Origin: Alphaproteobacteria bacterium
GTDB lineage: Bacteria; Pseudomonadota; Alphaproteobacteria; Micavibrionales; UBA2020
NCBI GenBank assembly: GCA_021413445.1
Contig: JAIOQI010000003.1
Coordinates: forward strand, 1-48,303
DNA length: 48,303 nucleotides
Reading direction: 5' to 3'
The position numbers and the translations under genes are program-made. The notes beneath the pieces are model-generated. The model had not been told where the DNA came from, did no database searches, and saw nothing but the letters and a program-made list of their open reading frames with translations. Of this stretch, positions 1-48,303 are shown in pieces (the stretch's first letter is position 1; the number at the start of each line of letters is the position of its first letter).

Positions 1-1792
<1,792 letters not shown>

Positions 1793-1809
1793 ATGGGGTG
1801 CTCCTTTGG

Positions 1810-1842
1810 CTTTTATACTACCAAGAAAGGCAAATGGATTTC
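1810..1842 (-). promoter_or_regulatory. Possible clpB promoter
   Basis: On the minus strand TTGAAA is followed 18 nt later by TAGTAT, shortly before the clpB ribosome-binding site. It resembles a housekeeping sigma-70 promoter. I could not find a convincing heat-shock sigma-32 motif. AT-rich sequence here makes chance matches likely. Confidence 0.3.
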
Positions 1843-1871
1843 AAAAAAGTTATAATGTTTTTAAATCCCAA

Positions 1872-1948
1872 TGTCATTCTGAGTGCAGCGAAGAATCTCT
1901 TTTATTTTCAATTGGATACCTCAGTCGCTTCACTCCTGTAGTATGGCA
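1872..1948. repeat. Interspersed palindromic repeat of the TCATTCTGAG type, copy 1
   Basis: This intergenic block begins GTCATTCTGAGTGCAGCGAA and ends with a partner arm containing CTCAGTCGCTTCACTCC. It matches the widespread TCATTCTGAGCGAAGCGAAGAATC family of short non-coding repeats. A second copy lies at 22001-22071. It sits between the clpB promoter region and the DUF4167 terminator. Confidence 0.6.
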
Positions 1949-1956
1949 AAAGAGCA

Positions 1957-1989
1957 AAAACGAAGGGCGCATTTCAAAGGCGCCCTTCG
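1957..1989 (-). terminator. Rho-independent terminator after the lysC-to-DUF4167 operon
   Basis: A perfect 10-bp stem (CGAAGGGCGC at 1961-1970, GCGCCCTTCG at 1980-1989) with a 9-nt loop is followed on the minus strand by TTTTTG. It lies 21 nt beyond the DUF4167 stop codon. The other strand also has a T-run after the stem, so it could work in both directions. Confidence 0.85.
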
Positions 1990-2010
1990 TTTTATTACTA
2001 CGTATTAAGC

Positions 2011-2610
2011 TTAACCCGCTTCCGGCTCGCCGCGACGGGATTGCTGGGAATGACGGCTGCGATGCTGCCGGGGCTGCTGGTCGCCCTGCGGCTGGTCCTG
2101 CGTTCCGCTGGCAGTTGGAGACGTGTCCGGCCCGTTTGGCTGTGCGCCATGGCGCGGACCGACGAGGAAGCTCTGGTCGAGATCGTTCAGCGTGCCGGCT
2201 TCAGGGGCTGCCATATTGCCATCAGGCTGGGGCTGCGCCGGCTGCTGCACGTGCGGCTGCGGCTGATGCTGGGGATTTTGCTGGTTGTACTGGTTCATTT
2301 CCTCGGTCATCTCGTTGATGAACCGCTGATAATGTTCCGCGTGCTGCAGGTAGCTTTCCGCCAAAACGCGGTCGCCGGCCGAGGCCGCGTCGCGCGCCAG
2401 GGTGACGTATTTCTCGTTAATCTGGTAGGCCGTGCCGCGAATGCGCACATCGGGGCCATTGCTGTCGAAATTCTGGATGCGCGGATTGACGCGCCGGCCG
2501 CCTTGTTGTGCGGCATTGTGGGTGTGATTGCCGCCGCCGCTGTTATAGCCACCGCCGCCTCCACCACTGCGACCGCGTTGAGGACGTCTGGAATTCTGAT
2601 TATGTCTCAT
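2011..2610 (-). CDS. DUF4167 domain protein
   Basis: This 199-residue protein has the DUF4167 architecture: a basic Gly-rich N-terminus (MRHNQNSRRPQRGR, then poly-Gly), a conserved helical core around residues 40-100 (RIQNFDSNGPDVRIRG followed by a Tyr/Ala-rich helical segment), and a low-complexity Gln/Pro/His tail. The family is essentially restricted to Alphaproteobacteria and commonly sits next to prmC and clpB, as here, so it is a strong taxonomic marker. Its molecular role is not established. The Arg/Gly-rich ends suggest nucleic-acid binding, which is inference. It is probably the last gene of the operon read from lysC, as a terminator follows 21 nt after its stop. The Shine-Dalgarno is weak (AAAGAAC). 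Confidence 0.9.
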   Translation of the reverse strand: MRHNQNSRRPQRGRSGGGGGGYNSGGGNHTHNAAQQGGRRVNPRIQNFDSNGPDVRIRGTAYQINEKYVTLARDAASAGDRVLAESYLQHAEHYQRFINEMTEEMNQYNQQNPQHQPQPHVQQPAQPQPDGNMAAPEAGTLNDLDQSFLVGPRHGAQPNGPDTSPTASGTQDQPQGDQQPRQHRSRHSQQSRRGEPEAG

Positions 2611-2691
2611 GCTGTTTTGTTCTTTTCTTTATTTCGGTTGAATAATACCGCTTAACACTCTCGCTTCATACGACCACCCTATCATCTCCGG

Positions 2692-3555
2692 TCAGTCCTG
2701 GCTGATGCGTTGAGCGACAACGCATCTGCTATGACCGGCAAGGTCTGGAACAACTTGTAGCACACGGAACCCTCCAGCCGCAAGTATCCCTTTGACGGCC
2801 TCGGTCTGGTCATAGCCGATCTCCAAAAAGACCTTCCCCTGCTTCGCCAATAATTGAGGTAAGAGCTTGGCAATGCTGCGATAACAGTCCAGCCCGTCCT
2901 CCCCCCCGGCCAGGGCCAGGCGCGGGTCATATTGCCTGACTTCCGGCTCCAGTTTCTCTATTTCAGCGTTGGCGATATAGGGGGGATTGCTGATGACCAC
3001 ATCGAAGGGCTGATCGACCTTCATATCCTCCCAGTCCAGCGCCGCAAAGGAGGCCCGGCCGGAAAGATGCATATCTTCGGCATTCTGTTGCGCCGTCTGG
3101 ATGGCATCGGCGCTGATATCGACCCCGACTCCCGTCGCTTGCGGCAATTCATGCAGGAGTGACAACAAAAGGCAGCCGCTGCCCGTTCCGAGATCCAGTA
3201 TGCTTAAAGGATGGGCTTTGCCGAGATACCCCAAAGCCGCCTCGATCAGGGTCTCAGAATCCGCCCTTGGATCAAGTGTTTCACGTGAAATCTTAAACTC
3301 AGACTTCCAGAAAGCGCGGGTTCCCAGGATGCGCGACACCGGCTCACGCAAAACCCGCCGCCGGGCGGCGGCAGTTAATGTTTCACATTCAGAGTCTGTT
3401 ATTAATTTATTGTAATTCAACAATAATTCTTCATGACGAAGCCCTAAAATGCCCTGTGCCAGCAACCGGGCGTCCAGCTCCGGCGTATCAAGCCCGATGG
3501 CCTTAAACTGCTCCCGCATTTCAGTGATAGCGGCACGAATGGTTTTTTCTACCAC
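2692..3555 (-). CDS. prmC: Peptide chain release factor N5-glutamine methyltransferase
   Basis: PrmC methylates the glutamine of the GGQ motif in release factors RF1 and RF2 using S-adenosylmethionine. The 287-residue protein has an N-terminal helical release-factor-binding domain (~1-90), a Rossmann methyltransferase fold with the SAM-binding motif [14 protein letters not shown], and the catalytic NPPY motif ([13 protein letters not shown]) that orients the glutamine amide. Its start overlaps the end of prfA by 7 nt, so the enzyme and its RF1 substrate are translationally coupled. Length and motif order are normal for the family. Confidence 0.97.
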
Positions 3556-4625
3556 GACATCTCCGCCAGCTTCGCCGCCTGGTCTTCTGTCGTCAGGGGA
3601 TCGATGATCTCATCGAGACATTCCCCGCTGATGACCCGGTCCAGCTTATAAATAGTCAGGTTGATGCGGTGATCGGTCACCCTTCCCTGCGGGAAGTTAT
3701 AGGTGCGGATGCGCTCTGACCTGTCGCCGGAACCGACCAGATCCTTACGGGCGGCGGAACGCTCGGAGGCCAGCTTCGCCCGCTGTGTTTCGTAAATACG
3801 GGAGCGCAGGATCTTCATCGCCCGCGCCTTGTTCTTATGCTGGGACTTTTCATCCTGCTGCTGCACCACGGTTCCGGTCGGGATATGGGTGATACGGACG
3901 GCGCTCTCCGTCTTGTTGACGTGCTGGCCGCCCGCGCCGCCGGCGCGGAACACGTCGATGCGGAGGTCCTTGTCCTCAATGACCAGATCCACCTCTTCCG
4001 CTTCAGGCAGCACGGCGACAGTGGCGGCGGAGGTATGGATGCGCCCGCTGGCTTCCGTATTCGGCACCCGCTGCACGCGATGCACGCCGGACTCGTATTT
4101 CAGCCGCGAGAAAACATTCTGCCCCGTCACTTCCACCACCGCCTGCTTGACGCCGCCGAGGTCGCTTTCCGACATTTCCATGACTTCAAAACGCCAGCCG
4201 TGGTCGGCGGCATAGCGCTTGTACATATTGAACAGGTCACCCGCAAACAAGGCCGCCTCATCCCCGCCCGTGCCGGCGCGGATTTCAAGGATGGCGTTCT
4301 TGGCGTCCGCCGTGTCCTTGGGCAGCAGCATCACCTGAATGCTTTTCTCCACCAGCGGAATACGTTCTTTCAGGCGGTAGAAGTCCTCCTCCGCCAAGGC
4401 TTTCATTTCCTTGTCGGCGGCGGGGTCGGACATCATCTGTTCAAGGTCTTTTTGCTCGGCCCGGGCCTTCTGGTAGTCGCGGATCAGCGCCGCCAGCGGC
4501 GTCAGATCCGAATATTCCTTGGACAGCTTGCTGAATTCCTCCGACGGCAGGGAGCCGGAAGACATCAGGGATTCAATCTCCTGAAAGCGCCCCAGAACCT
4601 GGCCAAGCTTGCGGTCGAGTGACAT
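3549..4625 (-). CDS. prfA: Peptide chain release factor 1
   Basis: RF1 terminates translation at UAA and UAG. The 358-residue protein is full length. The stop-codon recognition tripeptide is PNT at 188-190 (in [17 protein letters not shown]), fitting the PxT motif of RF1 rather than the SPF of RF2. The catalytic GGQ is at 232-234 in [18 protein letters not shown]. The remaining sequence follows the RF1 domain order: coiled-coil domain 1, then domains 2 to 4. It is followed by prmC with a 7-nt overlap and preceded by ispG 15 nt upstream. Confidence 0.98.
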
Positions 4626-4640
4626 GACAATAAATTCCCT

Positions 4641-5765
4641 CTAAGCCGCGGCGCTTTGCGCTTTGTTTCTTTCAATTTCAGCCGCTTTTTCCTCGACCAG
4701 CTTGACGAGGTGGGCGACGATGTCCTCGTTCTGCAGGCGGTGGCTGGTCTGCCCCTTGATATAGACCTGGTGCGTGCCGCGCCCGCCGCCGGTGAAGCCG
4801 ATATCGGTCATCAGGGCCTCGCCGGGGCCGTTGACGACGCAGCCGATCACCGACACCGTCAGCGGCGTCGCGATATGGGCGAGGCGCTCTTCCAGAACCT
4901 TCACCGTTTCAATGACGTCAAACTGCTGGCGCGCGCAGGACGGGCAGGAGATGACGTTGACGCCGCGGTGCCTGAGACCCAATGACTTCAGGATGTCGAA
5001 CCCGACCTTGATTTCCTCCACCGGGTCGGCCGACAGGGACACGCGGATGGTATCGCCGATGCCCGCCCACAGCAGGCTGCCCATGCCGATGGACGACTTG
5101 ACCGTGCCGGTGCGCAAGCCGCCGGCTTCGGTCACGCCGATATGCAGGGGATAGTCGCAGGCTTCCGCCAATTGCTGATAGGCCGCCACGGCCAGGAATA
5201 CGTCAGAGGCCTTGCAACTGATCTTGAAATTAAAAAAATCATGGTCTTCGAGAATCTTGATATGGCGCAGGGCGGAAGCCACCATCGCTTCCGGGCAGGG
5301 TTCGCCGAATTGCTCCAGCAGGTCCTTTTCCAGCGATCCGGCATTGACCCCGATGCGGATGGAGCAGTTGTGGTCCTTGGCGGCTTTGATGACTTCGCGC
5401 ACCCGGTCGTCGGAGCCGATATTGCCGGGATTGATGCGCAGGCAGGCCGCCCCGGCTTCCGCCGCCTCGATCCCGCGCTTATAATGGAAATGGATGTCCG
5501 CCACGACCGGCACGGCAACCTGCTGTATGATGGACTTCAGCGCCTTGGTCGAGTCTTCATCCGGGCAGGAGACGCGGACAATATCCGCGCCCGCCTTTTC
5601 CAGCGCCTTGATCTGCGCCACCGTCGCGGCGATATCCGAGGTCAGCGTATTGGTCATCGACTGGACGGTGATCGGCGCATCGCCGCCCACCGGCACATTG
5701 CCGACCATAATTTGCCGCGACTTGCGGCGTTGAATCTGGCGATAGGGGCGCGGCGTGTAAGACAT
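4641..5765 (-). CDS. ispG: 4-hydroxy-3-methylbut-2-en-1-yl diphosphate synthase (IspG/GcpE)
   Basis: IspG catalyses the penultimate step of the methylerythritol phosphate pathway, reductively opening MEcPP to HMBPP with a [4Fe-4S] cluster. The 374-residue protein shows the TIM-barrel start ([19 protein letters not shown]) and the C-terminal cluster domain. Three cysteines that should ligate iron are Cys274 and Cys277 (SCPSCARQ) and Cys309 ([10 protein letters not shown]). The length matches the short bacterial form without the insertion seen in chlamydial and plant enzymes. Only 2 nt separate it from rodZ upstream. Confidence 0.97.
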
Positions 5766-5767
5766 GA

Positions 5768-6829
5768 TTAATTCCGGAACATATATTTCTTTTTCTTGAG
5801 CGACGCCGGGTTCAGGCTGACACCGCGCACAATTTCCCCCGAGCCCCCGATGGAATCGACGGATTTTCCATCCACCGAGATTTCAAGCCCGCCGGCATTG
5901 GAGGTGACCAGCTTGAGCCCCGGCTCGTCGGGAACAAAGTACTGGTCCCCCGGCCTCATAACCTTTTTGTAGATGACCTCGCCATCGGCATTGCTGATCT
6001 CAACCCAGCTCGACTCGCTGGCTTCAATGGTGACACGGCTCTTCCCGCGCTTGATCTTGATCTGCGGCTCATCCGGCTTGGGTGCCTCCTTATTCGCGTC
6101 GGCCGCGGCAGCCTTCTCAGGAGCCTGCGTTTCGTCCGGCGTTTTTGCGCCCGCAGACATATCCTGCGGCTGGCTTGAGCTGTCAGGCGGCGCCGGGGAC
6201 GGCGTCAACGCCGCCGTTTCCGGGGCCGGAGCCGGAGCCGGAGCCGGGGCTGCAACAGGCCCGAGCACAGCTGCGGGATCAATCTGCGGCGCCGGCGGAG
6301 AATCCCCTGCTTCCGCAGGCGGCGCTTCCGCGGAGGAATCCGATGCCGCCGCAACCACGGGCGCTGGCGGAATTTGTTCAGCGTCTTTACCGGAACCGCT
6401 GTTCACATTGGAATAAACCGTCCAGAACACCAAAACCAGCACCGCCAGAAAAAACCCAACCCCGATCATGATCGGGTCCGGCACGCGTCCTTCCGAGACC
6501 GGCTCGGGAAAAGACAGCTTGGATTGCGAAGGCGCGTAGCCATGCTCGGTCTTGAACTTGTCCACGATTTCGGCGCCGTTCAGGCCAAGATAGTTCGCAT
6601 AGCCGCGCACAAACCCGACCGCGTAGGTGATGCCGGGCAACTCATCAAGATTGTTTTCCTCGATGGCCCGCAGCTGGACATGGCGGATGCGAAGGGCGGC
6701 AGAGACTTCCTCAATGCTCAGGTTCCTGGCCTGACGGGCCGCCCGCAGCAAGGCGCCCACAGAATCGTCCTGAGGGTGCAGATCATCCGCGGCCGTCTTT
6801 GTTTTACTACCCTCAGTCATCTTTGTCAT
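5768..6829 (-). CDS. rodZ: RodZ-like cytoskeletal protein (HTH, one membrane segment, DUF4115)
   Basis: RodZ links the MreB cytoskeleton to the cell-wall machinery. This 353-residue protein has a cytoplasmic helix-turn-helix domain at ~22-95 ([20 protein letters not shown], then [11 protein letters not shown]), one transmembrane helix at ~119-139, a periplasmic Pro/Ala-rich linker at ~155-255 with a PAPAPAPAP run, and a C-terminal DUF4115 beta domain at ~255-345 ([17 protein letters not shown]). The GC-rich linker may vary in length between strains. It is the third gene of the operon, 9 nt after ptsP and 2 nt before ispG. Confidence 0.9.
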
Positions 6830-6838
6830 ATTAATTCT

Positions 6839-9190
6839 CTAGCCGTTCCAGGCAATATTCACTTGATGGTCGCGCGCAAAAGACAACAGGCGCTCCCTCA
6901 GGCTATGATCGCGTGCTTTCATAAGCTGCTCAAGATACGGCAGAAGGCATCCCGTATCAAGGGTTGGTATCATCATTTTTACCGCCTCGACAGACTGCGC
7001 GGAAAGGGAAAGCGTCTCATACCCCAAGGCAATCAGCACCATTGCTTCCAACGGCTGACCGGCCATTTCGCCGCAAACGCTGACCGGAACCCCCGCCGCC
7101 CTGCATTTATCCGCGATAGTCTTCAGGACCCCCAGCATCGCCGGCGACAGGGAATCATAGCGGTTGCGGAGGGCGTCATTCCCGCGATCCACCGCATAAA
7201 GATATTGCATCAGGTCGTTGGTGCCGACAGAAATGAAATCGACGGTCGGCAGCAAGGTGTCCAACTGCCACAACAGGGCCGGCACTTCCAGCATGACGCC
7301 GAGCTCGATTTTTTCCGGCACGGGGATATTGTCCCGGCGGGCCCTCTTTTTCTCCATCTCCAGCAGTGCCCTGGCGCGGTCGTATTCCGCGACTTCCGTC
7401 ACCAGCGGCAGCATGATCTTGATGTTGCGGCCTTTCGCGCCGCGGATCAGGGCGCGGAACTGCGTTCTCAGCACGGCGGGGCGATCCATGCCGATCCTGA
7501 CCGCCCGCCAGCCCAGCGCCGGATTTTCCTCTTCCGGGGCCTTGAAGTACGGCAGCGGCTTGTCGCCGCCGATATCCAGCGTCCTGAACACCACCGGCTT
7601 GTCGCCCGCCTGGTCGAGAACCCTGCCGTAGAGCTCCGCCTGCGTCACCACCAGCGGGTATTTTTTCAGGCCCATGAACGACAGTTCCGTCCTGAACAGG
7701 CCGATGCCGTCCGCCCCCGCATTCTGCAGCGCCCCCACTTCGGACAGCAACCCTGCGTTCATCTGCACGGAAACCATGATGCCGTCCTTGGTCACGGACT
7801 GCTGGTGCTGCATGCGGCGGTACATGCTGGTGCGCCGGGCGCGGGCTTCCATGCTCCGCGCATAAAGGTCAACGACGTACTGCGAAGGGCGGAGATAAAC
7901 GACGCCGTGATCCCCATCGACGATCACCTGGTCTCCGGACGCGACATAGTTCAGCAGGTCCGCGCATTGCCCGACGACCGGGATGCCGAGCGACCGCGCC
8001 ACGATCGCCACATGGTTCGAATGGCTGCCCTTTTCAAGGATGACGCCTTTCAGCCTGTTCCGGTCATAGTCGAGAAGCGCCGCAGGCCCCATCGAGCGCG
8101 CCACAAGAATAATATCGTCGGGGAGTTTTTCATGTGATTTCTCCTGCTGCTGCCGCATCAGGTGGCTGAGCAGGCGGTTGCTGAGGTCTTCCAGGTCCTG
8201 CAGCCTTTCGCGGATATAGCTGTCGTTGATCTGCATCATGCGGGCGCGGGTTTCATTCAGCGTGCTCTGCACAGCGGCCTCGGCGCTCAGCCCCTTATCG
8301 ACGGCGGCCTCGATGCGGGCGAGCCAGCCCCGGTCGCGCGCAAACATCTGATAGGCTTCGAGGATGTCCCGCGTTTCCGTTCCCGTCAGGCTGATGTCCT
8401 GGTGCAGCATGCGGTTAATCGCCTCGTGCATGCCGGCCACCGCCTGCTGGAGGCGGAATTTTTGCTCCCCGGTATCTTCCGCCACGATATTCTGCATCGT
8501 CAGGCGCGGTTCGTACAGGACGGCCTGGCCGATCGCCAGGCCCCGCCCGAGACTGACCCCCTCACTGTGCGTCGGCTTGCCGCCGGACGAAAGCACGGCG
8601 CTGATCTCCTGTATCGCCACAATCCCGCCGGACGTGACCAGTTCCGCCAGCACCATCGACACCATCTGCAAAATATCGACGACTTCCGCGCCATAGATTC
8701 TTTGCCGCCTGTCCTGGATGAGCAGGACGCCGCAGACAACGCCGCCGCGCAAAACCGGCACCCCGCAGAAAGACCTGAATTCAAATCCGCCGGTTTCGGG
8801 ACGCGCCACAAAACCGGGATGCAGCGCCGCATCCGACAGGGAGAGAGAGGTCGCATGCGCCGCAATATCGCCGACCAGCCCTTCGCCCACGCGCATCCTG
8901 GCCGGATGCGGCTGGTCAGGCTTCAGGCCCGTCGTGGAGAACAGCTCCAGGAAATCCCCCGAGCGGACCACGAAGCAGGAGCAGACGTCGGCCCGCAGCT
9001 CCTTGGCCACCAGCCTGACGATGTCATCCAATTTATTCTTGGCCGGCGCGGTTCCCGCCGTAATGTCCCGAAGGCTGGCCAGCAGCTGCCGGGACGCCGC
9101 CTGGGCATCCATGAACCCGGATGCCGCTCTCTCCCGCGCTGCGGGAGAAGATTTTATCATCTGCGCCCAATTTTTCGGGTCAGATTTCAT
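6839..9190 (-). CDS. ptsP: PEP-protein phosphotransferase of the nitrogen PTS (enzyme I-Ntr)
   Basis: PtsP transfers phosphate from phosphoenolpyruvate to NPr and so to EIIA-Ntr, a regulatory rather than sugar-transporting chain. The 783-residue protein has an N-terminal GAF sensor domain (~30-185) that separates it from sugar enzyme I, an enzyme I N-terminal domain (~212-355), the swivelling phosphohistidine domain with His393 in GSHSNHVAIVARS, and a C-terminal PEP-binding TIM barrel containing SVGTNDLMQYLYAVDR and the active-site loop CGEMAGQP. It starts 6 nt after the lysC stop. The adjacency lysC-ptsP is typical of Alphaproteobacteria. Confidence 0.97.
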   Translation of the reverse strand: MKSDPKNWAQMIKSSPAARERAASGFMDAQAASRQLLASLRDITAGTAPAKNKLDDIVRLVAKELRADVCSCFVVRSGDFLELFSTTGLKPDQPHPARMRVGEGLVGDIAAHATSLSLSDAALHPGFVARPETGGFEFRSFCGVPVLRGGVVCGVLLIQDRRQRIYGAEVVDILQMVSMVLAELVTSGGIVAIQEISAVLSSGGKPTHSEGVSLGRGLAIGQAVLYEPRLTMQNIVAEDTGEQKFRLQQAVAGMHEAINRMLHQDISLTGTETRDILEAYQMFARDRGWLARIEAAVDKGLSAEAAVQSTLNETRARMMQINDSYIRERLQDLEDLSNRLLSHLMRQQQEKSHEKLPDDIILVARSMGPAALLDYDRNRLKGVILEKGSHSNHVAIVARSLGIPVVGQCADLLNYVASGDQVIVDGDHGVVYLRPSQYVVDLYARSMEARARRTSMYRRMQHQQSVTKDGIMVSVQMNAGLLSEVGALQNAGADGIGLFRTELSFMGLKKYPLVVTQAELYGRVLDQAGDKPVVFRTLDIGGDKPLPYFKAPEEENPALGWRAVRIGMDRPAVLRTQFRALIRGAKGRNIKIMLPLVTEVAEYDRARALLEMEKKRARRDNIPVPEKIELGVMLEVPALLWQLDTLLPTVDFISVGTNDLMQYLYAVDRGNDALRNRYDSLSPAMLGVLKTIADKCRAAGVPVSVCGEMAGQPLEAMVLIALGYETLSLSAQSVEAVKMMIPTLDTGCLLPYLEQLMKARDHSLRERLLSFARDHQVNIAWNG

Positions 9191-9196
9191 GCGGCG

Positions 9197-10435
9197 CTAC
9201 CCACCATGATCCAGCCCATAAGCCGTGTGCAGCGAGCGCACCGCCAGCTCGGTATATTCGTCCGAGATCAGCACGCTCACCTTGATTTCCGAGGTGGTGA
9301 TGACCTGGATGTTGATGCCTTTTTCCGCCAGGGTCTTGAACATTTTCTGCGCAACCCCGACATGGCTCCGCATCCCGATGCCGATCACGGAAACCTTGGC
9401 GACATCCGCGCTCGATTCCACCAGCGTGCCCGGCAGATCCCTGGCGATGTTTTTCAGCACCTCCAGCGCCTTCGACAGATCCGCGCGCGTGACGGTGAAG
9501 GTGATGTCGGTCTTTTTATGGTCTGGCGAAAGGTTCTGCACGATCATATCGACGTTGATCGACGCATCCGCCAGGGGGCCGAACACCTTTGCCGCCACGC
9601 CCGGTATGTCGGGCAGGCTCCTTAAGGTCACCTTTGCCTCATCGCGGCTGTATGTCACGCTGCTGACTACTTCCTGTTCCACAATAGCATCCTCACCTAC
9701 AACTAGAGTTCCCGGAAGATCGCTGCCCAGGGCGCTTTCAAAGCTGGAAAGCACCTGCACAGGGACCCTTTCTTTCATCGCCAGCTCCACCGAGCGGGTA
9801 TGCAGGACCTTGGCCCCCACCGAGGCCATTTCCAGCATTTCTTCATAACTGATTTTGTTGATCTTGCGCGCGCGGTTCACGATGCGCGGATCGGCGGTAT
9901 AGACGCCATGCACGTCGGTATAAATATCGCAACGGTCGGCCTTCAGCGCCGCCGCCACCGCCACCGCCGACGTATCGGACCCGCCGCGCCCCAGCGTGGT
10001 GATGCGACCGTCCGGCGTCACGCCCTGAAACCCGGCAATAACGGCCACGTCGCCGTTCATGACGCTTTTTTTCAACGCCTCCGATTCAATCGACTGAATG
10101 CGCGCCTTGCCGTGCACGTCATTGGTCACGATCGGCACCTGCCACCCCATCCAGGAGCGGGCCTGTATCCCGCGTTTTTGCAGCGCCAGCGCCAGAAGGC
10201 CGGACGTCACCTGCTCCCCGGAAGCCACGACAGCGTCGTATTCCAGCGGATCGAACACATGGTTGATTTCCGAGCAATAGGCCACCAGCTGGTTGGTCAC
10301 GCCCGCCATGGCGGAAACCACCACGGCAACCTTGTGGCCGTTCTGGATTTCTCCAGCGACTTTATTGGCGACGTTTTCGATCGCAGGAATGTTCGCGACG
10401 GAAGTTCCACCAAACTTTAAAACCAGTAGCCCCAT
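9197..10435 (-). CDS. lysC: Aspartate kinase
   Basis: Aspartokinase phosphorylates aspartate, the first step towards lysine, threonine, methionine and diaminopimelate. The 412-residue protein has the amino-acid kinase domain starting [20 protein letters not shown], with the nucleotide/aspartate segment [15 protein letters not shown], followed by two ACT domains (~265-410) expected to mediate feedback control. The length is that of the monofunctional lysine-sensitive type. The start is supported by a GAGGAAG Shine-Dalgarno 4 nt upstream. It is the first gene of the minus-strand operon and is divergent from purA. Confidence 0.97.
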
Positions 10436-10631
10436 CGTCTTCCTCGTGTTGCGAAGATAAAGACAGCTCTCTTATGCGGAATTTATCCGAGATTACACCG
10501 ATTTAGGATGGATTTCTAAGATTCTTTTTAGCGTTGAGTATTATGTATTATTGCGACGCGCGACCTGAAAATAGCTGTGTTTCCGGCTGACGGATATGCT
10601 ATTCAGGGTTCGCAGCGAAAGGGTGAAACAT

Positions 10632-11921
10632 ATGACAAACATCACCATCATCGGCTCCCAATGGGGAGATGAAGGCAAAGGCAAGATTGTCGATTGGCTG
10701 GCCAGCCGAGCGGATGCCGTGGTCCGCTTTCAGGGCGGGCATAACGCCGGGCATACGCTGGTCATTGACGGCAAGGTCTATAAACTGCACCTGCTGCCCT
10801 CCGGCATCGTGCGCCCGGGAAAATTATCCATCATCGGCAACGGCGTGGTCATCGACCCTTGGGCGCTGGTGGCGGAAATCGCCACCCTGCGCGGTCAGGG
10901 CGTGGAAATTACGCCGGACAACCTGCTCGTCTCCGAAAATGCGCCGATGATCCTGCCGCTGCACGGCGCGATCGACCGCGCCATGGAAGCCGCCCGCGGT
11001 GCCCAGAAAATCGGCACCACCGGACGCGGCATCGGCCCCGCTTATGAAGACAAGATCGGCCGCCGGGTGTTGCGCATCTGCGACCTCGCCCATCCCGACA
11101 CGCTGAAATCAAAAATTGAAAATATGCTGATGCACCACAACGCCATTCTCAAGGGCCTCGGCGCGCCGACGCTGGCGGCGGAAGAATTCGTGGCGTCACT
11201 AAAAGAAATCGCGCCGCAAATCCTGCCTTTTGCCGGCTCCTGCTGGCAGGCGCTGGACCAGGCGAAAAGCAGCGGCAAAAAAATCCTCTTTGAAGGCGCG
11301 CAGGGCGTGATGCTGGATGTCGATCACGGCACCTATCCCTTCGTCACCTCCTCCAATACCATCGCCGCGCAGGCGGCCATCGGCTCCGGCGTCGGCGCGG
11401 ACCAGATCGGCTATGTGCTCGGCATCACCAAGGCCTATACCACCCGCGTCGGCTCCGGCCCCTTCCCCACCGAACTGACGGACGCGATCGGCGAAACGCT
11501 CGGCCAGCGCGGGCATGAGTTCGGCACCACCACCGGCCGGAAACGCCGCTGCGGCTGGTTTGACGCGGCGCAGGTGCGGCAGGTGGTCAAGGTCAGCGGC
11601 ATCCACGGCATCGCCCTCACCAAGCTGGATGTGATGGACACGCTGCAAGAAATAAAAATCTGCATCGGCTATGAATGCCGGGGCAAGAAATACGATTACC
11701 TGCCCGCTTCCGCCGATTTGCAGGCTGAAGTGAAGCCGATTTATGAAGCCATGCCCGGCTGGCAAAGCTCCTTGCAAGGCGTGCGTAAATTCGCCGATTT
11801 ACCGGAGAACGCACTCAAATACGTGCGCCGTCTCGAAACCCTGATCGGCGTCCCCGCCGCCGTCATCTCCACCAGCCCGGAGCGCGAAGACACCATTTTG
11901 GTCAAAGACCCGTTCCAATAA
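10632..11921 (+). CDS. purA: Adenylosuccinate synthetase
   Basis: PurA joins IMP and aspartate with GTP hydrolysis, the first committed step of AMP synthesis. The 429-residue protein begins [18 protein letters not shown], carrying the GDEGKGK GTP-binding loop, and later contains [22 protein letters not shown] and TSSNT motifs. I chose the ATG at 10632 because the glycine loop then falls at the family's usual position and an AAAGGGTG sequence lies 6 nt upstream. An upstream in-frame ATG at 10596 would add 12 atypical residues. A strong terminator follows directly. Confidence 0.97.
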
Positions 11922-11953
11922 AAAAACCGCCTCACGATGGAGGCGGTTTTTTT
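11921..11953 (+). terminator. Rho-independent terminator after purA, probably bidirectional
   Basis: The stem ACCGCCTC (11926-11933) pairs with GAGGCGGT (11940-11947) around a 6-nt loop. It is preceded by an A-run and followed by TTTTTTATTTT, so it can stop purA transcripts on the plus strand and the small membrane-protein gene on the minus strand. Confidence 0.9.
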
Positions 11954-11974
11954 ATTTTAAAAGCAGAAAAACGA

Positions 11975-12163
11975 TTAGCCTGCCTTCGGGCCTTTGTTCT
12001 TTTTGTAAGCGCGCGCACCGCCGATGGTGCCGCCGATCAGCAGGACAGGCCATGAAACGCTAACTACCGGCAAAATAGCGGCAGCCACGAAAGCAATGCC
12101 AGCACCTTTAGCTACGCCCCTAACAACTTTATTCTTGGCAACTTTGTTAAAAATATTTTTCAT
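11975..12163 (-). CDS. Small membrane protein of unknown function, 62 residues
   Basis: I do not recognise this family. The protein has a basic N-terminus (MKNIFNKVAKNKVVRGVAKG), a hydrophobic hairpin-like stretch from about residue 20 to 50 (AGIAFVAAAILPVV, then SWPVLLIGGTIGG), and a basic C-terminus (RAYKKNKGPKAG). This predicts one long or two short membrane helices. The start has a strong AAGGAG Shine-Dalgarno 8 nt upstream, and a terminator lies just downstream, so it is very likely a real gene although it is tiny. The cationic, amphipathic make-up would also fit a membrane-active peptide, but nothing around it (no immunity or toxin partner) supports that. Confidence 0.7.
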   Translation of the reverse strand: MKNIFNKVAKNKVVRGVAKGAGIAFVAAAILPVVSVSWPVLLIGGTIGGARAYKKNKGPKAG

Positions 12164-12216
12164 CAGTATTTCTCCTTCATATAGACTTCTTGCATAACCT
12201 GACGGCTATGCCACAA

Positions 12217-12231
12217 TTCAGACCGTCTGAA
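12217..12231. promoter_or_regulatory. Palindrome, possible operator
   Basis: TTCAGAC and GTCTGAA form a perfect 7+7 inverted repeat around one central base. It lies in the 234-bp region between the divergent genes for the small membrane protein and the DUF3108 protein, 54 bp from the former. It could be a regulator-binding site. No regulator gene is adjacent. Confidence 0.3.
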
Positions 12232-12323
12232 CCTAATGTTGCGAACGTAGTTAATTGCTATCTATATGTCAACAAAAAATTGCCATAATTTTTAAGATAT
12301 TATCCATGGGCAAAAGATTTCTC

Positions 12324-12352
12324 TTGATTAGTTTTCATAAATAATATAGACT
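12324..12352 (+). promoter_or_regulatory. Possible promoter for the DUF3108 gene
   Basis: TTGATT is followed after 17 nt by TAGACT in an AT-rich region, 45 nt before the start codon. The match is partial and the background is AT-rich. Confidence 0.3.
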
Positions 12353-12397
12353 TTCTGACAGTTTTAGGATAGAATTAAACAGGATAGGGAAAAAAAC

Positions 12398-13282
12398 ATG
12401 CTCATTAAAAATCCTTTAAAATCAGTTAGTTATGCTGTATCTATTGCTCTCGTTGTCGGCTTCATTGCTGCAACGCCGGCAGACGCCAGTTACGAGAACG
12501 TCTATAATAATCCCAATCTTTTCTATGTTGTTGATAAACAACACAAACTTTCCCTGAACTATGATGTTTATGCCGGTGGATTCAAAGCCCTGAACGCATC
12601 CCTGGTGATGGATCTCGATAAAAGAGCTTACGATATGACGCTGGAAGCTGAAACACAGGGATTTATCGCCAGCATTTTCCCCTGGAAAGCCTCTTTTAAC
12701 ACGTCCGGCCATGCCGACAAGGGCGCGCTGACCCCGACCATCTACAAGGAACGCAACAGCTGGCGCAAGGGCGTCAAAATAACCGAAATGAGCTATGCCC
12801 CCGATGGGAAAGTGCTCAAAACCACCACCCAGGCCGATGGTAAAACCAAGACCGACCGCGACATCAACGACGTCCTGGCGCGTAATAGCATGGATTTGCT
12901 GACCGGCACGCTGATCATCCTGCAAAGCGTCAAAAATACCCACAAATGCACAGGACAGTTCCCTATTTTCGACGGCAAGCACCGTTTTAACATCACTTTA
13001 ATGGACGATGGCAAGGAAGTCCTTGCCCGGTCGCAATACTCCAGTTTTGAAGGCGAAGCCCTGCGCTGCACCATCAAGGTCGTTCCCGTCGCCGGTTTCA
13101 AGGAAAAAGACAGCAAACGCGGCTGGATGGCCGTACAGAACCATACTGAAGCACACCACAAACTGCCGACACTCTGGCTCGCGCGCATGAAAAACAGCAC
13201 CCAGATCGTTCCCGTGCGCATGGAAATCGCCAGCGACTACGGCTCCGTCGTGGCGCACCTGTCCAAAGAGACTGAGAATTGA
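12398..13282 (+). CDS. DUF3108 domain secreted protein
   Basis: The 294-residue protein has a signal peptide (basic MLIKNPLKS, hydrophobic core VSIALVVGFIAA, cleavage probable after TPADA). The mature part has DUF3108-like sequence: LSLNYDVYAGGFKALNASLVMDL at the start, then the Trp/Arg-rich motif TIYKERNSWRKG. Proteins of this family are periplasmic or outer-membrane associated in proteobacteria and are predicted beta-rich. Their role is poorly defined. Two cysteines in the second half (KCTGQF and RCTIKV) could form a disulfide in the periplasm. It is a single gene followed by glmU on the same strand. A GGATAGGG sequence upstream could serve as ribosome-binding site. Confidence 0.75.
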   Translation: MLIKNPLKSVSYAVSIALVVGFIAATPADASYENVYNNPNLFYVVDKQHKLSLNYDVYAGGFKALNASLVMDLDKRAYDMTLEAETQGFIASIFPWKASFNTSGHADKGALTPTIYKERNSWRKGVKITEMSYAPDGKVLKTTTQADGKTKTDRDINDVLARNSMDLLTGTLIILQSVKNTHKCTGQFPIFDGKHRFNITLMDDGKEVLARSQYSSFEGEALRCTIKVVPVAGFKEKDSKRGWMAVQNHTEAHHKLPTLWLARMKNSTQIVPVRMEIASDYGSVVAHLSKETEN

Positions 13283-13319
13283 CACCCTTGTAATGCAATG
13301 CAATAAACTGTGACTTGAA

Positions 13320-13352
13320 GCAGGCGTCATTCCTTGCGTGAATGGGGCCTGC
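13320..13352 (+). other. Stem-loop in the glmU leader
   Basis: GCAGGC (13320-13325) pairs with GCCTGC (13347-13352), and inside it CATTC (13328-13332) pairs with GAATG (13340-13344), leaving a 7-nt loop. It ends 24 nt before the glmU start codon. There is no T-run, so it is not a normal terminator. It may be a leader structure of the glmU-glmS operon or a weak 3' end for the DUF3108 transcript. Confidence 0.5.
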
Positions 13353-13376
13353 TGACCAAACAGGGGCACTTATTGC

Positions 13377-14732
13377 ATGATCAAAAAACTGGGCTGTATC
13401 ATTCTGGCGGCGGGCAAAGGCACCCGCATGAAATCGGCCCTTCCAAAACCGCTGCACGCAGTCGCCGGGCGCCCGATGATCGGCCACGTCATCGCCGCCG
13501 CTGAGGCGCTGAACCCGGATAAAATCGTGGTCGTCATCGGCAACGATATGGAGCAGATGGGGCAGGCCGTCAAGCCCTACCCCACCGCCATCCAGCAGGC
13601 CGTCAACGGCACCGGCGGCGCCGTGCTGGCCGCGAAGGACCATTTCAAGAATTTCGACGGCGACATCCTCATCCTGTTCAGCGACACCCCGCTCGTCACC
13701 GCCGCGACCCTGCAAAAGATGCTCGACATCCGCCGCCAGTTTTTAGGCGTAGGCCTCACCTTCTCCGGCATGAACGTCACCACCCCTAACACCTACGGCC
13801 GCATGGTGATGGATGATGACGGCACGCTCAAAAAAATCGTTGAATTCAAGGATGCCACGGACGAAGAGAAAAAAATAAACCTGTGCAACGGCGGCATCGT
13901 CTGCGCCGACGGGGCGCAGCTGTTCAAGTGGCTCGGCCAGGTCAGCAACAACAACGCCCAAAATGAATATTACCTGACCGACCTTCCCGCGATTGCGCGG
14001 AAGGACAACCGCCAGACCCATGTCGTCGAAGTCTCTCCCGCCGAAATGGAAGGCGTCAATTCACGCGTCGATCTCGCCCGCGTCGAGAAGATCGCCCAGC
14101 AGCGCCTGCGCGAAAAGCACATGCTGAATGGCGTGACGCTGGTGGATCCGGACAGCGTCTATTTCAGCCACGACACGGTGATCGGCCAGGATGTCAAAAT
14201 CGAGCCGAACGTCTTTTTCGGCGCCGGAGTCAAAATCGCCAATAATGCCGAGATCCTCGCCAACAGCCATATCGAAGGCGCGGAGATCGGCGAGGGCGCG
14301 CATATCGGCCCCTTCGCGCGCCTCCGCCCCGGCAGCAAAATCGGCCGGCAGGCCAAAATCGGCAATTTCGTCGAAACCAAAAACGCCCATATCGGCGACG
14401 GCGCCAAGGCCAGCCACCTGAGCTATCTGGGCGATGCCTACATCGGCGAAAAAGCCAATATCGGCGCCGGCACCATCACCTGCAATTATGACGGGTTTTT
14501 GAAACACAAGACCAAAATCGGCAAGCAGGCCTTCATCGGCTCCAATTCCGCCCTGGTCGCCCCAGTAACAATCGGCGACGGCGCCTATGTCGGCGCCGGC
14601 AGCACCATCGCCAAGGATGTGCCGGACAACGCCCTCGGCGTCACCCGCGCGCAGCAAACCAACATCGAAGGCTGGGCAGAGGCATTCCGGCAGAAGAAAG
14701 CAAAAGAGAAATCGAAGAAGGAAGGCAAATAG
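13377..14732 (+). CDS. glmU: Bifunctional N-acetylglucosamine-1-phosphate uridyltransferase / glucosamine-1-phosphate acetyltransferase
   Basis: GlmU makes UDP-N-acetylglucosamine for peptidoglycan and lipid A. The 451-residue protein has the nucleotidyltransferase signature LAAGKGTRMKS at residues ~10-20, the GTGGAV motif in the same domain, and a C-terminal left-handed beta-helix built of hexapeptide repeats (many IG-x-x-A units from ~255) that trimerises and binds acetyl-CoA. Length is normal. Its stop codon is 1 nt before the glmS start, so both enzymes of the pathway are produced together. Confidence 0.97.
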   Translation: MIKKLGCIILAAGKGTRMKSALPKPLHAVAGRPMIGHVIAAAEALNPDKIVVVIGNDMEQMGQAVKPYPTAIQQAVNGTGGAVLAAKDHFKNFDGDILILFSDTPLVTAATLQKMLDIRRQFLGVGLTFSGMNVTTPNTYGRMVMDDDGTLKKIVEFKDATDEEKKINLCNGGIVCADGAQLFKWLGQVSNNNAQNEYYLTDLPAIARKDNRQTHVVEVSPAEMEGVNSRVDLARVEKIAQQRLREKHMLNGVTLVDPDSVYFSHDTVIGQDVKIEPNVFFGAGVKIANNAEILANSHIEGAEIGEGAHIGPFARLRPGSKIGRQAKIGNFVETKNAHIGDGAKASHLSYLGDAYIGEKANIGAGTITCNYDGFLKHKTKIGKQAFIGSNSALVAPVTIGDGAYVGAGSTIAKDVPDNALGVTRAQQTNIEGWAEAFRQKKAKEKSKKEGK

Positions 14733-14733
14733 C

Positions 14734-16557
14734 ATGTGCGGCATCGTCGGCGTATTGAGCAAAACGGACGCGGCTCCCCAACTGATCGAAGGGCTGAAAC
14801 GCCTGGAATACCGCGGCTATGACAGCGCCGGCATCGCCACGCTGGTGAACGGCAAAATCGAGCGCCGCCGCGCCGAAGGCAAGCTCGTCAACCTTGACGA
14901 AAAACTGAAAAAGGAGCCTCTCGGCGGCACCCTCGGCATCGGCCATACCCGCTGGGCGACGCACGGCAACCCGACGGAACGCAACGCCCATCCGCACGCG
15001 ACGGACCAGGTCGCGGTCGTGCACAACGGCATCATCGAGAATTATCAGGAGCTGAAGGAAGAGCTGCAAGGCTCGCAGGTCCGCTTCGAAACCGATACGG
15101 ACACCGAAGTCATCGCCCATCTGGTGACTTATTATATACGACAGGGCTTGAAACCGGAGCAGGCGGTTGACGCCGCCCTGGCCCGACTCAAGGGCGCTTT
15201 CGCCATCGCCATGATTTTTACCGGCGAGGAAGACCTGATGATCGGCGCGCGTTTCGGCACACCGCTGGCCATTGGCTACGGCAAGGACGAAATGTTTCTG
15301 GCTTCCGACTCCTACGCCCTTGCGCCCTACACCAATAAAATCACCTTCCTGGAGGACGGCGACCGCGTGAACATGAGCCGCTCCGGCGTCACCATCCGCA
15401 ACCTCGACGGCAAGAAGGTGGAGCGGGAGATCCGCACCACCGCGCAATCCGGCGCCATCATGGGCAAGGGCAAGTACCGCCATTTCATGCTCAAGGAAAT
15501 CTACGAGCAGCCCTCCGTCATCGCCGACACGCTCAACAGCTACGTCAACCCGACCACCGGGCACATCACCTTTCCCGATGAGATCCTTGCCCTCGCCAGC
15601 GCGCCGCGCATCACCATTTCCGCCTGCGGCACCGCCTATTACGCCGGCATGGTGGCGAAATACTGGCTGGAGCAGCTGGCGCGCATCCCCGTCGAGATCG
15701 ATGTCGCCTCCGAATTCAGGTACCGCGAAGCCCCGATGCCGAAGGGCGGCGCGGCGCTGTTCGTGTCGCAGTCCGGCGAGACGCTGGACACGCTGGAGGC
15801 GCTACGCTACGCCAAGCGCCAGGGGCAGACCATCGTTTCCCTGCTCAACACCATCGAAAGCACGATCGAACGCGAGTCGCACCACGTCCTCCGCACGCTG
15901 GCGGGTCCTGAAATCGGCGTCGCCTCGACCAAGGCCTTCACCACCCAGCTGACGACGCTGGCCTGCCTCGCCGTCGCCCTCGCCTGCAAAAACGGCAGCA
16001 TCTCCCCAGCCCGGGAAAAGCAGCTCACCAACGCGTTGCGTGAGTTGCCGTCCCGCATCGCCGAACTGCTGAACCACGACGAGAAAATCCAGCTGATGGC
16101 CAAAGAAATCGCCGAAGCGCGCGACGTGCTGTATCTGGGCCGCGGCACCGCCTACCCGATCGCCCTGGAAGGCGCGCTGAAACTGAAGGAAATCTCCTAT
16201 ATCCACGCCGAAGGCTATGCCTCGGGAGAAATGAAGCACGGCCCCATCGCCCTGATTGACGAGAACGTGCCGGTGATCGTGATCGCGCCGTTCGACAGCC
16301 TGTTCGAGAAAACCGCCTCCAACGCCCAGGAAATCGTCGCCCGCGGCGGGAAAGTCCTGCTCATCTCCGACAAAAAGGGCGTCGAGAAGCTGAAAGACAT
16401 CGCCACCTGGACTATTGAAATTCCGGAAGTGGATTCCTTCGTGGCGCCGATCCTCTACACCCTGCCGGTGCAGCTGCTGGCCTACCACACCGCCGTCATC
16501 AAAGGCACCGACGTCGATCAGCCGCGCAACCTGGCGAAAAGCGTGACGGTGGAGTAA
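14734..16557 (+). CDS. glmS: Glutamine-fructose-6-phosphate aminotransferase (isomerizing)
   Basis: GlmS forms glucosamine-6-phosphate from fructose-6-phosphate and glutamine, the entry step to amino-sugar synthesis. The 607-residue protein starts MCGIVGVLS; Cys2 becomes the N-terminal nucleophile of the glutaminase domain after Met removal, so the start must be 14734 and not an upstream in-frame ATG. The glutaminase domain also shows GHTRWATHG. Two SIS sugar-isomerase domains follow (~280-607), with SQSGETLDTLEAL and EGALKLKEISYIHAEGY. The end PRNLAKSVTVE is the canonical C-terminus. An AGGAAGG sequence precedes the start. Confidence 0.98.
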   Translation: MCGIVGVLSKTDAAPQLIEGLKRLEYRGYDSAGIATLVNGKIERRRAEGKLVNLDEKLKKEPLGGTLGIGHTRWATHGNPTERNAHPHATDQVAVVHNGIIENYQELKEELQGSQVRFETDTDTEVIAHLVTYYIRQGLKPEQAVDAALARLKGAFAIAMIFTGEEDLMIGARFGTPLAIGYGKDEMFLASDSYALAPYTNKITFLEDGDRVNMSRSGVTIRNLDGKKVEREIRTTAQSGAIMGKGKYRHFMLKEIYEQPSVIADTLNSYVNPTTGHITFPDEILALASAPRITISACGTAYYAGMVAKYWLEQLARIPVEIDVASEFRYREAPMPKGGAALFVSQSGETLDTLEALRYAKRQGQTIVSLLNTIESTIERESHHVLRTLAGPEIGVASTKAFTTQLTTLACLAVALACKNGSISPAREKQLTNALRELPSRIAELLNHDEKIQLMAKEIAEARDVLYLGRGTAYPIALEGALKLKEISYIHAEGYASGEMKHGPIALIDENVPVIVIAPFDSLFEKTASNAQEIVARGGKVLLISDKKGVEKLKDIATWTIEIPEVDSFVAPILYTLPVQLLAYHTAVIKGTDVDQPRNLAKSVTVE

Positions 16558-16564
16558 TCAGCGA

Positions 16565-17467
16565 TTACGGTTTCGGCGCATCGTTGCCGGGCTTATTCGT
16601 CGGCGGCGTGATGCTGCGAACCTTATCAAACAGCTCCTTCAACTCCGGCCACAGCGGCTTTTTCTGCTGGCCATCCATCTGTTCCTGCATCCCGCGATCC
16701 AGCACGAAGCCCCGGCGCATCAGGTCTTCCGCCAGTTCCATCAGCGTCATCTTGCCGGTGTAGCTGAAAGAAGCCTCGCACTCCTCGCTCATGCCCTCGG
16801 GCAGCAGATGCTCAATATAGCTTTCGACATGCTGGTCGTAGCAGGTATCTTCCAATGGCGCGATGGCAAGATAGAAAGCATTCTCGTCATCACTATACCC
16901 ATCATCATTGGTGCCGATGCCAAAGCCGAAGCGGTTGGCCAGCGCCTTGCCGGCTTTTTTCAGCTTGGCCTCCGGCACCTCTTCACATTCCAGGATGCGC
17001 TCGATAATTTCGTCAGCGGCCTTGTTTTTCGCCGCGTCGGTTTCCACCGGCGGAGTCGACAACTGCTGCTTTTTCTCTTCTTCCACTTCCTTCAGCACGT
17101 CTTTGTAGCCTTCTTCGCCGAGACCGAACTGCTTGGTCAGCATCTCGATAGCTTCTTTGCGTTTGGCCTCCGTTATATCATCAAGCGCCAGAATGCTCCG
17201 GATGGCCTCGGCAGCCATTCTCTTTTTTCTCTCATCAACCTTGACCGGCGCGGCCGCTTTTGAAAATGCCTGCTGGACAACAGTGAATGCGCCTTCAGCC
17301 GTCTCGGTCGCTTCCAGTTTCACCCCGATTTGGCTATTTTCAAACTCGCGCACCCACTGGCCTGTGGCGTTTTTTTTCTTGGAAGTGCGTTTCCAGTCTT
17401 TTTCTGCTCCGCCGTATTGGGCGAGAACTTTTTTCAGCTGGTCGGATGTCGTTTCTTTCTTGGCCAT
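16565..17467 (-). CDS. Hypothetical protein with an internal duplication, 300 residues
   Basis: I do not recognise this family. The protein is soluble, charged and mostly helical, without a signal peptide. Residues 84-116 and 150-183 are clearly related (AAEAIRSIL with EAKRKEAIEMLTKQFGLG; AADEIIERIL with EAKLKKAGKALANRFGFG), so it contains two copies of a roughly 35-residue helical module separated by a Lys/Glu-rich linker. The N-terminal ~60 residues (QWVREFENSQIGVKLEATET) look like a small beta domain. The start has AAGGA 9 nt upstream. It converges on glmS with a 7-nt gap. A role cannot be assigned. Confidence 0.75.
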   Translation of the reverse strand: MAKKETTSDQLKKVLAQYGGAEKDWKRTSKKKNATGQWVREFENSQIGVKLEATETAEGAFTVVQQAFSKAAAPVKVDERKKRMAAEAIRSILALDDITEAKRKEAIEMLTKQFGLGEEGYKDVLKEVEEEKKQQLSTPPVETDAAKNKAADEIIERILECEEVPEAKLKKAGKALANRFGFGIGTNDDGYSDDENAFYLAIAPLEDTCYDQHVESYIEHLLPEGMSEECEASFSYTGKMTLMELAEDLMRRGFVLDRGMQEQMDGQQKKPLWPELKELFDKVRSITPPTNKPGNDAPKP

Positions 17468-17572
17468 GGATGCAATCCTTGTGTGTTTTATTCATAAAAA
17501 ATCACACATAAATTGACATAACAGCGCGCGAGTGTCAAGCGCTCCGGCGGCAAGAAAGAATTATTGATAACT

Positions 17573-17662
17573 TATTGTTTTAAAAGTCCTTTTTCCGCCA
17601 ACAGCGTACATCTCGCGGACAATATCGGCTCCGACGACCGGGCACGCTTTTAACGTATAGGC
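17573..17662 (-). pseudogene. Decayed copy of the 3' end of grxD
   Basis: Read on the minus strand this stretch encodes ADIVREMYA and then, after a deletion of about 19 nt that changes frame, LLAEKGLLKQ followed by a stop codon. The intact grxD at 18229-18558 ends DIVREMYAAGELQQ plus the same LLAEKGLLKQ-stop. The nucleotide match extends upstream to the YVKG region of grxD. It is therefore a degenerate duplicate of the last ~35 codons of grxD, on the same strand. It is separated from the intact gene by the Met-rich protein gene. Confidence 0.85.
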
Positions 17663-17679
17663 TCTTCATCAAATGCGAT

Positions 17680-18195
17680 CTATTGCTTAGGATAATTGCT
17701 CCAATTTTGGTGCATCATCATATTGTCTATCATCATTTGCTGCATCCCCATGTATTGATCCATCATGTACTGGCGTTGTTTCATCTGCTCCGGCGTGAGA
17801 TTGGAATAATAATTGCTCATGTTGCCCCATCCCATCATATGGCCGTTCATCATATTCCCCATCATGGGTCCGCCCATCATTCCGCCGCCGCAACAACCCA
17901 TCATGCCCGGCCCCCACATGTCATGCATCATCCCCATCATATTGTTCATAGTGGCCCAGTGATCCTGCAACAGCTTTTGCCGCGCCTGCGGATCCTGGGT
18001 CTTCTGGATTTCGTCCATCTGCTCCTGCATTTTCTTCATGTTCTTCTGCGCCTGCGCCAACTGCTCGTCGAACTTGGCAACATCGGGGGCAGCCTGTTCC
18101 GTTTTCGTCTCTTTATTGGCGTTGTCAGCGGCATGGGCGGCAACCGGCATGGATAAAGCCGCGACTAGCATGAGAAATTTGAATATATCTTTCAT
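17680..18195 (-). CDS. Methionine-rich exported protein, possible metal binder
   Basis: The 171-residue protein has a signal peptide (MKDIFKFLMLVAALSMPVAAHA, cleavage after AHA), then a helical region (~40-80) with heptad-like Gln/Lys/Met spacing, then a Met/Gly-rich region with repeated MM, HMM and GMM units plus a CC pair (GMMGCCGGGMMGG). It contains 33 methionines. Clustered Met, His and Cys in a periplasmic protein suggest binding of copper or silver, by analogy with Met-rich periplasmic metal proteins; that is inference, as no metal pump or oxidase gene is adjacent. A good Shine-Dalgarno (AAAGGAAA) precedes the start. It follows grxD by 33 nt and is probably co-transcribed with it. Confidence 0.75.
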   Translation of the reverse strand: MKDIFKFLMLVAALSMPVAAHAADNANKETKTEQAAPDVAKFDEQLAQAQKNMKKMQEQMDEIQKTQDPQARQKLLQDHWATMNNMMGMMHDMWGPGMMGCCGGGMMGGPMMGNMMNGHMMGWGNMSNYYSNLTPEQMKQRQYMMDQYMGMQQMMIDNMMMHQNWSNYPKQ

Positions 18196-18228
18196 GGGGT
18201 TTTCCTTTGTGATGGGGTTGGTAGAATA

Positions 18229-18558
18229 TTATTGCTTCAGCAGCCCTTTTTCCGCCAGCAGCTGCTGCAACTCACCTGCGGCGTACATCTCGCGCACAAT
18301 GTCGCAGCCGCCGACAAACTCACCTTTAACGTAAAGCTGTGGCGTCGTCGGCCAGTTGGTGAAGTCCTTGATGCCCTGGCTCAGCTGCGGGTCAGACAGC
18401 ACGTCAATGTCCTTGAACGGCACACGAAGGCTCTCCAGCACCTGCACCACCGCCGCAGAATAGCCGCATTGCGGGAAGACCGCAGACCCCTTCATGTAAA
18501 GGACCACGTCGTTGTCAGAGATTTCCTGCCGGATACGGTCAAAGACTTCGTTTTGCAT
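18229..18558 (-). CDS. grxD: Monothiol glutaredoxin, Grx4 type
   Basis: Monothiol glutaredoxins of this class bind and deliver [2Fe-2S] clusters. The 109-residue protein has the whole fold: MKGSAVFPQCGYSAAVVQVL with the active site CGYS instead of the usual CGFS, then the cis-proline segment WPTTPQLYVKGEFVGGCDIV for glutathione binding. The Phe-to-Tyr change is conservative and does not remove the catalytic cysteine. No bolA gene precedes it, although the two are often neighbours in Alphaproteobacteria. A partial copy of its 3' end lies at 17573-17662. Confidence 0.96.
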   Translation of the reverse strand: MQNEVFDRIRQEISDNDVVLYMKGSAVFPQCGYSAAVVQVLESLRVPFKDIDVLSDPQLSQGIKDFTNWPTTPQLYVKGEFVGGCDIVREMYAAGELQQLLAEKGLLKQ

Positions 18559-18702
18559 TCGCTTTCCTATCCTTCCGTAGCTGCCAGGTTACTCCTCAGT
18601 ATAACACCCCGGACAAAATCTTCCAGCCTTGCCGCGCCAATGACCGCGAACGAATCCTCTAAAATTAGGACAAATCAGGGGGTGCATGTAAATAATCCCC
18701 AT

Positions 18703-18753
18703 AAATCGCCAAAAAAATATTATAATAACACCATGAAAATAGGCGATTTTTCT
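18703..18753 (+). other. Leader stem-loop with a nine-codon ORF ahead of the pentapeptide-repeat gene
   Basis: AAATCGCC (18703-18710) can pair with GGCGATTT (18742-18749), which is followed by TTCTCC. Within the loop lie a TATAAT (18721-18726) and an ATG at 18733 opening a tiny ORF, MKIGDFSP, that stops just before the AGGAG of the downstream gene. This could be an attenuator-like or uORF arrangement, or chance in AT-rich sequence. Confidence 0.3.
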
Positions 18754-18779
18754 CCCTAAAGGAGCCAAGAGCCCATTCG

Positions 18780-20072
18780 ATGATGGAAGAGACAGAAAAA
18801 GAATTCTCGCTGCCCAGGATGACGCAGACGGAGCTTGCCGAAATTATCGGCAAGCATGTCAGGTTCATGAGCAGCATGCGCGGGGGTGCACGGGCCATTA
18901 TCAAAGACCGGGATTTGTCCGGTCTTTCCTTCAAGGGGCAAAACCTCTCCCAATCGGATTTCACCGGCTGCACCCTCTCCAACGCGGACCTCTCCGATGC
19001 CAACTTCGAGGGGGCCACGCTGTTCGGCTGCGATTTCACCAATTCTAAAATGAACAATACGCGGATGGTCAGGGCCGACCTGCGCGGCGCGGACGTCAGC
19101 CGGGCCGACCTGAGCAAAGCTAATATGACGGGAGCAGACCTGCGCGAGGGAAAAACCATCATCAACCGCACGGACAAGAAAGGGACGGATACCTTCGGCA
19201 AAACTGAAAACCGTTCCGCCCAGTTTGTCGGCAGCAACCTGAGCAATGCAAACCTGACCGGCACCACGGCGGCTTCAGCCAACTTTCAGGGCGCCGACAT
19301 GCAAAGCGCGAACCTCAGCCGGGCCGACCTGAAAAACGCCAATATGCAGGGGGCAGACCTCAGCAAGGCCGACCTCTCCTCGGCGGATGTCAGAAATGCC
19401 AATTTCTCCTATGCCACCATGGTCGGGGCAAACATGCAGGGCGCTGAAAAAGGCGGCGCCAATTTCACCCTGACCCTGACCGGCGAACCTGTCGGCAAGA
19501 ATTTCGATGAAATACCGCTGACGCTCGACGAAATATTTCTCAAGCATATAGCCTGGGTGGCCTCCGGAGGGCGTCATGGCAAACAGCTTGATCTCAGCGA
19601 AACGGACATGAGAAAAGCCCCTCCCTTTGCCGGCAAAAAACTGACCTTCATGAAAGCCCCCAGCTCCACATTTGCGGAGCTGGACCTGCGCAGCGTCGAA
19701 ATTCAGGCTGCGCATCTGGAAAAATCCGATTTCCGCAAGTGCCTGCTGCAAAATGCAGACCTGCGCGGATCGAATTTTACCGAGGCGCTCTTCAACCGCG
19801 CCAATTTATCAAGGGCCAACCTCAACTCGCTGTACTTTAAAAGGCAGAACGGCTCTGAATACAGCCTCCCCTGCAATTTCGACAAGGCCTCACTGTGCCA
19901 AGCCACCCTGACCGGCGCCTCCATCATGGAAGGCCGCTTCAGGGAAGCCGACCTTACCCAGGCCGACCTCAGCAACTGCGACCTGCGCAAGGCGGATTTC
20001 ACCGGCGCCATCCTCGACGGAACGAAGTTCGACGGCGCCGCGCTGAACGGGGCGATCTTCGATAAAAACTGA
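18780..20072 (+). CDS. Pentapeptide-repeat protein with two modules
   Basis: The 430-residue protein is mostly A(D/N)LXX pentapeptides, which fold as a right-handed quadrilateral beta-helix. It consists of two modules. Each opens with a similar leader (LAEIIGKHVRFMSSMRGGAR at ~15-35; LDEIFLKHIAWVASGGRHGK at ~245-265) ending in a DLS, and runs into pentapeptides. A non-repeat insertion at ~125-145 interrupts the first helix. No signal peptide or membrane segment is visible, so it is likely cytoplasmic. Function is unknown. DNA-gyrase-mimicking Qnr proteins are pentapeptide proteins too, but they are about half this size and lack the leader. It ends 2 bp from the converging serpin gene. Confidence 0.85.
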   Translation: MMEETEKEFSLPRMTQTELAEIIGKHVRFMSSMRGGARAIIKDRDLSGLSFKGQNLSQSDFTGCTLSNADLSDANFEGATLFGCDFTNSKMNNTRMVRADLRGADVSRADLSKANMTGADLREGKTIINRTDKKGTDTFGKTENRSAQFVGSNLSNANLTGTTAASANFQGADMQSANLSRADLKNANMQGADLSKADLSSADVRNANFSYATMVGANMQGAEKGGANFTLTLTGEPVGKNFDEIPLTLDEIFLKHIAWVASGGRHGKQLDLSETDMRKAPPFAGKKLTFMKAPSSTFAELDLRSVEIQAAHLEKSDFRKCLLQNADLRGSNFTEALFNRANLSRANLNSLYFKRQNGSEYSLPCNFDKASLCQATLTGASIMEGRFREADLTQADLSNCDLRKADFTGAILDGTKFDGAALNGAIFDKN

Positions 20073-20074
20073 AA

Positions 20075-21385
20075 CTACGCCAGTTTCGGCCCCTGCTGAC
20101 CGGGGTTCGCCTTGTCATGCTTCGGCGCATCCGGCAAATCAAAGATGGCAGGCTTCATGTCATTGTTCGGCTTGTTGACCGCGCCGATGAAAATGACCGC
20201 GCCGGTCTTGATGTCCTGCAATGCAAACACGAAGGAGCGGTCGAATTTGAGGTCGATGGGCTTGCGCGGAGGGGCTATCGCACTCTTCATGACGAGGGTG
20301 ACCGTCGTGACGGCGGCCGCTTCGCTGCCCTCCTCATCGGTCTTGAAAACGACGTCATGGCTGGCCTTGCCGATGGCGATGTCTTTGGAGCCGCCCTTGA
20401 CCAGGCGCGAGAAATCAGCTGCATTGGTAAAAGCATCACGAACACCCATGTCTTTCAGGGCGGGAATCAGGTCATGCTTTTGCTTGATGTCCAGACGCGG
20501 CAACTCGACCGTCACCGGCAGGCGGTTGAAAGTGTCATTACCCATCCATGCCGGAACCGTGGCCCCGGCCTGCTGCGACAGCCAGTCGCGCGCGCTGATA
20601 TTTTCATCCCTGGGGCGGACGAGGATCAGGCGCATGGTCGGGGCCCTGTTCTCCTCGATGTTCTTCTCGCCGTAGGTGATGGCGACAGCCTGGTAGTCGC
20701 CGCCGTCCTGGTACAGGATCTGGTCTTTGCTGTAGGCCTTGTGCATGGTCGGCGTCACGGCCTTATCGCCGCCGTCCGTGGTAAAGAGGCGGCTCTCGGT
20801 TGCCCGCTTGTCGAACTTTTCCGTCCACTGGCCCTTGAAATAAAGCGCGCTGGCGAGAACGGCGAAATCGTCCTGCTTCAGCTCACCGACGATCTTGTCG
20901 ATGAGGTTGTTCGTGTTCTTCCCCGCCCAGGCGTTGATTTTGTCGGAAACCGTTTTGTCGGAGAAATCCTCCGTGCTGATCTCGGCGCCGAAGATCTTCT
21001 TCAGGTCATCGGCGAAGGTAGCGTTGAGGGGCGCCAGCGCCTTGTTGGTCCAGACGCCATTCGCCGTTTTCAGATCGACCTGGCCCTGATTGCTGTTGAG
21101 CACCGCAGAATTGAGAGCCGCGAGCCTGTTGACCTGGTCATCCAGCTCTTTCGCAGCCGTGCCGAAAAGCGCTTTCGCCATTTCTTCGCGGGTGTTGTTG
21201 TCGGCGCCCTTGGCCACCATCGACAGGCAGGTCAGCGCGTTATAGGGGGAAACGATCAGATTGTCGCCCTTGTCCTCCTGGTTCTTGGCAACGGCTTTCG
21301 CAAAGGCCAGGGTCAGGCTGTTGACGTTCTTGACGGCATCCTGATCGGCAAATTGATAGGATTTTTTTGCATTGTCTTTCGGCAT
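20075..21385 (-). CDS. Serpin (serine protease inhibitor), inhibitory type
   Basis: Serpins are suicide inhibitors of proteases, uncommon in bacteria. The 436-residue protein spans the serpin fold, with NLIVSPYNALTCLSMVAKGA near the start, VWTNKALAPLNATFADDLKK, ASALYFKGQWTEKFD, and the C-terminal FDRSFVFALQDIKTGAVIFIGAV. The reactive-centre hinge EEGSEAAAVTT (351-361) has the small residues needed for loop insertion, so it should be inhibitory. Counting from Glu351 as P17 puts Lys367 at P1 and Ser368 at P1', predicting trypsin-like targets. No signal peptide is present. The start at 21385 has an AAAGGGG Shine-Dalgarno; a longer in-frame extension to 21598 lies over the DUF1566-like gene and is not credible. 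A C-terminal tail after ~408 is extra. Confidence 0.9.
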   Translation of the reverse strand: MPKDNAKKSYQFADQDAVKNVNSLTLAFAKAVAKNQEDKGDNLIVSPYNALTCLSMVAKGADNNTREEMAKALFGTAAKELDDQVNRLAALNSAVLNSNQGQVDLKTANGVWTNKALAPLNATFADDLKKIFGAEISTEDFSDKTVSDKINAWAGKNTNNLIDKIVGELKQDDFAVLASALYFKGQWTEKFDKRATESRLFTTDGGDKAVTPTMHKAYSKDQILYQDGGDYQAVAITYGEKNIEENRAPTMRLILVRPRDENISARDWLSQQAGATVPAWMGNDTFNRLPVTVELPRLDIKQKHDLIPALKDMGVRDAFTNAADFSRLVKGGSKDIAIGKASHDVVFKTDEEGSEAAAVTTVTLVMKSAIAPPRKPIDLKFDRSFVFALQDIKTGAVIFIGAVNKPNNDMKPAIFDLPDAPKHDKANPGQQGPKLA

Positions 21386-21458
21386 CGTGATATCCCCTTT
21401 ACTGTTATTGGAATAATGATTCTTGAAGCGAAGCGTATGGCTGGTCAGTGCAGGACAA

Positions 21459-21875
21459 CTAACGGACGCAACGTACAGACAAGACGCTCTCCATGTCGGA
21501 GATGCCCTGCGACCCGCTGCAGAATCGCTGAACACATGCATCGCCATAACCGGTAAGCTCGGACGACCAATAGTAATCTGTGGGGGCACGACGATCAATG
21601 AGGCAATTTATTAAATTAAACGTCCCTTTCAGGGCGCCCTTTTCGCGGTTTTGGTAAAGCACATTCAGTTCGGCTTTCGTAGGCACGCGGAAGTCCCTTT
21701 TGCCTCCGATATCGAGATCCTTGGCGTATTTTGCGGCTGCATTGAAATCCATGCTCATGGAAGCATCAACAGGAGCTGCGTACATCGGCTGGTTCGTGTC
21801 CGGGGAAATGCCAGCATAAATGGTGCCATCTTCCATCCTGTCGCCGATTTTCTGTTTTGCGTTCTCTTCGGTCAT
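21459..21875 (-). CDS. DUF1566-like (Lcl C-terminal-like) domain protein, 138 residues
   Basis: The protein begins with EDGTIYAGISPDTNQPMYA, continues with FRVPTKAELNVLYQNREKGALKG, then DYYWSSE, and ends VLSVRCVR. The order (R/W)R(V/L)PT, ELN, YWSSE and V-R-x-VR is the signature of DUF1566 domains, as in the C-terminal domain of the Legionella Lcl adhesin and related surface proteins, which have a C-type-lectin-like look. Here it is a stand-alone domain without signal peptide. Function is unknown. An AAGGAAC Shine-Dalgarno and a good promoter precede it. The serpin follows 73 nt downstream on the same strand, so the two may be co-transcribed. Confidence 0.75.
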   Translation of the reverse strand: MTEENAKQKIGDRMEDGTIYAGISPDTNQPMYAAPVDASMSMDFNAAAKYAKDLDIGGKRDFRVPTKAELNVLYQNREKGALKGTFNLINCLIDRRAPTDYYWSSELTGYGDACVQRFCSGSQGISDMESVLSVRCVR

Positions 21876-21917
21876 GATCTTGTTCCTTCAATAAAAGCAG
21901 CCATTCATTATGGGGCG

Positions 21918-21946
21918 AACGTAACTTATTTTATTGGTTATGTCAA
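21918..21946 (-). promoter_or_regulatory. Promoter of the DUF1566-like / serpin genes
   Basis: On the minus strand a perfect -35 box TTGACA is followed after 17 nt by TACGTT, 42 nt upstream of the start codon. Confidence 0.6.
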
Positions 21947-22000
21947 TTAAATTACGGACATTCTATCTATTTGAAAATAAAAACAAAAATACCTTATTAC

Positions 22001-22071
22001 CATTCTGAGCGAGGCGAGGAATCTCCCTTTGTTTCAACGAGATCCTCCGGGAGCAAATCTCCCTCAGGATG
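22001..22071. repeat. Interspersed palindromic repeat of the TCATTCTGAG type, copy 2
   Basis: The block starts CATTCTGAGCGAGGCGAGGA and ends CTCAGGATG, so its ends can pair (with one G-T pair) as a long hairpin. It is related to the copy at 1872-1948 and lies between the DUF1566-like gene and mutL. Confidence 0.7.
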
Positions 22072-22118
22072 ACAGTGTCCGTATTTGTCAATAAACCCGC
22101 ACTGGTCTATAAAGAACC

Positions 22119-23936
22119 ATGCTCATTCGCCACTTACCAGAGACGCTGGTCAACCAGATCGCCGCCGGCGAGGTCATTGAACGGCCCGCCGCCGCGGTCA
22201 AGGAACTCGTCGAAAATTCCATTGATGCTGGTGCAGCCCGCATCGAGGTCTTTATCCGTGAAGGCGGCGCCAGCCTGATCGCCGTCAGCGATGACGGCAT
22301 CGGCATGACCGCCGAGGAACTGGCAGTGGCGGTGGACCGTCATGCCACCTCCAAGCTGCCGGACGACGACCTGGTGCATATCGCCTCGCTGGGCTTCCGG
22401 GGCGAGGCGCTGCCTTCCATCGGCGCGGTCAGCCGCCTGACCCTCACCAGCCGCCCGCGCAGCGATAACAAGGCAGACGCCGCCTCGATCACCGTCGATG
22501 GCGGAAAAAAGTCCAAAATCTCCCCGGCGGCGCATCAGGCCGGCACCAAAGTCGAGATCCGCGACCTTTTTTATGCGACGCCGGCGCGGCTCAAGTTCCT
22601 GAAATCGCCGCGCACCGAGGCGCAGAATATCCGCGACGTCATCGAGCATCTGGCGATGGCCTACCCCGACATCAGCTTCAAGCTGGTGCACGACGACAAA
22701 ACCGTGCTGGACTTTCCGGCCGCGCCGCAGCTGGAGCGCCTGCAACAGGTGATGGGGCGGGAATTTGCAGAGAACGCGCTGCGCATCGAGGCGGAGCGCG
22801 ACGGCATCCGACTGACGGGCTATGCCGGATTGCCGACGCTCAACCGCGGCACCAGCCAATACCAGTATTTCTTCGTCAACGGCAGGCCGGTCAAGGACCG
22901 TTTAATCATAGGCGCGGTGCGCGGCGCCTATATGGATTTTCTCTCCTATGGCCGCCACCCGATGCTGTGCCTGTTCCTCCATATCCCCTCCGACCTGGTG
23001 GATGTCAACGTGCATCCGGCCAAGGCGGAAGTGCGCTTCCAGGATTCAGCATTGATCCGGGGCATGATTGTCGGCGGGCTGAAGCACGCTCTCGCCGAAG
23101 CCGGCCACCGCGCCTCCACCACCGTCGCCGGGCAGACCCTGCAATCGTTTCAGGCGCCGACATCGCCCTCCGCAATTCCCTGGGATGGCGAATACCGCCA
23201 GCACCAGCCCTCCTACAAAAACATGAAGGGCATGGCTGGCGCGCCCTATACCGGCAGCTATTACTACGATAAGAACGCCGCCTCCACGCTCCCCGGCCTG
23301 GAAGCGGCCCCTGGCGCGCGCGCGCACGAGTCGGAGGTGCAGGTTGAAGCGACGGATTTCCCGCTCGGCGCCGCCTGCGCCCAAATCCATGAAACCTATA
23401 TCGTCGCGCAAACAAACGACGGCCTGGTGCTGGTCGATCAGCACGCCGCCCATGAGCGCCTGGTCTATGAACGCATGAAACGCGACCTGGCAAGCGGAGG
23501 CATCCCCCGCCAGCCCCTGCTGCTGCCGGAAGTGGTCGAGATGGACGAGCCTTCCGTGGAACGCCTGCTCTCGCGCAAGGGCGAACTGGAAGAGCTGGGC
23601 CTTTCCATCGAGAGCTTCGGCCCCGGCGCGGTCGCGGTGCAGGAAATCCCCGCCCTGCTCGGCGAAATGAATATCCAGCAGCTCGTCCGCGACCTGGCCG
23701 ACGACATCGTCACCTTCGGCCAGACCATGAGCCTCAAAGAAAAACTGGAAGAAGTCTGCTCCACCATGGCCTGCCACGGCTCGGTGCGCGCCGGTAGGCG
23801 CCTGACCGCCGACGAAATGAACGCGCTGCTGCGCCAGATGGAAAGGACGCCCCATTCCGGCCAGTGCAACCACGGCCGCCCGACCTATGTGGAGCTGAAG
23901 CTGCACGACATCGAGAAGTTGTTTGGGAGGAGATAA
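22119..23936 (+). CDS. mutL: DNA mismatch repair protein MutL
   Basis: MutL couples mismatch recognition by MutS to strand incision. The 605-residue protein has the GHKL ATPase domain: [20 protein letters not shown] with the catalytic Glu, then DDGIGM and [11 protein letters not shown] variable Pro/Gly-rich linker follows (~335-405). The C-terminal dimerisation domain holds the metal-binding endonuclease motif [12 protein letters not shown] (pattern DQHA-x2-E-x4-E, ~residue 439) and ends with CNHGRPT. MutL here is therefore predicted to be a nicking endonuclease, as in bacteria without MutH. It starts with an ATG matching the family start MLIRHLPE, and overlaps the next gene by 1 nt. Confidence 0.98.
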
Positions 23937-24415
23937 TGGCCGACCTTAGAAAATACTGCCTGATCCTCTACGGCCTCTATGGCCTCAGCGCCGTGTTGCA
24001 GTTTTTCAACAAGACCATCCTGATCGGGCTTGCCGCACTGGTCATCGCTTATTTCATGGCCACCGCCAGGAAAAAGGCCGCAGAGGACACCCCCTTTGCC
24101 AGCCATTTGCGCTGGATGCTGCGCACCTTCTGGATCGGCACGGGGGTCATCTTTCCGATCGCCATCATTATCGCCACGGCGATCGTCCTGGCATTTACAG
24201 ACCTCATACCAGTCATGGTCGCCGCGAGCTTTGACAACCCCGAAGCACAGATGAACGCCATGCAGGACTATATGCAGGCGAACATGACGAAAATATCGCT
24301 GCTCACCGAACCCTTCATGCTCCTGTCCGCATTCTGGTGGCTGCGGCGCTGCTGGGTCGGCGGCATGTTGGCGAAGAACGGTAAGCCGGTGGAAAACGTC
24401 ACAAGCTGGCTTTGA
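23936..24415 (+). CDS. Membrane protein of unknown function next to mutL
   Basis: The 159-residue protein has three or four predicted membrane helices (~8-25, 28-45, 67-92, 120-136). The segment HLRWMLRTFWIG and the end WWLRRCWVGGMLAKNGKPV resemble small inner-membrane proteins that occur in many proteobacteria and are annotated only as DUF4870-like or hypothetical. I cannot assign a function. The start codon overlaps the mutL stop (TAATG), so it is translationally coupled to mutL, with GGGAGGAG as ribosome-binding site inside mutL. Its last 17 nt overlap the converging atp12 gene. Confidence 0.8.
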   Translation: MADLRKYCLILYGLYGLSAVLQFFNKTILIGLAALVIAYFMATARKKAAEDTPFASHLRWMLRTFWIGTGVIFPIAIIIATAIVLAFTDLIPVMVAASFDNPEAQMNAMQDYMQANMTKISLLTEPFMLLSAFWWLRRCWVGGMLAKNGKPVENVTSWL

Positions 24416-25103
24416 CCAAATCCCTGAACTGCGCAATCGATTTCAATTCAGATTGAATGATATTCAGCCGTTTGCGCGCCTCGGCGTCCTCGCCCCAGGT
24501 TTCCAGCTGATAAATCTCATCGACGCAGGCGGCCCGGTAGGCTTCTTCCGGCGATATTTTTCCCGCCAGCAGCGCCAGGGCGATCATCACCGACCCTGTC
24601 GTCGCCGAGGCCGCCTGGACGACCGTGAAATCGGCGGCATCCAGGCCGTTAATGAGTTTTTCCAGCTTATCCAGCGATTCCTGCGGCTGATGGTGATACT
24701 GAATGCCCGCAACGGTTTTAAAAACAATGCCATATTTTTCCTGCATCCATCCCAGCAGCGGCAACCAGTGCGCCTGCTGCTGCTTGACAAGGGTTTCAGG
24801 GTGCGTGGCGAAATAGCACAGCAGATCGGAACCGCCGTATTCCAGCAGTTGTTCCTCCATCTCCGCACGGTCATCGCCTTTGGATTTGTCGATCATGGTA
24901 TTGGTCAGCTGCGTCAGCGGCATGGTCGTGGGTTTTATCTCATTCCCCTGCCCCGCCCATTCCAGCACTATCGCCTCCGCCAGTGAGCGCGACTCCAGCA
25001 AAAGTGGATGTTTGAGCGGCGTCTTGACCGGCTTGCCGTCCAGCCGGACCGTATATCCGCCGGGAGCCGTTCCCGCCTCGGCCAGTTTATAGAATTTCTT
25101 CAC
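24399..25103 (-). CDS. ATP12-family F1-ATPase assembly chaperone
   Basis: ATP12 proteins bind free F1 alpha subunit and help assemble the F1 sector of ATP synthase. They are found in mitochondria and Alphaproteobacteria, so this is another lineage marker. The 234-residue protein shows the family pattern: MKKFYKLAEAG with VRLDGKPVKTPLKHPLLL, then LAEAIVLEWAGQG, the PLTQLTNTMID segment, LLCYFATHPE, and the C-terminal helix containing DEIYQLETWGEDAEA. The start overlaps the end of rluC by 1 nt, so it closes the degP-rarA-crcB-rluC run. Confidence 0.93.
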   Translation of the reverse strand: MKKFYKLAEAGTAPGGYTVRLDGKPVKTPLKHPLLLESRSLAEAIVLEWAGQGNEIKPTTMPLTQLTNTMIDKSKGDDRAEMEEQLLEYGGSDLLCYFATHPETLVKQQQAHWLPLLGWMQEKYGIVFKTVAGIQYHHQPQESLDKLEKLINGLDAADFTVVQAASATTGSVMIALALLAGKISPEEAYRAACVDEIYQLETWGEDAEARKRLNIIQSELKSIAQFRDLVKASL

Positions 25104-26077
25104 TATTCCACATCCTCGAACGGGTCAGTCTTGTCGTCAGGATTGAAGTTGAAGAACTTCCAGGTTTTTTTCATGTTCGGGTCGAGCGGCGCGGTGATAT
25201 CCAGTTTTTTTCCTGTCACCGGATGCGGCATAATGATGCGCCGCGCGTGCAGGTGCAGCATTTTCGGCAGCTCCGGCAGCGAGTCCAATATAGGCTGGTT
25301 ATAGGCGTATTTATAATCGCCCAGCAGCGGGCATCCCATCTCAAGTGCATGGACGCGGATCTGGTGGGTGCGGCCCGTTTTCGGCCAGAAGGCCACCCAG
25401 GCCAGCTTGTTCATCGCGGTTTCCATCACCTGATAATAAGTGACGGCGGTTTTGCCCTTGTCTTCACTGACGCCGCGCATTTTCTCCCCGCCCGGGCCTT
25501 CGACCTTGGCGATAGTGGATTTTATTTTTCCCTGATGCTGGACGGGCGCCGGCACCGTGATCGCCCAGTAATATTTGCGGATGTCGCGGCTCTGAAACAG
25601 CTCGCCCATCAGCTTGGCAATGCGCGGATTGCGCGCCAGCAGCAAAATGCCCGAGGTATCCTTGTCGAGGCGGTGCACCAGGTGCGGCCGCACGCCGTCA
25701 TAGATCAGCCCGTCCAGCATGCCGTCGATATGGCGGTTGATCTTCGTGCCGCCCTGCGTGGCAAGGCCGGCCGGCTTGTTGATGGCGATGATATGCTCGT
25801 CTTTATAGAGGACGAGCGACTGGATGAAATCGAGGTCTTTTTTCGTCAGGCCCTTCTCGTTTTTCGGGATCGGAACCGCCAGCTGCGGCGGGACGCGGAT
25901 CAACTGGCCTTTGACGAGGCGCGTGTCGCCCTTCGCCCGCTTGCCGTCCACCCGCAGCTGGCCAGTACGCAAAATCTTTTGCAGGTTGCTGAAAGTCGCC
26001 TCGGGATAATTTTTTTTCAGCCAGCGGTCGAGGCGGACGCCGTCATCTGCTTCTGCAACTGTTACGTTATCAACCAT
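25103..26077 (-). CDS. rluC: Ribosomal large-subunit pseudouridine synthase, RluC type
   Basis: The 324-residue protein has an N-terminal S4 RNA-binding domain (~10-75, VRLDRWLKKNYPEATFSNLQKILRTGQ region) and an RluA-family catalytic domain with HRLDKDTSGILLLARN, whose Asp is the nucleophile. These enzymes convert specific uridines of 23S rRNA to pseudouridine. Whether the sites are those of E. coli RluC (955, 2504, 2580) cannot be read from the sequence. It starts 1 nt into the end of crcB and ends 1 nt into atp12, as expected for a tightly coupled operon. Confidence 0.92.
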   Translation of the reverse strand: MVDNVTVAEADDGVRLDRWLKKNYPEATFSNLQKILRTGQLRVDGKRAKGDTRLVKGQLIRVPPQLAVPIPKNEKGLTKKDLDFIQSLVLYKDEHIIAINKPAGLATQGGTKINRHIDGMLDGLIYDGVRPHLVHRLDKDTSGILLLARNPRIAKLMGELFQSRDIRKYYWAITVPAPVQHQGKIKSTIAKVEGPGGEKMRGVSEDKGKTAVTYYQVMETAMNKLAWVAFWPKTGRTHQIRVHALEMGCPLLGDYKYAYNQPILDSLPELPKMLHLHARRIIMPHPVTGKKLDITAPLDPNMKKTWKFFNFNPDDKTDPFEDVE

Positions 26078-26457
26078 CAGGACAACACTCCGCGAATAAG
26101 GTGCACAGCGAGGAATATCACTGCGAGAGAAAGGGCGACGGAAGCAAAAACATAGAAAAACGCCGGCAGGTACTGGTCGGTATCCACCAGTTTCAGGACA
26201 TCAAAGGAAAAGGCTGAAAAAGTGGTAAAACCGCCCAGGAACCCCGTCACCAGAAAGGCGCGGGTTTCCAGCGACACCTGCCATTTCAGCGCCATGGCCT
26301 CCATGAGAGCGCCAATGATAAAGGAACCCAGCACATTCACCAGCAACGTGCCATAGGGAAACCCGCCTCCCAAAAGGCTGTTGGTGCCGGCAATAGCGTA
26401 ATGACGTGTTACAGAACCCAGTCCCCCGCCCAAGGCAATCGCCAAGATCATGTTCAT
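26077..26457 (-). CDS. crcB: Fluoride channel CrcB (Fluc)
   Basis: Fluc channels are dual-topology homodimers that export fluoride passively. The 126-residue protein has four membrane helices. It shows GGGLGSVTRHYAIAG, the pore segment GTLLVNVLGSFIIGALM with the conserved Asn, and GFLGGFTTFSAFSFD, the Phe-box and sodium-site motif. I saw no fluoride riboswitch upstream, which would be unusual in any case because the gene sits inside an operon (4-nt overlap with rarA). Confidence 0.95.
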   Translation of the reverse strand: MNMILAIALGGGLGSVTRHYAIAGTNSLLGGGFPYGTLLVNVLGSFIIGALMEAMALKWQVSLETRAFLVTGFLGGFTTFSAFSFDVLKLVDTDQYLPAFFYVFASVALSLAVIFLAVHLIRGVLS

Positions 26458-27770
26458 GATGGCTGCCCTTTTTCCTTGCGGAGCTTATCCCAGTAATCGA
26501 TCCTCTTTTTGATCTCGCGCTCGAAACCGCGCTCGACCGGCGTATAGAAACGCTGCCGCTGCATGTCGTCGGGAAAATAATTCTGGCCGGAAAAGCCATG
26601 CTCTGTGTCGGGGTCATATTCATAGCCCTTGCCGTAGCCGATTTCTTTCATCAGCTTGGTCGGCGCATTCAGGATGTGCTTCGGCGGCATCAGCGAGCCG
26701 GTCGATTTCGCCATTGCCTTTGCCGTGTTATAGGCCACATAGGAGGAATTGGACTTCGGCGCCGTCGCCAGGTAGATCAACGCCTCGGAGAGCGCCAACT
26801 CCCCCTCCGGGGAGCCCAGACGCTCGTATATATCCCAGGCGCCGAGACAGATCGTCATCGCCTGCGGGTCGGCAAGGCCGATGTCTTCCACCGCCATCCG
26901 CACCATGCGCCGCGCGATATAGCGCGGGTCTTCGCCGCCATCGAGCATGCGGCAGAACCAGTAGAGCGCCGCGTCGGCATCGGAACCGCGCACCGATTTA
27001 TGCAGGGCGCTGATGAGATTATAGTGCCCTTCCTGCGCCTTGTCGTAGAGCGGGGCGCGTTTTTGCACCAGTTTGGTCAATGCCGCGACATCCAAAGCGC
27101 CGCGCTTCTGCACCTGAAAAACCTGCTCGGCCAGGTTCAGGATATACCGCCCGTCCCCATCGGCCATTGTGAGCAGGCTCTGGCGCGCTTCCGGCGTCAG
27201 GGGCAAAGGACGGTTCAGGCTTTTTTCCGCGCGTTGCAGGAGAATTTCAAGGGCCGCCTCATCCAGACGGTTAAGGATGAGCACCTGACAGCGCGACAGG
27301 AGGGCGGCATTCAGCTCAAAGGAGGGATTCTCGGTGGTCGCGCCGACCAGCGTCACCGTGCCGTTCTCAACATAGGGCAGGAAAGAATCCTGCTGCGACT
27401 TGTTGAAGCGGTGGATTTCATCGACGAACAGAAGGGTGCCGCGGCCGAGTTTGCGGCGGTGGGTGGCGGAGTCAAACACCTTGCGCAGGTCGGCAACGCC
27501 CGTGAATACCGCGGAAATCGCCTCAAAATGCAAATCGGTGTGCTGCGCCAGCAACCGCGCCAGCGTCGTTTTGCCGCAACCCGGCGGGCCCCAGAAAATC
27601 AGCGACGATATTTTCCCCTGCCCGGCCATGCGGGCCAGCGGCCCGTCGTCCTTCAGCAGATGATCCTGCCCGACCACATCGTCAAGCTGCTGCGGCCGCA
27701 GCAAATCCGCCAGAGGCCGCGGCGCCCCTTCGCTCTTGTCTTCTATTGCGGCCTCGAAAAGGTTGCTCAT
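26454..27770 (-). CDS. rarA: Replication-associated recombination ATPase RarA (MgsA)
   Basis: RarA is a clamp-loader-like AAA+ ATPase acting at stalled replication forks. The protein has Walker A GPPGCGKTTLARLLA, Walker B LFVDEIHRFNKSQQD, the sensor region LVGATTENPSFELN, and the C-terminal tetramerisation domain with YLATAPKSNSSYVAYN. The start MSNLFEAAIEDK at 27770 is preferred: it overlaps the degP stop as ATGA, typical of coupling, while a start at 27824 would lie inside degP and add an acidic, non-conserved stretch. Length is then 438 residues, normal for the family. Confidence 0.95.
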   Translation of the reverse strand: MSNLFEAAIEDKSEGAPRPLADLLRPQQLDDVVGQDHLLKDDGPLARMAGQGKISSLIFWGPPGCGKTTLARLLAQHTDLHFEAISAVFTGVADLRKVFDSATHRRKLGRGTLLFVDEIHRFNKSQQDSFLPYVENGTVTLVGATTENPSFELNAALLSRCQVLILNRLDEAALEILLQRAEKSLNRPLPLTPEARQSLLTMADGDGRYILNLAEQVFQVQKRGALDVAALTKLVQKRAPLYDKAQEGHYNLISALHKSVRGSDADAALYWFCRMLDGGEDPRYIARRMVRMAVEDIGLADPQAMTICLGAWDIYERLGSPEGELALSEALIYLATAPKSNSSYVAYNTAKAMAKSTGSLMPPKHILNAPTKLMKEIGYGKGYEYDPDTEHGFSGQNYFPDDMQRQRFYTPVERGFEREIKKRIDYWDKLRKEKGQPS

Positions 27771-29164
27771 CCGCTGATCGTCAGGTTCATCACCCGGCTG
27801 CCCCGCTGGAGTTGCATCTGCCACTGTTTAAGAGTGTCCACCTGCAGCAGTTTTTGCAGCTGCTTCACCGAGGAGACCTTCTCGCCATTGATGGAAAGCA
27901 GGATATCGCCCTTAGCAAGCCCCAGCCGCGCGGCAGTGCCGCCCTGCACGCCGATAACGACAACGCCGGACTCCAGCGCCAATTGCCCGACATCCTCGAC
28001 CAGGGCCGGAGAAATATTGGCGACCACCGCGCCGGAGAGGGGATTCGCGCCTTTAATCGCAGTTTCGTCACGCGGCGGGTCTTCCGGCGGCGCTACGGCG
28101 GTCATCGACACATCAAAGGTTTTCCCGGCGCGGAAGACCTGCAACTGGATAGAGCTGCCGACAGCTATGGTCGCCAGGCGGAATTTCAGCGCTTCCGGGT
28201 CCTGCACCTCCTTGCCGTTAATGGCAATGACCACATCTCCCGCCTTGATCCCCGCCTTGGCGGCTGGGCTATTCGGATAAATATGGTTGACGAGCGCGCC
28301 TTGGGCCCTTTTCAAGCCAAGGCTTTCGACCATATCCGGCGTAATCACCTGAGCGGAAATACCCGTCCACGGGCGCACCACCTTATTGCCGTGCTTCGCG
28401 GCCTCGATGATGGTTTTCACCATATTGGCGGGAATGGCGAAGCCGATGCCCAGCGAACCGCCGTCCTTGGAAAAGATCGCGCTGTTGATGCCCATCAGGC
28501 GGCCCTGCGTATCAATCAGCGCGCCGCCGGAATTGCCGGGGTTGATCGCCGCGTCGGTCTGGATAAAAAAGCTGTAGTCGGAAATGCCCACGTCGGTGCG
28601 CGCCACGCCGGAGACGATGCCGCTGGTCACCGTCTGACCGACGCCGAAAGGGTTGCCGATCGCCAGCACGATGTCGCCCACTTCCACCGCGTCGCTGTCG
28701 GTCAGCTCCAGCACGGGGAGTTTCACGCCCTTGGTGTTGATCTTGAGAATGGCAAGGTCGGTCCGGGCGTCGGCCAGCAGTTTTTCCGCCGGGAACTCCT
28801 GCCCGTCCGCCATCACCACGTTGATTTCCGTCGCATCCTTGATCACATGGTTGTTGGTGGCGATCACGCCGTCGCTATCGACGATGACGCCGGAACCGAG
28901 GGAGTTTTCAATCCTCTGGCGCACCGGGCCGCCGAACTGCGGCGCATTGAAAAACTGGTTGAAGAACGGATCGTTGAAAAACGGGCTGATGGAACGCACC
29001 CGCTCCTGCACCACGTGCTTGGCGTAGATGTTGACGACAGCCGGTCCGGTCTTTTTGACCAGCGGCGCAAAACTCTGCTGCACCGGAAGGTCGGCATGGG
29101 CAGCCCCGGAAAACAGGATCGCCAGCACAAATCCGAAAATAATCTTGAATGACGTTTTTTGCAT
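27767..29164 (-). CDS. degP: Periplasmic Do-family serine endoprotease (DegP/DegQ type)
   Basis: The 465-residue protein has a signal peptide (MQKTSFKIIFGFVLAILFSGAAHA), a trypsin-like domain with the catalytic triad His in ATNNHVIKDA, Asp in DARTDLAILKI and Ser in NPGNSGGALID, and two PDZ domains (~275-360 and ~385-460). It should degrade misfolded periplasmic proteins. The start at 29164 follows a GAGGG Shine-Dalgarno and gives a proper signal peptide; an upstream ATG at 29209 would prefix 15 odd residues. It directly precedes rarA with ATGA overlap. Confidence 0.95.
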   Translation of the reverse strand: MQKTSFKIIFGFVLAILFSGAAHADLPVQQSFAPLVKKTGPAVVNIYAKHVVQERVRSISPFFNDPFFNQFFNAPQFGGPVRQRIENSLGSGVIVDSDGVIATNNHVIKDATEINVVMADGQEFPAEKLLADARTDLAILKINTKGVKLPVLELTDSDAVEVGDIVLAIGNPFGVGQTVTSGIVSGVARTDVGISDYSFFIQTDAAINPGNSGGALIDTQGRLMGINSAIFSKDGGSLGIGFAIPANMVKTIIEAAKHGNKVVRPWTGISAQVITPDMVESLGLKRAQGALVNHIYPNSPAAKAGIKAGDVVIAINGKEVQDPEALKFRLATIAVGSSIQLQVFRAGKTFDVSMTAVAPPEDPPRDETAIKGANPLSGAVVANISPALVEDVGQLALESGVVVIGVQGGTAARLGLAKGDILLSINGEKVSSVKQLQKLLQVDTLKQWQMQLQRGSRVMNLTISG

Positions 29165-29187
29165 GTTGATACCCTCATTTAGCACCA

Positions 29188-29222
29188 TGAAAAAAGGCGG
29201 AAGACCCAAGCCTTCCGCCTTT
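29188..29222 (-). terminator. Rho-independent terminator after rplQ
   Basis: AGGCGGAAG (29195-29203) and CTTCCGCCT (29212-29220) form a 9-bp stem with an 8-nt loop. On the minus strand it is followed by TTTTTC and lies 24 nt beyond the rplQ stop. It marks the end of the ribosomal operon. degP must then start from a promoter overlapping or just after this site. Confidence 0.88.
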
Positions 29223-29244
29223 TTTATAGCTTATTTCACAAAGC

Positions 29245-29730
29245 TTAACCAGCGGCGGCTTTTTTCTTTGCCGGACCGGGAGCCTTCTTGGATTTCTTTT
29301 CTTCGGCGACAGGCGCTGCAGGAGCATCCGTATCCGCGCCGGTGGGGCCGCTATCCTGGCCTTTGGCGGTGCGGTCGCGGTCAACCAGCTCGATAATGGC
29401 GAGCGGAGCGTTGTCGCCATAACGGAAGCCGGCCTTGAGGACGCGGGTATAACCGCCCTGGCGTTCCTTGTAGCGGGGGCCGATCACGTCGAATAATTTC
29501 TTGAGCAGGACATCATCGCGCAGGCGGGAATGCGCCAGGCGGCGGCTGGCAAGGGTGCCCTTCTTGGCCAGGGTAATCAGCTTCTCGACGAAGCCGCGCA
29601 GTTCCTTGGCTTTCGGCAATGTGGTCGAGATTTGCTCGTGTTTCAGCAGAGCGACGGCCATGTTGGCGAACATCGCTTTGCGGTGTGTTGTTGTTACGCC
29701 GAGTTTACGGCCCGATTTTCCATGACGCAT
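29245..29730 (-). CDS. rplQ: 50S ribosomal protein L17
   Basis: The 161-residue protein begins [20 protein letters not shown], the L17 signature, and keeps the [16 protein letters not shown] segment and the C-terminal [16 protein letters not shown]17 lies near the exit of the peptide tunnel. The last ~35 residues ([18 protein letters not shown] and a Lys/Ala tail) are an extension beyond the usual ~120-140 residues. It is the last gene of the alpha operon. Confidence 0.97.
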
Positions 29731-29752
29731 AACGACGCCCTCCTTCTACTGT

Positions 29753-29770
29753 CGCCTTACGCATAAGGCG
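29753..29770 (-). other. Tetraloop hairpin in the rpoA-rplQ spacer
   Basis: CGCCTTA (29753-29759) and TAAGGCG (29764-29770) form a perfect 7-bp stem with a 4-nt loop, 23 nt upstream of the rplQ start on the transcript. No U-run follows, so termination is unlikely. It could be an RNA-processing or protein-binding site between rpoA and rplQ. Confidence 0.45.
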
Positions 29771-29830
29771 GATTAAACGAGCAATACCCTGACATCAGCA
29801 GTACTGCTTGGGGAGCCAACCCTGGTTAAT

Positions 29831-30853
29831 TTAGAACGGCTCTTCGAGTTTCTTCGCCAGTTCCTCGATATTTTCCGGCGGCCAGCCTTCGACTTTCATG
29901 CCGAGGTGCAGGCCCATGCTGGTGAGGACTTCCTTGATCTCGTTCAGCGACTTGCGACCAAAGTTCGGGGTGCGCAACATGTCGCCTTCCGTCTTCTGGA
30001 CCAGGTCACCGATATAAATGATGTTGTCGTTCTTGAGGCAGTTCGCCGAACGCACGGAAAGTTCCAGCTCTTCCACTTTGCGGAGCAGGTGGCGGCTGAA
30101 GGGCAGTTCGTCCTTCGCCTCTTCCTTGGTAACGGCATCCGGCTCCTGGAAGTTGACGAATACCTGTAGCTGGTCTTGCAGGATGCGCGCCGCATAAGCG
30201 ACCGCGTCTTCCGGCTTGATCGTGCCGTTGGTTTCAATGTCCAGGACCAGTTTGTCGTAGTCGGTGATCTGGCCGACGCGGGTGTCTTCGACCTTGTAGG
30301 AAACGCGGCGCACCGGGCTGAAAATGCTATCGACCGGAATGAGGCCGATGGGCGCGTCTTCCGGACGGTTTTGCACGGCGGGGCGATAGCCCTTGCCGGT
30401 GCTGACGATCAATTCAATGTTCAGCTTCGCCTTGTTGCCAAGCGTGCAGATCACGAGATCCGGGTTGGTAATCTCGATGTCGGCGCTGGTTTCGATCATG
30501 CCGGCCTTCACTTCGCAGGGGCCTTCCGCCTTGAGATGCATTTTCTTGGAGCCTTCGGCGTGCATGCGCAGCGAGATGTTCTTGATGTTGAGGACAATGT
30601 CCGTCACATCTTCGCGAACGCCGTCGATAGAGGAAAACTCGTGCAGAACCCCGTCAATCTTGATGGAGGTGATGGCTGCGCCCTGCAAAGACGACAGCAG
30701 CACACGACGCAGCGCGTTGCCGAGCGTCAGGCCATAGCCGCGTTCCAGCGGCTCGACGACCACCGTACCAAAGCGTTGCGTATCCTTAGATGTGCTTACT
30801 TCAACTCTGTTCGGCTTAATAAGCTCTTGCCAGTTTTTCTGTATCAAGGTCAT
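29831..30853 (-). CDS. rpoA: DNA-directed RNA polymerase alpha subunit
   Basis: The 340-residue protein has the N-terminal dimerisation domain ([20 protein letters not shown], then [16 protein letters not shown]) and the C-terminal helix-hairpin-helix domain ([19 protein letters not shown]) that contacts UP elements and activators. Length and order are normal. It lies between rpsK and rplQ as in most bacteria. 100 nt separate it from rplQ. Confidence 0.98.
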
Positions 30854-30922
30854 CCCCTCTTTGCATCATTAGTCAATTATAAAACAGGCGCCGAAAAAAC
30901 AGGCGCCCTACCCGTATAAAGT

Positions 30923-31351
30923 TTAAACCCTGCGAGCCTTGCGCGGACGGCAGCCGTTATGCGGAACGGGTGTAATGTCCTTAATGGAATTGATGATAAA
31001 TCCAACCGACTGAAGCGCGCGCAGCGCCGACTCGCGTCCTGAACCGGGGCCCTTGACGAGCACTTCCAGCGTCTTGACGCCATGCTCTTTCGCCTTGATG
31101 CCGGCATCTTCTGCGGCGATCTGCGCTGCATAAGGGGTCGATTTACGCGAACCCTTGAAGCCTTTATGGCCGGCGGTGGACCATGCCAGGGTGTTGCCTT
31201 GCGCGTCGGTGATCGTGACGATCGTATTGTTAAAGGTGGAGTTCACGTGCGCCGTCGCCGTCGTAACGTTTTTACGTTCCTTCTTGCGCGCTTTCGGCGC
31301 CGATTTCTTCTGCTCAGCCGCTTCTGTTTTCGATTTTTGTTCTTTAGCCAT
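30923..31351 (-). CDS. rpsK: 30S ribosomal protein S11
   Basis: S11 lies on the platform of the small subunit. The protein contains [20 protein letters not shown] and the C-terminal [15 protein letters not shown], both diagnostic. I start it at [10 protein letters not shown] (31351), giving 142 residues; an upstream GTG at 31363 is possible. The first ~25 residues are a Lys/Glu/Ala-rich extension ([20 protein letters not shown]) slightly longer than usual. It follows rpsM by 21 nt. Confidence 0.97.
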
Positions 31352-31372
31352 TTTTTGTCCCACTCTCAGATA

Positions 31373-31756
31373 TTATTTCTTGGTTGCCGCCATCTTCTTG
31401 CCGGTGACCGTCTTGCGCGGGCCCTTGCGTGTGCGCGCATTCGTGCGCGTACGCTGGCCATTCACAGGCAAGCCCTTGCGGTGACGCAGGCCGCGATAGC
31501 AGCCGAGATCCATCAAACGCTTGATGCTCATCGCCAGTTCGCGGCGCAGTTCGCCTTCCACCTTATGCTTGGCTTTAATTAAATCACGGATGCGGTTCAA
31601 TTCATCTTCGGTCAAGGCGTTGACGCGCTTGCCCCAGGCAACATTCGCTGCCTCAAGAATTTTCTTCGCACTAGTACGGCCAATACCAAACACATATGTC
31701 AGCGCAATGCCGACAACTTTTTCTGCTGGTATATTGACACCTTCGATACGTGCCAC
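31373..31756 (-). CDS. rpsM: 30S ribosomal protein S13
   Basis: S13 sits in the head of the small subunit and contacts the P-site tRNA and L5. The 127-residue protein begins [20 protein letters not shown] and contains [30 protein letters not shown] and the basic tail [14 protein letters not shown]. It is the first gene of the alpha operon here, preceded by a strong promoter. No rpmJ gene precedes it. Confidence 0.98.
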
Positions 31757-31881
31757 GCGGATACTCCTAAAAATTACTCAATTCCTATCAGCAGACCACC
31801 CGCCGACCACACGCCATGCAGCCCTTTTTTGACAAAGGGATGCAAAATCTTTTCGCTGTCTCTAAAACAGCGAGTTCGCGC

Positions 31882-31909
31882 ATTATAAGACTCAGGAAGG
31901 AAACGTCAA
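31882..31909 (-). promoter_or_regulatory. Sigma-70-type promoter of the rpsM-rpsK-rpoA-rplQ operon
   Basis: On the minus strand TTGACG (31909-31904) is followed after 16 nt by a perfect TATAAT (31887-31882). It lies in the 197-nt spacer between adk and rpsM, leaving a leader of about 120 nt before rpsM that could carry ribosomal-protein feedback control (the S4-responsive alpha operon leader is the known parallel, although no rpsD is visible here). Confidence 0.75.
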
Positions 31910-31953
31910 CAATATATTTACCCTATTTGAGGTAAAACAGCACTTTTTTGCCC

Positions 31954-32642
31954 TTAACCGCACATGCGGGGGGGCGGCGGCTTATCAGAGTCGCTGTCCG
32001 GCTTCAAAACAGCCTCGATTTCGGCCGTGACATCCTCCATAGCCGCCATCCCATTGACTATCTTGAGCATTCCCCGGCTCTTGTAAAAGGGGAGAATCGG
32101 GGCTGTCTGGCCATGATAAACCTTCAGCCGTTCACGGACGGTCGCCTCGTTATCATCCGCCCGGCGGGTAAATTTGCCGTTGGCGTGGCATTTATCGCAC
32201 GAATCGGCCTGAGCGGGCTTTTTGAACTTGTCATGATAACCCTCCCCGCAGCCGGAACAGGTGAACCGCCCGGAGATTCGCTCCACCAGCTTGTCGTCAT
32301 CGACTTCCATCCGCACCACGCCGTCCAGCTTGATGCCCTTTTCCTTGAGCATTTTCTCAAGGGCTTCGGCCTGCGCCACGTTGCGGGGGAACCCATCCAG
32401 GATAAAGCCGTTTTTGCAGTCGGCCCTGTCCAAGCGCTCCGAAATCATCTTGATGGTGATTTCATCGGGAACCAGCTTGCCTTCGTTGATGATCGCCTCG
32501 ACCTGCTTGCCGAGGGGCGTGCCCGCCTTGACATTCTCCCGGAAGAGATCTCCCGTCGAGATTTGCACGACACCGTACTTCTCCATCAACAGGCGCGATT
32601 GCGTACCCTTGCCGGCGCCGGGAGGTCCCAGAAGGATAATTC

Positions 32643-32646
<4 letters not shown>
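31954..32646 (-). CDS. adk: Adenylate kinase, zinc-LID type
   Basis: Adenylate kinase interconverts AMP, ADP and ATP. The 230-residue protein has the P-loop GPPGAGKGTQSRLL, the AMP-binding DGFPRN motif, and a LID domain with four cysteines as two CxxC pairs (CSGCGEGYHDK and CDKCHANG), so it should bind structural zinc. A short acidic/proline-rich C-terminal tail (SDSDKPPPPRMCG) is unusual. The start overlaps the secY stop by 4 nt. Placement after secY in the spc operon is standard. Confidence 0.97.
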
Positions 32647-33989
<1,343 letters not shown>

Positions 33990-34021
33990 GTGGGAACCCC
34001 TCTTATTGCTTGTCTGACAAT

Positions 34022-34050
34022 ACTCTAAGCGGTGATCAATGGACGGTCAA
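34022..34050 (-). promoter_or_regulatory. Possible promoter for secY-adk
   Basis: On the minus strand TTGACC (34050-34045) is followed after 17 nt by TAGAGT (34027-34022), 32 nt upstream of the secY start. It is placed logically, just after the rplO terminator. Confidence 0.5.
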
Positions 34051-34104
34051 TACAGAAAGGGAGAGCGCCCATCATCCTGGAATATAAAGGAAAAACAGCG
34101 CACA

Positions 34105-34138
34105 AAAGAAAACCCCCGCCTTCGTTAAAAGGCGGGGG
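34105..34138 (-). terminator. Rho-independent terminator between rplO and secY
   Basis: CCCCCGCC (34113-34120) and GGCGGGGG (34131-34138) form a perfect GC stem with a 10-nt loop, followed on the minus strand by TTTTCTTTTG. It begins 5 nt after the rplO stop and should end or reduce transcription of the spc operon before secY. Confidence 0.85.
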
Positions 34139-34143
34139 GAATT

Positions 34144-34692
34144 TTACTTCTTTGCGGCCTTCGCGGCCTTCGCAGCCTCTTTGACCCGCTCTTTCTTCGG
34201 CAGTTTGCCCTTCAGGAGCTTATTGACCTTGGCAGGCAAAATTTCGATTTTGCCGCCGGATTTTTCGATCGCCTTCACAGCGCCGGCAGAAGCACCGGTC
34301 ACGATAAAGGTCGCTTTTACCGTCAGGGCGCCTTTACCCGCCAGCAGGCGCAAGCCGTCACCGGCGCGGCGGATAATGCCCGCCTCGATCAGTGCGGCTG
34401 CATCGACCGGTTTTGCTGCGGAGATCTTTTTGGAAGTGAAAGCTTCCTGAATGTCGTCAAGATTGACGGCAGCAAAAGAATTTGCGGTGAAATTGTTGAA
34501 GCCGCGCTTTGGCATACGGCGCAGGAGGGACATCTGACCGCCCTCAAACCCCTTGATAGACACGCCGGAACGCGCCTTCTGGCCTTTGACGCCGCGGCCG
34601 CAGGTCTTGCCTTTGCCGCAACCGATGCCGCGACCGACGCAGATAGGAGCCTTACGGGCGCCGGGATTATCTCTTAATTGATTGAGTTTCAT
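34144..34692 (-). CDS. rplO: 50S ribosomal protein L15
   Basis: The 182-residue protein begins [20 protein letters not shown] and contains [22 protein letters not shown] and [20 protein letters not shown], the classic Gly/Arg-rich L15 N-terminus. The C-terminus is extended by a Lys/Ala tail ([16 protein letters not shown]) and the protein is ~25 residues longer than most L15. It follows rpmD in the spc operon. Confidence 0.97.
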
Positions 34693-34720
34693 TTTCTTTA
34701 TCCTTATTCCTTTTGAGAGC

Positions 34721-34996
34721 TTACGCAGCCTCTTCGACGATGACGAGATGCTTCACAACCTCAACCATGCCGCGAATGGCCGGAGTATCTTCCAGCACCT
34801 TCGAACGATGGCGCTTGTTCAGCCCCAAACCAATCAGCGTCGCCTGCTGCGCGTCAATGCGTCCGATCGGGCTGCCGATCTGGGTGACCTTGATTTTCTT
34901 GCCGGACTTTGCCGGTGCTGCCGCTTTTTTCGGAGCCGCTGCCGCCTTCGGCGCTGCTGCCTTCTTTGCCGCAGGTTTCTTTGCTGCCTCAACCAT
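34721..34996 (-). CDS. rpmD: 50S ribosomal protein L30 with Lys/Ala-rich N-terminal extension
   Basis: Residues ~33-91 form an ordinary L30 ([18 protein letters not shown], then [20 protein letters not shown]). Residues 1-32 are an extension of Lys, Ala and Pro ([20 protein letters not shown]) that normal L30 (~60 residues) lacks. The start MVEAAKK at 34996 is fixed by a perfect AAGGAG 8 nt upstream, so the extension is real and translated. It overlaps the rpsE stop by 8 nt. Confidence 0.94.
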
Positions 34997-35561
34997 CAGA
35001 CTTCTCCTTCGTATCATCCTTGCGGCCCAAAATCTCGTTGACGCGGCGCCCACGACGGCTGGCCACGGAACGGGGGCTTTCCATCAGTTCGAACGCCGCC
35101 AAAGCCGCCTTCACCATGTTATAGGGGTTCGACGAACCGAGTGACTTCGCCACAACGTCCTGAATGCCCAAAACTTCAAAAACAGCGCGCAGCGGGCCGC
35201 CGGCGATAATGCCGGTACCGGGAGATGCTGTACGCAGGCGCACATAACCGGCGCCAAAGCGTGCTTCGATGTCGTGATGCAGGGTGCGGCCTTCACGCAG
35301 CGGAACGCGGATCATCTTGCGCTTCGCCTGGTCGGTCGCCTTCTTGATGGCTTCCGGGACTTCGCGGGACTTGCCGGAACCGACGCCGATGCGACCGCGG
35401 CCATCACCCACGACCATGATCGCGGCGAAACCCATGCGGCGTCCGCCCTTCACGGTCTTGGAAACGCGATTGACTGCGACCAGGCGTTCGACGAGTTCGC
35501 CGCCTTCGCTGTCGCGGTCTTTATCTTTGCGTTCTCTTGATGATTTTTCAGGTTTTGCCAT
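34989..35561 (-). CDS. rpsE: 30S ribosomal protein S5
   Basis: S5 takes part in decoding accuracy and mRNA helicase activity of the ribosome. The 190-residue protein has the charged N-terminus ([18 protein letters not shown]), the double-stranded RNA-binding segment [20 protein letters not shown], and the C-terminal [20 protein letters not shown]. It lies between rplR and rpmD as expected. Confidence 0.97.
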
Positions 35562-35573
35562 TATTTTTTTCCT

Positions 35574-35939
35574 TTAAAATGAGAGGCCGGCTTCGCGCGC
35601 CGCTTCAGCCAAAGCCTTGACGCGCCCGTGATACATATAAGACCCGCGGTCAAACGCCACTTTTTCAACGCCGGCCTTTTTCGCGCGCTCCGCCACCAGT
35701 TTGCCGACGGCCTGGGCTGCATCCTTGTTGCAGGTGCTTTTCAGCACCTTTTTCAGGTCGGCTTCCATCGTCGAGGCCGATGCCAGGGTCGTGCCGGTCG
35801 CGTCATTAATGACCTGCGCGTAGATATGCTGCGTTGAACGGTGCACGCTTAAACGCGGGCGGTTGTTCTTTTCAGACGCCTTCTTCAGTACTTTACGGAC
35901 CCGCCATTCGCGGCGTTGCTTCGATTCAACTTTGCTCAT
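35574..35939 (-). CDS. rplR: 50S ribosomal protein L18
   Basis: L18 binds 5S rRNA. The 121-residue protein contains [20 protein letters not shown] and ends [20 protein letters not shown] with the usual AREAGLSF terminus. Start and spacing to rplF (11 nt) and rpsE (12 nt) are regular. Confidence 0.97.
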
Positions 35940-35950
35940 TTCAGCCTCTG

Positions 35951-36484
35951 TTACTTCTTCTTGCCTTCTTTACGACGGACATGCTGCCCTTCGTACCTGA
36001 TCCCCTTACCTTTGTAAGGTTCTGGCGGTTTCAACGAATAGATTTCGGCAGTCACCTGGCCTACTTTCTGCTTATCAATGCCGGAGATTTCGATTTCCGT
36101 CTGCTTCGGCACCTTGATTTCAATTCCGGCGGGGGTCTTGTAATCCACCTCATGGCTGAACCCGATCTGGAGAACCAGGTCCTTGCCCTTCAGCGCCGCG
36201 CGGAAACCGACGCCTTCAATCAGAAGCTTTTTCTGATAGCCGGCAGTGACGCCCTTAATCATGTTCCTGACGTTTGCCGCCGTGGTTCCCCACATATCCT
36301 TGGCGAAGCGCGCTGTGGACAAGGGTTTCAACGTGATCGCCCCGTCCTTGACCTCTGCGAAAATGTCATCAACAAGATCAAGCGTCAGCTCGCCCATTTT
36401 TCCCTTCACTGCCAGCTTCTTGCCGTTGACTTTGATGTCAACGCCGGCGGGGATCTTGATCGGGTGTTTAGCAATTCTTGACAT
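35951..36484 (-). CDS. rplF: 50S ribosomal protein L6
   Basis: The 177-residue protein begins [20 protein letters not shown] and ends with [20 protein letters not shown], both diagnostic of L6, which binds 23S rRNA near the sarcin-ricin loop. Length is normal. It is 16 nt downstream of rpsH. Confidence 0.98.
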
Positions 36485-36500
36485 GGCTACATACTCTCAA

Positions 36501-36902
36501 TTAAAAGACCCGGCAAAGCAACTCGCCGCCAACGTTCGCTTCGAGCGCTTCTTTATCAGAAAGCACACCGCGCGGCGTGGACAGGATTGAAATGCCGAGA
36601 CCGTTATAAACACGGGGAACTTCCGAGATCTTCGAATAAACACGACGTCCCGGCTTGGAGATACGGGCGATTTCCTTGATGACCGGCTGGCCTTCGAGGT
36701 ATTTCAGCTCGACGCTCAGCTCAGCCGCACCGTTGTCTTTTTTCGTGACGCTGTAATCGCGGATATAGCCCTCGCGTTTCAGCACATCCAGCACGTTAAT
36801 GCGGTGCTTTGACGCGGGACTCGAAACAGCGGACAGCCTCGCTGCCTGGCCGTTCCGGATACGTGTCAGTAAATCGCCAAGAGGATCATTCAGCATAACC
36901 AT
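36501..36902 (-). CDS. rpsH: 30S ribosomal protein S8
   Basis: S8 binds the central domain of 16S rRNA and, in E. coli, represses the spc operon. The protein contains LNDPLGDLLTRIRNGQAA at the N-terminus and GLGISILSTPRGVLSDKEA at the C-terminus, so it is complete. I start at ATG 36902 (MVMLNDPLG); ATG 36896 is equally possible. No Shine-Dalgarno is visible upstream (the minus strand reads AGTGAATATACAT), and the genes that should precede it, rpsN and rplE, are missing: the foreign carbamoyltransferase reading frame begins within a few bases. Confidence 0.96.
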   Translation of the reverse strand: MVMLNDPLGDLLTRIRNGQAARLSAVSSPASKHRINVLDVLKREGYIRDYSVTKKDNGAAELSVELKYLEGQPVIKEIARISKPGRRVYSKISEVPRVYNGLGISILSTPRGVLSDKEALEANVGGELLCRVF

Positions 36903-36911
36903 ATGTATATT
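36903..36911. other. Probable chimeric junction
   Basis: To the left, rpsH is cut off just outside its start codon, without ribosome-binding site or rpsN. To the right, a carbamoyltransferase open reading frame begins in mid-domain. Two unrelated genes being truncated at the same point, with different repeat families and translation-start signals on either side, is the pattern of an assembly join or a very recent rearrangement. Confidence 0.8.
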
Positions 36912-38098
36912 CACTCGGCGGCATGTACGGGGCCGTCACGGAATTTCTCGGCTTTGAAATGCTCGATGGCGAATTCAAAGTCATGGGCATGGCGCCGTTT
37001 GGCGACGCCAAACGATTCGACGTTTCCAAGCTGATTGAATGGAACGCCGAAGGATACAAGATCAACACGAATCTGGTGAACTGTATCGGCGCGCGGCGCT
37101 ACAAACGCGACGGCAAAGGCACGTATTTCTCTCCCAAGCTGATTGATATGTGGGGCCCGGTCCGCGAAGGCGATGAAATCGACGAACCCTACGTTCACGT
37201 CGCCGCGGCCGTGCAGAAGACACTCGAAGAAGTTGTGCTGGCCCTGACCAAGCACTATCTCGGCGACTACATCAAGCAGACGCAACGGCTTTGCTACGCG
37301 GGTGGTGTGGCACTCAATGTCAAATGCAACCAGCGCCTGATCGATGCCATCAAACCGCACGGGGAACTCTTTGTGCAGCCGGCTGCCAGCGACGCCGGCA
37401 CTGCGCTCGGGGCTGCCACGTATGCCGCGAGCGAACTGGGCGAAAAGATTCAGCCGATGGTCCACGCGTACCTAGGGCCGGAATATACGGCGGACGAGAT
37501 TGAAGCAGCCTTGAAGAAGCGCGGAGTCCGCTATGAACGGTGCGCCTCCATCACCGATACCGCCAGCGACCTGCTCGCGAGGGGCGAAGTGGTCGCGTGG
37601 TTCCAGGGACGGATGGAATTCGGTCCCCGTTCGCTCGGCAACCGCAGCATCCTCGGCAACCCCGCCAGCCGAGGTGTGGCCGACATGATCAATGCGCAGA
37701 TCAAATACCGTGAACGCTGGCGTCCGTTCTGCCCGTCGATGCTCGACCGTGTGGCGCCGGAAATCCTGCAGACACAGCATCCGTCGCCGTACATGACCTT
37801 CACGTTTGATGTCGCCGAGAGCTGGAAAGCGAAGATCCCCGAAGTCGTGCACGAGGACGGCACCGCGCGTCCGCAGATTGTCACGCCCCTTAGCAACGGG
37901 CGCTACTACGAATTGATCAGCAAATTCGCCGCGAAGACTGGCATTCCGGTTTTGCTGAACACATCACTCAACCGCCGTGGCGAACCGATGGTCTGTTCAC
38001 CGGAAGACGCGTTGAATATGTTTTACGGGAGTGACCTGCAGAATCTCGCGATGGGTGATTTTCTGGTCAAGAAGTCCGGCGAGACGCCACAAGCTTAA
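36908..38098 (+). CDS. Carbamoyltransferase (NodU/CmcH type), N-terminus missing
   Basis: Enzymes of this family transfer a carbamoyl group from carbamoyl phosphate to sugars or antibiotics via an adenylate. About 395 residues remain of a usual ~570-610. The visible part starts inside the Kae1-like domain (SLGGMYGAVTEFLGF, then EFKVMGMAPFGD), continues through LCYAGGVALNVKCNQRLID, and includes the C-terminal domain (GRMEFGPRSLGNRSILGNP, RWRPFCPSMLD, LLNTSLNRRGEPMVCSPEDA). An in-frame stop at 36896-36898, in the adjacent rpsH sequence, closes the frame upstream, so roughly the first 190 residues are absent. The first in-frame ATG (36923) is internal, not a true start. The substrate cannot be predicted. 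Confidence 0.92.
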   Translation, partial: YSLGGMYGAVTEFLGFEMLDGEFKVMGMAPFGDAKRFDVSKLIEWNAEGYKINTNLVNCIGARRYKRDGKGTYFSPKLIDMWGPVREGDEIDEPYVHVAAAVQKTLEEVVLALTKHYLGDYIKQTQRLCYAGGVALNVKCNQRLIDAIKPHGELFVQPAASDAGTALGAATYAASELGEKIQPMVHAYLGPEYTADEIEAALKKRGVRYERCASITDTASDLLARGEVVAWFQGRMEFGPRSLGNRSILGNPASRGVADMINAQIKYRERWRPFCPSMLDRVAPEILQTQHPSPYMTFTFDVAESWKAKIPEVVHEDGTARPQIVTPLSNGRYYELISKFAAKTGIPVLLNTSLNRRGEPMVCSPEDALNMFYGSDLQNLAMGDFLVKKSGETPQA

Positions 38099-38490
38099 CC
38101 GCGGAAGTGATAGCGGTAAACGCGTTCACCCAAGGGGACAAAACTGGGATCCGTGCCCGTTGAAGTATCGGGCTGATTCCCAGGTGAGGCGAGGAAGACG
38201 CCTTCCTCGTTCACGAATCCGCTTTTCAGGACCAGATATAATCCCTTGTCCCGGTGAAAAGCCCGCATCGGTTTGAGCGCCTGAAAGCTGGCCGGCAAAT
38301 CCAACACTTCGATCATCGACGCATTCTTGTCCAGATGTTGATGCCAACCATCAAAATCAGCAATCAGTTTTCCAGGACCGCTGTCCGCCACACGCCGGTC
38401 AATCACCCACGACCAGGGGAAGTTGTGCCAGCTGATGGCGGCGATAGCACAGGACAGGAGAACTGCCAAGATGATGGCGATTTTTTTCAT
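38095..38490 (-). CDS. Small secreted or membrane-anchored protein, unknown
   Basis: The 131-residue protein has an N-terminal hydrophobic segment ([20 protein letters not shown]), either a signal peptide or an anchor. The rest ([37 protein letters not shown]) resembles no family I know. The start overlaps the stop of the GIY-YIG gene (ATGA), so it is coupled to it, and its 3' end overlaps the carbamoyltransferase 3' end by 4 nt. No Shine-Dalgarno is visible. Confidence 0.6.
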
Positions 38491-38756
38491 TGGAGGGTAG
38501 TTGATGGTGAATCATCCCGCAGGTGATAGATGGCTAAACGTGGATTCTTCTTGGCTTTCAATATCCGCTCAATAGCACGGGTCTTCTCCAAGGATGCGAA
38601 CTCTTTGCTCGCGACAATGACCAGATTGTCACCCAGGCGTATTGTGGTATGGGTATGCCCGCGTTGATGTTGCTCGAAGCGACGGTTGAGATCGTTGGTT
38701 GAGCCGATGTAGTGCCGTCCCGTCGAGCCTCGGAGAATATAGACCCACGCTCGCAT
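38487..38756 (-). CDS. Small GIY-YIG nuclease domain protein
   Basis: The 89-residue protein is a bare GIY-YIG domain: [20 protein letters not shown], with Tyr-Ile-Leu and Tyr-Ile-Gly replacing GIY and YIG as in the YhbQ/UPF0213-like group, Arg in [11 protein letters not shown], the HTHTTIRL segment and the conserved Glu in [14 protein letters not shown]. Such proteins are predicted DNA nucleases of uncertain role. The start at 38756 gives a normal domain; 24 further residues upstream would be read through tRNA-Met sequence and are not credible. It starts 11 nt after the tRNA 3' end, on the same strand. Confidence 0.88.
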
Positions 38757-38767
38757 TTGGAAAAAGT

Positions 38768-38842
38768 TGGTGCCAGGGGGGAGAGTTGAACTCCCGACCA
38801 AGGGCTTATGAGTCCCCTGCTCTACCACTGAGCTACCCTGGC
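38768..38842 (-). tRNA. tRNA-Met (CAT anticodon)
   Basis: A full cloverleaf reads on the minus strand: acceptor GCCAGGG paired with CCCTGGC, D arm TAGCTCAGTGGTAGAGC, anticodon loop CTCATAA, T arm GGGAG-TTCAACT-CTCCC, and encoded ACCA end. The G1-C72 pair rules out an initiator tRNA. Elongator Met is most likely; tRNA-Ile with a lysidine-modified CAT cannot be excluded. Confidence 0.93.
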
Positions 38843-39063
38843 ATGGCTGAATCGTACCGCCAAAAGGGAGAATACGAAAAGCGGCGCTACATTAGCGGGA
38901 GAAAATTTCAACGGTTTTGTGCGAGTCAGATTTTGCCGCACCGGCCCTGAATGCAGCCTTTCTCCTTGAATGCCATTCATCACAGTGACAATCTCACACA
39001 GAACGTGAAACGGTTCATGCCTTCTAAAACAGTCGGGACAAAGCCAAGCGAGGTGCCGTTCAC

Positions 39064-39630
39064 ATGCGTATTGTTGTCGGACTATTGAGTCTCGTTGGAA
39101 TTGCGGGCTGGTCCGGGTTGCTATGGGTTGGGTCAGTCATGGCCGGGATGGGCGATGGCGCTCCCCCACGCCATTCACCATTTGATTTTTTAGCTTTTTT
39201 GCCTTTTGGCTATTTTACTTTTATCTTGATCACCTGCTTGGTCCGGCACCCCACGAAATCCTGGGTTTGGGCCAGCGCAGTGGCACACGTCAGCGCCATT
39301 CCAATGTTGTTGCTACTGTTCATGATTCACCCACCTCTCGGCATCCTCCTTCTGGGCTATATCGGTCTGTGGTGGCTGATGTTTCGCAAAGCTTACGCGC
39401 CGGATCAGATTACCCGGGGTCAGCTATGGGCGGGCGCAGGTTTGGTTTGCCTGTCGGGCGCCACTTTGTTTTTTTTGATATACGCCGTTTTTTACTGGCA
39501 ACGTGGCTCAATACCCGACGGATTTATAATGGCCGCGATCAGTTTAGTTCCGGGAATTTGCAGTTTTCTGACGTTTCGCCAGTTGAGAAAAGTCAGGGTC
39601 AACAACCAGTCAGAACAGATTCCTCCTTGA
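39064..39630 (+). CDS. Multi-pass membrane protein, unknown
   Basis: The 188-residue protein has about five membrane helices (~1-28, 43-60, 66-88, 90-106, 123-146, 152-172). It is hydrophobic throughout with a short basic/polar C-terminus (RQLRKVRVNNQSEQIPP). I do not recognise a family or any catalytic motif. A GAGGTG sequence 9 nt upstream may act as Shine-Dalgarno. It converges on the phosphatase-cytochrome gene with a 13-nt gap. Confidence 0.65.
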   Translation: MRIVVGLLSLVGIAGWSGLLWVGSVMAGMGDGAPPRHSPFDFLAFLPFGYFTFILITCLVRHPTKSWVWASAVAHVSAIPMLLLLFMIHPPLGILLLGYIGLWWLMFRKAYAPDQITRGQLWAGAGLVCLSGATLFFLIYAVFYWQRGSIPDGFIMAAISLVPGICSFLTFRQLRKVRVNNQSEQIPP

Positions 39631-39643
39631 ATCCAGCAGCGGT

Positions 39644-40594
39644 TCAATTCCGATGCGCCTTGTGGCATACGGTGCAGGATTCCGTCACGCGCTTAAAATC
39701 TTTATCCGCAGCCATCACATCGATGGGAGGATTTTTCAACCGTTGGTGAAAGGCAGTCATGGCTTGTTCTGATTCCATCAGTTTGCTCCGGAAATCCTTT
39801 CCCCTTTCATCGGTCACAGGATGACGCAGCAATTCCTTGAGTAGCTCCTGCAACATCAATGCTTCATGGGCGGGATCGAGATCAGGATTGGCAGCGGGTG
39901 CTTTGTACCCGGCCTTTTTGATCATCTTCAAGTGCTCCATGTATTCGTCGATCTCAACCATGACATCGGCCAGATGCGAGACCTGAGACTTTTCGGGGAA
40001 ATTGTCCGGAAGCAATTTCAACTCTGCAGCCGATGGTGGCTGAAAATACTCCACACTCTTGTAGAGCCCCGTATAGTTCGGAGCCGTCCCCGCCAGTTTC
40101 AACCACGCGACCGCCTGGTCCGGTGTCCAACCTTCCCCGGCCATGCAGATCACTGCGGCGGCGGCCGGTCCGCGATGCAGGCCATGATGACAATGGATGA
40201 AAACCGGACCTGGCAGCGTTTCCGCCGCTTTCACCAGCCGGACTGCTTGATTCGTCGGGACGCCGTCGTACCCGATCGGCAAATGCACGTATTTCATCCC
40301 AAATTTGCGCGCCGTTTCCACATCGGGCTTGGCGCCATCGACGGTGATGATGGTCTTGATCCCCCGCGCCTTGAGTTCCGCAAAGCCTTCTTCGCCTTCC
40401 GGAGCCGACCCGGAATAGAGCCGCGGCGTCACTTGATAGAAATTCTCGATTCCTTTGCCTTGGAGAGTGTGAATGGAAGCAGGCACAGCTTTCGCAGGAG
40501 CCTCTTCGGCGTGTCCAATCCCCAGAACACAAATGACAGTGACTAGCAGGAAGAGCCTGAACAAAGCAGACATTATCTTTAGCAAGGATGTCAC
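39644..40594 (-). CDS. Secreted tyrosine-phosphatase-like domain fused to a C-terminal cytochrome c motif
   Basis: The 316-residue protein has a signal peptide (~1-29, MTSLLKIMSALFRLFLLVTV, cleavage after GHA). Residues ~45-185 form a dual-specificity/tyrosine phosphatase-like domain with the P-loop HCHHGLHRG (Cys135, Arg141) and a possible general-acid Asp in the upstream loop LPIGYDGVPT. Residues ~205-316 are helical and end in CTVCH (307-311), a haem c attachment motif close to the C-terminus, as in class II cytochromes (c' and c556) with a four-helix bundle. The GTG start at 40594 is chosen because it gives the full signal peptide and sits 6 nt after a TATAAA box; ATG at 40573 is the alternative. 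Export would let haem be attached in the periplasm. Confidence 0.82.
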   Translation of the reverse strand: MTSLLKIMSALFRLFLLVTVICVLGIGHAEEAPAKAVPASIHTLQGKGIENFYQVTPRLYSGSAPEGEEGFAELKARGIKTIITVDGAKPDVETARKFGMKYVHLPIGYDGVPTNQAVRLVKAAETLPGPVFIHCHHGLHRGPAAAAVICMAGEGWTPDQAVAWLKLAGTAPNYTGLYKSVEYFQPPSAAELKLLPDNFPEKSQVSHLADVMVEIDEYMEHLKMIKKAGYKAPAANPDLDPAHEALMLQELLKELLRHPVTDERGKDFRSKLMESEQAMTAFHQRLKNPPIDVMAADKDFKRVTESCTVCHKAHRN

Positions 40595-40600
40595 GCGCTC

Positions 40601-40630
40601 TTTATAAATAAGATGCGAGAGAAGCTGCAA
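40601..40630 (-). promoter_or_regulatory. Leaderless-type promoter of the phosphatase-cytochrome gene
   Basis: On the minus strand TTGCAG (40630-40625), an 18-nt spacer and TATAAA (40606-40601) are followed after 6 nt by the GTG start. Transcription would begin at or next to the start codon. Confidence 0.55.
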
Positions 40631-40692
40631 GCCTACAGGTTATTTATTCACCGGGTGCAGTATGATTGGCTGTTATTATAGTGCTCCAAGAA

Positions 40693-40715
40693 CGCAGGCT
40701 AAAGCCTGCGACTAC
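40693..40715. repeat. Palindromic repeat, copy 1 (right-part family)
   Basis: CGCAGGC-TAAA-GCCTGCG is a perfect 7-bp hairpin with a TAAA loop, followed by ACTAC. Related copies lie at 40748-40770 and 44037-44059. Confidence 0.7.
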
Positions 40716-40747
40716 AGGCCTGCACGTCATTTCTTTCGTTGCAAGGA

Positions 40748-40770
40748 CGCAGGGTAAAGTCTGCGACTAC
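40748..40770. repeat. Palindromic repeat, copy 2, overlapping the lyase stop codon
   Basis: CGCAGGGTAAAGTCTGCG followed by ACTAC is a diverged copy of the hairpin at 40693. The TAG stop of the polysaccharide lyase gene (minus strand) is formed by the ACTAC part, so the repeat has supplied the end of that gene. Confidence 0.65.
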
Positions 40771-43085
40771 GGGGAATGGCGGATCTTGCGCACGCGATAT
40801 TTCAACAGTGTGCCATTGGCTGATGTGGAAAGAATGTTCGCCGGGAAAGGCTGGCCGGCATACGTCTTGAGCGTGACATTCTCCATCTCCAATCCCTCCG
40901 GCAAAAAGATTTCCGTCGGTGATTGTTCGGCACGCGCGAAACGGCGCGGGGCTCTGATTTCCAATTGCGCGTGATCCGCGTCGTCGGACGGAAGCCAGCG
41001 GGCGATGCTGCCCCATTGATGTTGTTCGGCACCCCAGTAGGAGGAGCCGATCTTTTTGCGCCAGTCGCCGGGGAAACGAACTTCGCCCCCTACGGCACCC
41101 TTCTGCACCGTTACCCGGTGATGCGTGTCTTCCTGGAGTATCTGCAGGCTGGCGAAGTCTGGAACGGCGCCCGGCGAAATAATCGCGCCGTAACGACCAT
41201 GGCGCGGACCGACACCGTGATTGACGATCAAATACACAAACCGGCGTTCGAACATGGTGCGGTAGTGTTTCCGGTGTTGCAGTTCCATCGGGTCGGCCCG
41301 TTGCGGATCATTCAAATCCGCATGACAACCGCGCCGTGTTTCCACCACCAGTTGCGCATCGGTCAGCAGATGAATGCCGACATTGCGCAGAAAGAGCGTG
41401 TCGCCCGCTTTCACTTCGTGAATGCCGTCCTCCCGGATATCCAATGTGGTGCCGTTCCGCGAATAGGCGCTGCCCTCAATTACCGGCGCAAAGAACAGGG
41501 TCGTGAAAACCGGATCGGCGGCATCGCACCGGATCAGTGTCCCCAGCATCACCAACGCTTGCGGCGTCACGAAGACGCTCTTATTCGCCCGCAAGGTGTC
41601 TTGTCCTGCGGGAGCCAGCACATATTGAAGCCCCATCACGGCGAGTTCGTCACCGGCAATGCCGCTGGAAAACGTGCTCTGGCCATAGCCTTCCGGAGGC
41701 GGTTCGATCGCGTCGCACCGTGTCACGCCCATGATCCGCCGCCAGTTCATCGTCGGAATAGTGGTGAAATCGTATTCGCGTCCGTCGCTCATCAGCGCGA
41801 TGGAAAATTCGGCAATGGAAGAACTATAGACGTGACCACCCAGCATGGATTTCCACGTGGAGGTGCGGGCCGAGCTCATTCGCACGGCGGCGAACCAGTC
41901 GGGCTGGCGCGCGAGGAGGTATTCGCTCTCGGGATAATAGCGGATACCTCCCAGCCGTTTCGGATCGCCTTGGATCGGCTTGGGTACGCTGCCCAGCATC
42001 AAGCCGGTCACCCAATCGAATTCCGTCAGCGATAACGGCCGACCCTCTTGATCGACGCTCCGGAGATAATCCGCCACGGCGGCGCGGAACACTTCCTTGT
42101 CTTGCGGCGGAAGGTCCGTCATCAAGCCCAGCATCAGCATGCCGAGAAATTCGCGACCATAAATGGCGCCCGGCGATGAAATGCCGCGATCCGCGGAGAA
42201 CGGGGCGACGCGGCCGCGCCAGACGTTGCGGGCGAAGAATTCGCGGATTGTCCCGACGTGAAGTTCACGGAGATTATCGGAGATTTGCCAGGGGGTGCCC
42301 TGGGTCAAATAGAGCCATTCGGCCTGGGTGCTGAGCGCATGGTGGCCGTACCCGACATTGATGCCGTGGCCGTGGAAATGATAGCTCCAGTCCGCCTGCA
42401 ATCCCTCGCTGCCCGTGGCCCGCCCCATGGCGATCGGGATTTGACTCATCACGGTCTTGATCCATTGCGGATCGTTCAATACCAAGCCACGCAGGAGACC
42501 GGTCGTCAGGACTGCCAGATTGTTCGACCCGCTGGTGATCGGCGGACGGGTGATGCCGTTTTCGCGGTCCATCGCGAACGTTTTGCAGGGCATATGCTGG
42601 ACGTCTTCGATGATCAACTGGCGCAAGTCTTCCGGCACGGCATCACCCAGCACCAACAGGTGGTCGAGCAGCGAACCGGCATACATGATGTCCCAGTAAT
42701 ACCAACTGCCGTCGCGGGGCTGATCGGGCCGGACGTATTTCTCGCCGAACCGCAGGCCGGCGATGATCCGTTCCAGCACTTCGGGTTTCTGGTAGTGGCG
42801 TGAGAACGGGCACCGCCACATTCGCGCGACTTTGTAGACTTCGCCAAAATAGTGGGTGCCGTAGGTGAACAACGAATGGGGCAACGGTTCGCCGTGGGCA
42901 TTGCCATGCCCGGGATTGCCCGGGGCCCAGATTTGGCGCGCCAGGATGGTGTCCACGAGACTGTCGAGACCGCTCACGGCGTGGCTGACAAATTCCCGCG
43001 TGGCCGGCGGAGCGCCCCCTCCGGTGGCCAGGAAGACAAAGCGTTCGCGGATGGTTTGCAGCGCCGACTGTTCAGTGGTGTTCAT
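40767..43085 (-). CDS. Polysaccharide lyase family 8-like protein
   Basis: PL8 enzymes cleave uronic-acid polysaccharides (hyaluronan, chondroitin, xanthan) by beta-elimination. The 772-residue protein has an all-alpha toroid N-terminal domain (~1-330) with probable active-site residues Asn188/189 in TSGSNNLAVLT and a His/Tyr pair in DWSYHFHGHGINVGYGHHAL (probably His238 and Tyr246; the spacing is one residue shorter than in characterised lyases). The rest is a beta-sandwich region with GGHVYSSSIAEFSIALMSDG and NWRRIMGVTR, as in the supersandwich domain. No signal peptide is visible, which is odd for a lyase normally secreted. The start is uncertain as there is no Shine-Dalgarno and no nearby -10 box. 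Confidence 0.8.
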   Translation of the reverse strand: MNTTEQSALQTIRERFVFLATGGGAPPATREFVSHAVSGLDSLVDTILARQIWAPGNPGHGNAHGEPLPHSLFTYGTHYFGEVYKVARMWRCPFSRHYQKPEVLERIIAGLRFGEKYVRPDQPRDGSWYYWDIMYAGSLLDHLLVLGDAVPEDLRQLIIEDVQHMPCKTFAMDRENGITRPPITSGSNNLAVLTTGLLRGLVLNDPQWIKTVMSQIPIAMGRATGSEGLQADWSYHFHGHGINVGYGHHALSTQAEWLYLTQGTPWQISDNLRELHVGTIREFFARNVWRGRVAPFSADRGISSPGAIYGREFLGMLMLGLMTDLPPQDKEVFRAAVADYLRSVDQEGRPLSLTEFDWVTGLMLGSVPKPIQGDPKRLGGIRYYPESEYLLARQPDWFAAVRMSSARTSTWKSMLGGHVYSSSIAEFSIALMSDGREYDFTTIPTMNWRRIMGVTRCDAIEPPPEGYGQSTFSSGIAGDELAVMGLQYVLAPAGQDTLRANKSVFVTPQALVMLGTLIRCDAADPVFTTLFFAPVIEGSAYSRNGTTLDIREDGIHEVKAGDTLFLRNVGIHLLTDAQLVVETRRGCHADLNDPQRADPMELQHRKHYRTMFERRFVYLIVNHGVGPRHGRYGAIISPGAVPDFASLQILQEDTHHRVTVQKGAVGGEVRFPGDWRKKIGSSYWGAEQHQWGSIARWLPSDDADHAQLEIRAPRRFARAEQSPTEIFLPEGLEMENVTLKTYAGQPFPANILSTSANGTLLKYRVRKIRHSP

Positions 43086-43186
43086 CGAGTTGGTCGCTTT
43101 TTGTCAGAATCAGCCGGGAAGTCAATCACGCAATACCGTAGTTTCCCCATGTTTAGAAAGTGCAGCTTTTTCAGAGACCCTGTCCA

Positions 43187-43214
43187 TTCACTTTTCAGGG
43201 TTGGCTGCTATCGT
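43187..43214 (+). promoter_or_regulatory. Leaderless-type promoter of the PhyH-like gene
   Basis: TTCACT, a 16-nt spacer and TATCGT with an upstream TG (extended -10) are followed after 7 nt by the ATG at 43222. Confidence 0.4.
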
Positions 43215-43221
43215 GACGGCC

Positions 43222-43944
43222 ATGCAACTCACCCCGCAACAAATCAAACAGTATCACGAGGACGGCTACACCGTGGTGCGCGGCCTGATCCCAACCTCCG
43301 CCACCTCGGCAGTGCGTTCGCGTCTGATGGAACTTCTCGACGGCAAACACACCTGGCCGACCCGGCACTTCCAGATCTTCGACCCGGTCAAGTACAAGTC
43401 ACCTTCCGGCAGTTATATCCCGATGGGCGTGCAAAACCCTGCAGACCAGGAGGACGTTTTCAAAACGATGGCGCACCATGCCAACTTGCAGGGCGCGATG
43501 TCGCAATTGCTTGGTGGCCCCGTCAAACTTTTCACTGACCAGGCCCTGATCAAGAATAAGACGGTGGACGGCCAGTCCTTCTATCATCAGGACTCGTATT
43601 ACTGGCATTTGAAGCCGGAACTCGGCTGCAACTGCTGGATCGCGCTCGACAAGGTTGGCCAGAACGCCAGCGCGCTGGCCCTCCTGCCCGGCAGCCATAA
43701 ATCATGGACACTGACGCCGCACGAACAGTACTTCGATGAACCAAGCCAGCACACCGCGACGAACGGCCAGGCCTACAAGCGGTTCCGGATCCCGACCGAC
43801 CAGATTGATTTCTCCAAGGAAGTTCTGGTCCCGATGGAACCCGGCGACGCGGCGTTCTTCAACAACTTCACGTGGCATCGCGCTGAGCCGAATCGGTCCG
43901 GCGAGCATATCTGCGCCTACGCGATCGCGTACCAGCGCGAATAA
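43222..43944 (+). CDS. Phytanoyl-CoA dioxygenase (PhyH) family protein
   Basis: PhyH proteins are non-haem Fe(II)/2-oxoglutarate oxygenases that hydroxylate diverse small molecules. The 240-residue protein shows the iron facial triad His122-x-Asp124 (FYHQDSYYWH) and His219 (FTWHRAEPN), with Arg225 placed to bind 2-oxoglutarate. N-terminal LTPQQIKQYHEDGYTVVRGL is typical of the family. All key residues are present, so it should be active; the substrate is unknown. It is divergent from the lyase and followed by a strong terminator, so it is a single-gene unit. Confidence 0.93.
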   Translation: MQLTPQQIKQYHEDGYTVVRGLIPTSATSAVRSRLMELLDGKHTWPTRHFQIFDPVKYKSPSGSYIPMGVQNPADQEDVFKTMAHHANLQGAMSQLLGGPVKLFTDQALIKNKTVDGQSFYHQDSYYWHLKPELGCNCWIALDKVGQNASALALLPGSHKSWTLTPHEQYFDEPSQHTATNGQAYKRFRIPTDQIDFSKEVLVPMEPGDAAFFNNFTWHRAEPNRSGEHICAYAIAYQRE

Positions 43945-43980
43945 GCGGCCACGGCGGCAGCGTAGGATCGTTCATTAGAA

Positions 43981-44016
43981 AAAGGGGGAAGCGTGGAAGC
44001 GCTTCCCCCTTTTTTC
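43981..44016 (+). terminator. Rho-independent terminator after the PhyH-like gene
   Basis: AAAGGGGGAAGC (43981-43992) pairs with GCTTCCCCCTTT (44001-44012) around an 8-nt loop and runs into a T stretch. The A-run on the other side would allow use on the minus strand for the AraC gene as well. Confidence 0.88.
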
Positions 44017-44036
44017 TGGGTCAGCGTTGCGGGTTA

Positions 44037-44059
44037 CGCACCCTAAAGGGTGCGACTAC
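44037..44059. repeat. Palindromic repeat, copy 3 (right-part family)
   Basis: CGCACCC-TAAA-GGGTGCG followed by ACTAC keeps the hairpin and loop of the copies at 40693 and 40748 but with compensating changes in both arms (ACCC with GGGT instead of AGGC with GCCT). It lies between the PhyH terminator and the AraC gene. Confidence 0.65.
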
Positions 44060-44110
44060 AAGAAGGCACAAGAAGGCGCGTGCTTCCAAAAAATTAGCGA
44101 CAGGACAACC

Positions 44111-44989
44111 TTATTCCACGTATTCCGTTCCCGAACCGAACTCCATCCCCTGCTTGCGGCATTGGCGCGGGGACTGGCCGAAATGGCGGCGGAAGACGCG
44201 GGAAAAATAAAACGGATCGCGGTATCCAAGTTCTTCCGCAATTTCGGCCACTGTCTTGCTTGTGCCCGATAGAAATTGTCGAGCTGCTTGCATCCGGCGT
44301 TCGTTCAGCCAACGCATGGGCGTCACGCCGGTTTGCTGTTTGAAGACGCGGTCAAAATGCACCGGGTGCCAGTTCACCGCGCGCGCCCATTGTTCCAATG
44401 ACAGCGGCGAACCCAGGCGCGCGTTGGCCCAGGTTTGCGCGATCAAAATCCGGTCCACGGTCCCCTCATCCATCATGACTTGCGCGGACAATGGTGCGGC
44501 GGTTTCCTCCAGAATCAACGCCAGGAATTGCAGGACCGCGCCGGTGATTTTCCATTCACGCACGGCGACGGGGCTTTGCAAGGCCTGCAGAATCGCGTCG
44601 AACCGCTTGCGATACTGCACCGGATCTTTGATCCGGTAACGGCGGGCAAATTTTCGTTGCAGCAAAATATTGGGAATTACTCCCTGCTCCACTGCGAGCG
44701 AAACGCTGAGCGCCGTGATGGGCCGGGCCGGATCATGTCCCATACTGAGGATGTCGCCACCCCGCGAAACTTTCAGGTCCCCCTGCCGCAAGGCCGTGCG
44801 GATGCCGTTGACGGTGGCCCAGCAGCCGTTTTTTTCGAGAAAGAAAAAACTGATCAATGCGGCGGGGATTTTTTCCGGCGGGATGCTCCATTTCGGCGCG
44901 CATTTGAAGCGGCCGCAGAACATCAGGCGGACGCCGAGCGATGTTTCAAACAGGAACCGGCGTGGTATGACGGGAACCGGGCGACCCAT
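44111..44989 (-). CDS. AraC-family transcriptional regulator
   Basis: The 292-residue protein has a C-terminal AraC DNA-binding domain with two helix-turn-helix units (~190-290): first PLSLEQWARAVNWHPVHFDRVFK with QQTGVTPMRWLNERRM, then KTVAEIAEELGYRDPFYFSR with VFRRHFGQSPRQ. The N-terminal part (~1-160) is probably the sensing domain and contains the basic segment RRFLFETSLGVRLMFCGRFKC. Its ligand and targets are unknown; the nearby lyase and PhyH genes suggest carbohydrate or small-molecule metabolism, which is inference. A leaderless-type promoter precedes it. Confidence 0.92.
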   Translation of the reverse strand: MGRPVPVIPRRFLFETSLGVRLMFCGRFKCAPKWSIPPEKIPAALISFFFLEKNGCWATVNGIRTALRQGDLKVSRGGDILSMGHDPARPITALSVSLAVEQGVIPNILLQRKFARRYRIKDPVQYRKRFDAILQALQSPVAVREWKITGAVLQFLALILEETAAPLSAQVMMDEGTVDRILIAQTWANARLGSPLSLEQWARAVNWHPVHFDRVFKQQTGVTPMRWLNERRMQAARQFLSGTSKTVAEIAEELGYRDPFYFSRVFRRHFGQSPRQCRKQGMEFGSGTEYVE

Positions 44990-44995
44990 GTCGTG

Positions 44996-45025
44996 AAAAT
45001 ACCCGCGCGTAACACTGATTGTCCA
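44996..45025 (-). promoter_or_regulatory. Leaderless-type promoter of the AraC gene
   Basis: On the minus strand TGGACA (45025-45020), an 18-nt spacer and TATTTT (45001-44996) are followed after 6 nt by the ATG at 44989. Confidence 0.4.
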
Positions 45026-45042
45026 ACGAGAACTGGCGCAAT

Positions 45043-45861
45043 CTACGAACCAGAGAGCTCCTTGCTGCGGCGGGCCGCGGCTCCCATGGCTTCGCCAAAG
45101 ATTTCCACCAGCTTCTTCTCGGTCATGACTTTGATCGCTGCTTCGGTCGTCCCGCCAGGTGACGTAACTTTGCGGCGGAGTTCAGACGGTTCCTCATGAC
45201 CTTCCGCCAACAAAACCGCGGAACCGAAGATGGTGTGAATCGTCAGCTTGCGCGCGATTTCGGGGCTGAGTCCCTGCTCGATTCCGGCCTTGATCATGGC
45301 TTCCGCCACGAGAAATACATACGCCGGACCACTGCCACTTAAGGCGGTGACGGCATCCAGATATTTTTCCTCCACGACTACGACAATACCCACGGCTTTC
45401 AAAATGGCTTCGGCCACCTGACGGTCGGCGGGCAGAGCCAGCGCACCATTGGCAAGCGCGGCGGCCCCGGCACCGACCAGCGCGGGCGTGTTGGGCATCA
45501 CGCGAACCACCCGGGCTTTGCCGCCGAGTTCCTTTTCGATCCGCGAAGTCGGGATGCCTGCGGCAATAGAAATCACCAACTTGGTGTCGCCAATCACCGG
45601 TCCCAATCCCGCCAGCACACTGCTCATCTGCTGCGGTTTGACGGCCAGGACGATCACGTCGGAAGCACGGGCGGCGATGAGGTTGTCAGGGGTGGTGCGA
45701 ATGCCGAAACCCTTTTCGAGGAACTCGAGACGCTCGGGCCGGACGTCCGTGGCGATGATTTGCGTGGGTTCGACCACCTTGTTGACCAGCAGGCCGCGGA
45801 TCAACGCTTCCGCCATGTTGCCGCCGCCGATGAATGAAATTGTCTTAGTCTGCAGGCTCAT
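45043..45861 (-). CDS. proC: Pyrroline-5-carboxylate reductase
   Basis: ProC reduces pyrroline-5-carboxylate to proline with NAD(P)H. The 272-residue protein starts MSLQTKTISFIGGGNMAEALIR-like, with the Rossmann GGGNMAEAL, and has VRVMPNTPALVGAGA, SGSGPAYVFLVAEAM and the C-terminal VTSPGGTTEAAIKV signature. The start at 45861 is supported by conservation and an upstream GGAG; a start at 45933 would run 24 residues back inside yggS. It overlaps the yggS end by 17 nt, the common yggS-proC pairing. Confidence 0.95.
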   Translation of the reverse strand: MSLQTKTISFIGGGNMAEALIRGLLVNKVVEPTQIIATDVRPERLEFLEKGFGIRTTPDNLIAARASDVIVLAVKPQQMSSVLAGLGPVIGDTKLVISIAAGIPTSRIEKELGGKARVVRVMPNTPALVGAGAAALANGALALPADRQVAEAILKAVGIVVVVEEKYLDAVTALSGSGPAYVFLVAEAMIKAGIEQGLSPEIARKLTIHTIFGSAVLLAEGHEEPSELRRKVTSPGGTTEAAIKVMTEKKLVEIFGEAMGAAARRSKELSGS

Positions 45862-46528
45862 GTTTTTTTCTTTCTCCAAATAGGGCGCTGCCGACCCGGA
45901 TGATCGTTGCGCCTTCCTCAATTGCCATTTCAAAATCGTGGCTCATGCCCATCGACAATTCGCGCAGACCAAGCTGATCGCGCAGTTCACGCAATTGCCG
46001 GAAATACGGTCGAACCTTTTCCGCTTCCTCCGCATACGGCGGAACCGTCATCAAACCCCGCACTTCAAGCCGCGCCAGTTGCTGGATCCGTTCCAAGGCA
46101 GCGGGCACATCTTCGGGTTTCATCCCGTGCTTGCTGGCCTCGCCCGCCAAATTCACCTCGAGCAGAACCGGCTGCGTTTTGCCGGCCCGTTCCGCCCATT
46201 TGTCGATCTCTTCGGCCAGCTTCACACTATCCACCGAATGAATCACGTCAAACAATTGCACCGCATCCCGCGCCTTGTTGCTTTGCAAATGGCCGATGAA
46301 ATGCCAGCGGGCGCGGCTGGAAACGAGCGGGATCTTGGCCTTGGCTTCCTGGATTTTGTTCTCACCAAACGTGCCGATACCCGCCTGCAAGGCCTCGTCC
46401 ACCAGTTCCGGGACGACAGTTTTGGTGACTCCCAGCAGTAAAATATCGCCGACATCGCGGCCGGCACGCCCGGCCGCGGCCGCCATGCGCGCGCGAATCT
46501 GTTCGATCCTCTCCGTCATTCCATTCAC
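45845..46528 (-). CDS. yggS: YggS-family pyridoxal-phosphate homeostasis protein
   Basis: YggS/PROSC proteins bind pyridoxal phosphate and keep its free level in balance; they have an alanine-racemase-like barrel without known catalysis. The protein has the Lys Schiff-base site in LLLGVTKTV, FGENKIQEAKAK, WHFIGHLQSNK, VDSVKLAEEI, VNLAGEASKHG, and ends LSMGMSHDFEMAIEEGAT with IIRVGSALFG, all family hallmarks. I use the GTG at 46528 because a -10 box ends 6 nt before it; the ATG at 46519 (MTERIEQI) is the alternative. It is read with proC. Confidence 0.94.
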   Translation of the reverse strand: MNGMTERIEQIRARMAAAAGRAGRDVGDILLLGVTKTVVPELVDEALQAGIGTFGENKIQEAKAKIPLVSSRARWHFIGHLQSNKARDAVQLFDVIHSVDSVKLAEEIDKWAERAGKTQPVLLEVNLAGEASKHGMKPEDVPAALERIQQLARLEVRGLMTVPPYAEEAEKVRPYFRQLRELRDQLGLRELSMGMSHDFEMAIEEGATIIRVGSALFGERKKHEPAD

Positions 46529-46534
46529 AGCGAT

Positions 46535-46564
46535 ACTTTACGCAGGATGATTGCGATTGCTCAA
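46535..46564 (-). promoter_or_regulatory. Leaderless-type promoter of yggS-proC
   Basis: On the minus strand TTGAGC (46564-46559), an 18-nt spacer and TAAAGT (46540-46535) are followed after 6 nt by the GTG start. It overlaps the divergent promoter at 46551-46578. Confidence 0.45.
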
Positions 46565-46578
46565 GCTCGCTCTATAAT
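46551..46578 (+). promoter_or_regulatory. Leaderless-type promoter of the DUF309 gene
   Basis: TTGCGA (46551-46556), a 16-nt spacer and a perfect TATAAT (46573-46578) are followed after 6 nt by the ATG at 46585. No Shine-Dalgarno could fit in the resulting transcript. Confidence 0.6.
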
Positions 46579-46584
46579 CCGCGC

Positions 46585-46938
46585 ATGGCGGACTCATACG
46601 ATTCCCGATACACCGGCTTCTTTGCCTGCTTCAACCGGCAGGAATATTTCGAAGCCCACGAAGTGCTGGAAGGGCTCTGGCTGGAATGCAAAGACGGGCG
46701 ACGTGATTTTTACAAAGGGCTCATTCAAGTCGCGGCGGTGTTTGTCAAACTGCAACAGGGCAAACTGGAACCCGCCCAACGCATTGCGGCCCGGGCCACC
46801 ACCCATCTCACCCGCTACGGCCCGTGCTTTGAAGGATTGACACTCCCTCTCGTAATAGGCTTACTCAACAGTGTTCGCGACGGTCAGAACCCGCTCGCGA
46901 TTCATGGACCACCCCGATTGGCCCTGGAGACACCGTGA
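46585..46938 (+). CDS. DUF309 domain protein
   Basis: The 117-residue protein has the DUF309 signature near its start: CFNRQEYFEAHEVLEGLWLE, then RDFYKGLIQVAAVFVKLQQG with the conserved helix pair. The family is helical, widespread, and of unknown function; the conserved His, Glu and Asp residues could bind metal, but this is inference. It overlaps the next gene by 4 nt, so the two are co-translated. Confidence 0.88.
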   Translation: MADSYDSRYTGFFACFNRQEYFEAHEVLEGLWLECKDGRRDFYKGLIQVAAVFVKLQQGKLEPAQRIAARATTHLTRYGPCFEGLTLPLVIGLLNSVRDGQNPLAIHGPPRLALETP

Positions 46939-47729
46939 CCCTGTTACAAGTATTTACCGTCGTACTGACACAATTCAGTGTCGGCAGCCTGCTGATGACC
47001 AGCCTGCTGCCGACCCGCGAAATCCGTGTGGGTTTTTTCACGCTCAACAGTCTGATGAGCGCCATCGCGGCGGCATTGGCCCTCGTTTTCACCAAGTTTG
47101 CCGCCGGAGCCGTCTGGTGGGACACCCGGTACCTCGGGCTGACAGTCATTGGTGCCACGCTGGCCTACGGGGCTTTCAAATTGGAACGGATGCAGTTGGG
47201 ACGAATGCTTTTAATCCTGTCGGGGCTGATCGGTTTGTTTTTTGGTTTGCTCCCGCTCGGCGCCCAATCGGTGACGGCCAGCCAACTGAAAACGACCGCT
47301 CCTTATTTATTCGATGCAACCATTCTCGCGGGTGCCCTGCTCTTCGGCGCCACGCACGTGGGGATGATCCTGGGACACTGGTATCTGTTGATGCGGCGGT
47401 TGTCCTTTGAATACCTGAATCAATTCGCCAAATTGGTTCTCTTCGCGGTCTGCCTGCGCGGCCTCATACTCGTGGTGACGCTGACCACCATCAGCCATTT
47501 GGACCCGCGTTTTGCCGGTAACTTTCTGCCGCGGTTGTACGCGGTGGATGGGGATCTGTTTTTCTTCGTGTTCCGCGTGCTCTTCGGGGTGGCGGTGCCA
47601 CTGGTGTTGGGATTCATGGTGCTGCGGTGCGTCCAGTTGAAGAACAACCAGGCCGCGACCGGCTTGTTGTATGTGGCGGAAATCAGCGTCCTGTTCGGCG
47701 AACTCTTCGCCGCCAAACTGCTGGTCTAG
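46935..47729 (+). CDS. Multi-pass membrane protein, unknown
   Basis: The 264-residue protein starts with GTG overlapping the DUF309 stop (GTGA). It has about eight membrane helices and a conserved-looking His in the middle of helices (GATHVGMILGHWYLLMRR), which recalls haem- or quinone-handling membrane subunits such as NrfD/DmsC, but no cluster-protein or oxidoreductase partner is adjacent and I would not assign that role. Charged residues follow the positive-inside pattern in the loops (LLPTREIR, KLERMQLGR). Confidence 0.75.
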   Translation: MTLLQVFTVVLTQFSVGSLLMTSLLPTREIRVGFFTLNSLMSAIAAALALVFTKFAAGAVWWDTRYLGLTVIGATLAYGAFKLERMQLGRMLLILSGLIGLFFGLLPLGAQSVTASQLKTTAPYLFDATILAGALLFGATHVGMILGHWYLLMRRLSFEYLNQFAKLVLFAVCLRGLILVVTLTTISHLDPRFAGNFLPRLYAVDGDLFFFVFRVLFGVAVPLVLGFMVLRCVQLKNNQAATGLLYVAEISVLFGELFAAKLLV

Positions 47730-47744
47730 GGGATAAAAAGAAAA

Positions 47745-47821
47745 TGGTCGGGACGGCGAGATTCGAACTCGCGACCCCTTGCACCCCATGCAAGTGCGCT
47801 ACCAGGCTGCGCTACGTCCCG
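47745..47821 (-). tRNA. tRNA-Pro (GGG anticodon)
   Basis: On the minus strand a full cloverleaf is present: acceptor CGGGACG with CGTCCCG, D arm TAGCGCAGCCTGGTAGCGC, anticodon stem-loop CTTGC-ATGGGGT-GCAAG with GGG anticodon, T arm GCGAG-TTCGAAT-CTCGC, and encoded ACCA end. Confidence 0.96.
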
Positions 47822-47921
47822 ACTCAAGGTCGAGTGGTCACACTAGCACACAGGTTCCTCCCACGGCAATAGAACTTTGTTTGCCTCCGGATATTGGGCT
47901 CCCACGCGGAAACTTTGAACC

Positions 47922-47949
47922 TTGAACTTTCTCCCGCGAGTCCTACACT
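47922..47949 (+). promoter_or_regulatory. Leaderless-type promoter of the Lrp/AsnC gene
   Basis: TTGAAC (47922-47927), a 16-nt spacer and TACACT (47944-47949) are followed after 7 nt by the ATG at 47957. There is no Shine-Dalgarno. Confidence 0.45.
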
Positions 47950-47956
47950 CCCGCTT

Positions 47957-48303
47957 ATGGACCCGTTATTGAAATTGCTGGAAGAACACGCCCTGCGCAC
48001 GCCGGCCGACCTGGGCAAAATGCTCAACCTGTCCGCGGCCGAAGTCGAACGCCGCATCCAACAATACGAGGATGACAAAGTCATCATCGGCTACAAAGCC
48101 GTCATCAATGACGACAAGATCGATACGGACCTCGTCAAGGCAGTCATTGAAGTCAAGGTCCAGCCCGAACGCGAAGGCGGGTTTGATCGCATTGCCCGGC
48201 GCATTGCCAAGTTCGACGAGGTCACCAGCCTGTTCCTGATGAGCGGCGGCTACGACCTACTGATTTTTGTGGAGGGCCACAACCTGCGCGAAGTCGCCCA
48301 ATT
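47957..48303 (+). CDS. Lrp/AsnC-family transcriptional regulator, cut by the window end
   Basis: The first 115 residues are visible. Residues 1-45 form a winged helix-turn-helix (LLKLLEEHALRTPADLGKML, then AAEVERRIQQYEDD), followed by VIIGYKAVIN, the usual linker in Lrp/AsnC proteins, and a C-terminal RAM ligand-binding domain (VKAVIEVKVQPEREGGFDRI, then LFLMSGGYDLLIFVEG). The recognition-helix segment is shorter than in classical Lrp. Ligand and targets are unknown. A leaderless-type promoter precedes it. Confidence 0.88.
   Translation, partial: MDPLLKLLEEHALRTPADLGKMLNLSAAEVERRIQQYEDDKVIIGYKAVINDDKIDTDLVKAVIEVKVQPEREGGFDRIARRIAKFDEVTSLFLMSGGYDLLIFVEGHNLREVAQ

Follow-up and report, generated by a model that had tools for sequence, protein, structure and literature searches.

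A conserved family of predicted exported proteins joining a cysteine phosphatase fold to a class II cytochrome c-like domain

Introduction

The stretch of DNA analysed here (the window: 48,303 nucleotides of contig JAIOQI010000003.1, assembly GCA_021413445.1, binned as an alphaproteobacterium) encodes a protein in which a signal peptide and a phosphatase-type HC-x5-R loop are followed, close to the C-terminus, by a CXXCH haem c motif. This arrangement raises two questions: whether the haem motif is more than a chance occurrence and, if so, what a haem would do on a phosphatase. The original prediction proposed either a redox-controlled enzyme or an electron-transfer protein reusing the phosphatase fold.

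Results

The gene and its product

The open reading frame, its translation and inspection of the sequence bore out the four elements first noticed, namely the reading frame itself, the signal peptide, the HCHHGLHRG loop and the CTVCH motif. The span initially given to the gene, 39644–40594, corresponds to a GTG start (316 aa), but the ATG at 40573 yields a cleaner signal peptide and a protein of 309 aa, encoded at 39644–40573 on the minus strand, as are all the features of the gene given below. This reading of the whole gene as an exported fusion of a dual-specificity phosphatase (DSP)-fold domain with a class II cytochrome c domain draws on the reading frame, its translation and full-length homologues. 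Residues are numbered throughout from the ATG, and the argument is the same with either start. By inspection, the predicted signal peptide covers residues 1–22 (40508–40573), with cleavage between GHA and EE in the context MSALFRLFLLVTVICVLGIGHA-EE. A lipobox-like motif replaces the plain signal peptide in about one third of the homologues (43 of 133), and either element is predicted to put the protein outside the cytoplasm.

Homologues and conservation

Two annotated homologues, both plasmid-borne, are full length and contain both motifs: one from Aquisphaera giovannonii (50% identity), annotated as "dual specificity protein phosphatase", and one from Planctomyces sp. SH-PL62 (46% identity), annotated as "hypothetical protein". 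The haem half is named in neither annotation. When 84,980 species genomes were scanned with an alignment of these two sequences, 138 relatives emerged; the best 80 of the 138, which were retained, came from Planctomycetota, Verrucomicrobiota and Hydrogenedentota, together with a few doubtful bins. In a separate search, independent of the peptide patterns chosen for retrieval, 137 of 392 sampled Planctomycetota genomes matched at E ≤ 1e-20, nearly all over the full length. Sixty of these 137 matches were retrieved, mostly the weaker ones, from the more divergent half of a genome survey made without selection: 54 carry a CXXCH near the C-terminus, three are cut by contig ends and three are shorter TpbA-like proteins. 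The latter (L093, L094 and L096, all from Planctomycetota) have the P-loops HCKNGKHRS, HCHAGRHRA and HCAHGKDRT and no cytochrome domain, and may possibly be relatives that predate the fusion. Two other sequences, labelled Chitinophaga pinensis (L051) and Vicinamibacteraceae (L081), were placed inside Planctomycetota branches, and their source MAGs are probably mislabelled or misbinned.

Conservation was scored in 133 full-length sequences, the majority from Planctomycetota, including 54 from the divergent survey sample. Most of the first 79 had been retrieved via a pair of peptide patterns taken from the phosphatase half, so that conservation within those patterns is partly selected; the P-loop, Met205 and the haem sites lay outside both patterns. 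The positions invariant in 133/133 sequences were P58, D79, H97, P99, Y102, H127, C128, G131, R134, Y167, G169, M205, C300, C303, H304 and R308. Homologues with both domains, which the original prediction had proposed to look for, thus exist, and every full-length member keeps the phosphatase Cys and Arg and the haem Cys pair, His and Arg. A chance CXXCH was rejected because the motif is conserved across these full-length homologues, and the conservation indicates that the fusion of a phosphatase with a haem c domain is a real family.

The cytochrome half

An AlphaFold2 model built on a 76-sequence alignment resolved two domains with high confidence (mean pLDDT 93.9, pTM 0.86). The C-terminal domain (residues 200–309; 39647–39976) forms four helices (200–220, 234–250, 259–280 and 286–307), with the CXXCH close to the end of the last one, the placement for which the original prediction had proposed a check; the cysteine pair lies on a helix of the bundle, and none of the 133 full-length homologues lacks the CXXCH or the catalytic cysteine. 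This is the architecture of class II cytochromes c, a four-helix bundle with a C-terminal CXXCH on its last helix. The CTVCH motif (residues 300–304, helix D; 39662–39676) is followed by the tail K305-A306-H307-R308-N309, in which Arg308 (39650–39652) completes the class II signature C-x-x-C-H-x-x-x-R; C300, C303, H304 and R308 are each present in 133/133 sequences.

In profile comparisons, the Cytochrome C' model PF01322 matched the window protein over residues 258–308 with E 0.006 and 18 bits, below its gathering score of 26.5. At E ≤ 0.01 this model was detected in 59 of the 76 members, and L017, L069, L006 and L044 scored above the gathering score. In the PDB, a profile of the C-terminal domain picked up cytochromes c' together with engineered cytochrome cb562, at a best E of about 2e-5; the latter match covered nearly the whole domain. 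A fold comparison of the full model returned phosphatase-domain matches only, and the fold of the C-terminal domain is assigned here from the model helices and the profile matches. The domain therefore resembles class II cytochromes c (c', c556) and b562/cb562 in its four-helix bundle, in the signature on the last helix and in a distal-side residue on the first; unlike these small stand-alone cytochromes, it is the C-terminal half of a predicted exported phosphatase.

Within this domain, Met205 (39959–39961) and His304 are the sole invariant candidate haem ligands. Met205 occupies position six of helix A, the first of the bundle, and His304 lies three residues before the end of helix D; in an up-down-up-down bundle these helix ends are predicted to be adjacent, at the same end of the bundle. 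The two residues are 99 positions apart, and the ligands of cytochrome b562, Met7 and His102, are 95 apart. Because of this similar spacing and the adjacent helix ends, Met205 is the likely sixth ligand, although the cb562 profile alignment puts Met7 three residues, or about one helix turn, after Met205. The invariance of the haem site and of Met205 argues strongly for a covalently attached haem c, probably with His304 and Met205 as axial ligands, which would be a redox haem of the c556/b562 type and not one with an open site for gas. The bin that carries the window contains two strong Cytochrom_C_asm (CcmC/CcmF-type) matches and is therefore probably able to mature cytochromes c.

The presence of cytochromes c' among the best matches of this domain could also fit a gas or redox sensor, in which a five-coordinate haem binding NO or CO would gate the phosphatase as the output of a one-protein switch. 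Some cytochromes c' have an unligated distal Met, but a Met205 invariant in 133 sequences favours a filled sixth site, and we consider a sensor of this kind quite improbable. A precedent for haem-based sensing outside the cytoplasm is the NO-sensor family DUF3365/Cache, in which a c-type haem motif lies in an exported sensor fold (sCache_heme; PMC12889525), and a DUF3365 gene is found near one homologue. Like the present family, sCache_heme proteins (DUF3365/Tll0287) join an exported non-cytochrome module to a c-type haem motif, but their fold is different, and there a haem-motif fragment is inserted in the sensor fold, whereas here a whole cytochrome domain is fused.

The phosphatase half

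Residues 35–190 (40004–40471) form a PTP/DSP-fold domain in the model. The closest structure was TpbA (4r0s; Z 18.1 over residues 28–188), the periplasmic dual-specificity phosphatase PA3885 of Pseudomonas aeruginosa, followed by DUSP23 (17.4), Siw14 (16.8) and AtPFA-DSP1 (16.5), all of them matching the phosphatase domain only, and TpbA chains were also the best PDB sequence matches of both the single protein and the profile. The best Pfam matches, over residues 51–160, were the DSP-type domains PF22785, PF22784 and PF22741 (Tc-R-P, PTP-SAK and PTP-NADK), PF22785 alone scoring above its cut-off. These models are defined in other domain contexts, and no toxin, NAD-kinase or SAK partner occurs here; although Tc-R-P stands in Pfam for a polymorphic toxin system phosphatase, there was no sign of a toxin or phage context. 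Model, fold comparison, profiles and conservation together support a phosphatase-fold domain and a class II cytochrome c-like domain within one protein bearing export signals.

The loop HCHHGLHRG (residues 127–135; 40169–40195) had been described as intact, which holds for the HC-x5-R motif of the Cys-based PTP superfamily: H127, C128, G131 and R134 are kept in 133/133 homologues, H133 in 131 and H130 in 130. The site is not that of a canonical protein phosphatase, however. Asp103 (40265–40267), which aligns with the D105 region of TpbA and occupies the DSP general-acid position, is not conserved (D in 73, N in 16, K in 15 and S in 12 of the 133), and the Ser/Thr that follows the Arg of canonical DSPs is also not kept, position 135 being G in 83, S in 49 and A in one. 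The DSP model PF00782 scored below its cut-off. The position occupied by Gly135 (40169–40171) in most members is reminiscent of PRL phosphatases, which have Ala after the P-loop Arg and form a long-lived phosphocysteine; by analogy, slow turnover might be expected.

TpbA shares with the family an exported DSP fold and the HC-x5-R loop. It acts outside the cytoplasm (PMC2691606) and has Asp105 as general acid and an HCKHGNNR-T loop (PMC4409338), whereas in the present family the Asp position is variable and Gly or Ser follows the Arg. TpbA has no haem domain; the conserved extra cytochrome domain and the absence of a recurring adjacent partner set the family apart from this exported stand-alone DSP, which acts on TpbB. 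The second resemblance is to Siw14 and AtPFA-DSP1, atypical plant and fungal DSPs (PFA-DSPs) that are inositol pyrophosphatases; they are eukaryotic enzymes without a haem domain. With Z scores of 16–17, they share the P-loop HCxxGKHR with most family members, together with a near-invariant P-loop His and a general acid that is not conserved in the family. The window protein differs in having Leu for the Lys and the family in having Gly/Ser for Thr157, and PF03162, the PFA-DSP model, stayed below its cut-off, the HCKRGKHRT-type loop being shared only in part. In AtPFA-DSP1, the P-loop His155, equivalent to His133 of the window protein, takes part in catalysis, and the reaction proceeds without a protein general acid (PMC9038691). 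A variable acid position combined with a near-invariant P-loop His recalls that enzyme and leads us to favour a cysteine phosphatase whose substrates have good leaving groups.

The lack of a conserved general acid and P-loop Ser/Thr could alternatively mean that the phosphatase fold is vestigial and serves an electron-transfer cytochrome for docking or binding. Pseudophosphatases normally lose the Cys or the Arg, but Cys128, Arg134, His127 and Gly131, like further residues of the pocket, stay unchanged even in divergent members, which makes such a role highly improbable; the proposal that an electron-transfer protein merely reuses the fold is likewise disfavoured, since the whole P-loop is invariant. 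The invariant Cys/Arg P-loop argues for catalysis at this site.

Catalysis could take another form. As in PTP-fold or rhodanese-fold sulfur transferases and in arsenate reductases, the P-loop Cys might perform redox chemistry instead of hydrolysing phosphate. A tetrahedral oxyanion or a sulfur compound (thiosulfate, persulfide or an arsenate-like species) would then bind in the PTP pocket, with the haem c taking or delivering electrons. The DUF442/BLH relatives of the fold include sulfur transferases, the DUF442 structure 3gxh was among the top fold matches, and an invariant redox cofactor site fused to a domain without a conserved general-acid Asp or P-loop Ser/Thr would suit such chemistry, as would the invariant H97, Y102, Y167 and D79, which probably line the active-site pocket. 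The loop HCxxG(K/R)HR is nevertheless the phosphatase pattern of PFA-DSPs, PF04273 and TIGR01244 (DUF442/BLH sulfur transferase) fell below their cut-offs, the NCBIfam sulfur-transferase models far below, and sulfur or arsenic genes do not recur among the adjacent genes. We therefore regard sulfur or oxyanion redox chemistry as unlikely.

Gene neighbourhood

Neither blast clustering of the neighbours nor a comparison of 91 adjacent ORFs with Pfam revealed a recurrent operon partner: no Pfam family recurred more than four times among the 91, and no conserved neighbour among the genes adjacent to the homologues named a substrate. The orientation of neighbours around about 60 homologues was random (co-directional in 31/59 and 30/60). 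In the window, the neighbouring gene at 40767–43085 (minus strand) is polysaccharide lyase family 8-like, and an AraC-type regulator is encoded at 44111–44989. On the SH-PL62 plasmid (L004, 7981–12909), the DUF3365 gene, of the haem-Cache type, is about 1 kb away from the homologue, and a cluster of cytochrome c oxidase genes that includes SCO is about 2 kb away.

Host of the window gene

The tree places the window protein among Pedosphaera-like Verrucomicrobiota (61% identity, SH-aLRT 96), yet no homologue was found in the 141 other genomes searched from the bin's own order, seven of the same genus included. Ribosomal protein L6 (35951–36484) shows 78–89% identity within the bin's genus versus 46–47% in Pedosphaera genomes. 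DNA synteny with three same-genus genomes ends at 36,897, the S8 start codon. Adjoining this break is a carbamoyltransferase (36923–38098) that lacks its N-terminus and was identified by eye from its motifs. Between 36,923 and 44,989, the window had no match in 17 other genomes of the family except in the tRNA region, and tetranucleotide correlation was 0.79–0.84 within the left part versus 0.56–0.60 between the right and left parts. Ribosomal L5 had no match in the bin, which would fit a broken ribosomal operon, but this empty result is uninformative by itself. The contig may be chimeric at 36,897–36,917 or carry a large integrated foreign segment, a chimera being the more likely. Since the window looks chimeric or rearranged there, the host organism of the gene is uncertain; what the gene encodes is unaffected.

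Discussion

These results lead us to favour, tentatively, an exported cysteine phosphatase that carries a covalent haem c and whose activity is coupled to the supply of electrons. With moderate confidence, Cys128 would attack a phosphate that the P-loop and Arg134 keep in place. Since His133 is conserved whereas neither the general-acid Asp nor the Ser/Thr following Arg134 is, the reaction would probably need no Asp acid and suit a substrate with a good leaving group, for example a phosphoanhydride or a polyanionic phosphate, in the manner of PFA-DSP/Siw14 enzymes. A weaker proposal is that the haem ties this activity to the extracytoplasmic redox state, either by accepting or donating an electron upon oxidation of Cys128 or its adduct, or through a domain interface that changes with redox state.

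Crosstalk between the two sites is the least secure step of this proposal and is suggested by their strict co-retention and by the confident two-domain model. The domains might instead work independently, the cytochrome serving only for folding, dimerisation or tethering to a membrane or protein and the phosphatase being indifferent to the haem state. In favour of this reading, the alignment shows no further invariant cysteine, beyond Cys128 and the haem Cys pair, that could serve in a disulphide switch. The rest of the C-terminal domain is divergent (mean column identity 41%), yet the haem ligands and Arg308 are kept without exception and none of the 133 aligned full-length members has lost the haem site, so that we hold independent domains to be rather unlikely. 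Beyond the tentatively favoured redox-coupled phosphatase, it is conceivable, if doubtful, that these proteins form an exported haem enzyme class, common in Planctomycetota, in which the PTP-type Cys and the class II haem c would act as one catalytic unit, directly coupling phosphate-ester or anhydride cleavage, or oxyanion chemistry, to one-electron transfer.

Each half belongs to a known superfamily, and the strictly conserved combination is an apparently undescribed family: a search of the open-access literature for cytochrome or haem and phosphatase with Planctomycetes or periplasm returned no paper on such a fusion. Cysteine phosphatases are readily inactivated by oxidation, and their role in the oxidising envelope is little understood; an envelope phosphatase in which a haem is always built in would offer a convenient model of dephosphorylation coupled to redox state. 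In Planctomycetota, whose envelope signalling is largely uncharacterised and where about one in three sampled genomes has a match, the fusion may link dephosphorylation to electron transfer outside the cytoplasm.
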